Source of the DNA: Megasphaera micronuciformis F0359
Lineage (GTDB): Bacteria; Bacillota; Negativicutes; Veillonellales; Megasphaeraceae
Length of the DNA stretch: 64,000 nt
Assembly (NCBI RefSeq): GCF_000165735.1
Contig: NZ_GL538208.1
Span: forward strand, 75,879-139,878
Direction of reading: 5' to 3'
The notes under the pieces: generated by a model
Databases searched by the model: none
The model's input: the letters and a program-made list of their open reading frames with translations, nothing else
Told to the model about the DNA's origin: nothing
Position numbers and translations under genes: made by a program
Shown here: piece after piece, positions 1 through 64,000 of the stretch
Layout: each line of letters opens with the position of its first letter
Numbering within the stretch: the stretch's first letter is position 1

Positions 1-1330
1 GGTGTTTTTCTCCTTCAGGCGTAAACTTTTCCATATAGCGTAATTTTTTGGCACCGATGCCGTGTTCACCGGCCAGGCGGCCTCCGACGGAATATGCATA
101 GGCATAGACTTCGTTGTGGAAGGCTTCGACCGATTTTTCCCACACTTCATCAGACATGTCCGTCTTGCATAAGACTATATGAAGATTCCCGTCACCGATA
201 TGAGCATTGATCTTTACTTCAAAAGGATATGCATTCCCGATGTCCATGATTTTTTCAATTGTATCGGCAATGCGGTGAACAGGGACAACTACGTCATCCG
301 TCAAAAAGACTTTGCTGATCAACTCGACAGAAGTCTGGCAATTACGTCGCATGTTCCAAATGCGATCGTCCGCTTCAAGAACATCAACGGCACCCGATTG
401 TTCGCAAATGTCGGCTACTTGTTCCATCTTTTTATCCGCATCGTCTGCGTCATACGTTTCAACCGTTATGATGACATATACGCCTTTTTCATAACCGGGC
501 ATATTTTCATATCCGCAATAATCGGCACAGCCGCGAACATATGAGTTATCCATATATTCAATACTCGTAGGCTCAATGCCGGCTTTAATCAACTGCGGTA
601 CCATGTGCAGAGCCGGAGTAGGCGAGTCATAGACGGCCAAGACGTCAAAACGATACGGCGGCAAAGGCGTGAGCTTCACTGTAACTTTCGTAATAACACC
701 GAGAGTTCCTTCGCTGCCGATAATTAATTGTTCCAGACAGTAGCCTGTAGAGCATTTTTTCAAGATGCCGCCTACTTCGACGATTTCGCCTGTCGGTGTA
801 ACGACTTCAAGGGCGTAGACTTGATGGCGTGTAACGCCGTAACGAACGGCTTTTAGACCGCCGGCATTCGTTGCCAGATTGCCGCCGATAAGACTGCTTT
901 CCGAACTGGACGGATCGCCGGCATACAGAAAACCGGCTGATTTGGCACGATTTTGTAAATCAATGGTACGCACACCCGCCTCGACAGTCATGTACATGCC
1001 TTCTTCATTAAGTTCCAAAATTTTATTCAGCCGTTCCATTAAAAGGACGAGGCCGCCGCAGACAGGAATAGCACCGTCTGCAAGACTGGTACCTCCCGAA
1101 CGGACCGTGACGGGAACTTTGTAGCGGTTGGCCAATTTGAGAATTTGTGAAATTTCTTCAGCCGATGCGGGAGCAACGGCTGCTTCGGGCATATGAAACA
1201 GCTTAGGATCCGATTCATAGTCCGTTTGATAGGCGATGAGTAAGTCGGCGTCAGTCTTAACATATGACGGGCCGGTTATTTGTTTCAGCTCTTCAATAAA
1301 TTCGGCTGTTACAGGTGAATAGGTTTGCAA
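1..1330 (-). CDS. FAD-binding oxidase, GlcD/D-lactate dehydrogenase type (C-terminus off window)
   Basis: Flavoprotein of the FAD_binding_4 plus FAD-oxidase C-terminal family, which oxidises 2-hydroxy acids such as glycolate or D-lactate. About 443 codons are present; the last roughly 25 lie beyond base 1. The start is TTG at 1330, preceded by a strong AAGGAGGG; no ATG lies upstream in frame. The N-terminal half carries the FAD-binding segment (VRSGGTSLADGAIP, then IGGNLATNAGG and GSEGTLGVIT). The C-terminal half has the INAHIGDGNLH and GEHGIG motifs typical of GlcD. It is a paralogue of the gene at 43528-44934 and has its own promoter at 1363-1390. Substrate is not decided by sequence; lactate use would fit the inferred lineage. 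Confidence 0.9.
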   Translation of the reverse strand, partial: MQTYSPVTAEFIEELKQITGPSYVKTDADLLIAYQTDYESDPKLFHMPEAAVAPASAEEISQILKLANRYKVPVTVRSGGTSLADGAIPVCGGLVLLMERLNKILELNEEGMYMTVEAGVRTIDLQNRAKSAGFLYAGDPSSSESSLIGGNLATNAGGLKAVRYGVTRHQVYALEVVTPTGEIVEVGGILKKCSTGYCLEQLIIGSEGTLGVITKVTVKLTPLPPYRFDVLAVYDSPTPALHMVPQLIKAGIEPTSIEYMDNSYVRGCADYCGYENMPGYEKGVYVIITVETYDADDADKKMEQVADICEQSGAVDVLEADDRIWNMRRNCQTSVELISKVFLTDDVVVPVHRIADTIEKIMDIGNAYPFEVKINAHIGDGNLHIVLCKTDMSDEVWEKSVEAFHNEVYAYAYSVGGRLAGEHGIGAKKLRYMEKFTPEGEKH

Positions 1331-1362
1331 AATATAACCCTCCTTTAAATCAGGTATATACT

Positions 1363-1390
1363 ATTTTAACATCCTTTCTACCCCTTTCAA
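1363..1390 (-). promoter_or_regulatory. Promoter of the FAD oxidase
   Basis: On the minus strand TTGAAA (1385-1390) and TAAAAT (1363-1368) are separated by 16 bases, about 30 bases upstream of the TTG start. Confidence 0.6.
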
Positions 1391-1659
1391 TAAGAACGAA
1401 ATATAAATTTTTTTTTATGCCGAAAAGACACAAGCGGTTTAAAGAGGAAAATACTGAGAATTGTTGACAAATAGTTTTAAAAAGAACACAAAAAGGGTGG
1501 AAAATTTTATGAACAGCATAAAAACTTATTTTTTGGACAACTATGAACGCATGAAATAAAAAAAAACAGACGAGAAATATACTCTTTTTTTATGGTTACT
1601 GACATAGATTATCAAGAATAAAACGGGTTAACCATGCGGTATTTTGGCTATTTTGATAA
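1391..1659. other. AT-rich intergenic stretch
   Basis: No convincing gene is seen. A 16-codon ATG frame with a GGGTGG upstream (1509-1559) and an isolated TTGACA at 1464 without a good -10 are present. Neither is enough to call a gene or a promoter. Confidence 0.5.
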
Positions 1660-1688
1660 TTGACAAGGAGGGAGAAACGTGTAATAAT
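1660..1688 (+). promoter_or_regulatory. Promoter of the ferredoxin gene
   Basis: TTGACA (1660-1665), a 17-base spacer and AATAAT (1683-1688), 60 bases upstream of the ferredoxin ATG. Confidence 0.7.
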
Positions 1689-1747
1689 TATGTCAGCGAA
1701 AGGGACATGAGAACCCTCGAGTGATATTTTTTGCGGAGGTGAATACC

Positions 1748-1912
1748 ATGCATGTAGTTTCCGATGAATGCGTAAAATGCGGTGCTTGTGAAGCAACTTG
1801 CCCGACCGGCGCTATTACTGAAGGCGAAACGAAGTATGTTGTAGGCGATGCTTGCATCGATTGCGGTGCTTGCGAATCCGTTTGTCCTACAGGCGCTATC
1901 GCTGCTGAATAA
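1748..1912 (+). CDS. 2[4Fe-4S] ferredoxin, clostridial type
   Basis: A 54-residue soluble electron carrier with two CxxCxxCxxxCP motifs: Cys8, 11, 14, 18 followed by Pro19, and Cys36, 39, 42, 46 followed by Pro47. These ligate two [4Fe-4S] clusters. The ATG at 1748 is chosen because GGAGGTG lies just upstream; a longer frame from 1721 would put the ribosome-binding site inside the gene. It is monocistronic, with its own promoter and terminator. In fermenting anaerobes such ferredoxins take electrons from pyruvate oxidation and pass them to hydrogenase or to Rnf, which is encoded at 34-39 kb. That link is inference. Confidence 0.96.
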   Translation: MHVVSDECVKCGACEATCPTGAITEGETKYVVGDACIDCGACESVCPTGAIAAE

Positions 1913-1928
1913 TAGGCTATATACATAT

Positions 1929-1962
1929 AAACCGCTATGTGTCATGCATAGCGGTTTTTTGT
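1929..1962 (+). terminator. Terminator after ferredoxin
   Basis: An 11-bp perfect stem (1929-1939 with 1947-1957) with a 7-base loop, running into a T tract. Confidence 0.85.
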
Positions 1963-2048
1963 GTGTCTTCGTTGTTTTTTAACGGTGTCTGTGATAGGAT
2001 AAAGGCATTCCGGTCGACTGTGCCGGTAAGTCGAGGAAGGAGATAACT

Positions 2049-2483
2049 GTGTCTGTTTTTATCATTGCCTGCCTTGTCGTAGCGGCAGACCAAATCGGAA
2101 AATATGCAATATCCCATTCCATGATATTGAATCAATCTGTTCCGGTTATACCGGGATTTTTTCATATAACTTATATTTTGAATAAGGGAGCGGCCTTTGG
2201 CTTTCTGGAACACAAACAATGGCTGTTTATTGCCGTTGCCATAGGGCTCTTCCTTCTGTATTTTGTATTTCGTAAATACTTGCCGAAAGTGCCGGTTGTC
2301 ACTGTCGGTACGGGGCTATTGTTAGGCGGTGCCTTCGGTAATGCAGTTGATAGATGTTTATTCGGAGCCGTAACGGATTTTTTCGATTTTCGGGTATGGC
2401 CCGTATTTAATATTGCCGATATGGCCATTGTAGCAGGTGTCTTTTTATTACTCATTTATTGCTGGACCCACGGTTCGGAGTAA
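2049..2483 (+). CDS. lspA: Lipoprotein signal peptidase (signal peptidase II)
   Basis: Inner-membrane aspartyl protease that removes signal peptides from diacylglyceryl-modified prolipoproteins. It has 144 residues, slightly shorter than the usual ~160, with four hydrophobic segments. The family motifs are present: an early D-Q-x-x-K (residues 14-18), N45, GNxxDR with catalytic Asp101, and FNxAD with catalytic Asp124. The start is GTG at 2049 behind AGGAAGGAG. It begins a tight operon with rluD (10-base gap) and pyrR. One likely substrate in the window is the ApbE lipoprotein at 39 kb. Confidence 0.95.
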   Translation: MSVFIIACLVVAADQIGKYAISHSMILNQSVPVIPGFFHITYILNKGAAFGFLEHKQWLFIAVAIGLFLLYFVFRKYLPKVPVVTVGTGLLLGGAFGNAVDRCLFGAVTDFFDFRVWPVFNIADMAIVAGVFLLLIYCWTHGSE

Positions 2484-2493
2484 GGCGGTTGAA

Positions 2494-3414
2494 ATGGAAG
2501 TTATAACCTCTGTCGTAACTGATAAAGATACGGGAATACGGGTTGATATATATGTAGCAAGGGCTTTGGATATATCTCGTTCGTATGCGGGGAATCTCAT
2601 AAAGAACGGGAAGGTTTCCATGCGTAACCGCATCCTGAAAGCCAACTACCGCGTGGCGGAAGGCGACGAAATCGTCATTGAAAAGGATGAGGCTGAAGAC
2701 CTTACGGTTGAGGCTGAAAATATCCCTTTAGATATTGTATATGAAGATAAGGATATTATTATTGTTAATAAGGCACGAGGTATGGTTGTCCATCCGGCGG
2801 CGGGAAATCCGAACGGGACCCTTGTAAATGCACTTTTATGGCATTGCGGCGGCGAGTTGTCGGGGATTAACGGGGTTATTCGTCCCGGCATTGTTCATCG
2901 ACTGGACAAAGATACATCGGGGCTTATGGTAGCGGCTAAAACCGATGCGGCACATAAAAGCCTGGCGGAACAGATTAAGAGCCATACGGCACGACGCACC
3001 TATGTGGCTCTCGTTCACGGCAATATTGTGGAAGCAAAGGGGCGTATTGATGCACCCTTGGGACGACATCCTAAGGACCGCGTTAAAATGGCCGTCAATA
3101 TGAAGGACGGCAAAGATGCGATTACACATTTTACTGTATTGGAGCGGTTCGGTAACTATACGTTGGTACAGTGTCGTTTGGAGACAGGACGGACTCATCA
3201 GATTCGCGTGCATATGGCTTATATCGGGCATCCCGTAGTAAATGATCCTCTGTACGGGTATAAAAGAGACGCCTTTCCCATTGAAGGGCAGGCGCTTCAT
3301 TCCTGTGCTCTTGATTTAGTGCATCCTATTACGAAGCAAGCCATGCATTTCGAAGCCCCTTGGCCCAATGATTTTAAGGCTGTCGTACAAGCTGTTGACG
3401 GCGGAGGTGTGTAA
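2494..3414 (+). CDS. rluD: 23S rRNA pseudouridine synthase, RluD family
   Basis: RluA/RluD-family enzyme of 306 residues that isomerises uridine to pseudouridine in 23S rRNA. An S4 RNA-binding domain covers roughly residues 13-65. The catalytic domain follows, with [10 protein letters not shown] containing the catalytic Asp138, then [10 protein letters not shown] and the GDPLYG-like NDPLYG. The start is ATG at 2494; an upstream in-frame ATG lies inside lspA and has no good ribosome-binding site. The stop overlaps the ATG of pyrR by one base. Close relatives (RluD, RluA, YlyB) cannot be separated with certainty, but lspA-rluD-pyrR is a common Firmicutes order. Confidence 0.92.
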
Positions 3415-3959
3415 TGTTGCGATACAAGACCTTGTTATTGGATGAAAAAGCTATAGAACGAGCCATACGGCGTATTGCCCACGAAATTATCGAGCGTAAC
3501 AAAGGGTTGGAACAGATGATTCTCGTCGGGATTCATACCCGCGGTGTTCCCTTGGCGCAAAGATTGGCTCGTGAATTGGAATCCATAGAGGAAGTCGTCG
3601 TTCCCGTTTACGACTTGGATATATCCGCTTATCGTGACGATCGAAAACGAACGGATATTCGTCGCGTCGACAAGGGTAAGACTGCTTTTAATGCCGACGA
3701 CAAGACGATAGTCTTAGTCGATGACGTTTTATTTACCGGCAGAACTGTGCGCTCGGCTTTAAATGCCGTCATGGAGGCGGGCCGTCCGAAGTTTATAGAA
3801 CTGGCCGTTTTGATAGATCGCGGACATAGAGAACTTCCTATTAGGGCCGACTATGTAGGGAAAAATGTTCCTACGGCTTTGCGAGAAGCCGTGTCCGTTC
3901 AACTTGAAGAAACGGATGAAAAAAATCAAGTCGTGTTATGTGAAGAAGTGCCTCGTTAG
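3414..3959 (+). CDS. pyrR: Bifunctional pyr operon regulator / uracil phosphoribosyltransferase
   Basis: PyrR binds pyr mRNA leaders in response to UMP and has weak uracil phosphoribosyltransferase activity. The 181-residue length is normal. The PRPP-binding motif [14 protein letters not shown] lies near residues 100-113, and the N-terminal EIIERNKG and GIHTRG segments match PyrR. It is translationally coupled to rluD (TAATG). No pyr biosynthetic operon is in the window; pyrG at 31.9 kb is the only other pyrimidine gene. Its stop codon lies inside the terminator stem. Confidence 0.95.
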
Positions 3960-3975
3960 AGGTGCTTCTTTTATT
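3945..3975 (+). terminator. Terminator after pyrR
   Basis: A 10-bp stem containing two G-U pairs (3945-3954 with 3959-3968), then TTTT. It overlaps the end of pyrR. Confidence 0.75.
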
Positions 3976-4096
3976 TATTGTAAGAGTTGGACAGGTACTT
4001 ATGGAAGCTGACCATGATGTAGAAGTCGGAGAAAGTGTATACATATAGACAAAAGACCGAGCCGTTTACGACAAAATAAACGACTCGTTCTGAAAC

Positions 4097-4132
4097 AAAT
4101 AAGGGATATTGCCTCGGCAATATCCCTTATTT
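4097..4132 (-). terminator. Stem-loop just downstream of tRNA-Ser
   Basis: A near-perfect 17-bp inverted repeat (4097-4113 with 4116-4132) four bases past the tRNA 3' end. Its minus-strand T run is interrupted. A second, weaker stem lies further along at about 4050-4078. Termination or 3'-processing are both possible. Confidence 0.6.
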
Positions 4133-4136
4133 CATG

Positions 4137-4227
4137 TGGCGGAGTGGGAGAGATTCGAACTCTCGCAAGCCTTACGACCCCTAACGATTTAGCAAACCGT
4201 CCTCTTCAGCCTCTTGAGTACCACTCC
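4137..4227 (-). tRNA. tRNA-Ser, anticodon GCT
   Basis: A 91-base type II tRNA on the minus strand. The acceptor stem pairs GGAGTGG with CCACTCC, with an encoded GCCA end. The anticodon loop TTGCTAA gives GCT, reading AGC/AGU. It has a long variable arm (about GGGGTCG...) and a T arm GAGAGTTCGAATCTCTC. CCA is encoded in the gene. Confidence 0.96.
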
Positions 4228-4289
4228 ACATACGCTGACTGATTTAGTATACACTGGGAGCGGTTTCTCTGTCAAGCTGAGTACCGAGG

Positions 4290-4589
4290 TTATTTCTTTA
4301 AAATATCTTCTACGGCAGCGACCTTTCGTGTCATCATGTTTGTGTGGCCGGGACGAATGTCGGCTTTCATAATAACTTCTGTGCGAATTCCCCTTTCGGC
4401 GAAATGAAAGGTAGCTTTTTTAACAACGGACATGACTTCGTCCCATTCGCCTTCAATCTCCGTAAACATGGAGTTCGTACGGCTTTTTAAACCTGAGCGA
4501 CGAATGATGTCAACGATTTCCGCCACATCGGCCGCATATTCATCCCCCGTGCCGCAAGGAGCAATACAAAGAGCTATTAATGTATTCAT
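4290..4589 (-). CDS. Thiamine-binding protein, MTH1187/YkoF (DUF77) family
   Basis: Small 99-residue protein with the MTH1187 fold features: IAPCGTGDEYAADV near the N-terminus, a central TEIEGEWDEVM, and a final ADIRPGHTNMMTRKV segment. Family members bind thiamine or its hydroxymethylpyrimidine part. It starts two bases after the thiM stop, and its ribosome-binding site (GGAGGT) sits inside the end of thiM, so the two are one unit. The pairing with thiM supports a role in thiamine precursor salvage, though the biochemical function is not settled. Confidence 0.85.
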   Translation of the reverse strand: MNTLIALCIAPCGTGDEYAADVAEIVDIIRRSGLKSRTNSMFTEIEGEWDEVMSVVKKATFHFAERGIRTEVIMKADIRPGHTNMMTRKVAAVEDILKK

Positions 4590-4591
4590 CG

Positions 4592-5422
4592 TTATACCTC
4601 CGTCAGTGAAAATTTCGCTGTATCAAGTTTATCTGTTAAAGTGTATAAATTATCGATAAAGGCCGATTTAAAAGAGGCCGGGCCGTCGGCTACGGAAGAA
4701 GCTGATTCACCGGCCAGATTATAAGCAAAGGTGCCGCAACAAGCGGCTGTAAAAGGATCTGTGACGGCTGCGTATACGGCAATGACTCCGCCTAAAGAAC
4801 AACCGCAACCGGTGACTTTTTCCATTAAAGGAGAACCTCCTTCTGCCGTGAGAACGTGAGTGCCGTCCGTAATCAAGTCTTTTTTGCCTGAAACGGCGAC
4901 GGCACCTTTGGTATATCGGGCCAAAGCTATAGCCGCTGTTTCGGCCGCTTCGACCGTATCCGTAGCATCGACACCGCGGACCCCTGCACCACCGCCGTGA
5001 GACAATTTCCAAAGGTCGGCGAGAGCAATGATTTCCGAGGCGTTACCGCGAATGACTGCAGGGTGGCAACTGCGTGCGTGTTGTAACAATTCGGTACGCA
5101 GGGTTCCGATGCCGAGGGCCACAGGGTCGAGAACCCAGGGCTTGTCGGTAGCCGCCGCTTCATCCATAGCAGCCGGTACCGATTCGGCATAAACGGGCAA
5201 GAGGGTTCCTACGTTGATGTAGAAAGAAGAACCGAGCCGTACTAACGAGCGTGCTTCGTCAGGTAAGTAAACCATAGCTGCCGAACCGCCTACGGCTAAT
5301 TGCGCATTGGCGACAAAGTCGACTGTTACGAAATTGGTGATGGAACCTGCCAAGGGCGTTGTCTGTCGAGCCTTTTTGGCAGCTTCTGAAACTTGCTTGC
5401 GAATCATTGCTTCTGTCAGCAT
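4592..5422 (-). CDS. thiM: Hydroxyethylthiazole kinase
   Basis: Ribokinase-fold kinase that phosphorylates 4-methyl-5-hydroxyethylthiazole with ATP in thiamine salvage. It is 276 residues long. Recognisable motifs are SITNFVTVDFVANAQLAVGGSAAM near the N-terminus (substrate site), WVLDPVALG, IRGNASEI and the C-terminal VTGCGCSLGG (anion hole and catalytic Cys). The start is ATG at 5422, with GAGGTG six bases upstream; a GTG three codons earlier overlaps that site. No TPP riboswitch is visible in the short upstream gap, so control is probably by the promoter at 5454-5482. Confidence 0.95.
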   Translation of the reverse strand: MLTEAMIRKQVSEAAKKARQTTPLAGSITNFVTVDFVANAQLAVGGSAAMVYLPDEARSLVRLGSSFYINVGTLLPVYAESVPAAMDEAAATDKPWVLDPVALGIGTLRTELLQHARSCHPAVIRGNASEIIALADLWKLSHGGGAGVRGVDATDTVEAAETAAIALARYTKGAVAVSGKKDLITDGTHVLTAEGGSPLMEKVTGCGCSLGGVIAVYAAVTDPFTAACCGTFAYNLAGESASSVADGPASFKSAFIDNLYTLTDKLDTAKFSLTEV

Positions 5423-5453
5423 AAAAAACACCTCGCTGTTAAGTTTTGATTAC

Positions 5454-5482
5454 ATTATAGATTCATATCCGTAATGACGCAA
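5454..5482 (-). promoter_or_regulatory. Promoter of thiM
   Basis: On the minus strand TTGCGT (5477-5482), a 17-base spacer and TATAAT (5454-5459). It is back to back with the plus-strand promoter at 5497-5525. Confidence 0.75.
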
Positions 5483-5496
5483 ATAAGCCGTTCTTG

Positions 5497-5525
5497 TTGA
5501 TTTTTACCGACCTATTTACTATAAT
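5497..5525 (+). promoter_or_regulatory. Promoter of the secreted protein at 5587
   Basis: TTGATT (5497-5502), 17 bases, TATAAT (5520-5525). Confidence 0.8.
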
Positions 5526-5586
5526 ATTAACTGATTATCGAAATGGTATGTCATTGCCTACGGCAATAGAATCAGGAGGAATGACT

Positions 5587-6798
5587 ATGGTGTGGAATAA
5601 GAAAATATCGGCACTGTTGGCGGTTGTCGCATTATGCGGAGTTGCAACTGTCGGAGCTGCAGACTATACGATTCTTGAAAAAGCGGAAAAGGTGGAAACG
5701 ACCGTATACGGTACGACTCAGACAGGTGCACTGAATACTCGTATTGCCGCTCTCGATAAAGTTCTCAACGGTTCTGACTCCGTTTCGGGCAGTGTTGATT
5801 CGAAAACAGATGAATTATATAAAGAGGTGTACGGAAATACGGGCTCGGATCTGTCCATGGTGGCAGCAGTCAACATGATGCAGCGCCAATATTCCGGTAC
5901 GGTTACAAACGATGCCTTGACGACTCGCGTAGGAGAGTTGGAAGAAGGTATCAGCGGTAAGGTCGGCACAGGGTCCCTACGTAGCCGCGTGGCGGCTCTT
6001 CGTTCCGCCATGTTGGGCAAGAGAAAATTCGTGTCTCAGGTGGTAACGATTCCTGCCGGGACAGTTGTGGAAATGACTAATGAAGATCCTATTAACTCCA
6101 AGGACTTGACCGAAGGTGATCGCCTTCGTTTCTCCGTTGCCGAAGATATTAAAGTCGGTGATGTCATCGCCATTCCTCGCGGCATGGAAGCCGAAGGGAC
6201 GGTGAGCAAAGCACGTAAAGCCGGACGCTTCGGTAGAGACGGCAAGATAGAAATTGAATATGATTCCGTCCATGCTTCTGACGGTTCGCCCGTACAGCTT
6301 GTTGTCGGTGAAAAAACTAAGGAACAATACAAGCGTACCGCCGGTGCTGTCGGGGCTTCCGCCGCCGGAGCCATTATTCTCGGACCTGTCGGCTTGGTCG
6401 GCGGCTTGTTCGTTAAGGGCAATAATGTAGACATTCCCGCCGGCTCGACAATGTATGCTGAAACGAAGCATGATGCGGATGTTGTAGGTTTTAAATCCGA
6501 AGGCGGTCCGAATACGATGGAAACGGCAGACATGGCGGCTAGCGGTGTTGTCGTTTCCGGCACTAATGAACCGGCGACAACCGTAACGGAATCACCGGCA
6601 TCGCCCCAGGTTGAAAAGCCGAGTGCTGTACAAAAGCCGGAACAAGCGGCAGTGCCCGAAAAAACGGAAACGCCGGCACCTGCAAAAGCGGCTGAACCGG
6701 AAGTTACGACAACGGCAGCCAATTCAGATGTTCGCCCCGTAGACCTTGACGATGCGAACGATGAAACGATTATTACCATTACGCCTACAGAACAGTAG
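5587..6798 (+). CDS. Secreted or periplasmic protein of unknown function
   Basis: I do not recognise this family. The 403 residues begin with a signal peptide (cut about VGAAD). The next ~120 residues hold three related segments of the form VYG..TG.L..RI..L...L.G. A compact region follows (VTIPAGTVVEM, LRFSVAEDIKVGDVIAIPRG, GKIEIEYDSV). Then comes a glycine-zipper-like hydrophobic stretch (GASAAGAIILGPVGLVGG). The last ~80 residues are a low-complexity Pro/Ala/Thr/Glu tail. The start is ATG at 5587, six bases after AGGAGGA; an ATG at 5581 abuts that site. The neighbour 20 bases downstream is an LptD-like barrel, so an envelope role is likely but unproven. Confidence 0.75.
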   Translation: MVWNKKISALLAVVALCGVATVGAADYTILEKAEKVETTVYGTTQTGALNTRIAALDKVLNGSDSVSGSVDSKTDELYKEVYGNTGSDLSMVAAVNMMQRQYSGTVTNDALTTRVGELEEGISGKVGTGSLRSRVAALRSAMLGKRKFVSQVVTIPAGTVVEMTNEDPINSKDLTEGDRLRFSVAEDIKVGDVIAIPRGMEAEGTVSKARKAGRFGRDGKIEIEYDSVHASDGSPVQLVVGEKTKEQYKRTAGAVGASAAGAIILGPVGLVGGLFVKGNNVDIPAGSTMYAETKHDADVVGFKSEGGPNTMETADMAASGVVVSGTNEPATTVTESPASPQVEKPSAVQKPEQAAVPEKTETPAPAKAAEPEVTTTAANSDVRPVDLDDANDETIITITPTEQ

Positions 6799-6818
6799 GT
6801 TATATAAAGGTGACACGA

Positions 6819-8318
6819 ATGAATAAACGACTGACCGCAACGGTATTGGCCTTTGTACTTCCTGTGGGAATTGCATCATATGCCGCAGGGGAAACGGCTG
6901 TAACGGAAAAATTACATACCCCGGTTCAGACCGCGTCTGCTGTCGACTTAGATGCGGCAATGGCCAAATTTGATACGTTGCCTATGCCGGCTAAGGTGTC
7001 CTCCGATTCCGTGTATGTGCGGAATTCGGACGGATACGTACAAAGTCGCGGCAATGTGGATGTACAACGCGGTACGAGTGAACTGCATACTTCCTATATG
7101 GAAGGGAACATGAAGACCGGTACATATGAAACAAAAGGACCGACCATCTATATTAATGATGACCAGGTTATTACGGCAGACGGAGGCGTTTATAATACGA
7201 AGGATAATTCGGCCACGGTGGCGACTGTAGCCGGATATACATCGAGCGATTCATCGGCCCTTTATTTCCGCGGGCAAAGCGCAAAAATGGCGGACGGGTC
7301 CGTTTATATCAAACACGGTTTAATTACGACTCCTCACGCCGTAGCTAAGACTCCGGACTATTATTTGACAGCCGATGATATTCGTATTTATCCGGGTAAG
7401 CGTGTGACAGCTGAAAATACGAAGTTGTGGTTTAAACATGTCCTCGTCTTAACGTATGGACATTACGAATCGTCTCTTGCCAAAGAGTCTGGCAGTCGAC
7501 AGTGGATATTCTCGCTTCTTCCCAAACCGTCATATAATAGTGATGACGGTCTGGGTTTAAAAGGGAAAGCCGAATTCCCGCTTAGTAAAGACGGCAGCTT
7601 AGCCGTTAAGGCACGGTATGCCGTGTCCGTGAAGAGCGGATTTAAACCCTCTCTGACCTTGGAGAAAAATACGAAGGCAGGCACCTTTACATTCGGTTAT
7701 TCAAAAGAAGTGAGCTCCAATGACAACGATAATGACGACCATATTTGGGTTACCAAGTGGCCGGAGTTTCACTATTATACGCCGCGACTCTACTTCGGGA
7801 ATTCAGGTATATATGCTTTCGGCAGTGCTGAATACGGTAAGTGGCAGGAAAGTGATGTAGGTAAGGGAACCCACAAGGGGATGCGCGCGGAAATTACACA
7901 TGACCCTATTGATTTGTGGAAGGGAGCGGAAATCCGAGGCTATGCAGGTTATCGCAAGGACTGGTATGAAATCGGCGATAATGTCCGCAAGGATCCCTAT
8001 TGGGGAATTATCCTTAAACAAAACGTAACGGATCGTTTATGGACGACGTTTTGGTATAAGCGGCACAATATTAGCGGGACTACCCCCTATCGTTTCGACA
8101 GTATCGAAAATCCCGATCAAAAGGGACTGTCTGTAGGGTACGTGCTGACACCGAGAGATACGTTTATTTTCTCTATTGCCAAGGATTTGGATGACGGACA
8201 TATTAATGAACGTGATTTTACTTGGGTTCGGGATTTACATTCCTTTGTGGGAACGGTTACGTATAAACAAGTTAAAAAGAAGTGGGAAGTCAAGGTTACA
8301 GCTAAAGATTTTGACTGA
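6819..8318 (+). CDS. LptD/OstA-like outer membrane protein, short form
   Basis: A 499-residue protein with a signal peptide (cut near SYAAG). An OstA/LptA-like beta-jellyroll covers about residues 50-190 (VYVRNSDGYVQSRGNVDV, TADGGVYNTKDNSATV). A C-terminal beta-rich barrel region with aromatic strand ends follows (WTTFWYKRHNI, GTVTYKQVKKKWEVKV). It resembles LPS-assembly protein LptD, which inserts LPS in the outer membrane, but is much shorter than the ~750 residues of proteobacterial LptD. The LptD-typical pairs of Cys are absent. The start is ATG at 6819 behind AAAGGTG. It may be a genuine Negativicutes LptD or a paralogue; another LptD elsewhere in the genome cannot be excluded. Confidence 0.7.
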   Translation: MNKRLTATVLAFVLPVGIASYAAGETAVTEKLHTPVQTASAVDLDAAMAKFDTLPMPAKVSSDSVYVRNSDGYVQSRGNVDVQRGTSELHTSYMEGNMKTGTYETKGPTIYINDDQVITADGGVYNTKDNSATVATVAGYTSSDSSALYFRGQSAKMADGSVYIKHGLITTPHAVAKTPDYYLTADDIRIYPGKRVTAENTKLWFKHVLVLTYGHYESSLAKESGSRQWIFSLLPKPSYNSDDGLGLKGKAEFPLSKDGSLAVKARYAVSVKSGFKPSLTLEKNTKAGTFTFGYSKEVSSNDNDNDDHIWVTKWPEFHYYTPRLYFGNSGIYAFGSAEYGKWQESDVGKGTHKGMRAEITHDPIDLWKGAEIRGYAGYRKDWYEIGDNVRKDPYWGIILKQNVTDRLWTTFWYKRHNISGTTPYRFDSIENPDQKGLSVGYVLTPRDTFIFSIAKDLDDGHINERDFTWVRDLHSFVGTVTYKQVKKKWEVKVTAKDFD

Positions 8319-8324
8319 TATGTT

Positions 8325-8360
8325 AACCCGTGGTGCTGAGTTAAAGTCCCACGGGTTTTA
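8325..8360 (+). terminator. Terminator after the LptD-like gene
   Basis: A 9-bp stem (8325-8333 with 8349-8357) with a T-rich 3' side. Confidence 0.75.
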
Positions 8361-8453
8361 TGGCAAGCTAATCGCCACCTAAAAGGTGTTGATTAATAAG
8401 CCTCTCAGTGGTATACTGCAAACAAGAGAGAATCTCTTAAAGGAGTGATTGAT

Positions 8454-8873
8454 ATGAAGGTTGAAGAAGGTACGGTCGTATCCGTATTTGCGGACGGATC
8501 GGCAGAAGTAAAAGTAGGGCGTCATTCAGATTGCATCGCCTGCGGTGCTTGTGAAGGTGCTAAAGATATTGTAGTAACGGCGGTTAATAAGGTTAACGCC
8601 AAAGAAGGGCAGCATGTAAAATTCGAGTTTCACGACACGAATATTGTAGTCGGTGCTTTTATTTGTTTTGTTATGCCCTTATTATTAGCAGCTGCCGGTG
8701 CGATTATCGGTTATTTTGTCAGCGGTTCTTTCGGAACAGATGCTGTACGTTCGGAAGTTGTCGGCGCTATTGTAGCCTTTTGCATCGGGTTGGGTGGTGT
8801 CAAGTATTTTGATCGCTCTCTGTCAAAAAGCGAAAAGTCTAAGCCGAAGGTTATTGAAATTATTGAAGGGTAA
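8454..8873 (+). CDS. RseC/MucC-like membrane protein
   Basis: A 139-residue protein with an N-terminal soluble domain carrying C27xxC30xxC33 and two transmembrane segments (about residues 67-90 and 100-120). This matches the RseC_MucC family, which is linked to SoxR reduction and the sigma-E system in Proteobacteria and is often found near Rnf genes. The start is ATG at 8454, eight bases after AAAGGAG. It stands alone between two terminators. The Rnf operon lies 25 kb away, so cooperation is inference. Confidence 0.82.
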   Translation: MKVEEGTVVSVFADGSAEVKVGRHSDCIACGACEGAKDIVVTAVNKVNAKEGQHVKFEFHDTNIVVGAFICFVMPLLLAAAGAIIGYFVSGSFGTDAVRSEVVGAIVAFCIGLGGVKYFDRSLSKSEKSKPKVIEIIEG

Positions 8874-8898
8874 GAAGAAATCGATATTGTAGCTTGCT

Positions 8899-8944
8899 CG
8901 GTGAACAAGAATGCTATAATTGCATGCTTGTTCACCGTTTTTTT
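8899..8944 (+). terminator. Terminator after the RseC-like gene
   Basis: An 11-bp perfect stem (8899-8909 with 8927-8937), an inner ATGC/GCAT pairing, then seven T. Confidence 0.92.
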
Positions 8945-9017
8945 ATATGCAGGTTAGACATATGGAGAACGGAATATATAAAAAACATATATTTTGATTA
9001 CATTTATATACAGAATA

Positions 9018-9046
9018 TTAACAAATTCTTAAAAAGAATGTATAAT
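9018..9046 (+). promoter_or_regulatory. Promoter of the trimeric adhesin
   Basis: TTAACA (9018-9023), 17 bases, TATAAT (9041-9046). Confidence 0.8.
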
Positions 9047-9099
9047 CATAGAGGAAGAGGTATCAAACACCTACTTTATATAACTGGAGATGAATAACT

Positions 9100-10476
9100 A
9101 TGAATCATATGACAAAAATGCAATTATCGGCAGTATTGGCCGTCTTTGCCGTAGCAGCATCCTGTCCGGCACAAGGGGCAGATACACCCATCGTATCGAG
9201 CGGTGGTGCAGCTTATAATATCGGCTTACAAGGCGCCTCTTTTACGAACTCGGATAATGTATACCTGGGCGGTCAGACCGGTGCTGCAAACAGCAATCCT
9301 TACGCACATACGGGGGACCCAAATGCAAGGGGAAATAATATTGCCGTAGGGCGATTGTCGTTAAACGGGTCGAATGGTGGCGGTAACGTAGCTCTGGGTG
9401 CTAAGGCCTTTGTAGAAGGTAAGGGCGATTATAATTTTTTGGGAAATTTCGCCGCAGGGTTTAAGTCTACCCTGTCCGATACGATTGCTATCGGTTCTTT
9501 TGCGGGAGCTAATGCTACCGGGAATAAAAATGTATGGCTCGGTGCCGGTCAGGCCGGCGGGAGTACGGGAAATAATACGGTATTAATCGGATCGAATTCT
9601 AATGTAACCGGTAACTTTAACTACGGTATGGGCCATGGAATTATACTGAACGGGGATGATAATGCCGCTGTCGGTGCTTATAATAAGATAGAGGGAAATC
9701 GTTCAGGCGCCTTCGGGGTAGGTACTTATAATGTGTCTACCGTTGCGGGAGACGATTCATACAGTGTAGGTAATAATAATCGTGTCAGTGCGAATAATAC
9801 CTTTGTCGTAGGGAATAACGTAACGACATCTCTGGAAAACGGGGTCGTCTTGGGCAACAATTCGACAGCTGAAAGTAGTGATGTAGTCGGCACTCCCGAC
9901 TATACCTACAGTGACGGGACTACGGTCAGCTATGCCGGTAAAGTGCCTGTTTCCACTGTTTCCGTAGGGGCTTCGGGACAAGAGCGCACGATTACGCATG
10001 TAGCGGCAGGTCGTGTCAGTGAAAATTCTACGGATGCTGTCAACGGGTCTCAACTCTACGGGGCTAATCGGCAAATAGATAATTTGTATAGCCATATTGC
10101 CGGTCTCGGGAAAGAAGCCGATAAAGGATCCGCGAGAGCTGCGGCGTTGGCTGCATTGCATCCCTTACAGTTCGACCCGGACAATAGACTTCAGGTGATG
10201 GGCGGCTATGGACATTACAAAAATGCCAATGCACTGGCATTGGGAATAGGGTATTATAAGAGAGAAAACCTGCTTTTTACAGCCGGAGCTACCTTTAGTG
10301 AACATATTATGGCCAATATCGGCGTATCCTATAAATTGGGAGAAGAAAATACATCACAAAAAATTTCGCCCGCATCATATAATGCACTTGAACAACGGGT
10401 AGATATATTGGAAGCACAAAATAAGCAACTTCAGGAAACTGTCGCTATGCTTGTTAAAAAGATGAATGAGAAGTAG
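9100..10476 (+). CDS. Trimeric autotransporter adhesin, YadA type, with C-terminal coiled coil
   Basis: A 458-residue surface adhesin. The signal peptide ends near residue 26. Residues ~75-260 form a left-handed beta-roll head with repeats such as NIAVG, NVALG, TIAIG, NTVLIG, NAAVG and TFVVG. A neck/HANS-like motif follows (RTITHVAAGRVSENSTDAVNGSQLY, ~296-320), then a short stalk (321-343) and the YadA membrane anchor (~345-413; AALAALHPLQFDPDNRLQVM, LALGIGYY). YadA proteins normally end at the last barrel strand. This one continues for ~45 residues with a clear heptad coiled coil (427-457). It has its own promoter and terminator and is small for the family. Confidence 0.93.
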   Translation: MNHMTKMQLSAVLAVFAVAASCPAQGADTPIVSSGGAAYNIGLQGASFTNSDNVYLGGQTGAANSNPYAHTGDPNARGNNIAVGRLSLNGSNGGGNVALGAKAFVEGKGDYNFLGNFAAGFKSTLSDTIAIGSFAGANATGNKNVWLGAGQAGGSTGNNTVLIGSNSNVTGNFNYGMGHGIILNGDDNAAVGAYNKIEGNRSGAFGVGTYNVSTVAGDDSYSVGNNNRVSANNTFVVGNNVTTSLENGVVLGNNSTAESSDVVGTPDYTYSDGTTVSYAGKVPVSTVSVGASGQERTITHVAAGRVSENSTDAVNGSQLYGANRQIDNLYSHIAGLGKEADKGSARAAALAALHPLQFDPDNRLQVMGGYGHYKNANALALGIGYYKRENLLFTAGATFSEHIMANIGVSYKLGEENTSQKISPASYNALEQRVDILEAQNKQLQETVAMLVKKMNEK

Positions 10477-10506
10477 TTTTGCAGAAAATCGGTTCTGCCT
10501 GATATA

Positions 10507-10553
10507 AATAAAAAACGTAACTGAAAGGGAATTCTTTCAGTTACGTTTTTTAT
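10507..10553. terminator. Bidirectional terminator
   Basis: An 18-bp stem (10510-10527 with 10534-10551) flanked by an A run and a T run, serving the adhesin gene and the converging gene at 10612. Confidence 0.93.
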
Positions 10554-10611
10554 TTAATGTTCCCCAAATAGCAGCCGGATTTTTTCAGAAATTTTCCGTT
10601 AAAGACCAGGC

Positions 10612-11190
10612 TTAGAAATTGTCGAAGACGTGAAAAACGACAATCAGTTCCGTGAATCCGCAAATAAGGAAGAAAATGGCCGAGAACATCTGAATTCGTT
10701 TTTGTGACACATAGCGGTTAATGACCGTGCCGGCCAGTACGCCCAGTCCGTCGGCGGCAATCATGCCTGCTGTCGTACCGATTAATAGCGGAAGCCATTC
10801 GCCGAAGCGAGCAGCCATGGCAATGGTTGCTAATTGAGTTTTGTCTCCCGTTTCAGCTAGAAAGAAGGCAACAGCGACAGTCCAAAAGGGATTGATAAGC
10901 ATCCTTTTATCTTTCAATTTTTCTTCCCTGTCATTACTGATGAGCGTGCCTATACCGAAAATAAAGAAGGTTGCCGCTGCTGCTAAATGAATGTAATCCA
11001 TGTTGATTACCGTATTGACATAAATACCGATGATAATGGCGACGAGATGATTGGCGACAGTAGCGATGAGGACCGCCAACATAACCGTTTGCCAACGATA
11101 CTTGGCGGCAAAGGCCATGACGAGAAGCTGTGTTTTATCACCCAGTTCGGCGAGAAAAACCATGAGAAAGGCTGTAAGAAAAGCAGTCAT
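10612..11190 (-). CDS. GDT1/TMEM165 family (UPF0016) cation transporter, probable Mn export
   Basis: A 192-residue integral membrane protein with six predicted helices in two homologous halves. Each half carries the signature ExGD-K-T: E15-L-G-D-K-T20 and E113-T-G-D-K-T118. Bacterial members (MneA, Mnx) export Mn2+ and eukaryotic ones move Mn2+/Ca2+/H+. The start is ATG at 11190 with CAGGAGTG upstream; a GTG three codons earlier lies in that site. It is 18 bases downstream of the gene at 11209-12234 and probably co-transcribed with it. No yybP-ykoY Mn riboswitch was recognised upstream of this pair. Confidence 0.9.
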   Translation of the reverse strand: MTAFLTAFLMVFLAELGDKTQLLVMAFAAKYRWQTVMLAVLIATVANHLVAIIIGIYVNTVINMDYIHLAAAATFFIFGIGTLISNDREEKLKDKRMLINPFWTVAVAFFLAETGDKTQLATIAMAARFGEWLPLLIGTTAGMIAADGLGVLAGTVINRYVSQKRIQMFSAIFFLICGFTELIVVFHVFDNF

Positions 11191-11208
11191 CAAAAACACT
11201 CCTGAAAT

Positions 11209-12234
11209 TTAAAGGGTATCTTTTAAAGAAAGAACCGTCCCGTTTTTCAATTGAATGGATACAGGTTGAAGGACAGTGGATGTATTATCTAAAGACGGGA
11301 GATCTCTTAGTGTTTTTTGAGACGGGATTAAACCGTTTAAAGGGAAACGGGCTGTGAGAGACGTGCCGCCTTTATAAAGCGGTACGTGCAGGCGGGTCGT
11401 ATATAAAACGGCGTCATCTTGTGTACGTTTTAATGTGAAGTCACAGACAATCGATTCTATGTCGGAGGTTCCCTGCGGGTATACGGGGGTGTAATCGAGA
11501 CGTAAAAAAGTATTGTCATTGTCATCTGTTACCAGAGATGACTGTATGTTTTCAATATGCACGTACCTTTCCATGCGTTTGCTCACATCATCGTTGGAGA
11601 GGGCCAAGGCGTTCGTGGAAGCGTCGTGGATGCATGATAAAAAAGCTGTGCTGTCATCTAAATCCGCAACCGTCCAAGTCCCGTTTATTCGTTTCATGAT
11701 AAGGGTACAGGGGATGGAGGCCTGTAACGTATCGTTATACCAGTATACGGTTAACAAGGCTGTTGAATCGTCGACGGCATTGCTGAAATCATGTGAGTCA
11801 TAGTGCCAGCCGGTAACGGGAATTATGAAGCCGAAGTTACGCAATGTATCCTTCAAATCATCAGACTTTAGGCTGTCCGAGTTTGCCGGTACATTTCCGT
11901 CAATGCCGTCAGACAGTAAGGTATGAAGGTCTTCGGCAAAAGACTCGCGGCTCGACAGCCCCGTAACTTTTAAAATGGCAGAGACAGTGTTTCCGTCCCG
12001 TCTTTGAGCCGCATTATCATATATGGAAAAGGCCAAGGCCTTATCGTTGACGGCTTTGAAAAAAGCGGACTTATCTTTCGCATCGGCTGATGTTATAATT
12101 CGATTAAACGCATAATCAGGAGTGTTTTTATAAATATAATGATAAGAAGAGATAAGGGCGGCAAGAGAAAAAATCAGTGCCAATAAGGCCGCGATTGTAC
12201 GTATGTCAAATAAAACGGCATCGCGTGGTTTCAT
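11209..12234 (-). CDS. Membrane-anchored protein of unknown function
   Basis: Not recognised. The 341 residues have an N-terminal transmembrane helix (about residues 11-32, LLALIFSLAALISSYHYIY) and a long soluble part, presumably periplasmic. The first soluble half resembles proteins with repeated helix/strand units (FNRIITSADAKDKSAFFKAV, DDSTALLTVYWYND). The C-terminus is beta-rich. The start is ATG at 12234 because GAAAGAAGGA lies upstream; a frame starting at 12261 would include that site. It leads a two-gene unit with the GDT1-like gene. A TATAAT on the minus strand at 12281-12286 has no good -35. Confidence 0.7.
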   Translation of the reverse strand: MKPRDAVLFDIRTIAALLALIFSLAALISSYHYIYKNTPDYAFNRIITSADAKDKSAFFKAVNDKALAFSIYDNAAQRRDGNTVSAILKVTGLSSRESFAEDLHTLLSDGIDGNVPANSDSLKSDDLKDTLRNFGFIIPVTGWHYDSHDFSNAVDDSTALLTVYWYNDTLQASIPCTLIMKRINGTWTVADLDDSTAFLSCIHDASTNALALSNDDVSKRMERYVHIENIQSSLVTDDNDNTFLRLDYTPVYPQGTSDIESIVCDFTLKRTQDDAVLYTTRLHVPLYKGGTSLTARFPLNGLIPSQKTLRDLPSLDNTSTVLQPVSIQLKNGTVLSLKDTL

Positions 12235-12331
12235 AGGAGTCCTTCTTTCGCATATACTCATATCAATAGAATAATATCTTATTATATCACGAAATAAAAG
12301 TAAGCGTTTAACAGGAGACTGGAGGAGAAAA

Positions 12332-13840
12332 ATGGTTCGAAGTGAAGAAAATGAAATTGTCGGCCTTTATTGCGGCAGTCGCTTTATCAGCCTGCGTGAA
12401 GCGACGGGCAAGGAGCCGGATGCCTTGCCCGTATATGCCGCAACGCCGACGGGCAATAAAATTTTGGTTCGTTCGTGTTTGATGCTTTTAGCGGCTGCTA
12501 CAGATGAAGTTTGTAAGGGCGGAGAAGTTGACGTGTTCTATCCTTTAAGTAAGGGATTATACGGGATTATTCACGGTACTCCCGAGATGACGGAAGAGCT
12601 TATCGAGCGCATTCAGAAAAAGATGAATGAATTTGTGGAACGAAAAGAACCGATGCTTGTCGTGCAGGTGAGGGACTCGGGAACCTTATATAAGTGCGGA
12701 AGCATCTCTAAGTTCTTTGACGGACCATTAGTACCCCATGCCGGATATATACGTGCCGTTAAGGTGCGAGCCCGGGGAAAAGGGTTTGTTTTGGAAATAC
12801 CTCAGATATACTGTCCTACGGAGCTTGCCCCGGTTGAAGACGTGCCGGGCATGGTTTCTCTTTTTACGGATGTAAGAAAATTTTATCGTAAGCTGGATTG
12901 CCGGTTTGTATCCGACTTGAATCGCCATATACGTGACGGCTCCGTTCAAACATTAATTGACAAGTGCGAGGCGAATGTATCCGTGCGCTTTGAAAGCTTG
13001 GCGAATAGTATAAGAAACAGGCTGCCTATCGTCCGCACGGTTTTGATTGCCGGACCGACATCGTCCGGAAAGACGACCTTCGGAAAAAGGCTGGCCGCAT
13101 GCCTCTATGAAAAAGATGTGAACTTATTGTCCCTGTCGCTGGATGATTACTTTGTAAATAGGGAAGATACGCCGAAAAATGAGGACGGTTCGTATGATTT
13201 TGAATCCTTACAAGCCGTAGATGTCGATTTATTCAACAGTCAAGCGGAACGTTTATTGCAAGGTGAGAGCGTATGTCTGCCGCATTTTGACTTCATTACG
13301 GGTAAACGTTATTACGACACGAAAAAGACAACCCTTTCTCGAGACGGTATATTGATCGTCGAAGGTCTGCACGCTTTGAATGATAAACTCGTTCGATATG
13401 TGTCGAGAGAAAGGCAATACAAAGTTTCCGTAGGGGTTTGGACGCAGTTACCTGTAGATGAGCTGAACCGCATATCAACATCGGATACACGTATCATTAG
13501 AAGGCTGATTCGAGATAACCGTACACGCGGGAGAAATCCGGAAGTGACATTGGAAGCATGGGACGGGGTACGACGAGGAGAAGACATAAATATTTATCCG
13601 TATAGACAAGATGCGGATGCTCTCTTCGATACGTCCTTACTTTATGAGTGGGCTGTTATGAAGCCTCAGGCCGAGGCATTACTGGCTACCGTAGGCCGAG
13701 ACAGCTCGTACTATTTGGAAGCACGACGACTTTGCGAGGTGTTGACACACTTCCTGCCGCTTTCTGTTGAAGTCGTGCCGAAAAAATCGATATTGCGTGA
13801 ATTTATAGGTGAAGAAGGGACGGCCTGTGAATCTATTTGA
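12332..13840 (+). CDS. Uridine kinase-like nucleoside kinase with N-terminal TGS-like domain
   Basis: A 502-residue P-loop kinase of the phosphoribulokinase/uridine kinase superfamily. About 200 N-terminal residues are related to the TGS/second additional domain of threonyl-tRNA synthetases (PVYAATPTGNKILVRSCLMLLAAA..., KGLYGIIHG). The kinase follows, with Walker A GPTSSGKT at 241-248, LSLDDYF near 268, a DFITGKRYYD segment and IVEGLHAL near 345. Family members convert uridine to UMP; the exact nucleoside is not shown by sequence. GGAGACTGGAGGAG precedes the ATG. It is monocistronic, and the next promoter overlaps its stop codon. Confidence 0.88.
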   Translation: MVRSEENEIVGLYCGSRFISLREATGKEPDALPVYAATPTGNKILVRSCLMLLAAATDEVCKGGEVDVFYPLSKGLYGIIHGTPEMTEELIERIQKKMNEFVERKEPMLVVQVRDSGTLYKCGSISKFFDGPLVPHAGYIRAVKVRARGKGFVLEIPQIYCPTELAPVEDVPGMVSLFTDVRKFYRKLDCRFVSDLNRHIRDGSVQTLIDKCEANVSVRFESLANSIRNRLPIVRTVLIAGPTSSGKTTFGKRLAACLYEKDVNLLSLSLDDYFVNREDTPKNEDGSYDFESLQAVDVDLFNSQAERLLQGESVCLPHFDFITGKRYYDTKKTTLSRDGILIVEGLHALNDKLVRYVSRERQYKVSVGVWTQLPVDELNRISTSDTRIIRRLIRDNRTRGRNPEVTLEAWDGVRRGEDINIYPYRQDADALFDTSLLYEWAVMKPQAEALLATVGRDSSYYLEARRLCEVLTHFLPLSVEVVPKKSILREFIGEEGTACESI

Positions 13841-13865
13841 CAAAGAATAGGGCCGTCGCTATAAT
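13837..13865 (+). promoter_or_regulatory. Perfect-consensus promoter of yceD-rpmF
   Basis: TTGACA (13837-13842), 17 bases, TATAAT (13860-13865). The -35 overlaps the stop codon of the preceding kinase gene. Confidence 0.92.
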
Positions 13866-13886
13866 AATATAGTCGAGGTAGAGAAG

Positions 13887-14381
13887 ATGAGGATTCAAGT
13901 CGAAAATGCACGTAAAGAGGAAGGGAAGCATTCTTCCTTTTCTTTTGTACAACCTGCTTCAAAACTGGGCGATATAGATGACATGCCGTGGAAAGATAAC
14001 GATATCTCTGTAGAAGGAGAATATTGGTTCGACGGGAGTCATCTGATTGTTGAAGGTGTCATTCATACTCGCGGTATATACGAGTGTGCGTCTTGCCTGG
14101 CGCCTGTTGAAGCGGAACGCGATGCAGCACTGTCTGAAGTCTATGGTACGGAAGCACAGCTTCCCGAAGATGTCAATCCGTATAACGGAGAGTACATCGA
14201 TTTGACGGAGACGATTAGAGAGCTCTTGATCCTGAGCGAGCCTATGAAGGTCTTGTGTCGGCCTGATTGTGCAGGCCTTTGCCCTCAATGCGGGGCAAAC
14301 CTCAATGAAGGTGCTTGCAGTTGTCCTACCGACAGGATAGACCCGAGATTAGCAGTGCTTAGCGATTGGTTAAAGTCGTAA
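13887..14381 (+). CDS. yceD: YceD family protein (DUF177), 23S rRNA accumulation protein
   Basis: A 164-residue DUF177/YceD protein, whose family is linked to 23S rRNA accumulation and large-subunit assembly. It contains the family's central ECASCLAPVE and EYIDLTETIRELLILSEPMKVLC segments. A C-terminal four-cysteine motif (CRPDCAGLCPQCGANLNEGACSC) probably binds zinc. It is followed 40 bases later by rpmF, the near-universal neighbour of this family. Transcription is driven by the perfect promoter at 13837-13865. Confidence 0.94.
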   Translation: MRIQVENARKEEGKHSSFSFVQPASKLGDIDDMPWKDNDISVEGEYWFDGSHLIVEGVIHTRGIYECASCLAPVEAERDAALSEVYGTEAQLPEDVNPYNGEYIDLTETIRELLILSEPMKVLCRPDCAGLCPQCGANLNEGACSCPTDRIDPRLAVLSDWLKS

Positions 14382-14421
14382 GTACTGACATTCGTATCAA
14401 GATTTTAAGGAGGTGCAGATA

Positions 14422-14607
14422 ATGGCAGTACCGAAGAACAGATTGTCCCAAACACGCCAGAAACGTCGTCGCGCTAACTGGAAATTGACGGCTCCGGGAT
14501 TTGTAGAATGCCCGCAGTGTCATGAAGCAGTTATGCCTCATCACGTATGCCCTACTTGCGGTTTCTATAAGGGCAAGCAAGTCGTAAATAATACGGCAGC
14601 GGAATAA
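14422..14607 (+). CDS. rpmF: 50S ribosomal protein L32
   Basis: A 61-residue ribosomal protein L32, with a basic N-terminus (MAVPKNRLSQTRQKRRRANW) and a four-cysteine zinc motif (CPQC ... CPTC). The start is ATG at 14422 after AAGGAGGTG; an ATG three codons upstream overlaps that site. It is transcribed with yceD and closed by the terminator at 14639. Confidence 0.98.
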   Translation: MAVPKNRLSQTRQKRRRANWKLTAPGFVECPQCHEAVMPHHVCPTCGFYKGKQVVNNTAAE

Positions 14608-14638
14608 GACTTTACGGGGTGGACTTATGTGCACCTTT

Positions 14639-14684
14639 ATACCGAGAAGGAAACGTTCTCTAACGTACCGTCTCGGTATTTTTA
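14639..14684 (+). terminator. Terminator after rpmF
   Basis: A 9-bp stem (14639-14647 with 14671-14679) with an inner ACGT pairing, then TTTTT. Confidence 0.85.
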
Positions 14685-14693
14685 TGGATAAAA

Positions 14694-14740
14694 GGGATTG
14701 TAAGAGCTGTACATTCGTTATGTGTACCTCTTACAGTCCC
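14694..14740. repeat. Long inverted repeat without a T tract
   Basis: A 13-bp outer stem with one G-U (14694-14706 with 14728-14740) enclosing an inner GTACA/TGTAC pairing. It lies between the rpmF terminator and the promoter at 14821. Function unknown. Confidence 0.6.
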
Positions 14741-14820
14741 CTGTTTAGCTTATGAAGTATATTCCTATACATACAATGCAGTTCTTAATATATATCGGCA
14801 ACCGGTAATTTGTATCTATA

Positions 14821-14849
14821 TTGACTATATTTTGACGTAATTCTATAAT
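14821..14849 (+). promoter_or_regulatory. Promoter of the inverse-autotransporter pair
   Basis: TTGACT (14821-14826), 17 bases, TATAAT (14844-14849). Confidence 0.85.
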
Positions 14850-14908
14850 GGAATTGATAATAAAAGCTGTTATTCGCATAAATTTCAAAAAGACGGGAGT
14901 TATTATTA

Positions 14909-16171
14909 ATGAATAGATCGTTACTATTAAATGGCTTGATCCTGGGTACCTTGCTTTGTACGGGAACCATTACGGCGAGGGCTGTTGATGCCGATGTACA
15001 ATCAGGTATAGCAGCTGCGGCTCCGCGTGAAACTCGAGCACAAGCCGTTCATTCTACGTGGCGGGATCGTACGGATATAGCGGTAGGGGTCCAGACGGGA
15101 AGCTCATCTGAAGGACATGAAAGCCTTTTTCCTACAGATGACCACAATCAGTTCTATCGTCAAAAAAAGGATTACGGGAATTTGACGAAGGCCTATGTAG
15201 AAACCTTGCAACCGATCACTCACTATGATGAAAATGCCAAAAGTGTTGTATTTGTACAGGGGCGCATCGGTCGTAGCGGTGAAAAAATCAGATCTTACGG
15301 TCTGCGAGGCTATTTTCTTCCCGAAAAGGTAACCACACCTGTCGGACTGTCCTTTAAAGCCATAAACGTCGATGAGGACTCGTCGAAAACGTTGGGGAAC
15401 ACGGCCTCGATCGGCGTGGGGTATCGTAGACTTAGTGCACATGAACATGCCTATATAGGTGTAAATGCTTTTTATGACCATGCTTTCAGCGGCGGGGATC
15501 ATCGTATCAGTGCCGGGGGGGAATATGTAAACGGATTTAATACCGTATATGCCAATGCCTATAAAGGGCTGTCGCAAGGAGGCCTCGTTAAAGGTCGCGG
15601 CGGTACGGCACCTCCGGCGCGGTTATATCCCGAAGGACTTCCGCCGAGGGCGGCGGACGGCAACTATTACGGCATAATTCCTGGAGAAAACTATACTACC
15701 TATACTTTGGATAAGGCTCTCGGCGGCTATGATATTGCCTATGTACGGGACTTTAAAAATGCACGCTGGGCACGAGCTTATGTTAACGGGTATTATTGGC
15801 GCGGCGGTAGTTTTAATCATGAACAGGAATATCGTTACGGGCGTCCCGGACATTGGACCGTTCCCTTGTTTTTATCGAGAAAAAATACTCACTATAAGGG
15901 ACTTAAAGTCGGTGCGGAATTACAACTGACACCTCATATTTCTCTGGATATAGGGTATAATAGCGGCAATCACGCTTCTAAGGGCATGTATGGAGTTGTT
16001 AAATATACCCTGGGAGCTTCACGCTTTGCTTATTGGGGCGGGAAACACAGTGATGATATTATCACGACGGCTCGGGCCAAGATGCTTGACAAGGTACGGC
16101 GTCAAGATATGGTTGTTGAGTCTATGTATGATATAGAATATTTCTATTTGTCACCTATAGATCATTTATAG
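14909..16171 (+). CDS. Inverse-autotransporter beta-barrel protein, no passenger (copy 1)
   Basis: A 420-residue outer membrane protein related to the intimin/invasin beta-domain (inverse autotransporter, PF11924-like). The signal peptide ends near residue 25. Barrel motifs run in order: STWRDRTDIAVGVQ, VETLQPITHYDENAKS, GNTASIGVGYRRLS, NAFYDHAFSGG, ISAGGEYVNG, KNARWARAYVNGYYW, and a closing strand region YTLGASRFAYWGGKHSDD. The C-terminal ARAKMLDKVRRQDMVVES resembles the linker that normally leads to surface Ig-like passenger domains, but the protein ends ~20 residues later. It is followed 16 bases on by a paralogue. A pore or scaffold role is possible; the function is unknown. Confidence 0.82.
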   Translation: MNRSLLLNGLILGTLLCTGTITARAVDADVQSGIAAAAPRETRAQAVHSTWRDRTDIAVGVQTGSSSEGHESLFPTDDHNQFYRQKKDYGNLTKAYVETLQPITHYDENAKSVVFVQGRIGRSGEKIRSYGLRGYFLPEKVTTPVGLSFKAINVDEDSSKTLGNTASIGVGYRRLSAHEHAYIGVNAFYDHAFSGGDHRISAGGEYVNGFNTVYANAYKGLSQGGLVKGRGGTAPPARLYPEGLPPRAADGNYYGIIPGENYTTYTLDKALGGYDIAYVRDFKNARWARAYVNGYYWRGGSFNHEQEYRYGRPGHWTVPLFLSRKNTHYKGLKVGAELQLTPHISLDIGYNSGNHASKGMYGVVKYTLGASRFAYWGGKHSDDIITTARAKMLDKVRRQDMVVESMYDIEYFYLSPIDHL

Positions 16172-16187
16172 AATATGAGGTAAATAA

Positions 16188-17495
16188 TTGAGAAAACATT
16201 TTGCACTAAAGTATCTACTCTTGGGCGGCTTGATCGGGGCAACTACTGTTACGGCTCTGGCCGCCGATGCGGAGGTTCAGGCAGCACAGAGTATGTCACA
16301 AGAAGAAGTACGGCGAGAAGCCGTTCGCTCTACGTGGCAGGACCGTACGGATATCGTCATAGGCGCACAAAGCTATAAATCTCAGGCCGGTTATGGTGAA
16401 GGGTCCCCTAATGTAGAGAACTCTCATCCTGCGTATCTTTCCTCACACGTGAATAATGCATCGGGGACGGATGTGAACGCTAAGTTTTATGTGGAAACTC
16501 TCCATCCGGTGACGCACTATGATGAAAATTCGAAAAGTGTCGTCTTTGTACAAGGCGGGGCGGGACGTAACGGCGAAAAGATAAAAACCGTGTCTTTAAC
16601 GGGAGGTCGCTGGGTTATGAACCCTCGGACCGGTTACGGGTATTTACATCCCGTTTTTTCGGGTCGTGTCGAGTCTGTCGGAACGACGGCCAATATAGGC
16701 GTCGGCTATCGTCATCTCAGTAAGGATGAAAACGCTTTCTGGGGTGCCAATGCTTTCTATGACCATGCCTTTTCGGGCGGCTATAATCGTGTGAGTGCCG
16801 GTGCGGAGTACGTGACAGGGTATAATGAGTTTCGTATCAATGTATACCAGGGTCTGGGCGGCAAGAAAAATGATATTAAGGTGAACGGATATCTGGGAAA
16901 TTTTAGCGGCAATTACTATGCAGATTATCTGCGGCTAAGGAATCCTGACGGCAGTCTCGGAGGAATCTCGGGCGGTGTTATCCGTTATGATTCGAGGACT
17001 TATGACAGAGCTCTCGGCGGTATCGATTTTGAGTATGCCCGTACATTTAAAAATGCTCGTTGGTTGCGAGCCTATATAGACGGGTATTATTGGCGGAGCT
17101 CTCACCCGGCAGTGCGACCCGGATTGGGCGGGACTATTTCGGGAAAGCGTGCAACCCGCGGTTTTAAAGTAGGGGCCGAAATGAACCTGACGCCGCATCT
17201 TACTATGGATATAGGTTTCCAAACCGGATCCGGCGACCCGAAGGGGGTTTTTGCAGATAACGGCGGAGGCGGTTTCGACTTTCGTCAAACAGGGCATGAC
17301 AGCTTGAACGGCGTTTATGTAATGCTCAGGTATACGCTTGGTAAGTCACGCTTTGCTTGGCGTGGCGGTAAACACAGTGATGATGTTGTTACTGTGGCTC
17401 GTGCCAAGATGCTCGATAAGGTGCGGCGAAGCGAATTAGTCATTGATTCGACCTATCAGGAAGCTTGGGATGGGGAAATGTATTCGGAACTGTAA
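16188..17495 (+). CDS. Inverse-autotransporter beta-barrel protein, no passenger (copy 2)
   Basis: A 435-residue paralogue of the preceding gene, in tandem. It starts with TTG at 16188 behind GAGGT; the only nearby ATG is followed at once by a stop. A signal peptide is clear (cut near ALAADA). It shares STWQDRTDIVIGAQ, VETLHPVTHYDENSKSVVF, IGVGYRHLS, NAFYDHAFSGG, KNARWLRAYIDGYYWR and GGKHSDDVVTVARAKMLDKVRR with copy 1. The loops differ most, for example around residues 215-245. It ends about 20 residues after the linker helix, so it too lacks a passenger. It is transcribed with copy 1 and ended by a bidirectional terminator. Confidence 0.82.
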   Translation: MRKHFALKYLLLGGLIGATTVTALAADAEVQAAQSMSQEEVRREAVRSTWQDRTDIVIGAQSYKSQAGYGEGSPNVENSHPAYLSSHVNNASGTDVNAKFYVETLHPVTHYDENSKSVVFVQGGAGRNGEKIKTVSLTGGRWVMNPRTGYGYLHPVFSGRVESVGTTANIGVGYRHLSKDENAFWGANAFYDHAFSGGYNRVSAGAEYVTGYNEFRINVYQGLGGKKNDIKVNGYLGNFSGNYYADYLRLRNPDGSLGGISGGVIRYDSRTYDRALGGIDFEYARTFKNARWLRAYIDGYYWRSSHPAVRPGLGGTISGKRATRGFKVGAEMNLTPHLTMDIGFQTGSGDPKGVFADNGGGGFDFRQTGHDSLNGVYVMLRYTLGKSRFAWRGGKHSDDVVTVARAKMLDKVRRSELVIDSTYQEAWDGEMYSEL

Positions 17496-17515
17496 GGTAT
17501 TTATAGACATAATAG

Positions 17516-17556
17516 TAAAAACGACACTGACCGTATATCGGTCGGTGTCGTTTTTC
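17516..17556. terminator. Bidirectional terminator
   Basis: A stem of about 16 bp (17517-17532 with 17540-17555) between an A run and a T run, shared with the converging HAD gene. Confidence 0.9.
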
Positions 17557-17576
17557 GTGTGTGTCGGTGTTTGACT

Positions 17577-18221
17577 TTATAAAATGGAAGTTAATTCAGA
17601 AGGATGGTTAATGAGAAAAGTCGGCTTCAGGCGAGCTAAGAAATCTTTGTCACGAAACCCCCAGGTAACAAGGATAATGTCGGTACCTGCGTTTTGGGCC
17701 GTTTGAAAATCCACTTCCGAGTCGCCGACATAGACGGCTTCGGCCGGCGTGAGATTGAAACGGCGGAGAGCTTCAAGGATCATTTGCGGAGCCGGTTTTT
17801 TCAGTATGGCTGACGTTTCTCCCAGGGAGAACTCCGCATAGTTACGAAAGAATTTATTATGCAAGGTTGTTACGGCTTCTTGCCCCTTATTGGAAACAAC
17901 GGCCAGACGATAGCCTTTTTCCTTCAGGTATTGTAAGGCTTCGGGAATGCCGTCATAAGGACAGGTATGACGACGGCAGCGTATAGCATAATCTTGCTTA
18001 AAGTCTTCTGCCATACGGGCGCGCTCCTCTTCAGAAGCGTCGGGAGCCGAACTTTTCATGAGCCCCGAGTAGCCGTAGCCTAAGTTTGCACGAACTTTTT
18101 CACGAGTCAAGACGGAAAGACCGCGACTCTTAAAGACTGCGGACAAGCTATCGGTTAAATCGGTGAGTGTATCCAGAACCGTTCCGTCCATATCGAAAAG
18201 AACGGCTTTATAAAATTTCAT
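17577..18221 (-). CDS. HAD-superfamily phosphatase, phosphoglycolate phosphatase-like
   Basis: A 214-residue HAD hydrolase, subfamily IA. Motif I is LFDMDGTVLDT (nucleophile Asp10), motif II is VVSNKG, and motifs III/IV are KKPAPQM with VYVGDSEVD. The alpha-helical cap lies between residues ~20 and 85. The closest well-known relatives are phosphoglycolate phosphatase (Gph) and PpaX; the substrate cannot be fixed from sequence. GCAGGAGGC precedes the ATG. Confidence 0.88.
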   Translation of the reverse strand: MKFYKAVLFDMDGTVLDTLTDLTDSLSAVFKSRGLSVLTREKVRANLGYGYSGLMKSSAPDASEEERARMAEDFKQDYAIRCRRHTCPYDGIPEALQYLKEKGYRLAVVSNKGQEAVTTLHNKFFRNYAEFSLGETSAILKKPAPQMILEALRRFNLTPAEAVYVGDSEVDFQTAQNAGTDIILVTWGFRDKDFLARLKPTFLINHPSELTSIL

Positions 18222-18257
18222 TTTTTGCCTCCTGCCAATTACGAAAACTTATTTTTT

Positions 18258-18286
18258 ATTATAGAATATGCTTTTTGCCTTGTCTA
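18258..18286 (-). promoter_or_regulatory. Promoter of the HAD phosphatase
   Basis: On the minus strand TAGACA (18281-18286), 17 bases, TATAAT (18258-18263). Confidence 0.75.
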
Positions 18287-18320
18287 ACGGTAAAAAAAGA
18301 TACAAACGAGTGCGTCTGTG

Positions 18321-18329
18321 TGATACAAT
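18321..18329 (+). promoter_or_regulatory. Extended -10 element upstream of 18374
   Basis: TGATACAAT (18321-18329), an extended -10 without a good -35. Confidence 0.45.
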
Positions 18330-18373
18330 TATACGGAATGTATTCAGTATTTCGGAAAGAGGAGTGGAGATGT

Positions 18374-20059
18374 ATGAGTCAATTTCTGCCGTATATTTTG
18401 GTAGTCGGCACGATTATTGTGTTTTTTGCCGTATGTTACCTTGTCTATTCAGGGGATGATAAAAAGAAGGAACATTGTGAAGAGCCCCCTGTCTTAAAAG
18501 AACGGCACCATGCGCCGTCTCATCACTCTGCAGGAGAAGGAAAGAAAGGACAGTATACGCCTGCTGGGCAAGAGCCTGGAACTGTTCGGAGTGAGTCTAA
18601 ATCTGTACAGGTACATCGTAAGGAAACAAAGACTACGCCCGGTTATTTAACGAAAGACGGTCGTATCGTCGGGGTCGACGGAGAAGTACTGTACAGTGAG
18701 AAACATCGACAGGAAGCGGATAATGCCGAAAACACTCGAGTTCTTAAACGTGAAGAAGTAAAAGCGGCTATACAAAAAGCTCGGGCAGCTCAAGACTCGG
18801 GATCCGAAAAAGAGGAAAAAACGGGGCGTCAATCATTAGCTGATATTGCCGCTGTCGTGGCTGCCGATTTAGCGGCTAAAGAAGCCGATAAAGTAAAACC
18901 TCGGGAAGAGGCGGAAGATACAGTTGTATTAGATGCGACTCAACCCGTTCCCGTTTTGTCGGAAGTGTTAAGGAAAGGTGAAACACCTGAAGCACCGGTC
19001 CGGCAGGAAACGACTGAGGAAAGGGTTGTACCGTCAGTAAAGGTGCAGGAAAACGATAAAGCGGAAGAACAGCCGTGGCGTCGAGGTGATTTGGCAGAGT
19101 CCCCTGTCATTTCCCGGTGTACGGAACATTTCTTAAAGCAATATACTATTGTTCGTACGGATTTGAAGAAGCAAGTTCAATATATTACGGATGCCGCTTT
19201 TCGCTCCGTAGGTGCTACTCTTGATGACGAACGCGAACAGGTGATTTCTTCTTTTGCGGTTCAGGATGCATTACGGCAGGTACAAAAAAATTATACGGCT
19301 CACCCCGAGTCTTTTGTGGAAGCCGTTGTAACCCGTGCCTTTGCCGATGTGGTTCGTTGTCCCGAAACATCGACGCGTCACCTTGTGGCTACGGACGCGC
19401 TGAAGGTTATGCCCTCTTTGTCGCGGCCCCACTATCGGATTTTGGCTCTTTTATTGCTGTTTCTTTATTCGAGAAACACGCATAATGTTGATAAGGAAAC
19501 GTTCGGGCAGTATATGGAAAAATATGTGCTGCCCATTGTTGATCGCTTTCCGACGGAACGGCCTTATTATCAGCAATTGGACTATCTTCATTGTACGGCT
19601 GTCGAAGCCAAGGGTACGACCTTTGCGGCTCTTTTGGGAGATTCGTATCCGCTCTTATTCCGCTATAGAGGCTTTACGGAAGAAGAATTACGTAAGGCCT
19701 TGCAGGATGAATTCCTGCCCGGAGAATTTGTCGTACAGTCTTTTAATTCGCCCTTATATAAATTGGCTCTCATCGACGAAACCATGTCTTCGCGCTTTTT
19801 CCGTATGGCCGGTATAGAAAATCGAGGTACACAGGATCGATTGTTGCGTTTGGCACGCAAGCGCCCGGCGAATTTCAGCGGCGAAGAAGCTTTGGATGTC
19901 ATGGAAGGCATTTCACCTGTTTTGGCGGATATCAGTGATATTTGGGACAGCACGATGCTACGCGTTTCGACCTTGTCGCTTCTCGGTTTGTACCTCGGGC
20001 AGGGATATATCAAGGAAATTATCGGAGAAGAATTCGATTTAAGTCGTTGGTTTGAATAA
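18374..20059 (+). CDS. Membrane-anchored protein of unknown function
   Basis: Not recognised with confidence. The 561-residue protein has an N-terminal transmembrane helix (about residues 4-25, PYILVVGTIIVFFAVCYLVY). Next is a highly charged, Lys/Glu-rich linker of ~220 residues rich in QEE/KEE patterns. The C-terminal domain of ~300 residues is helical (HFLKQYTIVRTDLKKQVQYI, HYRILALLLLFLYSRN, YLGQGYIKEIIGEEF). The start is ATG at 18374 after GGAGTGGAG. galU follows 11 bases after the stop, so they are probably co-transcribed. A topology of a cytoplasmic domain on a long tether is inference. Confidence 0.75.
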   Translation: MSQFLPYILVVGTIIVFFAVCYLVYSGDDKKKEHCEEPPVLKERHHAPSHHSAGEGKKGQYTPAGQEPGTVRSESKSVQVHRKETKTTPGYLTKDGRIVGVDGEVLYSEKHRQEADNAENTRVLKREEVKAAIQKARAAQDSGSEKEEKTGRQSLADIAAVVAADLAAKEADKVKPREEAEDTVVLDATQPVPVLSEVLRKGETPEAPVRQETTEERVVPSVKVQENDKAEEQPWRRGDLAESPVISRCTEHFLKQYTIVRTDLKKQVQYITDAAFRSVGATLDDEREQVISSFAVQDALRQVQKNYTAHPESFVEAVVTRAFADVVRCPETSTRHLVATDALKVMPSLSRPHYRILALLLLFLYSRNTHNVDKETFGQYMEKYVLPIVDRFPTERPYYQQLDYLHCTAVEAKGTTFAALLGDSYPLLFRYRGFTEEELRKALQDEFLPGEFVVQSFNSPLYKLALIDETMSSRFFRMAGIENRGTQDRLLRLARKRPANFSGEEALDVMEGISPVLADISDIWDSTMLRVSTLSLLGLYLGQGYIKEIIGEEFDLSRWFE

Positions 20060-20070
20060 AAGGAGCTATT

Positions 20071-20958
20071 GTGAAAAAAATACGTAAGGCCGTTATTCCC
20101 GCTGCCGGGTTCGGCACACGATTTTTGCCGGCTACCAAGGCGACGCCGAAAGAAATGTTACCCATTGTCGATAAGCCGACTATTCAGTATATCGTAGAAG
20201 AAGCCTTGGCAAGCGGTATTGAAGAAATTTTGATTATCAGCGGACATGCCAAAAGAGCCATTGAGGATCATTTTGATACGACGCCCGGATTGGAGCAGCA
20301 TTTAGAGCAAAGCGGTAAAGAAGACTTGTTAAAGCTGGTTCGGGATATTTCGGAAATCAATATCCATTATATTCGACAAAAACATATGCGCGGTCTCGGT
20401 GATGCCGTTTTGTGTGCCCGCTCCTTTATTGATAACGAGCCTTTTGCCGTATTGCTCGGAGATGATGTCGTCTATAACCGGGAAAAACCGGCACTGCAGC
20501 AAATGATTGATGTATTCAACGATGTAAACGCTACGGTTCTCGGTTGCCAGGAAGTGGCCCCTGAAAGAGTATCGTCTTACGGTATCGTGGCAGGCACTCA
20601 AGTGAGCGAAAATCTTTTGCGTGTAACGGATATGATTGAAAAACCATCTCTTCATGAGGCCCCCGGCCGTACAGCCGTCTTGGGCAGGTATATTATTACT
20701 CCCCGTATTTTTGAAACATTGCAGCATACACAGCCCGGAAAAGGCGGAGAGATTCAGTTGACCGATGCGTTGAAAGAAATGGCTCATCGTGAACCCGTAT
20801 ATGCCTATTGCTTTAAAGGCAAGCGATATGATGTAGGTAATAAGTTAGGCTTTTTACAAGCTACCGTAGAATATGCCTTGCGTGACGAAGAGTTGGGTGG
20901 CGATTTTTACGAGTATTTAAGAGATATCGTTACCCATAAAGTGAATACGGAAAAATAA
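20071..20958 (+). CDS. galU: UTP-glucose-1-phosphate uridylyltransferase
   Basis: Makes UDP-glucose from UTP and glucose-1-phosphate, feeding LPS, capsule and glycolipid synthesis. It has 295 residues, the usual length. The nucleotidyltransferase signature AAGFGTRFLPATKATPKEML is at the N-terminus, followed by IVDKPTIQYIVEEA, LLGDDV and GRYIITP. GTG is the start, with AAAGGAG upstream. It fits a diderm with LPS, as the envelope genes in the window also suggest. Confidence 0.96.
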   Translation: MKKIRKAVIPAAGFGTRFLPATKATPKEMLPIVDKPTIQYIVEEALASGIEEILIISGHAKRAIEDHFDTTPGLEQHLEQSGKEDLLKLVRDISEINIHYIRQKHMRGLGDAVLCARSFIDNEPFAVLLGDDVVYNREKPALQQMIDVFNDVNATVLGCQEVAPERVSSYGIVAGTQVSENLLRVTDMIEKPSLHEAPGRTAVLGRYIITPRIFETLQHTQPGKGGEIQLTDALKEMAHREPVYAYCFKGKRYDVGNKLGFLQATVEYALRDEELGGDFYEYLRDIVTHKVNTEK

Positions 20959-20974
20959 AAGTAATGTTTGTGTC

Positions 20975-21009
20975 TTGACAATTCTCAAAACTGAATGTAG
21001 AATTGAGAA
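20975..21009 (+). promoter_or_regulatory. Promoter with overlapping 7-bp inverted repeat
   Basis: TTGACA (20975-20980), 17 bases, TAGAAT (20998-21003). A perfect inverted repeat TTCTCAA (20982-20988) / TTGAGAA (21003-21009) with a 14-base gap covers the spacer and -10 region and could be a repressor site. Confidence 0.65.
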
Positions 21010-21055
21010 CAGGCAAAAACAATTGCTATAAGTTATGGAAAAGGAGATGTCGAAC

Positions 21056-21271
21056 ATGTTTCAAAACAGCGATTTTTGGATTGGCTTGGGCGTAGGTGTT
21101 ATTGCCGGCGTTTTCGGTTATAAATTGATGGCTGAAAGAGAACAGCAGCTTCTCGCACTTCAGCAACCGGCAGTTGGCAGCGTGGCTACGAACGTACCTT
21201 TGGCTGAATTACAACGCCAGAAGGAAGAATTGGAAGATCTTATTGCCGCTCAGGAAGCTGAACAGGCTTAA
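21056..21271 (+). CDS. Small membrane protein of unknown function
   Basis: A 71-residue protein with one N-terminal transmembrane helix rich in glycine (FWIGLGVGVIAGVFGYKLM) and a short Glu/Gln-rich amphipathic tail (LAELQRQKEELEDLIAAQEAEQ) that could form a coiled coil. The start is ATG at 21056, nine bases after AAGGAG; ATGs at 21035 and 21047 are placed badly relative to it. It has its own strong promoter and terminator directly upstream of the metal-ATPase cluster. It is similar in style to YtxH-like small proteins, but the function is unknown. Confidence 0.7.
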   Translation: MFQNSDFWIGLGVGVIAGVFGYKLMAEREQQLLALQQPAVGSVATNVPLAELQRQKEELEDLIAAQEAEQA

Positions 21272-21282
21272 GGCATAGGGCT

Positions 21283-21320
21283 AAAGAAACTGCCGCCACT
21301 TGTGGCGGCAGTTTCTTTTA
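21283..21320 (+). terminator. Terminator after the small membrane protein
   Basis: A 17-bp perfect stem (21283-21299 with 21302-21318) followed by TTTTA. Confidence 0.92.
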
Positions 21321-21347
21321 AAAATGATACTTTTTCTTATGAAAAAA

Positions 21348-21356
21348 TGATATAAT
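21348..21356 (+). promoter_or_regulatory. Extended -10 promoter of the metal-ATPase cluster
   Basis: TGATATAAT (21348-21356); the -35 is poor. The leader would be short. Confidence 0.55.
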
Positions 21357-21374
21357 AAAGGAGTTCGAACAACT

Positions 21375-21656
21375 ATGTTTCACTTTTCAAAGTGGGATTT
21401 TATTATTCGCACCGTATCGGTTCGCTCCTATATACCCGGAAGAATACGTTTACAAAGTAAACGACTTATCAATAACCAGTCTTTGGTTCGGCAGGTGTAT
21501 GAGCACATTTCGGCGTATAAGGAAATCGAAACGGTCGAAGTGAATCCGCTTACAGGATCCGTATTGTTGACCTATAAGCCGGATGTACTGCGTGCCAATA
21601 GGGAATTGGCTGAAGTCGAACAATATATAATGAACCATGTTGAAAGGAGGACCTAA
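21375..21656 (+). CDS. HMA-like domain protein without CxxC
   Basis: A 93-residue protein with a ferredoxin-like HMA fold pattern: SYIPGRIRLQSKRLINNQSLVRQVYEHI, then ETVEVNPLTGSVLLTYKPD. The metal-binding CxxC of true HMA domains is missing; there are no cysteines at all. It opens a three-gene unit, two bases before the next gene and upstream of the P-type ATPase. Related small proteins accompany P1B ATPases in several Firmicutes and Actinobacteria. The role is probably structural or regulatory rather than metal chelation, by inference. Confidence 0.7.
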   Translation: MFHFSKWDFIIRTVSVRSYIPGRIRLQSKRLINNQSLVRQVYEHISAYKEIETVEVNPLTGSVLLTYKPDVLRANRELAEVEQYIMNHVERRT

Positions 21657-21658
21657 TT

Positions 21659-22300
21659 GTGTCCTATGTATCCGGATTTATGCTGGGCGCCTCTATCGGT
21701 AAGGCCGTTCACTCGTTTTTACACGGCTCGCCTCAGTCAGCGACTACTCCCGGTCGGGGGGGTGTAAGTACCCCGCAGAATGTACGGACCGCACCCTCGA
21801 CAAACTGTGTAATACCGGCCTTTGCCTGTGTATCCGCATTGCCCGGTCGGAGACGGTATCGTGCAGCGGCTCTTGTGGGAAATGCAAGTCTTGCCGATTT
21901 ATTACAGGAAGGTTTGGAAAAAGTGAAGGGCATTACGTCTGTACAGGTAAATGTTACAACGGGCGGTATTCTTATCTGTGCTGAAGACGACTCTGTTTTT
22001 AAACGCGTGGAAGTCTTCCTGGAAGGACGCTTTTTTCTGTCGCCCTGTGTAAGAGAGCCGATAATGCGGACGCAAATGCCGCACAGACAGCCTGCCTCGG
22101 AATATAAGCATACGTTGCAGGAAGTAATGGGAACTATGAGTGATTATATTTACGAACGCACACACCGCCTTTTCGATTTGCGCTCCCTTGTTTCATTCAT
22201 TCTCATCGTTCGCGGTATTCGCCGTATGGTAACCCTCGATGAAATGCCTTCGGGTCCGCAAATGTTGTGGTGGGCTGTAGCACTTTTACGCGGAAAGTAG
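21659..22300 (+). CDS. HMA-like membrane-associated protein of the ATPase cluster
   Basis: A 213-residue protein starting with GTG behind GGAGGACC. A glycine-rich N-terminus (SYVSGFMLGASIGKAVHSFL) and a low-complexity linker precede an HMA-like segment at ~70-125 (RRYRAAALVGNASLADLLQEGLEKVKGITSVQVNVTTGGI in parts), again without CxxC. The C-terminus (RSLVSFILIVRGIRRMV, QMLWWAVALLR) is hydrophobic. Eight bases separate it from the ATPase gene. The function is unknown; it is probably a partner of the ATPase. Confidence 0.65.
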   Translation: MSYVSGFMLGASIGKAVHSFLHGSPQSATTPGRGGVSTPQNVRTAPSTNCVIPAFACVSALPGRRRYRAAALVGNASLADLLQEGLEKVKGITSVQVNVTTGGILICAEDDSVFKRVEVFLEGRFFLSPCVREPIMRTQMPHRQPASEYKHTLQEVMGTMSDYIYERTHRLFDLRSLVSFILIVRGIRRMVTLDEMPSGPQMLWWAVALLRGK

Positions 22301-22308
22301 GGATAAGT

Positions 22309-24393
22309 ATGTATAATTCATATAAAGTACCGTTGCGCGCATTTTTGCCGACGCTTATGCGTCCGATTCTTGCTGCGCAGTTACGACGCATTCGCGGTGT
22401 TGTGGCAGCCTCGGCTGATGATAAAGAAGTTGTTCTGTATTACAAGGGCTTACTTGATATGCGGGCCATTACCCGATTTATCCGTCAGTTTGAAGATAAA
22501 CGGGGAGTAAAGAAAGAAGAAAAAAGTGATTTGGATGCATCGGCGTATCGTCGCGAAGCTATTTTATCCGTCGGCGGCTTTATTGCCATGAACATTTTGA
22601 ACAAGACGAATCCTGAATTCTATGCTTCAATGTTGCTTGTTCGTCGTCTCTTTACCCTTTTCATAGCCCGCCGCTTTATTAAAAACGGCATTGCCGGCAT
22701 TATTGAGGATAAACAGGCCAATGCGGACACATTGACGGCTACGGCGGTTATTGCTTCCGTCTTGTCCGGTAAGCCTGAATCGAGCTTGACCTTACTGGCT
22801 CTTTCCAACGGGGCTGAAATGTTGACTGAATATGCGGCTGAAAAGGCTCGTAGTCAGATCTCCAGCTTACTTAAATTGGATCAGCGTGATGTTTGGCTCG
22901 TTGAAGACGGACGGGAACGCAAGGTTCCTGTAGACTCGTTGAAACCCGGCGACTGTATAGCTGTTCACTTAGGTGAAAAGATTTGCGTCGACGGTAAGGT
23001 TATCGGCGGCAATGCGGCTGTTAACCAAGCCTCCATTACCGGTGAATCGGCTCCGGCTATTAAGCAGGAAGGATCTTCCGTTTATGCAGGGTCGGTTATT
23101 GAAGCGGGTGACCTGATCATGACCGTTGAAAAAGTCGGTAAGGATACGTCCTTGGCACAGATTATTCACTTGGTTGAAGAAGCGCAAACTCGTCGTGCAC
23201 CCGTACAAAACTTTGCCGACAAGATGGCAAACATGCTCGTACCCGTTTCCTTTATCGGTGCCGCTATTATTTACGGGGCTACGAAAGATTGGCAGCGTGT
23301 CCTGAACCTGCTCTTTATCGATTTCTCTTGCGGCCTGAAGCTATCGACGGCAACGGCTATTTCCGCAGCTATCGGGGTAGCGGCTAAGCAAGGGATCCTC
23401 ATTAAAGGCGGTAATTATATTGAAAACCTTTCCAATGTCGATACGGTAGTCCTTGATAAGACGGGTACCATTACTATCGGTGTACCTCAAATTTCTCATA
23501 TTGAAACACGTGAAGGTGTTTCGAAAAAGGAAATCATCTTGTCTGCTGCATCTGCAGAGATGCACTCTGTCCATCCTTTGGCGGTAGCTATTCAGAAGTA
23601 TGTAAAGGATAACGATTGGCAGACGCCGCCGCATGACTCATCTGAAACGGTTGTGGCACGCGGTATGAAGGCCACCGTTCCTCCCTTTGAAGAATTTTCC
23701 GGCGGTGATATTCTCGTAGGTTCGCGCCGCTTTATGGATGAAGAAGGGGTAACAGGCGTACCGACAGTTGTTGACAAAACGTGGGGTAAGAACATTCTCT
23801 TCGTAGCTAAAGACGGGGAATACATGGGCTTTTTAACCATTCAGGATCCCGTTCGTCCGGGTATGAAAAAGACTTTGAATCGTATGCGACGTATCGGCGT
23901 TGACGAAGTCGTTATGTTAACGGGCGATTCTAAGGAAGTGGCTGCAGACGTAGCTCATGCTATGGATATTGACGGGTATCATGCTGAAATTTTGCCGGAA
24001 GATAAAGCCAACTATGTTATGGAATTGCAAAAACGAGGCAATGTCATGATGGTAGGCGACGGTATAAATGATGCACCGGCGTTGGCTTTTGCTGATATCG
24101 GTGTCAGCTTGGGCGGTCAAAAGACAGATATTGCCGCTGAATCGGCAGCTATTACGATTCGTTCGGAAGACCCGGGCAGGTTGTTTAACGCCTTACAAAT
24201 CGGGCAGCGGACAATGGAAGTAATTAATCAAAACTTTACGGCTACCATTCTCGTTAACTCGACAGCTATGCTTCTCGGAGCTTTGGGGAAAATCAGTCCT
24301 CTCTGGGCTGCCGTTATTCATAATACGGCGACCTTGGCAGTGGTCTTGAACAGTGCCCGAATTCTCGGACCGGGAAAAGGTAAGTTAAGATAA
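22309..24393 (+). CDS. P1B-like heavy-metal P-type ATPase with atypical FSC motif
   Basis: A 694-residue metal-translocating ATPase. The N-terminus is a degenerate HMA-like domain. The actuator domain has ITGES near residue 244, the phosphorylation motif is DKTGT with Asp383, and HP (SVHPLA), TGDS and VGDGINDAPAL are present. The transmembrane metal site, normally CPC or SPC in helix 6, reads D338-F-S-C341-G, followed by LKLSTAT instead of xLxxATP. It therefore has a single metal-site cysteine and no proline. The ATG at 22309 follows GGGATAAGT. It may move a cation other than Cu/Zn/Cd; a distinct Mn- or Fe-type subgroup is possible but not shown. Confidence 0.88.
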   Translation: MYNSYKVPLRAFLPTLMRPILAAQLRRIRGVVAASADDKEVVLYYKGLLDMRAITRFIRQFEDKRGVKKEEKSDLDASAYRREAILSVGGFIAMNILNKTNPEFYASMLLVRRLFTLFIARRFIKNGIAGIIEDKQANADTLTATAVIASVLSGKPESSLTLLALSNGAEMLTEYAAEKARSQISSLLKLDQRDVWLVEDGRERKVPVDSLKPGDCIAVHLGEKICVDGKVIGGNAAVNQASITGESAPAIKQEGSSVYAGSVIEAGDLIMTVEKVGKDTSLAQIIHLVEEAQTRRAPVQNFADKMANMLVPVSFIGAAIIYGATKDWQRVLNLLFIDFSCGLKLSTATAISAAIGVAAKQGILIKGGNYIENLSNVDTVVLDKTGTITIGVPQISHIETREGVSKKEIILSAASAEMHSVHPLAVAIQKYVKDNDWQTPPHDSSETVVARGMKATVPPFEEFSGGDILVGSRRFMDEEGVTGVPTVVDKTWGKNILFVAKDGEYMGFLTIQDPVRPGMKKTLNRMRRIGVDEVVMLTGDSKEVAADVAHAMDIDGYHAEILPEDKANYVMELQKRGNVMMVGDGINDAPALAFADIGVSLGGQKTDIAAESAAITIRSEDPGRLFNALQIGQRTMEVINQNFTATILVNSTAMLLGALGKISPLWAAVIHNTATLAVVLNSARILGPGKGKLR

Positions 24394-24403
24394 GATTTTA
24401 CAT

Positions 24404-24449
24404 AAAGCAACCTTATAAATCGGAAGCGATTTATAAGGTTGCTTTTATT
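24404..24449 (+). terminator. Terminator after the metal ATPase
   Basis: A 19-bp perfect stem (24404-24422 with 24427-24445), GAAG loop, TTTT tail. Confidence 0.94.
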
Positions 24450-24494
24450 TGCATTATACAAACTGTCCTGTTGTATATTGTATCTTTCTGTATA

Positions 24495-24523
24495 TATTCA
24501 TATAGTCAGAATCGCTGTATAAT
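24495..24523 (+). promoter_or_regulatory. Weak promoter of the ECF S component
   Basis: TATAAT (24518-24523) with a poor -35 TATTCA 17 bases upstream. Confidence 0.4.
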
Positions 24524-24552
24524 AATGTCAAATATACTTATGAGGTGATGTA

Positions 24553-25092
24553 ATGATGCAGAAACAAGGAACAGCGGGAACAATGACCCATACAGCTACA
24601 AGAAGGTTAACTATGGCCGCTCTTTTTATGGCTATGAATATTGCTCTAAGCTCGTTCGGTATTCCCGTCCCGGGAGGACACCTGTATATTAACGATATTG
24701 TTATCTGTTTGGCTGCCCTGTTATTCACACCGAAAGAGGCTTTCTTTGTCGGCGGTATCGGTGCTTTTCTGGGCGACTTTTTCTTTTATCCGGCGCCCAT
24801 GTTCGTGTCGTTAGTTACACATGGCCTTCAGGCCGGTATGATTGCCGTGCTTATTGCCGGCGGAGAAGAAAAGCGTTCTAAAGGGCGCGTCATAGGGGCT
24901 TTGCTTGTAGGCGCGGTGATTATGGTTATAGGCTATTCTTTGGGAAGGGCTTACGTCTACAGCACGCCTGAATACTCACTTATTAAATTGCCCTTCGAAA
25001 TATTACAGGCCATGATCGGCGTTGTATTTTCTTATATACTTTATTTTTATACCTCTGTTCGAGAAGCATGGAAAAAGCATATAAGTGAATAA
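24553..25092 (+). CDS. ECF transporter S component, substrate unknown
   Basis: A 179-residue membrane protein with about six helices and the S-component pattern RRLTMAALFMAMNIALSSFGIPVPGGHLYINDIVICLAALLFTP near the N-terminus. This matches the ECF S-component family that includes vitamin-specific binding subunits. It has no ATPase next to it and probably shares the EcfA1-A2-T module encoded at 60.7-63.1 kb (group II ECF arrangement). No riboswitch is recognised upstream that would name the vitamin. GAGGTGATG precedes the start. Confidence 0.85.
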   Translation: MMQKQGTAGTMTHTATRRLTMAALFMAMNIALSSFGIPVPGGHLYINDIVICLAALLFTPKEAFFVGGIGAFLGDFFFYPAPMFVSLVTHGLQAGMIAVLIAGGEEKRSKGRVIGALLVGAVIMVIGYSLGRAYVYSTPEYSLIKLPFEILQAMIGVVFSYILYFYTSVREAWKKHISE

Positions 25093-25110
25093 TTATTTGT
25101 AATATGTGCT

Positions 25111-25151
25111 GAGCGTATCATTGAAAATTGTCATGATACGCTCCTTTTTTT
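25111..25151 (+). terminator. Terminator after the S component
   Basis: A 10-bp stem (25111-25120 with 25134-25143) followed by seven T. Confidence 0.9.
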
Positions 25152-25179
25152 GTGGTAATATACGGAGTTGGCAAGTTTA

Positions 25180-25209
25180 TTGCAAATGGAAAAGAGCCTT
25201 TGATATAAT
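25180..25209 (+). promoter_or_regulatory. Promoter of the ADP-ribosylglycohydrolase gene
   Basis: TTGCAA (25180-25185), 18 bases, TATAAT (25204-25209). Confidence 0.7.
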
Positions 25210-25245
25210 CGAATCAGATAAAACAAGAGAAGTATTCCCTAGCTG

Positions 25246-25277
25246 GTGCCGCCTTATCTTGGCGGTACATCTTTTTT
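25246..25277 (+). terminator. Leader stem-loop with T tract (possible attenuator)
   Basis: GTGCCGCC (25246-25253) pairs with GGCGGTAC (25261-25268) over a 7-base loop, followed by CTTTTTT. It lies inside the leader, ~30 bases before the gene's ATG, so it may act as an attenuator rather than a gene-end terminator. Confidence 0.6.
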
Positions 25278-25304
25278 GTTGCTGTTGCGGACGGAGGGAA
25301 GCGT

Positions 25305-26333
25305 ATGGACAAATTGGAACGGTTTAAGGGATGTATGCTTGGCGGTGCGACCGGCGATGCACTGGGATATGTCATTGAATTCGACAGTTTGAATGCTATC
25401 CGACGTAAATACGGGCCGCACGGACTTCGTACGATTTTGAAATCAAAGAAAGACGGCAATAAGGCGGTTATTTCCGATGATACACAACTGACTTTGTTTA
25501 CGGCTGACGGCTTGTTATGGGCGGCTGAAGACGGGGTTGATTCGGTAGACAGAGTTTTTCGCTCCTATATGCGCTGGTATTATACGCAGACGGAACGTAT
25601 CGTTAAGCCTGAACAAAAGGCGTGGATGTTACGGCAACCCCATGAGGATAAGTGGGGATATGATCTTATGGATACAGCGTCATTATATGTTCGACGGGCG
25701 CCGGGAAAAACCTGCCTGCAGTCTTTAGCCATGGGGATATCTTTTGCCGCTCACGAAGTACCCAATAGCAGTAAAAGCGGAGGAGCCGTGAAGCGGGCGG
25801 CTCCGGTAGGCTTGTTTTACAGTGAACGTCCGGAAGAAGCCTTTCATGTCGGTTGTGAAACGGCTTTTTTAACACACGGCGGGTCGGAAGCCGTCGTGAC
25901 GACGGGATCCTATTGCCTGCTCATTGCCTTACTTAGTAAGGGAATGTCTTTGCGTGAAGCTTTGCCTCAAGTAATTACGAAAGCTGAAAATGAAGCGGGC
26001 GGAGAATTGACTGCAGAACGGTTGTGCATGGCCGTGACGGAGGCAGAGTCGGACAGGGTTCCTGTTGACAGTATCAAAAGGTTGACCGATAGTAAGCACG
26101 CTGCCGGTATTTTAGCGGTTGCCGTTTACTGTATTTTAAAGACCGATTCGTTGCGTCATGCCGTTATCATGTCGTGTAATCATGACGATGACAGCAATTC
26201 ATGCGGGACTGTTTGCGGCAGTTTGGCAGGGACAATTTACGGTGCCGGAGCCATTCCTGAAGGATGGCTTAATACTCTGGAATGTTTTGACTTGTTGGTA
26301 GGTATGAGTCATTCATTGTATGAAGCTGTTTAA
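25305..26333 (+). CDS. ADP-ribosylglycohydrolase family protein
   Basis: A 342-residue DraG/ARH-type enzyme that would remove ADP-ribose from proteins or other targets. The metal-binding motifs are present: GATGDALG (residues 14-21), ISDDTQLTLFT (56-66) and a late NHDDDSNSCGTVCG-type motif (about 294) where the family has D-(T/S)-D. It starts after GGAGGGAAGCG and follows its own promoter and a leader stem-loop. No ADP-ribosyltransferase or nitrogenase genes are nearby, so the target is unknown. Confidence 0.9.
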   Translation: MDKLERFKGCMLGGATGDALGYVIEFDSLNAIRRKYGPHGLRTILKSKKDGNKAVISDDTQLTLFTADGLLWAAEDGVDSVDRVFRSYMRWYYTQTERIVKPEQKAWMLRQPHEDKWGYDLMDTASLYVRRAPGKTCLQSLAMGISFAAHEVPNSSKSGGAVKRAAPVGLFYSERPEEAFHVGCETAFLTHGGSEAVVTTGSYCLLIALLSKGMSLREALPQVITKAENEAGGELTAERLCMAVTEAESDRVPVDSIKRLTDSKHAAGILAVAVYCILKTDSLRHAVIMSCNHDDDSNSCGTVCGSLAGTIYGAGAIPEGWLNTLECFDLLVGMSHSLYEAV

Positions 26334-26363
26334 ATAATAGAAATAAATGAATTTTGACTGTAT

Positions 26364-26393
26364 AAAGGCGACCTGACGAAGGTCGCTTTTTTA
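26364..26393 (+). terminator. Terminator after the glycohydrolase
   Basis: Stem GCGACC (26368-26373) with GGTCGC (26381-26386), extended by A-T pairs, then six T. Confidence 0.85.
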
Positions 26394-26442
26394 TTATTCA
26401 CTTTGCAAGTAAGAAGTAATTAAATTTGTAAGATACGTCTCT

Positions 26443-26470
26443 TTGCGACAGAGAAAATATATGCTAGAAT
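26443..26470 (+). promoter_or_regulatory. Promoter of the radical SAM gene at 26588
   Basis: TTGCGA (26443-26448), 16 bases, TAGAAT (26465-26470). The leader is about 110 bases. Confidence 0.5.
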
Positions 26471-26537
26471 GGGTATACTGTAGTATAACGCAATTGTCTG
26501 ATTAATCGGCATAATGGATAAATAGCCGGATATTGAT

Positions 26538-26558
26538 TAAAATTTAAAATTTAAAATT
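26538..26558 (+). repeat. Three tandem copies of TAAAATT
   Basis: Perfect 7-base unit repeated three times, in the leader 30 bases before the radical SAM start codon. Confidence 0.8.
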
Positions 26559-26587
26559 AATGCGACGATTGCCGTGAGGAGAGATTT

Positions 26588-27556
26588 ATGACAGCACAGT
26601 CGAACTATTTAGCGGGGAAACGGACGGAAATACATCCGTATAAGACGCGTGAAGGCGGTGCGACCGTAACCGTATTCGTCCCGTATAATTGCTTGAATAA
26701 CTGCCCGTTTTGTATAAATAAAGCGGAATATGAAAATCCTGAAGGATTTTCGGCAGATAAAATTTGTGAGAGCATCCGTCGTATGGATGCCATTACCCCT
26801 TATTGTGACTTTGTCTTTACGGGGGGAGAACCCTTTGCGGATTTGAACGTATTGCAACAAATGTTGGATGAAATTCCGAAAACTCATAAGGTATATATAA
26901 ATACGACCTTACCTGTATCGGAGTTTCAGACGGAAGATGACATTGTGAGATTTACGGAAAAAAATAAGGATAAGATTACGTGCATTAACGTGTCCAGACA
27001 TATGCAACACTATGTAGTCGAGTCCAATGACGGCTTACTGAAACGCTTAGCAGTACCTTTCCGCATCAATTGTGTTTTATATAAAGACTATCCGAAGCAG
27101 GATATGATTCCTTACCTGGAACGATTCCGCCTTATTTCGGGAGCGTCTATACAGTTTCGCTTCGACTATACGGAAACGACTCCGGAAAACTTATATGAAA
27201 CTGAACATGACAAGATTTTGGGCGATTTGAAAAAAATTGCCGACTATCGAGGGTTGGACGGTTGTCGCATGCGTTGCGGCTTCCATTTTGATTACAAAGG
27301 GTTGCCTTTGACTTATCATAAAACGTTGCCATACAGTACTATCGTTGAAAAAGACGAGAAGGACGGCGTTACGTATAATATTTTATATGATATCTTAATT
27401 AAGCAAACCGGTGAAATTCACAGCGATTGGGACGGGACTCTTCTCGATGTGACGGCTTACGAGAAAGTTGTATATGAGCCGTATGACTTAAAGTGGTTGG
27501 AAAGAGTCGATTTAAAGACCGGTACGATTATAGAAGAAAATAAAACAGCGGTATAG
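26588..27556 (+). CDS. Radical SAM protein of unknown function
   Basis: A 322-residue radical SAM enzyme with the cluster motif C35-LNN-C39-PF-C42 and the SAM-binding FTGGEP near residue 78. The C-terminal part has cysteines in GCRMRCGFHF (~230) but no clear second cluster domain. It does not match MoaA, QueE or activase families by obvious motifs. GAGGAGAG precedes the ATG. It is separated from the next radical SAM gene by a terminator-like stem and a new promoter, so the two may be independent. The reaction is unknown. Confidence 0.85.
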   Translation: MTAQSNYLAGKRTEIHPYKTREGGATVTVFVPYNCLNNCPFCINKAEYENPEGFSADKICESIRRMDAITPYCDFVFTGGEPFADLNVLQQMLDEIPKTHKVYINTTLPVSEFQTEDDIVRFTEKNKDKITCINVSRHMQHYVVESNDGLLKRLAVPFRINCVLYKDYPKQDMIPYLERFRLISGASIQFRFDYTETTPENLYETEHDKILGDLKKIADYRGLDGCRMRCGFHFDYKGLPLTYHKTLPYSTIVEKDEKDGVTYNILYDILIKQTGEIHSDWDGTLLDVTAYEKVVYEPYDLKWLERVDLKTGTIIEENKTAV

Positions 27557-27563
27557 GACAATA

Positions 27564-27595
27564 AATCCCTCGTAGAAATGCGGGGGATTATTTTC
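27564..27595 (+). terminator. Probable terminator
   Basis: A 9-bp stem with one G-U (27564-27572 with 27581-27589) followed by ATTTTC; the T run is short. Confidence 0.6.
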
Positions 27596-27617
27596 GTCAC
27601 AAATGGCGAACAAATGT

Positions 27618-27646
27618 TTGATAAATAGGCAAGGCTGTGATATTCT
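27618..27646 (+). promoter_or_regulatory. Promoter of the DNA-repair radical SAM pair
   Basis: TTGATA (27618-27623), 17 bases, TATTCT (27641-27646), with TGA directly before the -10. Confidence 0.5.
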
Positions 27647-27665
27647 GATGAGGGGAGGAGATTGT

Positions 27666-28907
27666 ATGTTGGGAGAAGCAATGTCCGAAAAGTTGAAAAT
27701 ACTTACAGATGCGGCTAAGTATGATGCATCCTGTTCGTCGTCCGGAAGCTCGCGCAAGAATACAGCGAGCGGTATCGGTGCTGCCGAGTCATGCGGTATT
27801 TGCCATTCATGGTCGGCTGACGGTCGTTGCATTTCTCTTTTAAAAATATTGATGACTAATCGGTGCATATATGATTGTGCGTACTGTGTCAATCGTGTAG
27901 GGAATGATATACGACGAGCCCTTATGACGCCGCGTGAAATTGCAGATTTAACGATTGAGTTTTACAGGCGTAATTATGTTGAAGGGTTGTTTTTGAGCTC
28001 CGGTATTTACAAATCCCCCGACTATACGACGGAACTTCTTATTGAAACGGCAAGATTGTTGCGAGAAGAATATAAGTTTAACGGCTATATTCATATGAAG
28101 GGAATACCCGGGACGGATGAAGCCCTTGTTCAACGCTTAGCTTTTTATGCGGATCGGATGAGCGTGAACATTGAGTTGCCGTCCGAAACGGGCCTAAAGT
28201 TACTGGCTCCTCATAAGACAAAAACCGGTATTTTGAAGCCCATGAACTCTTTAGCCGGCGGGATTGCAATCAACCGTTATGAGAGAAAGAAGAGCCGTAA
28301 GGCAGGTATATTTTTGCCTGCAGGACAGACGACACAGATGATTGTCGGTGCAACGACCGATCGGGATCGGCATATTTTGCGACTTGCGGAGTCCTTATAT
28401 AAACGCATACATTTAAAACGTGTCTATTATTCGGCTTACGTGCCTGTCGTTACGGATACGCGTCTGCCGGTAGTGACGGAACCGCCTCTTGAACGAGAGC
28501 ATCGGTTGTATCAGGCTGATTGGTTGCTACGCTTTTACGGGTTTAAAGCCGATGAAATTCTTTCGGAAGACAATCCCGATTTTGATTTGTATCTGGATCC
28601 GAAGGCATGTTGGGCTCTGCGCCATCCCGAAGTCTTTCCCGTAGAAATCAATAAGGCATCATATGAAATGCTTCTGCGCGTGCCGGGCATAGGCGTCCTT
28701 TCGGCACGGCGCATTTGTGCGGCTCGTCGTAGTGCATACTTATCTTTTGATACGGTAAAACGGTTGGGGATTGTCATGAAGCGGGCAAAGTACTTTATCA
28801 CTTGCAAAGGAAAGTATTTCGGCGGATCGTATAACTTACAAAATATCGATCGTACCTTGCGTCTTCAGGAAAGACAGGCGTCTTATGAGCCTACATCCCT
28901 TTTTTAG
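27666..28907 (+). CDS. Putative DNA modification/repair radical SAM protein (TIGR03916 type)
   Basis: A 413-residue radical SAM protein with C67-IYD-C71-AY-C74. An N-terminal CGIC (43-46) lies in SCGICHSWSADGRCISLLK. A C-terminal helix-hairpin-helix DNA-binding motif (LLRVPGIGVLSARRICAAR, ~residue 340) is visible. This layout matches the family of radical SAM proteins annotated as putative DNA modification/repair enzymes. The ATG at 27666 follows GGGGAGGAG. The partner gene starts nine bases after its stop. The reaction and DNA target are not known. Confidence 0.9.
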   Translation: MLGEAMSEKLKILTDAAKYDASCSSSGSSRKNTASGIGAAESCGICHSWSADGRCISLLKILMTNRCIYDCAYCVNRVGNDIRRALMTPREIADLTIEFYRRNYVEGLFLSSGIYKSPDYTTELLIETARLLREEYKFNGYIHMKGIPGTDEALVQRLAFYADRMSVNIELPSETGLKLLAPHKTKTGILKPMNSLAGGIAINRYERKKSRKAGIFLPAGQTTQMIVGATTDRDRHILRLAESLYKRIHLKRVYYSAYVPVVTDTRLPVVTEPPLEREHRLYQADWLLRFYGFKADEILSEDNPDFDLYLDPKACWALRHPEVFPVEINKASYEMLLRVPGIGVLSARRICAARRSAYLSFDTVKRLGIVMKRAKYFITCKGKYFGGSYNLQNIDRTLRLQERQASYEPTSLF

Positions 28908-28916
28908 AGGTGGCAG

Positions 28917-29654
28917 ATGAACTATACATATGACGGGACCTTTTTCGGGTTTATGTCCGCACTTTTTGCGGCATATGCGGACGGCATTACCAGTGTCGGT
29001 ACTATTGGGGAGAGTGTGGAGACCTCTCTTTTCGGAGATTGTAAATACATACCGACAGAGGCGGATAAAGCAGGTCGTGTTTTAACAGGTCTGAAAAATC
29101 AATGTGGTGAAAAAGCGGTATATTATTTATATTATGGATTTTTATCCGATATAAAGGGAAAGGAAGCGTCATTGACAACGTATATTCGCCGTGCCTTTAT
29201 ATTGAAACATGACTTTTATAGACGACTTCAAGAGGCGGCCTTATGGCGTGTTCGTAATATGGCGCGAAAGACAGCTAATGAACGTCACGCCTTATCAGGG
29301 CTCTTGCGCTTTCGCGAATTTTCCGACGGAATGTTGTATGCACCTGCTAATCCGGTGTGTAATGTAGTACCTCTGCTGGCATCGCATTTTGCTGCACGAC
29401 TACCGAAGGAACGTTGGGTTATTCACGATGTAAATAGGCATGAGGGTGTTTTTTATGAAAACGGCAAGGCCCTTCTCGTTCATATTGACGGGCGAATATA
29501 TTCATCAGCCGACTTATCGGAAAAAGAAAGAGCTTTTTCATCTTTGTGGAAAACTTTTTATAAGACTGTAGCCATCGATTCAAGACGTAACGAAGAGTTG
29601 CGTAAACAAAATATGCCGAAACGGTATTGGCCGTGGTTGGTGGAAAACCCGTAA
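28917..29654 (+). CDS. DUF4130 protein, putative DNA repair partner (TIGR03915 type)
   Basis: A 245-residue protein with the DUF4130 pattern: N-terminal YDGTFFGFMSALFAAYA, a central ALWRVRNMARKTANERHALSGLLRF, then RFREFSDGMLYAP and HDVNRHEGVFYENG. The C-terminus ends RYWPWLVE. In other bacteria this family is paired with the upstream radical SAM protein and is sometimes fused to a uracil-DNA glycosylase domain. That fusion is not present here. GAGGTGG precedes the ATG. It is probably the second half of a two-gene DNA-repair unit of unknown chemistry. Confidence 0.88.
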   Translation: MNYTYDGTFFGFMSALFAAYADGITSVGTIGESVETSLFGDCKYIPTEADKAGRVLTGLKNQCGEKAVYYLYYGFLSDIKGKEASLTTYIRRAFILKHDFYRRLQEAALWRVRNMARKTANERHALSGLLRFREFSDGMLYAPANPVCNVVPLLASHFAARLPKERWVIHDVNRHEGVFYENGKALLVHIDGRIYSSADLSEKERAFSSLWKTFYKTVAIDSRRNEELRKQNMPKRYWPWLVENP

Positions 29655-29661
29655 AAGAAAG

Positions 29662-29690
29662 TTTATTTTTCGAGTTAAGTAGTATATAAT
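29662..29690 (+). promoter_or_regulatory. Promoter of DUF1934-argS
   Basis: TATAAT (29685-29690) with a weak TTTATT (29662-29667), 17 bases apart. Confidence 0.45.
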
Positions 29691-29727
29691 AGTAACATTA
29701 GATTATCATAGGGAGAGTTGAGTCCGA

Positions 29728-30156
29728 TTGAAGCGAGTGTTGGTCAGCGTTGTCAGTATCCAGCGGGATATGGACGGCAAGGAAGTTAAGTCGGAACTCG
29801 TTTCGGCGGGTAAATACTACGAAAAACATGGAGCCCGATATTTCGTCTATAAAGAAAGCGAAATTACCGGCATGGAGGGCGTTACGACGGTGATTAAGTT
29901 GCAAACCGACGGGACGCTCATCTTATTGCGTCTCGGAAAGATTCGGCAAAAACAGGAATATGCTGTCGGCAAGATAAAAAAATCCTTGTATGAGACGCCT
30001 TTCGGGGATATTGAAGTAAGTATGAAAACCTATGAAATCAAAGTCGATATGGTTGACGGTATCGGCAGGATATATTTAGCATACGATGTTTTATTAGGCG
30101 AATTGACGTCTACATATAACCAATTATTTATGGAGATTCGGGAGGATCGGGCGTAA
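29728..30156 (+). CDS. DUF1934 family beta-barrel protein (YwiB-like)
   Basis: A 142-residue protein of the DUF1934/YwiB family, a small calycin-like beta-barrel commonly placed directly before argS in Firmicutes. Visible features are the start VLVSVVSIQRDMDG, a central ESEITGMEGVTTVIKL, RLGKIRQKQEYAVG, and the closing LAYDVLLGELTSTYNQLFMEIRE. The start is TTG at 29728 behind GGGAGAG at a rather long spacing. It overlaps argS by one base (TAATG). The function is unknown. Confidence 0.82.
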   Translation: MKRVLVSVVSIQRDMDGKEVKSELVSAGKYYEKHGARYFVYKESEITGMEGVTTVIKLQTDGTLILLRLGKIRQKQEYAVGKIKKSLYETPFGDIEVSMKTYEIKVDMVDGIGRIYLAYDVLLGELTSTYNQLFMEIREDRA

Positions 30157-31820
30157 TGGATATGAAGGAAACGGTAATACAAGGAATTAAAGCGGCATTG
30201 GCAGCAGCCGTGTCGGCAGGAGATTTGCCGGACGGCGAATATCCCGATGTCCTCCTGGAAGTGCCGCCGCAAAAAGAGTTCGGCGATTTTGCGACCAATA
30301 TTGCCATGCAATCGGCTCGAATAGCTCATAAGTCACCGCGTATGATTGCTGACGTACTTTTGAAACACTTGGACGCTCCGTGGTTGGAAAAAGCTGAAGT
30401 TGCCGGAGCGGGGTTCATTAACTTTTTCTTAAAGCACGATATCATTTACGATACGTTGTGCCATATTCTGGAACAAGGAAAGCAGTACGGGCAAGCTCCC
30501 TTACGGGCGGAAGATACGGTGCAGGTGGAATATGTAAGTGCCAATCCGACAGGCCCTTTACATGTAGGGCACGGGCGTGGAGCCGCATACGGAAGTGCTC
30601 TGGTTAATTTGTTGCGTGCAGCGGGATATAATGTTCAGTCCGAATATTATATTAACGACGCAGGCAATCAAATGAATAACTTGGCGGCGTCCGTCAATGC
30701 CCGTTATCTGGAATTGCTCGGCAAAAAAGCGGAAATTCCCGAAAACGGCTATCACGGAGCCGATATTATCGATACGGCTCGTGCTATTATAGAGCAAGAC
30801 GGGGATAAATATTTACAAATGGATGAAAAGGATCGATTGGAAATTTTCAAAAATCGAGCTTATGAAGAAAAATTGAAGGCTCTTAAGCGAGATTTGGAAA
30901 GTTTCAACGTTACCTTTGATAAATGGTTCAGTGAACGGACGTTGCATCCCGAAGCCATTAAAAAAGCGTGTGAAACGCTGAAGGGCAACGGCAATATGTA
31001 TGAAAAAGACGGGGCTCTTTGGTTAAAATCAACGGCATACGGAGATGATAAAGATCGCGTTGTTATTCGTGATAACGGGGTGCCCACCTATTTGGCCGCT
31101 GATATTGCGTATCATAAGAACAAATATGAACGGCAGTTTAAAAAGCTTATCAATATTTGGGGAGCCGACCATCATGGTTATGTGGCTCGTGTTAAAGCGG
31201 CTATGGCGGCTTTGGGGCTTGACCCGAATCAATTGGAAATCTTGCTGTTGCAAATGGTCAGCCTCTTTAGAAACGGCGAGCTGGTTAAGATGTCGAAACG
31301 GACAGGGCAGGCTATTACGCTTAACGAATTAATTGAGGAAGTCGGTACCGATGCGGCCAGATATTTTTTCATTATGCGGTCCTTGGATACACAGCTTGAT
31401 TTCGATCTCGATTTGGCTAAATCGCACAGTAATGAAAACCCCGTATATTACATTCAATATGCCAATGCACGGATTTTCAGTATATATAAGCAAATTGCCG
31501 AAAACGGCGATGTCTTCGACATGACTTGGAAAAACATAAAGTGGGACAAGTTGAAAGAAGAACGGGAGTTGGCTTTAATCAAAAAAATGGCGGCCTATCC
31601 GGAAGAAATACGTAAAGCGGCTGCCGAACGGGCACCTCATCGCATCGCTCATTTCGTCTATGAAATGGCCGGTCTTTTCCATGCTTTTTATAACAACTGT
31701 CACATTATCCAATCGGATAAGGAGTTGGAAGAAGCTCGGTTGGCACTGGTTACGGCTGTACAGATTACGATTGCTAACTGTTTAGCCGTGTTGGGAATTT
31801 CAGCACCTGAAACAATGTAA
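30156..31820 (+). CDS. argS: Arginyl-tRNA synthetase
   Basis: Class I synthetase that charges tRNA-Arg. It has 554 residues, normal length. An N-terminal Arg-tRNA synthetase additional domain is followed by the HIGH-type motif in SANPTGPLHVGHGRGAAYGS, a C-terminal KMSKRTG and an anticodon-binding DALR domain. It is translationally coupled to DUF1934. Confidence 0.97.
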   Translation: MDMKETVIQGIKAALAAAVSAGDLPDGEYPDVLLEVPPQKEFGDFATNIAMQSARIAHKSPRMIADVLLKHLDAPWLEKAEVAGAGFINFFLKHDIIYDTLCHILEQGKQYGQAPLRAEDTVQVEYVSANPTGPLHVGHGRGAAYGSALVNLLRAAGYNVQSEYYINDAGNQMNNLAASVNARYLELLGKKAEIPENGYHGADIIDTARAIIEQDGDKYLQMDEKDRLEIFKNRAYEEKLKALKRDLESFNVTFDKWFSERTLHPEAIKKACETLKGNGNMYEKDGALWLKSTAYGDDKDRVVIRDNGVPTYLAADIAYHKNKYERQFKKLINIWGADHHGYVARVKAAMAALGLDPNQLEILLLQMVSLFRNGELVKMSKRTGQAITLNELIEEVGTDAARYFFIMRSLDTQLDFDLDLAKSHSNENPVYYIQYANARIFSIYKQIAENGDVFDMTWKNIKWDKLKEERELALIKKMAAYPEEIRKAAAERAPHRIAHFVYEMAGLFHAFYNNCHIIQSDKELEEARLALVTAVQITIANCLAVLGISAPETM

Positions 31821-31857
31821 GCAGTTGACATAAACGGTTGATAGTCTTTGATGGTAA

Positions 31858-33495
<1,638 letters not shown>

Positions 33496-33508
33496 AATAA
33501 AAGAAAAT

Positions 33509-33553
33509 AAAAGACTCGTTAGGAAGAGTGATTCTTTCCGGCGAGTCTTTTTG
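33509..33553 (+). terminator. Terminator after pyrG
   Basis: A 10-bp outer stem (33509-33518 with 33542-33551) with an inner GGAAGA/TCTTTCC pairing, then TTTTT. Confidence 0.88.
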
Positions 33554-33751
33554 TCGTGTCGAAAAAAGTATACTTTAAGAATGATGTATGTGTAAAACGG
33601 GATAAAAACTTATGCCGACATTTGTGGAGTGAAAAAGTATTCTTTTAATAAATAAAATATACTTTGAGAGTACATTTTAATACGTATTGATAGCGTGTAT
33701 CATAATGTATTTTTCTACACTCAAGAAGCGGGAAAGATTGGTAATTAGCCG

Positions 33752-33780
33752 TTGAATAACGGATTTTATAATGCTATAAT
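33752..33780 (+). promoter_or_regulatory. Promoter of the rnf operon
   Basis: TTGAAT (33752-33757), 17 bases, TATAAT (33775-33780). The transcript would begin near 33787, giving a leader of about 350 bases. Confidence 0.8.
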
Positions 33781-33786
33781 GTAAAC

Positions 33787-34133
33787 GATTGAAAGGGCGA
33801 ATTACCTCTTCAAACAAATGCGTGAGAATAGGTATGCGAAAAAGAAGTATAAGGTTGCCGAGTTGAAGGCTGACCGGATTTTTGAGCATTCTTTAATCAT
33901 GCAAAGTGGAGAATATAAAACGCATGAATATACAAGTCGGCAGCGTTTTGAATTCTTCATACATGCGATATACGGATAATAGCGGACGAAAGTCCGTCTG
34001 TTTGTGTGTTTATAAGGCTATGGCCTTATAAAACGGCGTTATCGGTTTGAAACGAAACAATTCGTTCCTGAAATTTTCTTCAGTCTTCATTATTTTTCTA
34101 TTACATAACTTATTTATAATGAGGTGATTTCAG
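33787..34133 (+). other. Long structured leader of rnfC
   Basis: No established gene lies here. Stem-loops are visible: CGGAC-GAAA-GTCCG (33983-33996, GNRA loop), a perfect 10-bp hairpin at 34009-34032, and AACGAA-ACAA-TTCGTT (34051-34066). A 53-codon ATG frame (33818-33979) has no ribosome-binding site in position. None of the stems is followed by a T tract. I could not match it to a known riboswitch. Confidence 0.5.
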
Positions 34134-35468
34134 ATGATGAAAAGCTTTATCGGCGGGGGTCATCCTGATGACGGCAAGGCCTATGCCAAGGACAAAGCCA
34201 TCGAGACCCCGGCACTGCCGGAACAAGTAGTCATCCCTATGAGTCAGCACTTCGGTGCTCCTTGTACGCCTACTGTTAAAGTAGGGGACCATGTAAAAAA
34301 AGGTCAATTAATAGGGACGAGTGATGCATTTTTGCATGCCGACATTCATGCATCCACATCCGGCGAAGTCGTTAAGGTAGCTCCCATGCCGCATAACATG
34401 ATGGTTACGTGCATGGCTGTCGTAATCAAGGCTGACGGCCTTGATGAATGGGCGGACGGGTTGCCTGATGAAAAAGATTGGAAAGAACTTGACAAGGCAC
34501 AAATCGTTGAACGTATTAAACAAGCCGGCGTCGTCGGTTGCGGCGGTGCTACCTTCCCGGCTCATGTCAAGTTGGCTCCCAACAAGCCGGTAGATACGTT
34601 TATTGTCAATGCGGCAGAATGCGAACCGTATTTGACTTGTGACTATCGTTTAATGCTTGAAGAAGCGGATAAGTTGGTAACGGGTGTTCAAATCTGTATG
34701 AAGGCTTTGGGGGTTTCCAAAGGCTACATCGGCATTGAAGATAACAAACCCGAAGCTGTCAGCAAGCTGAAAGAAGCGTTCAAGAACGTTCCGGAAGTAT
34801 CTGTCGAAGCGTTGCCGACCAAGTACCCTCAAGGTGCTGAAAAGATGCTTATTAAAGCTGTTACGGACCGCGAAGTGCAGCCCGGCGGATTGCCTATGGA
34901 TGTAGGTTGCGTCGTTTCCAATGTCGGTACGGTTATAGCTATTACCGATGCCGTATGTCACGGTATTCCGTTTATTGAACGCGTAACAACGGTTACGGGT
35001 GATTGCATTAAAGAACCGAAGAACCTGCGCTTGCGTATCGGTACATCTTTCCAATATGCAGTCGATTATTGCGGCGGCTTTTCAGCTCAGCCCGATCGTG
35101 TAATTGCAGGCGGTCCTATGATGGGTCTTGCACAATTCCAACTTGACGTATCTGTTGCTAAGGGCGTATCCGGAATTTTGGCACTGTCTCCTGAAAAGTG
35201 TCAGGTAGGTGTCGAAGATCCCTGCATTCGTTGCGGTCGTTGTGTAGATGCTTGTCCTATGGGTTTGATTCCCAGTCAGCTCAGTATTTTGTCTCATTGC
35301 GAAGCATGGGATAAATGCATGGAATACGGTGTTATGAACTGCGTTGAATGCGGCAGTTGCGTATATGTATGTCCTGCTAAACGCAATATTGTTCAGTACA
35401 TCAGAAATGCCAAAGCTCAGGTAAAAGCACAGCAACAAGCTGCTAAAGCGAAAGCGGAAGCCAAATAG
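34134..35468 (+). CDS. rnfC: Electron transport complex subunit RnfC
   Basis: Peripheral subunit of the Rnf ferredoxin:NAD+ oxidoreductase that binds NADH/FMN and FeS clusters. It has 444 residues. An N-terminal barrel domain (HFGAPCTPTVKVGDHVKKGQLIG) is followed by the nucleotide/FMN-binding region (GCGGATFPAHVKL, NAAECEPYLTCDYRLM) and SLBB. Two C-terminal [4Fe-4S] motifs, CIRCGRCVDACP and CVECGSCVYVCP, come before a Lys/Ala/Gln-rich tail. It starts after GAGGTGAT. First gene of the rnfCDGEAB-apbE operon. Confidence 0.97.
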   Translation: MMKSFIGGGHPDDGKAYAKDKAIETPALPEQVVIPMSQHFGAPCTPTVKVGDHVKKGQLIGTSDAFLHADIHASTSGEVVKVAPMPHNMMVTCMAVVIKADGLDEWADGLPDEKDWKELDKAQIVERIKQAGVVGCGGATFPAHVKLAPNKPVDTFIVNAAECEPYLTCDYRLMLEEADKLVTGVQICMKALGVSKGYIGIEDNKPEAVSKLKEAFKNVPEVSVEALPTKYPQGAEKMLIKAVTDREVQPGGLPMDVGCVVSNVGTVIAITDAVCHGIPFIERVTTVTGDCIKEPKNLRLRIGTSFQYAVDYCGGFSAQPDRVIAGGPMMGLAQFQLDVSVAKGVSGILALSPEKCQVGVEDPCIRCGRCVDACPMGLIPSQLSILSHCEAWDKCMEYGVMNCVECGSCVYVCPAKRNIVQYIRNAKAQVKAQQQAAKAKAEAK

Positions 35469-35499
35469 GCTAAGTCTTTAATGGAAGAAGGGATAAATT

Positions 35500-36534
35500 A
35501 TGGAAAAGAGTGCACAAGAAGTAGTTCTTACTGTGTCCTCCTCACCGCATGTCCGTTGTAACGAATCCATCCCCAAAATTATGTGGACTGTTGTGGCAAC
35601 GCTTGTACCGGCCGCAGCTTTCGGTGTATATTACTTCGGATTTAATGCACTACTTAATATTATAGTATCTATCGTATCGGCCGTTTTCTTCGAATGGGCT
35701 TGGGAAAAGTTCATGCATAAGAAAATTACGATTAATGACGGCAGTGCCGTTATTACCGGTCTTTTGTTGGCAATGTGCTGTTCACCGATCTTACCGTGGT
35801 GGATGTGCATCGTCGGGTCCTTTATTGCCATCGTAGTTTGTAAGCAAGCTATGGGCGGTTTGGGATACAATCTGTTTAACCCCGCACATGTAGGCCGCGC
35901 AGGGCTCATGGTTTCCTGGCCTGTAGCTATGACGACATGGACGCAGGTAAACGGCAGTGTTATTGACGGCGTAGCCGGTGCTACTCCTTTGAATGTGTTG
36001 AAACAGAGTGGCTATGATGCTTTACTTCAACTCTTTAACAATGACCCCATGACCATGTATCAAAACATGTTCCTCGGGTTCCGTAACGGTTCTATGGGTG
36101 AAACGTCGACGGTGCTTTTGATTCTCGGCGGGTTATTCCTCATGTATAAGGGCTATGTCAAGTGGCAGGCAACGGTTGCTATGATTGCAACTGTCGGAAT
36201 TTTGATGTGGGTCTTCGGTGGTGCCGTAGGCGCTCATGCAACAGGCGGCCTTTTTACGGGCGATCCTATTTTCCACATGATGGCCGGCGGTTTGATTATC
36301 GGTGCTTTCTTCATGTCCACTGATATGGTAACGGCCCCGATTACCTTGAAAGGTCAATTGATTTTTGCTGTCGGTGCAGGCGTACTTACCGTATTGATTC
36401 GTCTCCTCGGCGGTTATCCTGAAGGGGTTTGTTACTCCATCCTCTTAATGAATGCCGTAACTCCCTTAATCGACCTTACAGTAAAACCGAGAATTTTCGG
36501 CTCTGTAAAGGTCAAGGCAAAGGAGGCTGAATAA
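35500..36534 (+). CDS. rnfD: Electron transport complex subunit RnfD
   Basis: Integral membrane flavoprotein, 344 residues and about ten helices. It carries FMN covalently bound to a threonine; the expected motif S-G-A-T appears here as A160... G-A-T162-P-L, in GVAGATPL. Riboflavin may also bind. Other family motifs are NDGSAVITGLLLAM and NLFNPAHVGRAGL. It lies one base before the rnfG ATG. Flavinylation by the ApbE encoded at the end of the operon is expected. Confidence 0.96.
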   Translation: MEKSAQEVVLTVSSSPHVRCNESIPKIMWTVVATLVPAAAFGVYYFGFNALLNIIVSIVSAVFFEWAWEKFMHKKITINDGSAVITGLLLAMCCSPILPWWMCIVGSFIAIVVCKQAMGGLGYNLFNPAHVGRAGLMVSWPVAMTTWTQVNGSVIDGVAGATPLNVLKQSGYDALLQLFNNDPMTMYQNMFLGFRNGSMGETSTVLLILGGLFLMYKGYVKWQATVAMIATVGILMWVFGGAVGAHATGGLFTGDPIFHMMAGGLIIGAFFMSTDMVTAPITLKGQLIFAVGAGVLTVLIRLLGGYPEGVCYSILLMNAVTPLIDLTVKPRIFGSVKVKAKEAE

Positions 36535-36535
36535 G

Positions 36536-37087
36536 ATGTCGGAATCAACGGAAAATAACATTTTTAAAATTGCTCTCAATCTTATCCTCACTTGCTTGGT
36601 ATCCGGTCTCATCATCGGCTGTGTATATTATATAACCGGCCCGATTGCTAAAGTTAAAGCGGAACAAATGAAACAGGACTCCATGAAAGCCCTCGTTCCC
36701 GATGCGGAAAAGTTTGCCGAAGTACCCGGCGAAAAAGATACGTATTTTGCCCAAAAAGACGGCAAAACGATTGCTTATGTTATTCCGACGGAACCTAAGG
36801 GTTACGGCGGACCCATTAAATTGTTGACGGCTGTTTCGTTGGACGGCTCCGTTATGGACTATACAATGCTTGAACATAACGAAACTCCGGGCTTGGGCGA
36901 TAATGCTTCAAAACCCAAATTCCGCGGCCAGTTCAAGGGTAAGAAACTGGACCACTTGGAAGTTACTAAAGACCCGAGCAAGACGGACCTCATCCAAGCT
37001 ATGACCGGTGCAACCATTTCTTCCCGTGCAGTTACTCGCGGCGTAAAAGAAGCTGTTGAAAAGGCCGCACAGTTAGGGGGTCACTAA
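36536..37087 (+). CDS. rnfG: Electron transport complex subunit RnfG
   Basis: A 183-residue FMN-binding subunit with one N-terminal transmembrane helix and an extracytoplasmic FMN domain. The covalent flavinylation motif is TGATIS with Thr160 as predicted acceptor. HNETPGLGDNA is the family's second signature. It is packed between rnfD and rnfE with gaps of one and two bases. Confidence 0.96.
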   Translation: MSESTENNIFKIALNLILTCLVSGLIIGCVYYITGPIAKVKAEQMKQDSMKALVPDAEKFAEVPGEKDTYFAQKDGKTIAYVIPTEPKGYGGPIKLLTAVSLDGSVMDYTMLEHNETPGLGDNASKPKFRGQFKGKKLDHLEVTKDPSKTDLIQAMTGATISSRAVTRGVKEAVEKAAQLGGH

Positions 37088-37089
37088 TC

Positions 37090-37722
37090 ATGAGTTTATG
37101 GAAAATATTCAGTAGAGGCATTATCGAAGAAAACCCGTACTTCGTATTAGCTCTGAGCTTGTGCCCCGGTCTTGCCGTAACGACGAGCGTTATTAACGGT
37201 TTGACCATGGGTCTTACGGTTTGGTTCGTTATTACTTGTAACAACGTAGTCGTTTCTATTATTCGTAAGACGATTAATAAAAAGGTTCGTGTACCTGTAT
37301 ACATCACTTGTATCGCAACAATCGTTACTTGTGTACAGCTGTTCCTCCAAGCCTTTGCTCCCGATTTGTATAAGGCGTTGGGTGTATATCTTGACTTGGT
37401 TGTCGTATTCGCAATCATCTTGGCTCGTGCCGAATCGGTTGCTTCTAAAAACGGCATTGTCGTATCTTTCCTCGACGGTATGGGCATGGGATTCGGCTTT
37501 ACAGTAGCAATGTTCCTCATTTCCTTCGTTCGTGAAATTCTCGGCAACGGTTCGCTCTTCGGCATTCCTGTTTTCGGAGATTGGTATCAACCGGCTCTGA
37601 TTATGGCTTTACCGCCCGGAGCCTTCATGTTGATCGGTTTTATTATGGCCGGTTTCAAAGTTTGGAACCAGAAACGAGAAAAAGCACGCTTGCTGAAAGA
37701 ACTTGAAGGGAGTGAAGCATAA
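37090..37722 (+). CDS. rnfE: Electron transport complex subunit RnfE
   Basis: A 210-residue membrane subunit with six helices, homologous to RnfA and NqrD. It carries the NPYFVLALSLCPGLAVT start and LGVYLDLVVVFAIILARAE, as expected for the cysteine-bearing half-channel subunits that hold a membrane FeS cluster. It overlaps rnfA by one base (TAATG). Confidence 0.95.
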   Translation: MSLWKIFSRGIIEENPYFVLALSLCPGLAVTTSVINGLTMGLTVWFVITCNNVVVSIIRKTINKKVRVPVYITCIATIVTCVQLFLQAFAPDLYKALGVYLDLVVVFAIILARAESVASKNGIVVSFLDGMGMGFGFTVAMFLISFVREILGNGSLFGIPVFGDWYQPALIMALPPGAFMLIGFIMAGFKVWNQKREKARLLKELEGSEA

Positions 37723-38297
37723 TGGGTGAATACTTTACGCTGTTCATCGGTGCTGTTTTAATTAACAACTTCGTATTGACCAAGTTCTTGGGCTTGTGTA
37801 TTTTCTTCGGCGTTTCTAAGAACCTTAATGCTTCTATCGGCATGGGTTTCGCTGTAACTTCCGTTATTACGCTGAGCACCATTTTGGCTTGGTTGGTATA
37901 TAACTTTGTCCTCGTACCGCTCGACCTTACGTTCTTGCGGACTATTACATTCGTTGTCTTGATAGCCAGCTTCGTACAGTTGTTGGAAATTATCATCAAG
38001 AAGGAATCGCCTACGTTGTATAACATGTGGGGGATTTACCTCATGCTTATCGCTACGAACTGTATCGTTTTGTCCGTCCCCGTATTGAGTGTAACGAACA
38101 ATTACAACTTTATTGAAAACATTGTCTTTGCCGTCGGTTCCGGTATCGGTTTTGCTTTGGCGTTGATCCTCATGGCCAGCGCTCGTGAAAAACTCGACTT
38201 TGCCGATGTGCCTGCAGCTATGAAGGGCACTCCGATCGCATTCGTTGTAGCCGGTATGTTATCCTTGGCCTTCCTCGGATTCTCCGGTATGTTATAG
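37722..38297 (+). CDS. rnfA: Electron transport complex subunit RnfA
   Basis: A 191-residue membrane subunit, six helices, paired with RnfE in an inverted repeat fold. NNFVLTKFLGLCIFFGVSKNL and WGIYLMLIATNCIVL contain the conserved cysteines that coordinate the intramembrane FeS cluster with RnfE. Confidence 0.96.
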   Translation: MGEYFTLFIGAVLINNFVLTKFLGLCIFFGVSKNLNASIGMGFAVTSVITLSTILAWLVYNFVLVPLDLTFLRTITFVVLIASFVQLLEIIIKKESPTLYNMWGIYLMLIATNCIVLSVPVLSVTNNYNFIENIVFAVGSGIGFALALILMASAREKLDFADVPAAMKGTPIAFVVAGMLSLAFLGFSGML

Positions 38298-38318
38298 GAT
38301 AAGAGGTGACATAAGATT

Positions 38319-39176
38319 ATGAATGAAACCTTATTTATATCTATCATGGCCGTAGTTATTATGGTCTGCGTAGGTACCGTATTCGGTTTCGTCTTGGCAA
38401 CGGCGGATAAGAAGTTTGCTATGGACGAAAATCCTTTGATTGGTGAAGTTAAAGAAGCTCTGCCTCAAGGTCAGTGCGGTGCTTGCGGTTATGCAGGTTG
38501 TGCCAAATATGCCGAAGCGGTTGTAAACGATCCTGATGTTCCGCCCAATCTCTGCGTTCCCGGTAAAGCGGCAGTTGCTGAAGAAGTGGCTATGCTTACC
38601 GGTAAGGTAGCAGAAGCTGCGGAAGCTAAGTTTGCACATGTTAAATGCCGTGGCGGTATCGGTATTGCCAAGATGGCATACGAATACAAGGGCGTTATGG
38701 ACTGTGCAGCTGCTAAGCAGATTCAGCAGGGGCCTAAATCCTGTAAGTTCGGTTGCTTGGGTTTCGGTAACTGTGTTCGCAATTGCCCCTTCAATGCAAT
38801 GACTATGGGTACGAACGGATTACCTCAAGTAAATAAGGTGCTTTGCACCGGTTGCGGTAAATGCGCAAGCGTTTGCCCGAATCACGTTATCGAATTGTTA
38901 CCTGTAAGTGCAAAAGTCAGCGTAAGTTGCAGCTCCAAAGAAGCCGGGGCAGTTGCTAAAAAATCTTGCTCGGCTGCATGTATCGGTTGCGGACTTTGTG
39001 TACGTAATTGCTCGCATGAAGGCGGCGTACAGGTAATCGATCACTTGGCAGTGGTAAATCCCGAAATTTGCCATGCTTGTGAAGATCCCACTTGTGTAAC
39101 TAAGTGCCCGACCAAGGCTATTGCAGCATATGTAAAAGCGGCAAAAGCTGAAGTTGAAGAAGCAAAGATAGGATAA
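38319..39176 (+). CDS. rnfB: Electron transport complex subunit RnfB
   Basis: A 285-residue electron-entry subunit with an N-terminal membrane anchor. An FeS domain (GQCGACGYAGC...) is followed by four cysteine-rich segments: CKFGCLGFGNCVRNCP, CTGCGKCASVCP, CIGCGLCVRNC and CHACEDPTCVTKCP. It takes electrons from reduced ferredoxin. The ferredoxin gene at 1748 is a candidate donor. A small Lys/Ala/Glu tail ends the protein. Confidence 0.97.
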   Translation: MNETLFISIMAVVIMVCVGTVFGFVLATADKKFAMDENPLIGEVKEALPQGQCGACGYAGCAKYAEAVVNDPDVPPNLCVPGKAAVAEEVAMLTGKVAEAAEAKFAHVKCRGGIGIAKMAYEYKGVMDCAAAKQIQQGPKSCKFGCLGFGNCVRNCPFNAMTMGTNGLPQVNKVLCTGCGKCASVCPNHVIELLPVSAKVSVSCSSKEAGAVAKKSCSAACIGCGLCVRNCSHEGGVQVIDHLAVVNPEICHACEDPTCVTKCPTKAIAAYVKAAKAEVEEAKIG

Positions 39177-39183
39177 TAGTGTT

Positions 39184-40245
39184 ATGAACGGAAGAAGATA
39201 TACGACCATAATAGCCGTAGTCTCCCTTCTCGTTCTGTCGTTGGTCTGCTCCGGATGCCTTTCGCGTTCGGAGCAGTCTTACGATAAGAACGGAGTAGCC
39301 ATGGATACGACGATATCCTTAAAGGCGACGGGACCGGAAGCAAAGGAAGCGGTTGAGGAAAGTTTTGCCCGAATCCAGGAATTGGACCGGCTGGCCAGTG
39401 CACAGCGTCCGGATAGCGATTTGGGGAAATTGAAAGCGGCGGCGGGAAAGGACTATGTACAAGTGGATCCTGCCGTGTATGAAATGATTGATTTTGCAAA
39501 AACTTACTCTGAAAAATCACAAGGTGCTTGGGATATTACCACAGGAGTCATAACGGACTTGTGGGGAATCGGGACGGATAATCAGCGGATTCCTTCGGAT
39601 GAGGAAATTGCAGCTGCCGAAAGCCTTGTTAACTATAAGGATATACTGCTGCGGCCTGAAGATCACAGTGTGAAACTTGCCAAAGCGGGTATGAGTATTG
39701 ATTTGGGCGGCATTGCCAAAGGCTATGCCGTTGATGAAGTACGGGCTATTTTTGCCAAACATCATATTGAAAACGGTTTGATTAATCTCGGTGCCAGTTC
39801 CATGTATGCCTTAGGTTCCAACGCTAAAGGCGGCCCCTGGCGCATCGGCATTAAGCATCCGCGTAATGATGATAAAGACACATACTTGGGTATTGTAGCC
39901 GTAAGTAATGAAAATATTTCCACGTCGGGAGACTATGAACGATTTTTTGAAGAAAACGGTGTGCGGTACCATCATATTTTCGATCCTAAAACAGGTCGAC
40001 CGGCTCGTAGCGGTGTGATGAGTGATTCCGTTCTGGTAGATTCGTCCATTGAACATGGCGGGATGTTGGGGGATATGCTGACGACCATTTTGTTTGTCCT
40101 TGGGCCTGAACGGGGAATGGAATTTGCTCATTCCGTAAACGGTGTGGAAGCCATGATTACGACAACTGATGGAAAGATATACATGACAGACGGATTTAAG
40201 TCTCATTTTTCCGACTTAAACAGTGATTTTAAGCTAATGCCCTAA
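39184..40245 (+). CDS. apbE: FAD:protein FMN transferase (ApbE lipoprotein)
   Basis: A 353-residue Mg-dependent enzyme that transfers FMN from FAD to threonine in RnfD and RnfG outside the membrane. A lipoprotein signal with Cys25 in VCSGC anchors it; the -3 residue Cys is a little unusual. Family motifs are MDTTISL, GAWDITTGVI, SIDLGGIAKGYAVD, INLGASSMYALG and THHIFDPKTGRPA-like YHHIFDPKTGRPA. It lies seven bases after rnfB and is co-transcribed with its targets. Confidence 0.95.
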   Translation: MNGRRYTTIIAVVSLLVLSLVCSGCLSRSEQSYDKNGVAMDTTISLKATGPEAKEAVEESFARIQELDRLASAQRPDSDLGKLKAAAGKDYVQVDPAVYEMIDFAKTYSEKSQGAWDITTGVITDLWGIGTDNQRIPSDEEIAAAESLVNYKDILLRPEDHSVKLAKAGMSIDLGGIAKGYAVDEVRAIFAKHHIENGLINLGASSMYALGSNAKGGPWRIGIKHPRNDDKDTYLGIVAVSNENISTSGDYERFFEENGVRYHHIFDPKTGRPARSGVMSDSVLVDSSIEHGGMLGDMLTTILFVLGPERGMEFAHSVNGVEAMITTTDGKIYMTDGFKSHFSDLNSDFKLMP

Positions 40246-40298
40246 CCTTTTTTCGGTTATGGAAATCGGGTGAAAACATAAGATTTTTGCATTTTGTA

Positions 40299-40327
40299 TT
40301 TACTTTTTTTTCATTTTATAAGATAAT
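40299..40327 (+). promoter_or_regulatory. Promoter of the Lrp-family regulator
   Basis: TTTACT (40299-40304), 17 bases, GATAAT (40322-40327). Confidence 0.6.
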
Positions 40328-40369
40328 GGAATAAAGTATACGAAATATTTCACAAAGGGCGGTAGGCAT

Positions 40370-40810
40370 ATGGATCATATTGATGAGAATATTTTGGAGT
40401 TGCTGAAAAAAAACGGTAAGGTTTCGGCGACGGATATCAGTAAGGTCGTAGGATTGTCAATTCCGGCTGTGGCCGAAAGAATACGTAAGATGGAACACAA
40501 CGGAATAATTGAAGGATACGGTGTTAAATTAAGTCGTCGCAAGACGGGGTATAATGTAACTGCGTTTATTATGGTTACTGTAGAGCGTACTTCGACAGAT
40601 GACGAGTTCAGAAAGCGTATTTTAACCTTTGACGAGGTTTTGGAATGTCACCACATTGTAGGAGCTTTCGATTACATATTGAAAGTTCTGGTTAAGACAC
40701 CTGATGAGTTGGAACAGTTCATTATGAGAGAGTTGAACGAAATTCCGACGGTAACAATGACTCAAACCTTCTTGTGTCTTTCTACCTTGAAAGAAGAATG
40801 GAATATCTGA
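40370..40810 (+). CDS. Lrp/AsnC family transcription regulator
   Basis: A 146-residue regulator with an N-terminal winged helix-turn-helix (ENILELLKKNGKVSATDISKVVGLSIPAVAERIRKME) and a C-terminal RAM/ACT-like ligand domain (VLECHHIVGAFDYILKVLVKT). Its ligand and targets are unknown; it lies between the rnf-apbE operon and the converging gene at 40854. Confidence 0.93.
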   Translation: MDHIDENILELLKKNGKVSATDISKVVGLSIPAVAERIRKMEHNGIIEGYGVKLSRRKTGYNVTAFIMVTVERTSTDDEFRKRILTFDEVLECHHIVGAFDYILKVLVKTPDELEQFIMRELNEIPTVTMTQTFLCLSTLKEEWNI

Positions 40811-40812
40811 AA

Positions 40813-40844
40813 AAAAGGAGCTTCGCTAATGCGAAGCTCCTTTT
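40813..40844. terminator. Bidirectional terminator
   Basis: A 14-bp perfect stem (40813-40826 with 40831-40844) with a TAAT loop, A run on one side and T run on the other. Confidence 0.93.
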
Positions 40845-40853
40845 GGTATATGG

Positions 40854-41285
40854 TTATTGAACGGATCCGTTCGGAGTAATGACACATGTCTTAACTGAAA
40901 ACATTTTTTGAGAGGTTGCGACGGCTTGTTCAACTGTTTTTTCTAAACGTTGACAGCAGGGAACACTCATACGGATGACGTTTACCGAGTGAATGTCATT
41001 ATTTTTTAAAATATTCGTCAGTTTTTCCATAGCGTTATCATCATTCAGTTTAGGACAGGTAATGATAAGAGTCTTGTCCTTTATAAAATCTTTACCGAAA
41101 TCGGCATAGGCATAAGCTGTGCAATCAGCAGCAATGAGTAAGTCCGCCCCGTTGAAAGCCGGTGATTCTTCAGGTACCAATTTCAACTGAATGGGCCAGT
41201 ATGAAAGATGCGAGATATTTTCGTTATCTTGAAGAGATCTCATCATTCGGCCACCTGCCGGATTCATAAATATTTGTGTTTCCAT
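40854..41285 (-). CDS. Stand-alone C-terminal domain of a ferredoxin-family protein
   Basis: A 143-residue protein matching the C-terminal domain of a ~240-residue clostridial 4Fe-4S protein. Shared elements are SYWPIQLKLVPEESPAF, ADLLIAADCTAYAY with Cys55, IITCPKL with Cys77, and VIRMSVPCC with Cys110/111. The usual N-terminal dicluster ferredoxin domain is absent: only ~25 residues precede the shared region. A good ribosome-binding site (AAGGAGG) lies before the ATG, so this is a real shorter gene rather than a recent truncation. It is divergent from a CRP/FNR regulator, the common neighbour of the full-length family. The role may be redox or metal related. Confidence 0.75.
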   Translation of the reverse strand: METQIFMNPAGGRMMRSLQDNENISHLSYWPIQLKLVPEESPAFNGADLLIAADCTAYAYADFGKDFIKDKTLIITCPKLNDDNAMEKLTNILKNNDIHSVNVIRMSVPCCQRLEKTVEQAVATSQKMFSVKTCVITPNGSVQ

Positions 41286-41377
41286 GACGTGCCTCCTTAA
41301 AGATCTGTTTTATTTCTGGACATAGTATAGTAGAATAAACGTACCGAGTCTGTTGGAAATATAACTGAGGTGACAAC

Positions 41378-42040
41378 ATGGAAGAATACATTTCGCTTTT
41401 AAAAAATACGGATCTCTTTAAGGGCGTTGAAGAAACATCCATAGGATCTTTATTGCAGTCTATGGGTGCTCGTAAACGACATTTTGACAAAGGCAATTTC
41501 GTTTTTTATGCAGGCGATGACATAAATACTATCAGTATTGTCTTATCCGGAAGTTGTCATATCGTTCAAGAAGATTACTGGGGAAATCGTAATATTTTGA
41601 CGCTCGTTCAAAAGGGACAACTCTTCGGCGAAGCCTTTGCGGCCTTACCGTCGGCACAAGCTATTGTGGATGTGGTTGTCGTTGAAGAAGGTGACATTCT
41701 TTTTTTGAGTATCGATTCATTGATGAGATCTGATACATCTTTACCTGCAGAGGCTCGGCGTGTATTGCGAAATGTAATGGGCTTATTGGCGGGAAAGAAT
41801 ATTCTTTTAACGAAAAAAATTCGTTATATTTCGCAACGGTCGACTCGTCAAAAGCTGATGGCATATCTGTCTGATGAGGCCCGACGCCTAGGTAGCTCTT
41901 CCTTTACTATTGAATTTAATCGCCAACAGCTGGCTGACTTTTTATCCGTAGATCGCAGTGCCATGTCGGCAGAGCTCAGTAGGATGCAAAAAGACGGATT
42001 AATTGAATATCATAAGGATGCGTTTACCTTGCTGCAATAA
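41378..42040 (+). CDS. CRP/FNR family transcription regulator
   Basis: A 220-residue regulator with an N-terminal cyclic-nucleotide-binding-like fold (FVFYAGDDINTISIVLSGSCHIV, GQLFGEAFAALP) and a C-terminal winged helix (NRQQLADFLSVDRSAMSAELSRMQKDGLIEYH). It has no N-terminal cysteine cluster of the FNR type. It is divergent from the ferredoxin-like gene, which is its likely target. The ligand is unknown; related clostridial regulators respond to redox or nitrosative stress. Confidence 0.92.
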   Translation: MEEYISLLKNTDLFKGVEETSIGSLLQSMGARKRHFDKGNFVFYAGDDINTISIVLSGSCHIVQEDYWGNRNILTLVQKGQLFGEAFAALPSAQAIVDVVVVEEGDILFLSIDSLMRSDTSLPAEARRVLRNVMGLLAGKNILLTKKIRYISQRSTRQKLMAYLSDEARRLGSSSFTIEFNRQQLADFLSVDRSAMSAELSRMQKDGLIEYHKDAFTLLQ

Positions 42041-42069
42041 AAAAAGGTCCTGCCGTGGCAGGGCCTTTT
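42041..42069. terminator. Bidirectional terminator
   Basis: A 13-bp stem with one G-U (42041-42053 with 42056-42068), between the regulator and the converging ribBA. Confidence 0.9.
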
Positions 42070-42077
42070 CAATTATG

Positions 42078-43295
42078 CTATTGAAGGTGGGGGAGAATGT
42101 GACCCAGCTTGTGCTTTTTCGTTTCTAAATAGAATTCGTCGTGTTCGTGCGGTGCCATTTCAATAGGAACGCGTTCCGTAATAGCCAAACCGAATTCTTC
42201 AAGACCGTAAATCTTGTCGGGGTTATTGGTCAACAGGCGGAGTTCTTTAACACCTAAATCCTGTAAAATCTGAGCGCCTGTCCAATATTCGCGTAAGTCG
42301 GGAGCAAAGCCCAATTTTTCGTTGGCTTCTACCGTATCGTACCCCTGTTCCTGGAGAGCATAGGCTTTTAATTTATTAATTAATCCGATACCGCGACCTT
42401 CCTGTCGCATGTACAGGAGTATCCCGCGCCCTTCTTTGTTGATTTGTGTCATGGCTGTAGCCAATTGTTCACCGCAGTCACAACGACAAGAGCCGAAAAC
42501 ATCGCCGGTCAGACATTCGGAGTGGACACGAACAAGGAGGTTCTTGCCGTCACCGATATCTCCTTTGACCAGGGCTACATGATGTTCGCCCGTTAAATCG
42601 TTGATATAACCGTAAATACGAAAATCGCCGTATTTTGTGGGCATCTTGGCTTCCGCTTCACGAACGACATGCTTATCATGACGACGGCAATAGTTTTGCA
42701 AATCTTTAATAGTAATAAACTTGAGACCGTATTCTTTAGCCATTTCCCATAAACCGGGAGTCCGCAACATAGTACCGTCATCGGCCATAATTTCACAGCA
42801 CAGGCCGGCTTGCTCCAACCCTGCCAGACGCATTAAATCGACGGTTGCCTCTGTATGGCCGTTACGTGTCAAGACTCCGCCTTTTTTGGCAATGAGGGGG
42901 AACATGTGACCGGGACGGCGGAAATCTTCGGGACGCGTGTTTTCGTCTACCAGTTTACGAGCCGTGTAAGCACGTTCGACTGCGGAAATGCCCGTTGTCG
43001 TGTCGATATGGTCGATAGAGACGGTGAAAGCTGTTTCATGATTATCCGTGTTTTGTGCTACCATAGGCGGAAGGTTTAACTTGCGGGCATATTCACGGCT
43101 GACGGGCATACAGATAAGTCCTTTGCCGCGGCTGGCCATGAAATTCATGTTTTCCGTTGTACAAAATTGTGCGGCACAGATGAGATCGCCTTCATTTTCC
43201 CGGTCCGGATCGTCAGAGACGATAATCATATGTCCTGCGCGAAGTTCTTCCAAAGCCTCTTCTATAGTATTGTACTCGTATTTTTGCTGTGTCAT
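42078..43295 (-). CDS. ribBA: Bifunctional DHBP synthase / GTP cyclohydrolase II
   Basis: Makes both precursors of riboflavin: 3,4-dihydroxy-2-butanone 4-phosphate (N-terminal Rib[34 protein letters not shown]) and the pyrimidine from GTP (C-terminal RibA with the zinc site [16 protein letters not shown] and [16 protein letters not shown]). It has 405 residues. The start is ATG at 43295, seven bases after AGGAGG; an upstream in-frame ATG lies in the riboswitch terminator. It is controlled by an FMN riboswitch. The other rib genes are not nearby. It supplies flavin for Rnf and the FAD oxidases. Confidence 0.97.
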
Positions 43296-43313
43296 TATAG
43301 AAAACCTCCTATT

Positions 43314-43344
43314 AAAAAGCCCTGATTCCAAACGGAATCAGGGC
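43314..43344 (-). terminator. Riboswitch-controlled terminator of ribBA
   Basis: On the minus strand an 11-bp perfect stem (43319-43329 with 43334-43344) then TTTTT, between the FMN aptamer and the ribBA ribosome-binding site. Confidence 0.92.
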
Positions 43345-43366
43345 GAATTATGTGCGTAAAGTACAT

Positions 43367-43471
43367 ATCTTCTCTCATCCAGACTATACTGTCGGTTTCG
43401 GAATCACACCGAATCTGCTTGCGCTTGCGGACTGTACCGCCGATCGGGAATTTCACCCTGCCCTGAAGATA
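43367..43471 (-). promoter_or_regulatory. FMN riboswitch (RFN element)
   Basis: On the minus strand the conserved blocks of the RFN aptamer appear in order: ATCTTCAGGGCAGGGTGAAA, TTCCCGATCGGCGGT, AGTCCGC, then CCGACAGT and TAGTCTGGATGAGAGAAGAT closing the P1 stem. It precedes the terminator at 43314-43344 and ribBA. High FMN should cause early termination. Confidence 0.97.
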
Positions 43472-43495
43472 GGTTATATATTCATTTATGTCTAT

Positions 43496-43524
43496 ATTAT
43501 ACGTTCAGCCGTTAGAAAAATCAA
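43496..43524 (-). promoter_or_regulatory. Promoter of the riboswitch-ribBA transcript
   Basis: On the minus strand TTGATT (43519-43524), 17 bases, TATAAT (43496-43501), 25 bases upstream of the aptamer. Confidence 0.85.
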
Positions 43525-43527
43525 TAT

Positions 43528-44934
43528 CTAAGGTGTCGGGAAGGTAAAGATTTTGCCCGGATTCAGAATGTTATTCGGGTCCAAGGCCTTCTTGACGGCT
43601 CGCATCATGGATAGTTCGACAGGGGCTGTGAATTCTTCCATTAAGTCTCGACGTTTGTAGCCGATGCCGTGTTCACCCGATAATCGGCCGCCGACACTGT
43701 AAACGAAGGAATAGAGCTCTTGTTGGTTTCTGTCCGTCCGTGATTTCCATTCCTCGTAGGATAAGTTGTCATTTTTTAAAATATTCAAATGAATATTACC
43801 GTCGCCTGCATGGGCGGCAATTCGTGTTATCAAGGAGTATTTGGCAGATTGAGCGGCTATAAAAGTCAACAATTCCGGTTCCTTGTGGACGGGAACGACA
43901 ATATCCTCTTTGCAGACAATAAGCGTTTCGGCTCGGACGGCCTCGGCAAAAGCTTTACGGGCTTTCCATATACGTTTGGAGTCGGCTACCAGGACGTCTA
44001 CGGCACCATGCTTTGTGCACAGTTCGTCTAAACGGACTGTTTTATCGTCTACGTCATCTTCCGTTTCTCCTTCTATTTCTATGATTAAATGATTGCCGTT
44101 GCTGCCGGGTAAAGACATGTTCAAAAATTTTTCGACAGAATGCAGCGTAGCGGTATCCATAAACTCTATACATGTAGGTGTCAAGTTGTTGCGCAGTATA
44201 TCCGAGACGGCATTGATAGCGGTTTCCGCCGTTTCGAAGACAGCCAGAATATCGACTTTATACGGTAAAAGGGGGAGCAGTTTGACTGTTGCGTTTGTAA
44301 TGATACCCAGTGTACCTTCAGAGCCGATGATGAGACCGTCCAACATATAACCGGTAGACTGTTTTTTGAGTCGAGTGCCTAAACGGACGATTTCGCCGAG
44401 GGGATTCACAACTGTAATGTCATAAATTTGATGACGTGTCGTACCGTATTTTACAGCCTTGTTTCCGCCCGCATTGGTAGCTATATTGCCGCCTATTTGG
44501 CACGAGTCGCCGCTACACGGATCGCCGGCATAAAAAAGGTTATGCTTCATAGCCGCTTCTTGTAAATCAGCCGTACGGACCCCGGCCTCTACAACGGCGT
44601 ACATGGCAGTATCATTGATTTCCAGAATATGATTCATCTTTTCCAACGATAAGACCAGGCCGCCGTAAATGGGGACGGCTCCGCAAGCAAGACCGGTACC
44701 GGCTCCACGGGGAACGACAGGAAAACGGTATTGGTTGGCCAAACGTACGACGGCAGCTGTCTGCTCAGTCGTCTCGGGAGTAACGACGACCTCCGGCAGA
44801 TGATGATAAGCCGGGTCCGTTACCTCGTCGTGTGCATAAGGTTGCATCTTTTCTGTGTCCGTAATGACATTTTCCCGCCCCAAAAGAGATATCAGCTTGT
44901 CTTTGACTTCAGGCGTAATGGGTGAATAAGTCAT
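43528..44934 (-). CDS. FAD-binding oxidase, GlcD/D-lactate dehydrogenase type
   Basis: A 468-residue flavoprotein paralogous to the one at the window start. The FAD-binding domain has VVPRGAGTGLACGAVP, IGGNIATNAGG and GSEGTLGIIT. The C-terminal domain has RIAAHAGDGNIHLNIL, GRLSGEHGIGYKRR and DPNNILNPGKIF. It probably oxidises a 2-hydroxy acid such as lactate or glycolate. The start is ATG at 44934, seven bases after GAAAGGAC. No EtfAB or lactate permease lies beside it, so the electron acceptor is unknown. Confidence 0.93.
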   Translation of the reverse strand: MTYSPITPEVKDKLISLLGRENVITDTEKMQPYAHDEVTDPAYHHLPEVVVTPETTEQTAAVVRLANQYRFPVVPRGAGTGLACGAVPIYGGLVLSLEKMNHILEINDTAMYAVVEAGVRTADLQEAAMKHNLFYAGDPCSGDSCQIGGNIATNAGGNKAVKYGTTRHQIYDITVVNPLGEIVRLGTRLKKQSTGYMLDGLIIGSEGTLGIITNATVKLLPLLPYKVDILAVFETAETAINAVSDILRNNLTPTCIEFMDTATLHSVEKFLNMSLPGSNGNHLIIEIEGETEDDVDDKTVRLDELCTKHGAVDVLVADSKRIWKARKAFAEAVRAETLIVCKEDIVVPVHKEPELLTFIAAQSAKYSLITRIAAHAGDGNIHLNILKNDNLSYEEWKSRTDRNQQELYSFVYSVGGRLSGEHGIGYKRRDLMEEFTAPVELSMMRAVKKALDPNNILNPGKIFTFPTP

Positions 44935-45017
44935 AATGAAAGTCCTTTCCCGCAGGCATGAATTCCGTAATTCGGTATACGGCAATCATTCTACACTGCC
45001 AGTATCTGTTTATGTCT

Positions 45018-45046
45018 ATTATAGACCGTGTTGTCGCGAGTGAGAA
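45018..45046 (-). promoter_or_regulatory. Promoter of the FAD oxidase
   Basis: On the minus strand TTCTCA (45041-45046), 17 bases, TATAAT (45018-45023). Confidence 0.6.
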
Positions 45047-45157
45047 GTGGAGACTGAGAAAAAGCGGCTTAAATGACGGTCCGGATTCTTTATCTTACCT
45101 TATATACGTGATATACTGAAAATATTGTACGGTATAAGCGGTAAAAGGAGCCTGACT

Positions 45158-45463
45158 ATGGCACAAGAACAAAGAAGGCGCAGGAAAGTGCGGCGACGCA
45201 AAAAAACGGGGACATCCTTATATAAAAAGATTATTATAGCTATTTTAATCTTTGGCGGCATATTTATCCTGAACCGCCTTTATTTGTTGTGGGAAATACA
45301 TAGGGATATGCAGGTGACAATTCAACAGGAACAGGAACTGACTGAAGAAAATCATGAGCTGACGGACAAAAAGTCCAAGCTTATAGACCCGGATGAATTA
45401 ATTAATAGGGCGAGAAAACAATTCGGTCTTGTTAAGCCCGGTGAAATACCGTATAAACAATAG
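45158..45463 (+). CDS. Septum formation initiator, FtsB/DivIC family
   Basis: A 101-residue bitopic membrane protein. A very basic cytoplasmic N-terminus (QRRRRKVRRRKKTG) is followed by one transmembrane helix (about residues 24-40) and an extracytoplasmic coiled coil (TIQQEQELTEENHELTDKKSKL). The closing segment RARKQFGLVKPGEIPYK is typical of FtsB/DivIC, part of the divisome subcomplex with FtsL and FtsQ. The ATG at 45158 follows AAAAGGAGC. Located before S1 and tilS genes, as is common in Firmicutes. Confidence 0.9.
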   Translation: MAQEQRRRRKVRRRKKTGTSLYKKIIIAILIFGGIFILNRLYLLWEIHRDMQVTIQQEQELTEENHELTDKKSKLIDPDELINRARKQFGLVKPGEIPYKQ

Positions 45464-45492
45464 ATATTGTAAGGGTATATATAAATTATTAA

Positions 45493-45521
45493 TTGAATTT
45501 TTTTCGTCCAATAGGTATAAT
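45493..45521 (+). promoter_or_regulatory. Promoter of the S1-domain gene
   Basis: TTGAAT (45493-45498), 17 bases, TATAAT (45516-45521). Confidence 0.85.
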
Positions 45522-45569
45522 GACAATAAATGCTCGGCATTTATATGCCTAAGGAGGACAAGTTACAGC

Positions 45570-46019
45570 ATGGCAATTGAAGCAGGAAATGTGCTGGAAG
45601 GTATTGTTACGGGAATCACCGCATTCGGCGCCTTCGTTGAGCTGCCCGATAAAAAAGTGGGTCTTGTGCATATATCGGAAGTAGCGAATGAATATGTAAA
45701 AAACGTACATGATTTTTTAAAGGTCGGCGATAAGACGACTGTAAAAGTATTGAACGTTGACGACAGAGGAAAAATCGGACTGTCTATTAAACAAGCTCAG
45801 GCGGGTGGCGAAAAAAACGCTCAATCGGAACGCAAAGAGTTTCGACCCAAGCCCGAGTTTCGTGAGCGGAAATTCGATACACAACGCCGCACCGGAGGAC
45901 CGTCCTCCTTTGAAGATCGGTTAAGCCGATTCTTAAAGGAAAGTGATGAACGGCTGATGGATTTAAAACGGAATACCGATTCCAAACGGGGCGGACGCGG
46001 TGCACGCCGTGCCGACTGA
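45570..46019 (+). CDS. S1 RNA-binding domain protein
   Basis: A 149-residue protein of the YabR/GSP13 type. A single S1 domain at residues 5-72 (GNVLEGIVTGITAFGAFVEL, KVGLVHISEVA, VKVLNVDDRGKIGLSIKQ) is followed by a highly basic, disordered tail rich in Arg, Glu and Lys ending in RGGRGARR. It probably binds RNA or ribosomes. The ATG at 45570 follows AAGGAGGAC at a rather long spacing. Confidence 0.9.
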   Translation: MAIEAGNVLEGIVTGITAFGAFVELPDKKVGLVHISEVANEYVKNVHDFLKVGDKTTVKVLNVDDRGKIGLSIKQAQAGGEKNAQSERKEFRPKPEFRERKFDTQRRTGGPSSFEDRLSRFLKESDERLMDLKRNTDSKRGGRGARRAD

Positions 46020-46043
46020 GACCGGTGGAATGTCGGACAACGG

Positions 46044-46071
46044 GAGTGTTCCTTTAAGGAATGCTCTTTTT
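46044..46071 (+). terminator. Terminator after the S1 gene
   Basis: A 9-bp stem with G-U pairs (46044-46052 with 46058-46066) then TTTTT. Confidence 0.75.
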
Positions 46072-46102
46072 GTTTTCTTAAGAGACAGGAGACTTATGCA
46101 TT

Positions 46103-47017
46103 ATGACTGAGACGGAGTATGCTGTTGTTGACATCGGGTCCAACTCTTTGCGGCTTATGCAGGGACTCTTATCCGACGGACAATGGCGATTTTATCCGAA
46201 ACGAATGGCTACGACGCGATTGGCCATAGGTTTGGCTGAAACGGGGCATTTATGGTCTGACGGAATTGCGAACTCTTTGGCTGTTATGGAGGAGTGGAAT
46301 CATAACTTACAGGGAATTCCCGTTTGTGCCGTCGCCACGTCGGCTGTGAGGGAAGCTAAAGACGGGCAGGCTTTTTTGGCAGAAGTACGCTGGCGCTTCG
46401 GTTGGCATTGTCGTATTGTGTCGGGACAGGAAGAAGGAGCTTTGAGTTTTGTCGGGGCTACCTCCCACGTATCCGATAATACGACCGTTGCCGTATTGGA
46501 CATCGGTGGCGGCAGTACGGAAACGGTCTTGGGGAAAGACTGTGAAGTTTCATGGTCTCACAGCTATCCTTTAGGGGCTGTACGCTTGATAGAGACGGGC
46601 GGGAGCACCGCTGAAGGCTTGCAGGAGATCCGACATAAATGTGATTCTGCCTGGTTAAGGCAACCTGTTAAGCCTGAAACTCTGATTGGCGTAGGCGGAA
46701 CCTTGACCTCCTTGGCTGCTATGGATGCCCGCCTGGAAATATACGACCCGGCTGTTACGGACGGATATGTTCTTAGCCGTGACAAGGTGAGTGAATGGTT
46801 GCGGCGTCTGGCCAATATGAGCGATGAAGAACGAAAGTGTGTGCCCGGCCTGGCATCACAGCGGAGTACCATTATTTTGGCAGGCCTGACTATTGCCGAG
46901 TCGTATATGACTTATTATGATATAGACGAAATTACGGTAAGTGAAAGAGATTTATTGGAGGGTGTTTTCTATAAACAGGCCTTTTATGATTCATGCCGTA
47001 TTTATAAACCGCAATGA
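46103..47017 (+). CDS. Ppx/GppA family phosphatase
   Basis: A 304-residue actin-fold phosphatase acting on polyphosphate or pppGpp. Motifs are VVDIGSNSLRLM, SAVREAKDG, LDIGGGSTE, VGGTLTSLA and, near the C-terminus, DITVSERDLLEGV-like DEITVSERDLLEG. It is short, with only the two N-terminal domains, like many exopolyphosphatases of this lineage. Its stop overlaps the tilS start. Polyphosphate versus pppGpp specificity cannot be read from sequence. Confidence 0.92.
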   Translation: MTETEYAVVDIGSNSLRLMQGLLSDGQWRFYPKRMATTRLAIGLAETGHLWSDGIANSLAVMEEWNHNLQGIPVCAVATSAVREAKDGQAFLAEVRWRFGWHCRIVSGQEEGALSFVGATSHVSDNTTVAVLDIGGGSTETVLGKDCEVSWSHSYPLGAVRLIETGGSTAEGLQEIRHKCDSAWLRQPVKPETLIGVGGTLTSLAAMDARLEIYDPAVTDGYVLSRDKVSEWLRRLANMSDEERKCVPGLASQRSTIILAGLTIAESYMTYYDIDEITVSERDLLEGVFYKQAFYDSCRIYKPQ

Positions 47018-48399
47018 TGGACGATTTGATCCGTAAGGTAGAATCCTTTTGTAAAAAAGAAAACTTACTTGACCGGCAAGATACGGTTATCGTTGCCGTA
47101 TCGGGAGGACCTGACTCCATAGCCCTTTTACATATATTAGCCGCTTTGCAAGACCGATGGTCTTTGCACCTTGTTGCGGCTTACGTAAACCACGGATTGC
47201 GTGCGGCGGCCTTTGAAGAGGAAGTTTTTGTCGAGTCGCAAGCTCGGGCTGTGGGGGCTGAATTTTATTGTCGTCGTATCGATGCGGCGGCTATTGCCGA
47301 AAAGCAAGGGCTGTCAATTGAAACGGCGGGACGTAACGAACGCTATGCTTTCTTTTCCGAGTTGGCCGAGAAAACGGGGGCAGTGAGAATTGCCGTAGGC
47401 CATCATGAGGACGACCAGGCCGAAACGGTATTGATGCACTTGCTGCGGGGCGGCGGCGTGAGCGGAGCCGGGGCTATGAAAGCCAAAAACGGCCTGATTA
47501 TTCGTCCCCTGTTGTGCGTGCCGCGTCAAGACATATTGACTGCCCTAAATGAGGTGAATTTGCCCTGGCGTGTTGATGAAAGCAACGAGTCGAGAGAATA
47601 CTTACGGAATCGTATTCGTCATGATATCATGCCTTTGTTAAAGAATATCAATCCTCAAGTAACGGCAGCTTTAAACCGTTTTGCATCTATCAGCCGACAG
47701 GAAAATATGTACATGGAAAACGAAGCTGTAAAACAGTTGAAACTTGCAGAACGTCGAAACGAGCGGGGATTTTACCTGGATATTCCTATTTTGACAGACT
47801 TGCATGAGGCCTTGCAGCGCCGCGTGGTAAGACTGGCGGTACAAGAGATGACGAAAGATATATACGCACCTGACTTTGCGGCTGTCGAACGGATATTAGG
47901 CCTGTGCCGGGCAACATCGGGTAAGCAAGTGCGATTCAAGGATTTGATCGTTTACCGGCGGGGACGGGGATTGTGCTTTACCCGGGGTGTTGCAAGAAAG
48001 GCAACCTTATTTACAACCGATAGAGAAGAGGTTTTCATTAAAGGCCCCGGTACGTATGTACGAAACAATCTAATTCTTACAGTAAGACTTGTAAAAGAAA
48101 GTGACGACGAACTTAAGGAAAATGAGTTTTTCATTCCCCGCCCGAGTGAGTCGCAACCGCTGATCTGGAGATGCCGTCGCGGCGGTGACGTGGTTTTTAT
48201 AAGAGAACGGTATCATAAATCATTAAAAAAGTATTTCATTGAAAAAAAAATACCTGTCGATTGCCGCGGGAAGTTGCCGTTATTGTGCAAGGACAACGAG
48301 GTATTGTGGATATTCGGTGATGCTGATTGGGCCGCCCCGCTGAGACTGAGAAAGGGAGTGGCCGTAGGCGCCGTTACGGAAGGAGATATACATGCATAA
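47014..48399 (+). CDS. tilS: tRNA(Ile)-lysidine synthetase
   Basis: Converts the wobble C of tRNA-Ile(CAU) to lysidine, using lysine and ATP. It has 461 residues. The N-terminal PP-loop is SGGPDS at 30-35, followed by AYVNHGLR, GHHEDDQAETVLM and RNRIRHDIMPLL. The C-terminal substrate-binding domain ends RCRRGGDVV...KKYFIEKKIPVDCRGKLPLL. It overlaps ppx by four bases and hpt by eight. Confidence 0.97.
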   Translation: MMDDLIRKVESFCKKENLLDRQDTVIVAVSGGPDSIALLHILAALQDRWSLHLVAAYVNHGLRAAAFEEEVFVESQARAVGAEFYCRRIDAAAIAEKQGLSIETAGRNERYAFFSELAEKTGAVRIAVGHHEDDQAETVLMHLLRGGGVSGAGAMKAKNGLIIRPLLCVPRQDILTALNEVNLPWRVDESNESREYLRNRIRHDIMPLLKNINPQVTAALNRFASISRQENMYMENEAVKQLKLAERRNERGFYLDIPILTDLHEALQRRVVRLAVQEMTKDIYAPDFAAVERILGLCRATSGKQVRFKDLIVYRRGRGLCFTRGVARKATLFTTDREEVFIKGPGTYVRNNLILTVRLVKESDDELKENEFFIPRPSESQPLIWRCRRGGDVVFIRERYHKSLKKYFIEKKIPVDCRGKLPLLCKDNEVLWIFGDADWAAPLRLRKGVAVGAVTEGDIHA

Positions 48400-48932
48400 G
48401 GATTTGGAGAAAGTGTTGTTTACACAAGAAGAACTCGCAGCCCGCGTACGGGAATTGGGAGAACAGATTACGAAAGACTATGAAGGTAAAAGCTTGCTTC
48501 TCGTATGTATTTTAAAAGGAGCCGTGACTTTTTTTTGCCGACTTGGCCAGAGAAATCAAGCTTCCTGTCGAATACGATTTTATGGTTTGCTCCAGTTACG
48601 GTGATTCTACCGATTCGAGCGGATTTGTAAAAATTCGTAAAGATTTGGATACGGATGCCAAGGGCAAGGATATTCTAATTATTGAGGATATTATTGATAC
48701 GGGGACAACATTAAGCCGACTTAAACCTATCTTGGAAGATCGCGGTGCAGCGTCTGTCAGGATTGCAACCATCCTCAACAAGCCGTCCCGTCGTCGGGCG
48801 GATGTACACGTCGATTATAACGGTTTTGAAATTCCCGATGCTTTTGTAGTCGGTTACGGTCTTGACTATGCAGGCCGGTATCGGAACATTCCTTATGTAG
48901 GGATTTTAAAGGAATCGGTTTATAAGGCTTAG
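48392..48932 (+). pseudogene. hpt: Hypoxanthine phosphoribosyltransferase, split by +1 frameshift at a T8 tract
   Basis: The reading frame starts well (ATG 48392, KDLEKVLFTQEELAARVREL ... LLVCILKGAVTFF). It then meets eight T (48529-48536) and runs out of frame to a stop at 48604. One T fewer would continue as ADLAREIKLPVEYDFM...SSYGDSTDSSG and the PRPP motif IIEDIIDTGTTLS, giving a normal 179-residue enzyme for purine salvage. Both halves are otherwise intact, so the gene is either expressed by slippage, phase variable, recently broken, or a sequencing error in a homopolymer. It sits in the conserved tilS-hpt-ftsH order and overlaps tilS. Confidence 0.93.
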
Positions 48933-49020
48933 ATATTGTGATATAGGCATAATTATGGTAATATAAAAATGTATACAGTTTTGCTATACAAAAGAAAAGA
49001 AAGAAGAAAGGAGCAATATT

Positions 49021-51009
49021 TTGAGTAAATTTGTTCGAAATGTCGCCTTATATTTACTGGTGATTATCGTAGCAGTTACGGTTGTCGACTCGTTTATTGG
49101 CAATAAAACGGATAAGTCCGAAATTACATATACAAATTTTTTGACGCAAGTACAGCAGAAAAAGGTTGATTCAGTACAAATTACAGCAGATCATTCGATT
49201 ACGGGGCAGCTGAAAGACGGCTCTTCGTTTACTACATACGCACCTACGGATGCGGCATTGATGCCGGCTCTGAAAGATTCGGATGTCAATGTAGTGGCTA
49301 AACCGCCCGAACAACCGTCGTGGTGGATGAGTGCTCTGGCATCTATTGTGCCTGTTTTGATTCTTGTCGTCGTATTTTTCTTCTTCATGCAGCAGACGCA
49401 AGGTGGCGGAAGCCGAGTGATGAACTTCGGAAAGAGTCATGCCAAAATGCATGGTGAAGGTAAGGTAAAGGTGTCGTTTAAAGATGTGGCGGGAGCAGAT
49501 GAAGCTAAAGAAGAGTTATCGGAAATCGTAGAGTTTTTACGTAACCCTGCTAAATACAATGCCATTGGAGCCAAAATTCCCAAGGGCGTACTTCTTTTCG
49601 GCCCTCCCGGTACAGGTAAAACCTTACTGGCCAGAGCTGTTGCCGGGGAAGCGGGCGTACCCTTTTTCAGCATCAGCGGGTCCGATTTTGTGGAAATGTT
49701 TGTCGGCGTCGGTGCATCACGTGTACGTGACCTCTTTGCACAGGCGAAAAAGAATGCACCTTGTATTATCTTTATTGACGAAATCGATGCTGTCGGTCGT
49801 CAGCGCGGTGCCGGTCTCGGCGGCGGTCATGATGAACGGGAACAGACGTTGAATCAGTTACTGGTTGAAATGGACGGCTTCGGGGCTAATGAAGGCATTA
49901 TTACGATTGCGGCAACAAACCGACCGGATATTCTCGATCCGGCCCTGCTTCGTCCCGGCCGTTTTGACCGTCAGATTACGGTGGATCGTCCCGATTTGCG
50001 CGGTCGCGTGGCTATATTGAATGTTCATGCCAAGGGTAAGCCCTTGAGCAAGGATGTGGATTTAAAGACCATTGCCAAGAAAACTCCCGGGTTTACCGGT
50101 GCCGACTTGAGCAATCTTTTGAATGAAGCGGCCTTATTGGCGGCTCGTGCGGATAAAAAGATTATCACTATGGCGGAACTTGAAGAAGCCAGTGAAAAGG
50201 TGGCCTTCGGTCCCGAACGGCGCAGTCATGTTATCAGCGAAAAGGAAAAGAGGCTTACGGCCGTTCATGAATCGGGCCATGCATTGGTGGCTTACTTGTT
50301 GCCCGAAGCGGACCCGGTTCATAAAGTAACCATTATTCCGCGCGGTCGGGCTGGCGGTTATACGATGATGCTTCCCGATGAAGATCGTTCGTATGAAACC
50401 AAATCTTACTACTTGGCTCAGATTCGTGTCGCTTTAGGCGGGCGTGCGGCTGAACAGATTGTTTTCAACGAAATCAGTAGCGGCGCTTCCGGAGATCTAC
50501 AGAATGTAACGCATATTGTTCGTCAAATGATTACTCGGCTCGGCATGAGTCCCAAGCTCGGCCCTATGGTATTCGGCGAACAGCAGGACCAGGTATTCCT
50601 CGGCAAGAGCCTCGGCCATGAACGTAACTATGGTGAAGGCGTTGCAGAGTTGATTGACAAGGAAATGCATGACCTTGTTACTACGGCTTATGACGATGTT
50701 ATTCGCATGTTGGAAGAACATCGGGATGCATTGAATCATATGGCGGCAGCTCTTATGGAAGTGGAAACGATTAACCATAAACAGGTTGAAAACCTGATTA
50801 AGTACGGGGCTTTGGAAAGTCCTGAAGAACGTGCCGAAAAGAAAAAAAATGAAGCTCAAAAGGCTGAACAAGTAGAAACAACGGAAACGGTTGCTGAAAC
50901 GGTTGTTACCGACAAGGAAGAAACGCATATCAGCCCGTGGGGTAATGACTTGTCAGTGTCTTCTACGGAAGAAACTACGGCTACGGAAGAAAAGCCGGAT
51001 AAAGAATAA
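49021..51009 (+). CDS. ftsH: ATP-dependent zinc metalloprotease FtsH
   Basis: A membrane-bound AAA+ protease of 662 residues. Two N-terminal helices enclose a short extracytoplasmic domain. Walker A is GPPGTGKT at 194-201, Walker B is IIFIDEID, and the SRH region is [21 protein letters not shown]. The zinc site is HESGH at 416-420, where most relatives have HEAGH. The C-terminus is an acidic disordered tail. The start is TTG at 49021 behind AAAGGAGC. Confidence 0.98.
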
Positions 51010-51014
51010 AAGAG

Positions 51015-51047
51015 AACACGCCCTGCATACGGTAGGGCGTGTTTTTA
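51015..51047 (+). terminator. Terminator after ftsH
   Basis: A 10-bp stem (51015-51024 with 51034-51043) with a T run. Confidence 0.9.
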
Positions 51048-51091
51048 CAAGAAAAGTCTGAAATATCTGTGTAAATGAAAGGAGTTTACAT

Positions 51092-52063
51092 ATGCGTCAG
51101 AGTATACTGTCATATTTGTTGGCCCATCGTGGTGAATTCATTTCGGGACAACGTTTATCTGAAGAGTTGGGAATAACGAGGACAGCTGTTTGGAAGCATA
51201 TTTGTATGCTCCGTGAAAAAGGGTATACTATTGATTCGTATACGAAAAAGGGTTATTGCCTTACAGGCGTACCCGACCTGCTTGACCCGGAAGCGGTATC
51301 GAAAAAGGTACACACCGCGTATATAGGTAAGAATGTCGTCTATGAAGAACGGACAGCATCGACTAATACGGTGGCTAAGGACTTGGCTCACAAGGGGGCT
51401 GTGGAGGGAACCGTTGTTATTTCAGAGGAACAAACCGGCGGTAAAGGTCGGTTGGACCGTTCTTTCTTTTCCCCTTATGCCAAGGGAATCTGGTTTTCCG
51501 TTATTTTACGCCCTGATTTCCCGCCTGTGGAAGTATCAAAAATGACACTGCTTACAGCCGTTGCCCTGACACGTGTATTCAGATCCTTCGGTCTTGAGAA
51601 GTGTGTCATAAAATGGCCGAACGATATATTAGTAGACGGTAAAAAACTTGTCGGCATTTTGACAGAGCTCAGTGCTACGATGGAGAAGGTTAATTATGTT
51701 GTTACGGGTATGGGGATTAATACGTCTTTTACCCGTGACGAGTTGCCGGCGGACCTTCAGGATAAAGCAACCAGTTTCCTCATCGAAGGCGTGACGGTAG
51801 GGCGTAACGAATTGTGGCAAGCTGTTATGGAAGAACTGGAACGCTATTATGAAATGGCCAAGCATGAAGGATTTTCCTGTATTCTTGATGAATGGCGCAG
51901 CCTGTCCGTTACATTGAATCAAGACGTGGAAATAGTAAAAACACAAGGAGTAACTTACGGTAAGGCGGTAGATATAGATGATGACGGTAATTTAATCGTC
52001 GTCGGGCCTGACGGCCCCGTACGGATTGTAGCCGGTGACGTTCGGATCCGCCCCAAAAAATAA
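51092..52063 (+). CDS. birA: Bifunctional biotin-protein ligase / biotin operon repressor
   Basis: A 323-residue protein. The N-terminal winged helix (YLLAHRGEFISGQRLSEELGITRTAVWKHICMLREKGY) gives it repressor function. The ligase domain has EEQTGGKGRLDRSFFSP, KWPNDILVDGKKLVGIL and a C-terminal SH3-like domain. It attaches biotin to carboxylases and represses biotin genes. A repeat over the bioY promoter just downstream is a likely target. Confidence 0.95.
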   Translation: MRQSILSYLLAHRGEFISGQRLSEELGITRTAVWKHICMLREKGYTIDSYTKKGYCLTGVPDLLDPEAVSKKVHTAYIGKNVVYEERTASTNTVAKDLAHKGAVEGTVVISEEQTGGKGRLDRSFFSPYAKGIWFSVILRPDFPPVEVSKMTLLTAVALTRVFRSFGLEKCVIKWPNDILVDGKKLVGILTELSATMEKVNYVVTGMGINTSFTRDELPADLQDKATSFLIEGVTVGRNELWQAVMEELERYYEMAKHEGFSCILDEWRSLSVTLNQDVEIVKTQGVTYGKAVDIDDDGNLIVVGPDGPVRIVAGDVRIRPKK

Positions 52064-52065
52064 TC

Positions 52066-52098
52066 GTCAACCATATTGAATAAAAATAAAGTTGACCA
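52066..52098 (+). promoter_or_regulatory. Probable BirA operator of bioY
   Basis: Inverted repeat GTCAAC...GTTGAC with flanks resembling the BirA half-sites (TxGTxAACC and GGTTxAC), about 17-19 bases apart. The right half overlaps the -35 of the bioY promoter. The match to the published Firmicutes consensus is partial. Confidence 0.6.
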
Positions 52099-52120
52099 TA
52101 AGACCTCCAACTGATAAGAT
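52092..52120 (+). promoter_or_regulatory. Promoter of bioY
   Basis: TTGACC (52092-52097), 17 bases, TAAGAT (52115-52120). Confidence 0.7.
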
Positions 52121-52151
52121 AAGCATATATATCAGTCAGGAGGTTTTTTTT
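52103..52151 (+). terminator. Terminator of birA overlapping the bioY ribosome-binding site
   Basis: A 13-bp stem with a small internal loop (52103-52116 with 52130-52144) then eight T. The 3' arm contains the AGGAGG that serves bioY. Confidence 0.75.
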
Positions 52152-52697
52152 ATGTCTATTCAAAAGATGACGGGTGTCGCTGTTTTTGCGGCACTCGTCA
52201 CCGTATTTTCACAAATGTCTTTACTTATCGGCCCGGTACCGCACACGATGCAGATTTTTGCCGTCACGCTGGCCGGAGTCGTCTTAGGGCCGAAGAGAGG
52301 AGTCTTATCTATTGTAGTTTGGGAGTTATTGGGAGCCTTCGGACTACCGGTTTTTGCCATGGCACATGGAGGACTTACCTCTTTGCTCGGACCGCTTGTC
52401 GGTTTTTTTATTGGCTTTTTTATTCATGCATATGTATGCGGGCTGACTAACAATATGCGGCTTATACCGGCCATTTTGTGTAATATCCTATCCTTGGCAG
52501 TTGTATATTTTCTCGGCGTTACAGGCTTCTGGGCAGAGTATAATTTCCTTTTGGGTAAAGCCATTCCCGTCAGCAAGGCTTTTGCAGCCTGTGCAGCTCC
52601 TTTTATTGTCTTTGACATTATTAAACTGGTTTTAGCCGTAACGGCGGGGAGAAGAGCTGTCCGCATCTTGAAAAAAGCGGGGATCAATTTGTACTAA
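52152..52697 (+). CDS. bioY: Biotin transporter BioY (ECF S component)
   Basis: A 181-residue, six-helix membrane protein that binds biotin and uses an ECF module. BioY hallmarks are GPVPHTMQIFAVTLAGVVLGPKRGVLSI, WELLGAFGLPVFA, GGLTSLLGPLVGFFIGF and the C-terminal FIVFDIIKLVLA. The ATG at 52152 follows AGGAGG. It is expected to work with EcfA1A2T at 60.7 kb. Biotin synthesis genes are not in the window. Confidence 0.95.
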   Translation: MSIQKMTGVAVFAALVTVFSQMSLLIGPVPHTMQIFAVTLAGVVLGPKRGVLSIVVWELLGAFGLPVFAMAHGGLTSLLGPLVGFFIGFFIHAYVCGLTNNMRLIPAILCNILSLAVVYFLGVTGFWAEYNFLLGKAIPVSKAFAACAAPFIVFDIIKLVLAVTAGRRAVRILKKAGINLY

Positions 52698-52768
52698 AGG
52701 CTGTTCAAGGGGTCTTAACTTTGTTATCATAAAGGGAAAATACAGATTCATATAGGAGTATGATAACG

Positions 52769-53533
52769 ATGTTATTGGTTATTGATGTGGGCAATACGAA
52801 TATAGTCCTCGGAGTGTATAAGGACACGGAACTTCTGGACCATTGGCGTATATCGACGGATCGTCAAAGAACGACGGACGAATACGGCGTGCTGATTCGT
52901 GAACTTTTTTATTTAAACGATTTGCGAGCTGACGATATTAACGCAATCATTATTTCATCTGTCGTGCCGCCTGTCGTGCCTACGTTGGAAAGAATGTGTC
53001 AACGTTATTTCGGCCTTTCACCTCTGCTTATCGGGCCGGGTGTAAAGACGGGTATGGATATCCGATACGATAATCCCCGTGAAGTCGGAGCCGATCGTAT
53101 TGTCAATGCCGTGGCTGCTTATGAAAAGTATGGCGGCCCCGTTATTATTGTAGATTTCGGTACGGCCACGACTTTTTGTGCCGTCGATGCCAAAGGGGTG
53201 TATTTGGGCGGCTCCATCTGTCCGGGTATCGGCATATCCACGGAGGCGCTTGTACAAAGAACGGCTAAATTACCGCGTATTGAATTAAAACGCACCGATT
53301 CGGTTATTTGCAGAAATACGATTGAAAGCATGCAAGCCGGTGTTTTTTACGGCTTTGTGGGACAGGTAGAAGGCATTGTTTCCCGTATGCGTCGAGAGTT
53401 GGACATGTCTGCTCGTGTCGTAGCAACCGGCGGACTGGCAGTCGTCATTGCACCGGCTACAAAGGCTATTGATGTAGTTGAACCTATGTTGACATTAGAA
53501 GGTCTCAGGATTATTTATGAACGCAATCGATAG
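52769..53533 (+). CDS. coaX: Type III pantothenate kinase
   Basis: Phosphorylates pantothenate in the first step of CoA synthesis; an ASKHA-fold enzyme not inhibited by CoA. It has 254 residues. Motifs are [16 protein letters not shown] (P-loop), [28 protein letters not shown] and [13 protein letters not shown]. The ATG at 52769 is ten bases after AGGAG; one three codons upstream touches it. It overlaps dus by 17 bases. Confidence 0.95.
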
Positions 53534-54500
53534 GCCTGTACGTTTCGGCTCGGTAGAAATAGAGTCGCCCTTAATACTGGCTCCTATGGCCGGTGTCTGC
53601 GACCTGCCGTATCGGATGATTGCTCGAAAACACGGTGCGGCTCTGGTTTGTGCGGAAATGGTCAGTGCTAAAGGCTTGGTATATGGTAATAAGCATACAC
53701 GTGAAATGTTGACTGTCCATAAAAACGAACATCCTTTGTCAATGCAGCTTTTCGGGGCGGAGCCGGAAATTATGGCCCGAGCGGCTAAGGTTGCACAAGA
53801 GTACGGCGCCGATATCATAGATATCAATATGGGCTGCCCTGTACGAAAGGTTGTTCAGAACGGCGAAGGATCGGCTCTGATGAAGAATCTTCCTCTGGCG
53901 GAAAAAGTAGTGAGTGCCGTTGTTAAGGCCGTGTCGGTCCCCGTTACCGTAAAAATGCGTACCGGTTGGGATGACATCGAATTCGTTGCACCCGAGTTGG
54001 CCCGTCGATGTGAAGCGGCAGGGGCAGCGGCTCTTGCTGTTCACGGACGAACGCGAGAGCAATTTTACAGCGGTCGTGCGGACTTGGAAAAAATTGCCGC
54101 TGTCGTCAAAGCCGTGTCTATTCCTGTTATAGGTAACGGTGATATTACGGATGGTCCTTCGTGTGCGCGCATGTTTGAGGAAACGGGTTGTACTGCCGTC
54201 ATGATCGGACGTGGCGCTCAAGGAAATCCGTGGATTTTTGAGGAAGTTCGTGATTATCTGTCCGGAAGAACTGTACAAAAGCCGTCGGCGGCAGACCGTT
54301 ATGCAGTGCTTTTAGAACACTTTGAAAGTCTTATTCGCTTTAAAGGGGCTCATATTGCTCTTAGAGAAATGCGTTCTCATGCCTCCTGGTATACCAAGGG
54401 GCTTTTCGGCTCAGCGGCATTGCGTGAGCGAATTAACCGAACCTCAACAGTTGAAGAGTTTAGACAGGTCATCTCCGAGGTGGCAAAATGCACGGTGTAA
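53517..54500 (+). CDS. dus: tRNA-dihydrouridine synthase
   Basis: An FMN-dependent enzyme that reduces uridine to dihydrouridine in tRNA. It has 327 residues with an N-terminal TIM barrel: [28 protein letters not shown] with the catalytic Cys, [32 protein letters not shown] and [13 protein letters not shown]. DusB-like order with coaX, greA and lysS. Confidence 0.95.
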
Positions 54501-54524
54501 AGGTGAGCTTTTACATGCCTTTGT

Positions 54525-54553
54525 TTGACATTGACGATAGGGAAGAATATAAT
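54525..54553 (+). promoter_or_regulatory. Perfect-consensus promoter of greA-lysS
   Basis: TTGACA (54525-54530), 17 bases, TATAAT (54548-54553). The leader is ~90 bases. Confidence 0.93.
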
Positions 54554-54583
54554 TAAATGTACTTGCGTACTTGTTAATTTACT

Positions 54584-54616
54584 CAGGAATAGAGTCCGAC
54601 AGGACTGCTATTCCTG
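54584..54616 (+). other. Stem-loop in the greA leader
   Basis: A 9-bp stem (54584-54592 with 54608-54616) with an inner AGTCC/GGACT pairing, then GTTTG. It could be an attenuator or yield a small leader RNA; the T run is weak. Confidence 0.6.
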
Positions 54617-54651
54617 TTTGCAATCTATGGGCAAAAGGAGCATTCATATTC

Positions 54652-55137
54652 ATGTCTAACGAAACACTGATTACAGCCGACGGGCTCGAAAAACTAAAAG
54701 AAGAATTGAACGAACTTAAATCGGTTCGTCGTATTGCCGTTTCTCAACGAATTAAAGAAGCAATCGCTTTAGGTGACTTGAGCGAAAACTCCGAATACGA
54801 TGATGCCAAAAATGAACAGGCGTTTATTGAAGGCCGCATTGTTGAATTGGAAAATAAAATCAGAACAGCCAAAATTATTGAAGAATCAACTGATGATGTA
54901 GCCAAAGTTCGTCTGGGCTCCAAGGTGATTTTGGAAGATGTGGAAACGAAAGAACGCTTTGAATATACCGTCGTGGGTACAGCTGAAGCGGATCCGTTCA
55001 ACAACCGAATCTCTAATGAAAGCCCTGTGGGAGCTGCAATTTTGGGTCAAAATGTGGATAAAGAAAATCCCGTTATCGTATCTGTAAAGGCTCCGGCCGG
55101 TGAAGTACAATATAAGATTTTGCCCTTTGAAGGCTAG
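54652..55137 (+). CDS. greA: Transcription elongation factor GreA
   Basis: Rescues backtracked RNA polymerase by stimulating transcript cleavage. It has 161 residues: an N-terminal coiled coil with the acidic tip GDLSENSEYDDAK (~40-52), and a C-terminal FKBP-like domain (GSKVILEDVETKERFEYTVVG, ISNESPVGAAILG). The ATG at 54652 follows AAAAGGAGC. It is followed 17 bases later by lysS, so they form one operon from the consensus promoter. Confidence 0.97.
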   Translation: MSNETLITADGLEKLKEELNELKSVRRIAVSQRIKEAIALGDLSENSEYDDAKNEQAFIEGRIVELENKIRTAKIIEESTDDVAKVRLGSKVILEDVETKERFEYTVVGTAEADPFNNRISNESPVGAAILGQNVDKENPVIVSVKAPAGEVQYKILPFEG

Positions 55138-55154
55138 AGTCGAGGAGGATAAGT

Positions 55155-56663
55155 ATGTCTGACCAGGAAAAAAAAGCAGTACCGCATATTGAAGAAGAAA
55201 AATTAAATGACCAAATGGTGATTCGCCGCGAAAAGATGCAACAGTTTGCAGATGCCGGCGTATATCCTTTCGGTCAAAAATATAATTGGACCCATCATGC
55301 ACAAGACATTAAAGACCGTGCGGAAGCGTTAGAAAAGGACGGCACGACGGTCAGTCTGGCAGGGCGACTCATGGCTTTGCGCCGCCACGGCAAAACTGCT
55401 TTTTGTGTCTTGCGCGATATAAGCGGGGAAGTACAGTTATACTTTCGTAAAGACGTAGTCGGTGAAGCTTCATACGAGCTTTTTAAACTTCTCGATATCG
55501 GGGATATTGTCGGTGTTGAAGGGGATGTTTTTACAACGCATACGGGGGAAACAACGGTGCGCGTAGTTACTTGGACGCTCTTGTCCAAGTCTCTGCGTCC
55601 TTTGCCGGAAAAGTTTCACGGCCTGACAGATAAGGAAACGAGATATCGTCAACGTTATCTGGATCTTATTGTCAATCCGGAAGTCAAAAACACCTTTATT
55701 ATGCGATCCCGTATTATTAAAGGCATTCGCGAGTATCTGGATGCACGTAACTTCTTGGAAGTGGAAACGCCCATGTTGCATAATATTGCCGGCGGTGCGG
55801 CGGCTCGTCCCTTTGTGACACACCACAACGCTTTGGATATGGACATTTTCCTGCGTATTGCTCCGGAGTTGCATTTAAAGAGATTGCTTGTAGGCGGCTT
55901 AGAACGTGTTTATGAAATGAACCGCTGCTTCCGCAATGAAGGGATTGACACACGGCATAATCCGGAATTTACTACTGTTGAACTGTACCAGGCCTTCGGT
56001 GATTTGGAAGATGTTATTCGCATTACGGAAGAACTCGTATCTGAATTAGCTCTGAAATTGTACGGCACAACGAAAATTACGTACATTGATAAAGAAATAG
56101 AATTGGCGGCTCCGTGGAATCGCATGACCATGATTGAAGCTGTGGAAAAATACACAGGCAAAGACTTCTCTAAGGTTGAGACCGTCGAAGAAGCTCGTAA
56201 AATTGCCGATGAACTCCATGTTGAATACGGAGAATACGACGGAATCGGCAAGATTATTAATGCTTGCTTTGAAGACTATGTTGAAGAAAACCTTATTCAA
56301 CCGACCGTGATTACGGGGCATCCTTTGGAAATTTCGCCCCTTACGAAACAAGATGCGTCCAATCCTTTGTTGACCCATCGATTCGAAGCCTTTATTTATG
56401 GCCGTGAATTGGCTAACGGGTTCTCCGAATTGAATGATCCTCTCGATCAGCGGGATCGCTTTATTAAACAAATGGAAGAACGAGCTCACGGCGATGACGA
56501 AGCCCACCAAATGGACGAAGATTACTGCCGTGCACTTGAATACGGTATGCCGCCTGCCGGCGGTTTAGGTATCGGCATCGACAGATTGGTCATGTTCCTT
56601 ACAAACAGTCCGTCGATTCGCGACGTGCTCTTGTTCCCCTTGAGTCGTCCCGAACAGAAATAA
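55155..56663 (+). CDS. lysS: Lysyl-tRNA synthetase, class II
   Basis: A 502-residue class II synthetase. The N-terminal OB-fold anticodon domain has VSLAGRLMALRRHGKTAFCVLRD. Motif 2 is FRNEGIDTRHNPEFTTVE and motif 3 is GGLGIGIDRLVMFLTNSPSIRDVLLFP. It charges tRNA-Lys. The length and motifs are standard. It is the last gene of the greA operon. Confidence 0.98.
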   Translation: MSDQEKKAVPHIEEEKLNDQMVIRREKMQQFADAGVYPFGQKYNWTHHAQDIKDRAEALEKDGTTVSLAGRLMALRRHGKTAFCVLRDISGEVQLYFRKDVVGEASYELFKLLDIGDIVGVEGDVFTTHTGETTVRVVTWTLLSKSLRPLPEKFHGLTDKETRYRQRYLDLIVNPEVKNTFIMRSRIIKGIREYLDARNFLEVETPMLHNIAGGAAARPFVTHHNALDMDIFLRIAPELHLKRLLVGGLERVYEMNRCFRNEGIDTRHNPEFTTVELYQAFGDLEDVIRITEELVSELALKLYGTTKITYIDKEIELAAPWNRMTMIEAVEKYTGKDFSKVETVEEARKIADELHVEYGEYDGIGKIINACFEDYVEENLIQPTVITGHPLEISPLTKQDASNPLLTHRFEAFIYGRELANGFSELNDPLDQRDRFIKQMEERAHGDDEAHQMDEDYCRALEYGMPPAGGLGIGIDRLVMFLTNSPSIRDVLLFPLSRPEQK

Positions 56664-56671
56664 TATGCCCG

Positions 56672-56704
56672 GCACCTTCTGAATTGTCTCAGGAGGTGCT
56701 TTTT
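56672..56704 (+). terminator. Terminator after lysS
   Basis: An 11-bp stem with one G-U (56672-56682 with 56689-56699) then TTTTT. Confidence 0.88.
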
Positions 56705-56724
56705 ACATACGAAAAGGAGATATT

Positions 56725-57984
56725 ATGAAAAGATTTTACTCCTTACTTGCCGCTTTGTGCATGCTTATGTCCCTGCCGGTTGCAGCTTCAGCGGCAGATG
56801 CAGATAATGTAAAGTCGGAAAAAATACCTGTTCGCCTTTTAAGTGATGTAGATGTGAAAGAGTCAAAAACTACAAAGGCAGAGCAGGAAAAGGAAACAAA
56901 TTACAAAGTAAAGGCCTTGGAAGACGCTTTAAAAAACGGAGATTTACCGGTATATGAAACAAGACCGTATGAGAAGGCCACTTTGCCGGAAGGAATAGAA
57001 GCGGTTCCGCTGAGTCCTTTGAAAGACGGCGCGTTTGCTGTCGGCAAGCTGCATAAGGGAACCGGTCTTGAAGAAGTATTGAAAATATACGGTTATCCGC
57101 AAAAGAGAACGGAAACGACGCATTTATTGAAGCTGACTTATGAAAAAGAAGACTTGGCTATGCGCGTTATCTTGAGAAAGCCTGTGGCACCGGCTTTAAA
57201 AGAAAACAATATTGATAAAAATCGTATACAAACAGGTGTAGAGTCTGTATATTTAACGAAGGGCGACTCCGTTATTATAGGTGATGATTTGACAATCGGA
57301 ACACCTGTGGAAATTCTGATTCGCCGCTTCGGTCGTCCCGACCGGTTGTTGCGAGACACGGATGCCAATGTATATTATTTTGTGTACTCTTCTCTGTCCG
57401 AATGGGAAGATTTAGTTTTTGCCGTCGGTGACAGGAAGATTCGTCGTGTTGCCATGATGCCTGCAAGGCCTCCGTATACGGTGCGGCAAAAAGGTGTAAA
57501 CGTCGGTACGGGCTTAACTAAAGAAGATTTTACGCTCATGGGCTTTCAGCCGGGAAGTAATTTTTCGCGAGATAAATATAATATGTGGCAGACCGTTATT
57601 AAAAGAGGGAAGACCGAATTTTGGCTCTATGGTGATTACGGAGTGGAATCGGACGGAATCGGTAAGGTGCAGCAAGTATTTCTTCTTTCCAACTCGGCGT
57701 ATACGAGCAGAGGCATTACCTTAGGCTATCATGTATCGACCTTATTGGCTGCCTATGGAGTACCGAATCGCATTATTGCCGGTCCTGACGGCGAGGATTC
57801 TGTAGATGCATACTACTATGACAGTCCCTATGACAGAGAGACATCTCTGGTATTTACGGTGCAGCATGAGAAGCATTATATAAATGATATAATTCTTACG
57901 AATAAGCCTATTAAGGACATTCAGGATTCGCTGGGAAGATACGGATTGAAAGAAAGAAAGGCTATCGCAAAAGAATATACCTAA
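56725..57984 (+). CDS. Secreted protein with three BamE/SmpA-like repeats, function unknown
   Basis: A 419-residue protein with a signal peptide (cut near ASAAD) and a charged region to ~residue 70. Three segments share the G-x(n)-L/I-x-x-(Y/F)-G-x-P pattern of BamE-like domains: 107-127 (GKLHKGTGLEEVLKIYGYP), 187-206 (DDLTIGTPVEILIRRFGRP) and 329-348 (RGITLGYHVSTLLAAYGVP). Each precedes a beta-rich stretch. It has no lipobox, unlike BamE. The role is unknown; assembly or folding in the envelope is speculative. GAAAAGGAG precedes the ATG. Confidence 0.75.
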   Translation: MKRFYSLLAALCMLMSLPVAASAADADNVKSEKIPVRLLSDVDVKESKTTKAEQEKETNYKVKALEDALKNGDLPVYETRPYEKATLPEGIEAVPLSPLKDGAFAVGKLHKGTGLEEVLKIYGYPQKRTETTHLLKLTYEKEDLAMRVILRKPVAPALKENNIDKNRIQTGVESVYLTKGDSVIIGDDLTIGTPVEILIRRFGRPDRLLRDTDANVYYFVYSSLSEWEDLVFAVGDRKIRRVAMMPARPPYTVRQKGVNVGTGLTKEDFTLMGFQPGSNFSRDKYNMWQTVIKRGKTEFWLYGDYGVESDGIGKVQQVFLLSNSAYTSRGITLGYHVSTLLAAYGVPNRIIAGPDGEDSVDAYYYDSPYDRETSLVFTVQHEKHYINDIILTNKPIKDIQDSLGRYGLKERKAIAKEYT

Positions 57985-57988
57985 GGTC

Positions 57989-58018
57989 TTTACTTGAAGA
58001 GATACAATCAAGTATAAT
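57989..58018 (+). promoter_or_regulatory. Promoter of the BrxF-like gene with inverted repeat
   Basis: TTTACT (57989-57994), 18 bases, TATAAT (58013-58018). An inverted repeat ACTTGA (57992-57997) / TCAAGT (58008-58013) lies over the spacer and could be a repressor site. Confidence 0.6.
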
Positions 58019-58055
58019 GAAACCAATCAAATACTAGCAAACGAAGGTGATTTTC

Positions 58056-58520
58056 ATGGTTACAGATGCAGAAGTCTTAAAGCGGTGGAAGTACATTGCA
58101 CAGGAAGATGAAAAGTTGCTGATTCTCATCGGCGGCCCCGGTTCCGGTAAAAGCCGGATTATTCGAGATTTAACTTATCAGGAAGGATGGAAGGTCTGCG
58201 AAGCCCGAGAGTTGTTTGATGACGAATTCTTGGAAATTCCCCGTGCTGATCGTCCGGAAAAGGCCATTGACCTTATTGCCAACGCTATCAGGCGGTTAAA
58301 TGCTCGCGTTGTCATGATTGATAATGTCGGCTTCCTCTTTGCACCTATTCTGAATTTAAATCCCGTTGCAATGCTCAAAGAACTGAGCCGCGAATGCCCG
58401 ATTATTGTAAGTTGGAGAGGTAAGCTCGAAGGCAATACACTCTACTTTGAACACAACGGCGATCCTAAATATGCAAAATTTATTGTAGAAAATCCTAATC
58501 ATGTTATTTCACTTGACTGA
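58056..58520 (+). CDS. BrxF-like P-loop protein without a BREX system
   Basis: A 154-residue P-loop NTPase: Walker A GGPGSGKS at 26-33, Walker B VVMIDN at 85-90, then FLFAPILNLNPVAMLKELSRE and IIVSWRGKLEGNTLYF near the C-terminus. This arrangement closely matches BrxF, the small P-loop protein of type 3 BREX phage-defence systems. No brxC, pglX, pglZ, brxA or helicase is nearby; the next gene is uppP. It has its own promoter and terminator. It could be a housekeeping relative of BrxF or a leftover. The assignment rests on motif pattern, not a search. Confidence 0.7.
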   Translation: MVTDAEVLKRWKYIAQEDEKLLILIGGPGSGKSRIIRDLTYQEGWKVCEARELFDDEFLEIPRADRPEKAIDLIANAIRRLNARVVMIDNVGFLFAPILNLNPVAMLKELSRECPIIVSWRGKLEGNTLYFEHNGDPKYAKFIVENPNHVISLD

Positions 58521-58528
58521 CATATAAA

Positions 58529-58558
58529 AGCAATGCCCTCGGGCGTTGCTTTTTTTTT
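58529..58558 (+). terminator. Terminator after the BrxF-like gene
   Basis: Stem of about 8-10 bp with one G-U (GCAATGCC/GGCGTTGC, 58531-58550) and a run of T. Confidence 0.88.
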
Positions 58559-58569
58559 ATCCGCCCCTG

Positions 58570-58578
58570 TGATATAAT
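58570..58578 (+). promoter_or_regulatory. Extended -10 promoter of uppP
   Basis: TGATATAAT (58570-58578); no clear -35. The wider CCTGTGATATAAT recurs exactly at 63959-63971. Confidence 0.6.
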
Positions 58579-58618
58579 GAGCGACGTGTTAATTATGTCA
58601 GACAGTAAGGAGTAGATT

Positions 58619-59443
58619 ATGAGCGATTATATGATAGCCGTCATACTCGGCATTGTCGAAGGGTTTACGGAATTCCTGCCCGTTTCTTCTACGGGGCACA
58701 TGATACTCGTCGGTGATTGGCTTGGTTTTGACGGTCCCAGAGCGAGCGTTTTTGAAGTTTTTATCCAATTAGGTGCGATTTTATCGGTTCTTTTCATTTA
58801 TAAAGAAAAGTTCATTTACATGTTGCAGCAGTATAAATGCGTGCATCTTTTGAAGAGAGAAAATTGGTTTCGACGTGATACGGGATTGACGTTGGCACAT
58901 GTTGCCGTCGGCATTGTACCGGTCATGCTTGTCGGATTTTTTGCACACCATGCTATCAAGACCTACCTCTTTTCTCCCTTTACGGTTATTATAGGCCTTA
59001 TTGTCGGTGGTCTCTTTATGTTGGCTGCTGAACGAGCAAGGATACCCGTAGTTTGTGATGATGTGGAAAAACTGACAATTGTACAGGCCTTTTTAGTAGG
59101 TGCTTTTCAAATGTTGGCTCTTTGGCCGGGATTTTCTCGCTCCGGCTCAACATTGGGGGGAGGCCTCCTGTTGGGTATCAGTCGGAAAGCTGCGGCCGAT
59201 TATTCCTTTATTATTGCCGTTCCCGTTATGATTGTCGCTTGCTTTTATGATTTATTAAAAAGTCTGTCTTATTTAGGCGGTAGTGACTTGGCCATGATCG
59301 CCATCGGTTTTGTAACGGCCTTCGTCGTCGCTTATATTTCCGTCCTTTGGTTCTTAAAATTTCTCAATAAATCTACTTTGGCTTCCTTTGCATACTATCG
59401 CTTTGTAGTAGCAGTCGTTGCCTTTATCCATTTTATTTTGTAA
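58619..59443 (+). CDS. uppP: Undecaprenyl-diphosphate phosphatase
   Basis: A 274-residue membrane enzyme (BacA family) that recycles undecaprenyl pyrophosphate for peptidoglycan and LPS precursors; it also gives bacitracin tolerance. It has the motifs GIVEGFTEFLPVSSTGHMIL (N-terminal) and LWPGFSRSGSTLGGGLLLG. About eight helices. TAAGGAG precedes the ATG. Confidence 0.97.
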   Translation: MSDYMIAVILGIVEGFTEFLPVSSTGHMILVGDWLGFDGPRASVFEVFIQLGAILSVLFIYKEKFIYMLQQYKCVHLLKRENWFRRDTGLTLAHVAVGIVPVMLVGFFAHHAIKTYLFSPFTVIIGLIVGGLFMLAAERARIPVVCDDVEKLTIVQAFLVGAFQMLALWPGFSRSGSTLGGGLLLGISRKAAADYSFIIAVPVMIVACFYDLLKSLSYLGGSDLAMIAIGFVTAFVVAYISVLWFLKFLNKSTLASFAYYRFVVAVVAFIHFIL

Positions 59444-59453
59444 ATATAAAAAG

Positions 59454-59486
59454 AAGCGGTTACATGTTTAACATGTAACCGCTTTT
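59454..59486. terminator. Bidirectional terminator
   Basis: A 14-bp perfect stem (59454-59467 with 59471-59484) between uppP and the converging gene. Confidence 0.9.
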
Positions 59487-59493
59487 GTGTTGC

Positions 59494-59964
59494 TTAGGCA
59501 TGGCCACCTGAGAGGGAATAAAAATCATGCATGATATTTTGTATAAATGACTGGGGATTGGCTGAATCAGGCAAGTCGCGAACGATACTTTGCAGTAAGT
59601 TGGTAAACATCAAGTTAATACCTTGAGAATAGACCAGATAATAATACGTGACCTCTTCAGGAGCCCCGATAATAAGCGGTGCCAGTTGGTCGTTACTGGT
59701 AAAGGCAAGGTCGTAAAAAGAGAGGATATCTTCTTTAAACCGGCCTAAGTCCAATTTGTGAGAAGCATAATCTTCAGAAAAGGCGATGCCTATTTGAGCC
59801 AGACGTTCGGGGATTTCACTCAAACTGTCCGGAGCCTCTAATTCATGGTCTTCCATAACATGAATGAGTGTGTGCAAAGCTCCCGTGACGGATTCACAAA
59901 AGAAGTTAAAAGTAAACAGGCCTTCCGAACCTGTCGGATTTTCGTATATGTATGATTCTGACAT
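59494..59964 (-). CDS. Hypothetical protein
   Basis: Not recognised. The 156-residue protein is predicted soluble and acidic, mostly helical (FNFFCESVTGALHTLIHVMEDH, YYLVYSQGINLMFTNLLQSIVRDL). It contains two histidines close together (HTLIHVMEDHE) and an aromatic cluster EEVTYYYLVYSQG. It has no signal peptide or membrane helix. GTAGGAGG precedes the ATG. It converges on uppP and is divergent from the DUF805 gene. Confidence 0.7.
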   Translation of the reverse strand: MSESYIYENPTGSEGLFTFNFFCESVTGALHTLIHVMEDHELEAPDSLSEIPERLAQIGIAFSEDYASHKLDLGRFKEDILSFYDLAFTSNDQLAPLIIGAPEEVTYYYLVYSQGINLMFTNLLQSIVRDLPDSANPQSFIQNIMHDFYSLSGGHA

Positions 59965-60086
59965 AATATAACCTCCTACAATGTTTTTCTCTAGTGTATC
60001 ACATAAAACAAAAATTTGAGTACCGCTCTATAATATGATACCATTGAAAGGAAATGCATGTTGTAGGGTCCTATACGGAGGAGAGT

Positions 60087-60614
60087 ATGGCTACGGGGAA
60101 AAAAATAAAATTACAAAAACGTTCAACACCGCTTACACGTACAAGAGAAGGACTGTCCTTACCTGAAGGAGCGGGGAACAGCGGGTATATAGGTTTTCAA
60201 AACGCACAGGACTTGAAAGAAAAATATTTTGTGCGTACCGGACGTTTGGGCAGAATGCCTTTTGCTTTGCGTATGTTCGTTCTTTTTGTAGCCCAATTTA
60301 TGTTTACCTTTATTTTGTACAATCGTATTGTAGAAGGAATTATTTTGGGTCAGCTATGGATTTGTGCACTCTTCGGTATTTTATTGATCCTTTTTACCGT
60401 GCCTACAGTCATGTCGCAAATATCTCTCGGTATCAGACGGTGTCATGATACGGGGCGAAGCGGTGCCTATTTTATCTTTCCGTATATTTGTTATTGCGGC
60501 GGTTTTGTGTTCCCTATTTTGGGTTTTCACGGAGCGACTACCATGGCATGGGTTACGGCATTCATCTTATATGTCGTTCTGGCACTTATGAAGAGTGCAC
60601 CGGACGGACGATAA
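60087..60614 (+). CDS. DUF805 family membrane protein
   Basis: A 175-residue membrane protein of the DUF805 type. A basic N-terminus (ATGKKIKLQKRSTPLTRTRE) is followed by the family's KYFVRTGRLGRMPF-like start of the first helix, GIRRCHDTGRSGAYFIFP in the central loop, and about four helices. The start is ATG at 60087 after GGAGGAGAG. The function is unknown. Confidence 0.85.
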   Translation: MATGKKIKLQKRSTPLTRTREGLSLPEGAGNSGYIGFQNAQDLKEKYFVRTGRLGRMPFALRMFVLFVAQFMFTFILYNRIVEGIILGQLWICALFGILLILFTVPTVMSQISLGIRRCHDTGRSGAYFIFPYICYCGGFVFPILGFHGATTMAWVTAFILYVVLALMKSAPDGR

Positions 60615-60666
60615 TACGGTAGTGACTCCATGGGGAGTATAGCTATACACAAGTGAGGCTGGAAAT

Positions 60667-61500
60667 ATGTCCATTCCTATGATAAAAACCGAAAAATTAA
60701 GTCATACGTACGAAGATGAAAACGGAGACCTTGTTTACGCTGTTAAAGATGTATCTCTGACAGTAGAAGAAGGGGAATTTGTAGCTGTTATCGGTACAAA
60801 CGGATCGGGGAAATCGACGTTGGCAAAACATTTCAATGCGTTATTGTTGCCTACAAGTGGTGTCTGTGAAATTGACGGGATGCGTACGGATAATGCCGAT
60901 TTAATTTGGGATATTCGGCGTCGTGTCGGCATGGTTTTTCAAAACCCTGATAATCAAATCGTAGCGGCTGTGGTAGAAGAAGATGCGGCCTTCGGTCCGG
61001 AAAACCTGGGTGTGCCGTCAGCGGAGATTCGAGAACGTGTTGATAAAGCATTGGCGACCGTCGGCATGACGGCCTTTGTCAAGCATGCCCCTCATCTCTT
61101 GTCGGGCGGACAAAAACAACGAATTGCCATTGCCGGTATTTTGGCCATGCACTCGACGTGTATTATCTTGGACGAACCGACGGCCATGCTGGATCCTACG
61201 GGACGGGCGGAAGTCATGGAAACGTTGTTAAAGTTACATAAACAGGGTATTACGATTGTTCTGATTACTCATTTTATGGAAGAAGCCATTCAGGCCGATC
61301 GGGTTGTTGTCATGCATGACGGAGTTATTGAACGCCAGGGCGAACCGCATGAAATATTCTCGCATGTTCCCGAACTGTTGAATGCCGGTTTGGATGTACC
61401 CGTTGCTGCGGAAATAGCCGCAGGCTTACGCAAAAAAGGCATGGACTTGCCGCAGCAAATCATTACGGAGAAAGAATTGGGAGATGCTTTATGTCTATAA
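60667..61500 (+). CDS. ecfA1: Energy-coupling factor ATPase EcfA1
   Basis: A 277-residue ABC ATPase of the ECF vitamin transporter. Walker A GTNGSGKST, Q-loop VFQNPDNQIVAAVVEED, signature LLSGGQKQR and Walker B CIILDEPTAMLDP are in the usual order. It is followed by ecfA2 with a 10-base overlap, then ecfT. It probably serves BioY and the S component at 24.5 kb. Confidence 0.95.
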   Translation: MSIPMIKTEKLSHTYEDENGDLVYAVKDVSLTVEEGEFVAVIGTNGSGKSTLAKHFNALLLPTSGVCEIDGMRTDNADLIWDIRRRVGMVFQNPDNQIVAAVVEEDAAFGPENLGVPSAEIRERVDKALATVGMTAFVKHAPHLLSGGQKQRIAIAGILAMHSTCIILDEPTAMLDPTGRAEVMETLLKLHKQGITIVLITHFMEEAIQADRVVVMHDGVIERQGEPHEIFSHVPELLNAGLDVPVAAEIAAGLRKKGMDLPQQIITEKELGDALCL

Positions 61501-62360
61501 GACTGGAAAATGTGTCTCATGTATACGGTCGCAAAACGCCGAATGAGCATCTTGCATTAAAAAATATTAACTTGGAAATAAAAGAAGGCGAGTTCGTCGG
61601 TATTATCGGGCATACCGGTTCGGGAAAATCGACTCTCGTACAACTTTTAAACGGGTTATTGCAGCCTACGGACGGAACAGTTTATGTAGACGGCACGGAT
61701 TTGTCCTGTAAGTCTAAGGAAGCCGTTGCGGCTCGCCGACGTGTAGGTATGGTTTTTCAGTATCCGGAATATCAATTATTTGAAGAAACGGTAGCTGACG
61801 ACATCGCTTTCGGGCCAAAAAACTACGGTCTTTCGGAAGCGGAAGTTACAGAGCGCGTAAAAGAGGCTATGGATTTTGTCGGTTTGGATTATGAAACGTA
61901 CGGAAAACGCTCTCCTTTTCGCTTGAGCGGCGGGCAAATGAGACGAGTGGCCATTGCGGGAATTATTGCCATGCGTCCCCGCTACCTGATTCTTGATGAA
62001 CCTTCAGCAGGGTTGGACCCGGTAGGACGACGGGAGATTTTCGGACAGATTGAACGACGTTATAAAGAAACGGGGATTACGGTAGTCTTAGTGTCTCATA
62101 ATATGGAGGATGTTGCGGCTCTGGCCAATCGCCTGATTATACTTAATCACGGTGAAATTGCGGCTGACGGTGTACCGACGGACATTTTTGCAACGGAGCG
62201 GGATATTTTACGGGCGGCCGGGGTTGATGTACCTCCTGTTACGCATGTATTGCAGTATTTGAAAGGGCGGGGACTTGATGTGGAGACGAGAGTCAAGACC
62301 GTGTCGGACGGTACGGATACCATTTATCGAGCGTTGAGGAGGAACGGTCATGCTGACTGA
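61491..62360 (+). CDS. ecfA2: Energy-coupling factor ATPase EcfA2
   Basis: A 289-residue second ABC ATPase. Walker A GHTGSGKST, Q-loop VFQYPEYQLFEETVADD, signature RLSGGQMRR and Walker B YLILDEPSAGLDP. The pair with EcfA1 forms the ATPase heterodimer of the ECF module. It overlaps both ecfA1 (10 bases) and ecfT (11 bases). Confidence 0.95.
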   Translation: MSIRLENVSHVYGRKTPNEHLALKNINLEIKEGEFVGIIGHTGSGKSTLVQLLNGLLQPTDGTVYVDGTDLSCKSKEAVAARRRVGMVFQYPEYQLFEETVADDIAFGPKNYGLSEAEVTERVKEAMDFVGLDYETYGKRSPFRLSGGQMRRVAIAGIIAMRPRYLILDEPSAGLDPVGRREIFGQIERRYKETGITVVLVSHNMEDVAALANRLIILNHGEIAADGVPTDIFATERDILRAAGVDVPPVTHVLQYLKGRGLDVETRVKTVSDGTDTIYRALRRNGHAD

Positions 62361-63147
62361 TATTACATTAGGGCAATACTTTCCCGGAAACTCCTATCTC
62401 CATCGCTTGGATCCGCGTATGAAAATCATGGGGACCATGATTTTTATTTTTTCCGTCTTTTTAGCAAATGAACCTTTCTCATATGCTGTTCTGGCAGCTT
62501 TTATCGCTTTTACGTATGCTTTATCCCGGTTGTCCGTGCAGACTATGGTGAAGTCGCTGAAGCCCCTTTGGGGAATTATTATTTTCACCTTTGCCGTTCA
62601 TGTTTTTACGACTCCGGGAAAAGAGTTGTGGACTTACGGTTGGATTCATATTACGGAAGACGGTATTTATAGGGGCTTTTTCATGACCTTAAGACTTGTG
62701 TATTTAATTGTCTTTTCATCACTTCTGACCTATACAACCTCTCCCATTGTTCTGACTGACGGAATTGAGCATCTTTTGTCTCCGTTTAAACGTTTCGGAG
62801 TGCCGGCACATGAACTGGCCATGATGATGACAATTGCTATGCGGTTTATTCCTACCTTGTTGGAAGAAACCGGTCGAATTATGAAGGCGCAAACGGCACG
62901 AGGAGCCAACTTTACAAGCGGTAACCTTTGGCAGAGAGGAAAGAATATGGTTCCTCTGCTAGTGCCCTTGTTTATCAGTGCCTTTCGTCGTGCCGATGAC
63001 TTGGCGACAGCTATGGAAGCACGTTGTTACCGTGGCGGAGAAGGTCGTACCCGGTTACATGAGTTGGCATATAGCCGTCGAGACGGCGTAGCCTTTTTCG
63101 GAATTGTCGTTTTGACTCTTATACTGGCGGTGCTCAGATGGGTGTAA
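62350..63147 (+). CDS. ecfT: Energy-coupling factor transmembrane protein EcfT
   Basis: A 265-residue transmembrane coupling subunit with about five helices. The two Arg-containing coupling motifs are in KAQTARGANF and MEARCYRGGEGRTRLHE. It links the S components to EcfA1A2. It overlaps truA by ten bases. Confidence 0.95.
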   Translation: MLTDITLGQYFPGNSYLHRLDPRMKIMGTMIFIFSVFLANEPFSYAVLAAFIAFTYALSRLSVQTMVKSLKPLWGIIIFTFAVHVFTTPGKELWTYGWIHITEDGIYRGFFMTLRLVYLIVFSSLLTYTTSPIVLTDGIEHLLSPFKRFGVPAHELAMMMTIAMRFIPTLLEETGRIMKAQTARGANFTSGNLWQRGKNMVPLLVPLFISAFRRADDLATAMEARCYRGGEGRTRLHELAYSRRDGVAFFGIVVLTLILAVLRWV

Positions 63148-63938
63148 TAAAGAATATATCTCTGAGACTGGCTTACGACGGCACGGAGTTTTACGGCTTT
63201 CAACGACAGTCGTCTCTGCCGTCGGTACAGCAACATGTAGAAGCGGCCTTATCGGGTATCTACGGTAGAAATATCCGTATATACGGAGCGGCTCGTACCG
63301 ATTCGGGTGTTCATGCCCGTGGTCAGGTAGTCAATTTTTACGGCGATGATACGATTCCCGTAGAAAGACTTCCTTACGCCCTAAAGGGGAGCTTACCGCC
63401 GGCTATTGTAGTACTTTCGGCAACGTTGGAAAGAGAAAACTTCAGTGTACGTCATGATAATAAGGGAAAACATTATCGCTACACTTTGGTAAATGACGGC
63501 GTACCCGATCCGTTTATGTTGCGTTATGCCTGGTATATTCGGAAACCCTTAAATTGTGAAAGCATGAAAGAGGCGGCTTCATACTTAAAGGGAACACACG
63601 ATTTTTCGGCTTTTGAAGGAGCCAATACGACACCTATGAATCCCGTAAAAACCATGTACGGTATTTTTGTTGTATCAAAGAAAAACAGAATTATCATAGA
63701 TGTCGTGGGGAGCGGCTTTTTATATCATATGGTGAGAAATATGGCCGGAGCACTTGTCGATGTCGGTATGGGACGAAAATCTTCGCAACGAATTAAAGAA
63801 ATCCTTAAAGGCGGGGACAGGCGTAAGTTAGGAGCTACGGCTCCGGCTCAAGGGCTGTGTTTGGAAGAAGTTTATTATAGTTCCGAGCGCTTGAATCAGG
63901 CCTTGGTTGCCTTGGAAGCGGGATTGGATACGGTATAA
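63138..63938 (+). CDS. truA: tRNA pseudouridine(38-40) synthase
   Basis: A 266-residue enzyme that forms pseudouridine at tRNA positions 38-40. The catalytic Asp55 is in GAARTDSGVHA. Other motifs are LAYDGTEFYGFQRQ, ALKGSLPPAI, RYTLVNDGVPDP, GSGFLYHMVRNMAGALVDVG and TAPAQGLCLEEVYY. The order ecfA1-ecfA2-ecfT-truA, leading to rplM-rpsI, is common in Firmicutes. Confidence 0.97.
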   Translation: MGVIKNISLRLAYDGTEFYGFQRQSSLPSVQQHVEAALSGIYGRNIRIYGAARTDSGVHARGQVVNFYGDDTIPVERLPYALKGSLPPAIVVLSATLERENFSVRHDNKGKHYRYTLVNDGVPDPFMLRYAWYIRKPLNCESMKEAASYLKGTHDFSAFEGANTTPMNPVKTMYGIFVVSKKNRIIIDVVGSGFLYHMVRNMAGALVDVGMGRKSSQRIKEILKGGDRRKLGATAPAQGLCLEEVYYSSERLNQALVALEAGLDTV

Positions 63939-63962
63939 TGAATCTGCGGCCTTGCATGCCTG

Positions 63963-63971
63963 TGATATAAT
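63963..63971 (+). promoter_or_regulatory. Extended -10 promoter leading out of the window
   Basis: TGATATAAT at 63963-63971 after truA. By gene order it probably drives rplM-rpsI beyond base 64000; that is inference. Confidence 0.5.
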
Positions 63972-64000
63972 ATACATACTCGGTTTACTATGTATATTTT

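Follow-up and report, generated by a model that had tools for sequence, protein, structure and literature searches.

The locus and its local elements

The window, a stretch of 64,000 nucleotides from Megasphaera micronuciformis F0359 in which all unprefixed coordinates are counted, codes for a BrxF-like protein of 154 amino acids at 58056-58520 on the plus strand (start ATG 58056, last codon 58515-58517, stop 58518-58520). Directly upstream, on the same strand, lies a gene for a predicted secreted repeat protein of 419 amino acids (56725-57984), its signal peptide recognized by eye. Downstream, again on the plus strand, follows uppP, the gene for undecaprenyl-diphosphatase (58619-59443; Pfam BacA, E-value 1.3e-75). 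Rfam gave no match around the BrxF-like gene. On the minus strand, positions 59494-59964 contain a 156-residue open reading frame for which neither Pfam nor NCBIfam gave a match at an E-value of 1; homologues of it occur in relatives, and genome G005 has a tandem pair (L052:9156-9623 and 9648-10157).

The local elements were examined in an alignment of the upstream regions of 14 loci from family f1 (L001-L007, L009 and L011-L016, with L008 and L010 absent). The alignment favors the start at ATG 58056; GTG 58047 falls inside a conserved ribosome-binding stretch (GAAGGTGAT, 58043-58051, plus strand). A sigma-70-type promoter (TTTACT, an 18-nt spacer, TATAAT; 57989-58018, plus strand) was found by both site scan and alignment, and its hexamers are kept in all 14 regions, the single exception base being the last one of the first hexamer in L016. 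The terminator scan placed an intrinsic terminator, a 12-bp stem with a downstream T run, at 58526-58553 on the plus strand. Alone, the site scan is weak: it returned five promoter-like sites against 1.7 in shuffled sequences and one terminator against 0.7. The original prediction, made from the bare sequence, had the gene sitting between a secreted protein gene and uppP with its own promoter and terminator, and all of these elements are present. It had also read regulation into an unstranded inverted repeat that overlaps the promoter (TACTTGA/TCAAGTA, 57991-58014, with 7-nt arms at 57991-57997 and 58008-58014). Since this repeat is present in just two of the 14 regions, one being that of the window itself, we judged it incidental and no evidence of regulation, and it was dropped as a candidate operator.

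Assignment to the BrxF family

The window protein scores 98.1 bits (E-value 3.8e-28) with the NCBIfam model NF033453 (BREX_3_BrxF), whose cut-off is 50, and the match covers residues 7-145 of 154. The window protein alone was also run against PADLOC, where BrxF matched with an E-value of 1.4e-22. The sequence has a Walker A motif, GGPGSGKS, at residues 26-33 (58131-58154, plus strand; pattern Gxx[GA]xGK[ST]), a Walker B-like strand, RVVMIDN, which in the alignment ends with Asp89-Asn90 (58305-58325, plus strand), and a W120-R-G122 element that alignment and model put in a predicted beta cap (58413-58421, plus strand). The translation also contains MIDN, FAPILNLNPVAMLKELSR and SWRGKLEG. The BrxF pattern originally ascribed to this reading frame is therefore borne out: the frame is where it was said to be, the motifs named for it are there, and the BrxF profile recognizes it well above the cut-off.

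Other collections were less specific. No Pfam model exceeded its cut-off for the window protein; the best was AAA_22 (24.3 bits versus 27), and BrxB (PF08747) stayed below its gathering score (14.9 bits versus 26.8). Searched against PDB sequences, the family profile matched adenylate and shikimate kinases over the P-loop region; among the 60 matches listed, the hits centered on this region and none was full-length. PHROGs returned weak P-loop matches only, the phage collection held no match to the family, and the plasmid collection contained seven distant matches, five of them annotated as brxF.

BREX genes in the genome and in the class

The genome (1.76 Mb in 37 contigs, 98.33% complete) gave no match in profile searches for PglZ (PF08665), BrxC (NF033441), DUF6079 (PF19557) or PF10923, which agrees with the predicted lack of BREX genes. 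Within the window, no brxC (DUF6079), pglX or pglZ adjoins the BrxF-like gene, its neighbors being the secreted protein gene and uppP.

Across the class, 122 of 380 genomes have a protein above the cut-off of the BrxF model and 258 do not. Full-length DUF6079, the BrxC of BREX-3, is present in four of the 380 (G366, G303, G079 and, in two pieces, G134); any DUF6079 match at all occurs in 36 genomes, the remaining 32 being short or partial. In each of the four BREX-3 loci, brxC is closely preceded by a brxF belonging to the locus. A BREX-3 locus without one, a result named in advance as contradicting the original prediction, was thus not encountered among the four loci of the class. In G366 and G303 the BREX copy is the only one above the cut-off, and G079 and G134 hold both kinds. 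A copy that BREX-3 does not explain is found in 120 of the 122 genomes; where neighborhoods were unread, this count is based on the absence of DUF6079. In G134 the BREX-3 locus, from family f18, lies at L112:7873-12000 (contig C7), with the brxC frame in two pieces, and the other BrxF-like copy is at C7:45231-45668. In G079, the NF033453 scores of the BREX copy (105.8 bits) and of the copy next to sigH (104.0 bits) are so close that the model cannot tell the two kinds apart there; the NCBIfam BrxF model does not separate stand-alone from BREX-linked copies. Two loci from among the 32 genomes with short or partial DUF6079 matches were inspected: at L060, a BrxB gene that matches BrxB of 9zll (E-value 3.9e-32) precedes brxC, and L063 looks similar by eye, so these were taken as type I BREX. 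A separate count of 55 among 100 genomes includes G078, whose match (39% identity over 61 residues in a 275-residue frame, E-value 1e-3) is probably no member of the family.

Chromosomal position

Two gene orders recur in Negativicutes. Within the taxonomic order of the window, the BrxF-like gene stands between the secreted protein gene and uppP or secE. The secreted repeat protein gene is upstream in all 30 loci tested (L001-L030); the gap to the BrxF-like gene measures 71-153 bp in family f1 (16 loci) and 23-34 bp in family f4 (14 loci). Outside this taxonomic order, the arrangement is sigH, the BrxF-like gene, pfkA or a nudix gene, and uppP: sigH lies upstream on the same strand, at 120-1020 bp, in 28 of 29 loci (28 genomes). 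The proximity to uppP raised in the original prediction extends to these other Negativicutes as well, with uppP downstream in 27 of the 29 loci. The exceptions are L041, which begins at a contig end and is without both sigH and uppP, and L042, without a uppP match. Adding 14 loci of the P-loop pattern scan, mostly repeat genomes, brings the counts to 42 of 43 for sigH and 41 of 43 for uppP. The wider context is ispDF-gltX-cysS-mrnC-thyX-rlmB-yacP-sigH, followed by pfkA or nudix and then uppP, in some cases with tuf, secE, nusG and rplKAJ. When 20 genomes without a BrxF-like gene were checked, 17 had a sigH match; none of these 17 sigH loci showed a BrxF-like frame within up to 1.5 kb on each side, and in 10 of them a pfkA-like gene adjoins sigH. 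A broken second copy is found at L050:7391-7534 (G010:C5:57390-57533), where a BrxF-like fragment with 56% identity over residues 1-48 contains two stops; G010 belongs to the same genus as the window and also keeps an intact copy.

A strict functional pair of the BrxF-like and the secreted protein was considered and rejected, because the secreted family occurs, within the taxonomic order, in genomes without the BrxF-like gene and the neighbors are different outside this order. The secreted family is present with an E-value of 1e-46 or better in 10 of 11 family f2 genomes without a BrxF-like gene and, by partial profile matches, in all seven genomes of genera g11 and g13, which have no BrxF-like gene either; G016 is without both genes. 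The secreted repeat protein evolves fast, and in the relative L043 it has weak matches to CAP_assoc_N, DUF4309 and BamE-like models. A search for a partner among neighbors likewise yielded no candidate, as no gene is common to the lineages examined. In Negativicutes the neighbors are sigH, pfkA, nudix and uppP; in Erysipelotrichaceae, mnmM-like or trigger-factor-like genes; in family f44, PAS/hemerythrin or nrdR genes; in f136, a helicase gene; in f87, amylase genes and, in one case, a cell-wall hydrolase gene.

Copies outside the class

In the phylum sample, 47 of 299 genomes have a protein above the cut-off, three of them from the genus of the window. A brxC match adjoins the copy in 37 of the other 44 and is missing in seven (G388, G535, G559, G583, G435, G631 and G423); these counts leave aside second copies in G488 and G549. 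Beyond the phylum, the search consisted of a named-genome scan, whose pattern demands an intact P-loop, and of the plasmid and phage collections. The named-genome scan found Negativicutes such as Anaerospora, Lucifera and Veillonella, the last belonging to the same taxonomic order as the genus of the window.

For nine copies from Erysipelotrichaceae and Coprobacillaceae (L166-L174), the 4-14 kb of retrieved sequence gave no brxC match; an mnmM-like gene is convergent to the BrxF-like gene in six of the nine and a trigger-factor-like gene lies beside it in two. Like the window gene, these copies have no brxC nearby, an intact Walker A motif (for which they were selected) and recognition by NF033453, which gave 82.4 and 92.9 bits for the two that were tested. 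Unlike it, they are about 140 residues long, shorter between residues 55 and 66, have other neighbors and form a separate branch of the tree. Stand-alone genes also occur in three further Bacillota families, f44, f136 and f87 (L184, L185, L188, L190, L198 and L199), all six with an intact Walker A. A case of another sort is L197:8042-8521 (G423), a lone brxF close to the BREX type that falls among BREX rows in the tree. It lies beside an 82-residue frame with 22% identity to PglZ, has no brxC match in the 16.5 kb retrieved and is possibly a decayed BREX-3 locus.

Sequence differences between stand-alone and BREX-linked proteins

One difference concerns the ATP site. The Walker A pattern Gxx[GA]xGK[ST] is found at 68 of 69 stand-alone versus 13 of 44 BREX-linked loci; six more of the latter have Ala for the first Gly, and 25 of the 44 are without Walker A. 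Part of the sample (17 of the 69 stand-alone and one of the 44 BREX loci) had been fetched by a pattern that needs an intact P-loop, and without these loci the counts are 51 of 52 versus 12 of 43. Retention of Walker A represents few independent events, the tree offering one independent pair. The count left out 26 of the 30 loci L001-L030, as near copies, the loci L058-L095, named or short duplicates of included loci, and loci with unrelated P-loop genes only; L113 and L114 come from the same genome. Repeating it on whole stop-to-stop frames, the starts having been chosen by a script, gave the same result. The sole stand-alone copy of the 69 without a recognizable Walker A, L041:164-649 (G080), sits on a long branch.

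In the column table, which left out L182, L186 and L193, every one of the 49 stand-alone rows has the Walker B Asp89, followed by N, G, R, S, D or H and never by Glu; in BREX rows the commonest residues at this place are Asn and His. Of the features of an active AAA+ ATPase, the window protein thus has Walker A and Asp89, and the catalytic Glu is absent. Trp120 is shared by both kinds (stand-alone, 48 of 49 rows; BREX, 31 of 33). At the C-terminus they differ: BREX copies carry a stretch like LxYAxPxHPEYxxY, with its Tyr in 32 and its acid in 33 of 33 rows. The motif was found in 33 of 36 BREX rows and in none of the 49 stand-alone rows, the window included, using a pattern that was defined from the present alignment and relaxed once an initial version had matched 26 of 36 versus 0 of 49. 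Near misses among stand-alone rows lie outside Negativicutes: L197, one residue off, and L198 and L199 from family f87.

Phylogeny and selection

Copies more than 85% identical and frames shorter than 95 residues were left out of the phylogenetic analysis. In the resulting 85-row tree, the stand-alone copies of Negativicutes, together with the window, form one branch of 37 rows (support 93/89) with no BREX row inside. This branch includes L156, whose source is a metagenome-assembled genome labeled Acholeplasmataceae; its gene order is that of Negativicutes. The larger stand-alone group also takes in two long BREX rows, L165 and L193. With these two, six other long or partial rows and L197 removed, the 76-row tree needs two changes between stand-alone and BREX copies, versus a mean of 23 when labels are shuffled. 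One change suffices in 46% of 200 bootstrap trees and also in a quick tree built without the P-loop columns (support 58). L197 apart, one or two origins of the split are thus likely, in a tree that is unrooted and does not set its direction.

Comparisons of coding sequences within the genus indicate that the gene is under purifying selection. Four chosen pairs (L002-L003, L004-L005, L006-L013 and L007-L012) gave dN/dS of 0.012-0.024 at dS of 0.46-2.9, dS exceeding 1 in most comparisons. Five of nine comparisons with the window gave 0.013-0.048, values that are hardly reliable at dS above 2, and the other four were saturated.

It might be argued that the gene is what is left of a BREX-3 system, a remnant or reduced part that still serves phage defense, alone or with non-BREX partners. 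The ease with which it passes the BrxF model and a predicted fold resembling BrxB (see below) would fit, and L197 does look remnant-like. We nevertheless consider this reading unlikely. The gene holds a conserved housekeeping position and is under purifying selection in the genus, no BREX row enters the Negativicutes branch, and the phage collection held no match. Full-length BREX-3 BrxC is moreover confined to four class genomes, two of which (G079 and G134) hold both kinds. Because the family is so much more widespread than BrxC, each instance of which has its own brxF, the gene is probably not a reduced BREX system. The version of this idea put forward originally, a reduced defense component working with genes elsewhere, finds no support, given the absence of PglZ and BrxC matches in the genome and the separate brxF of the BREX-3 loci in G079 and G134. 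The opposing proposal, that BrxF derives from a housekeeping family present in Negativicutes, holds for its second half: the class has a non-BREX family, seen in the 122 versus four of 380 genomes and in the conserved position and sequence of the loci that were read. Derivation of BrxF from it does not follow from an unrooted tree in which the split needs one or two changes.

Predicted structure and comparison with known systems

An AlphaFold2 model of the window protein, based on a 27-row alignment, has a pLDDT of 92.8 and strands at residues 21-26, 46-49, 86-89, 116-125, 128-133, 136-143 and 150-152. It shows the BrxB/BrxF-type fold as characterized in PMC12839542, a five-stranded alpha/beta core with a three-stranded beta cap. 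The best Foldseek match is BrxB in 9zll (E-value 9.4e-5), and VIA-align ranks BrxB first (Z 10.4, rmsd 3.7 over 145 residues), with RFC and ORC at 9.0-9.2. In a control model of a BREX-linked BrxF (L165), built on an alignment mostly of stand-alone rows, BrxB is again at the top (Z 11.2), tied with NSF (10.9). The AAA+ fold is a firm prediction; the affinity to BrxB, about one Z unit above generic AAA+ domains in the model comparison, is suggestive.

The same structural ranking bears on the idea of an ordinary P-loop NTPase or nucleotide kinase that acts on a small molecule and is BrxF-like by fold only. Sub-threshold Pfam AAA matches such as AAA_22 and the kinases hit by the family profile over the P-loop region would be expected of such an enzyme. 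However, the BrxF model extends over nearly the whole protein, Trp120 and Gly122 are common to BREX BrxF, and the structural matches lead with BrxB and continue with AAA+ domains, which makes a small-molecule enzyme improbable.

BrxF has been described as an inactive STAND protein, ORC-Cdc6-like (PMC12839542), and as an AAA+ protein of the ORC/DnaA clade (PMC10164562); both sources treat it as the type 3 counterpart of BrxB. In type I BREX, BrxB is reported to dock ATP-dependently on the AAA+ domain of BrxC and to bridge BrxC to PglZ (PMC13326643, PMC12205998). As far as PMC12839542 goes, BrxB itself is without Walker A and Walker B. The window protein resembles BREX-3 BrxF in its near whole-length profile match, the W-x-G in the beta cap, the Walker B Asp, Arg66 and the kind of fold predicted. 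It differs in having no brxC, pglX or pglZ beside its gene, in coming from a genome that matched neither BrxC nor PglZ, in an intact Walker A that more than half of the BREX loci are without, in a chromosomal housekeeping position, and in giving no match to the Y-A-x-P-x-x-P-E-Y-like C-terminal motif. Type I BrxB (PDB 9zll) is the best solved structural match of the predicted model. Unlike BrxB as portrayed in the source cited, the window protein possesses both Walker A and the Asp of Walker B; it also stays below the Pfam BrxB cut-off and comes from a genome without PglZ or BrxC matches. A claim about an arginine finger was dropped because the numbering of BrxB R182, as given in PMC13326643, does not match the chain compared.

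A probable stand-alone, housekeeping lineage

On balance, we think that the window protein represents a stand-alone BrxF/BrxB-type, AAA+-like lineage that does not work in BREX and that has been inherited vertically within Negativicutes; this explanation as a whole seems to us a reasonably good bet. Its components are not equally strong. That the gene is a housekeeping, non-BREX one we regard as highly probable. The mechanism, a hydrolysis-poor ATP-binding adaptor, is put forward tentatively. Most likely the protein has a housekeeping role as a switch or adaptor that binds ATP, and is a paralog of BrxF, in a tree that is unrooted.

Such a protein would bind ATP and, judging from a Walker B Asp without a following Glu, hydrolyze it slowly or not at all. 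By analogy with BrxB on BrxC and PglZ, its ATP form may dock on a resident partner machine. A kept ATP site together with a missing BREX motif would fit a role other than docking on BrxC. Since no neighbor is common to the lineages examined, the protein probably works in trans, and its absence, by the cut-off, from 258 of the 380 class genomes argues against an essential role. We therefore picture a trans-acting, non-essential and often absent housekeeping regulator, which would be made from its own ordinary promoter. That it is instead a resident BrxF open to borrowing by incoming mobile BREX-3 systems we find very hard to credit: two of the 380 class genomes (G079 and G134) do have both kinds together, but every BREX-3 locus of the class brings its own brxF and the stand-alone proteins give no match to the BREX BrxF motif.

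A broader scenario, which we offer as speculation and would not ourselves count on, takes the stand-alone lineage as the starting point. Several lineages of Bacillota, namely Negativicutes, Coprobacillaceae and two or more further families, would keep a housekeeping ATP switch from which BREX-3 BrxF was recruited, many BREX copies then losing the ATP site; the housekeeping form would have as its partner some resident AAA+ or nucleic-acid machine resembling the BrxB-BrxC-PglZ core.

We found no account of a stand-alone BrxF in the literature, supplements aside, where a list of orphans (e.g. in PMC12839542) could exist, and no transposon study of Veillonella parvula. A family that the literature seen places solely within phage defense is also a conserved chromosomal gene in many Negativicutes. 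The NCBIfam BrxF model labels such genes as BREX-3 BrxF where there is no BREX-3 system, and the window protein is matched by the PADLOC BrxF models as well. This is of consequence wherever defense genes are counted one by one. For the biology of the family, the stand-alone lineage provides a way to study the origin of BREX parts and the function that a BrxB/BrxF-type switch has outside BREX.
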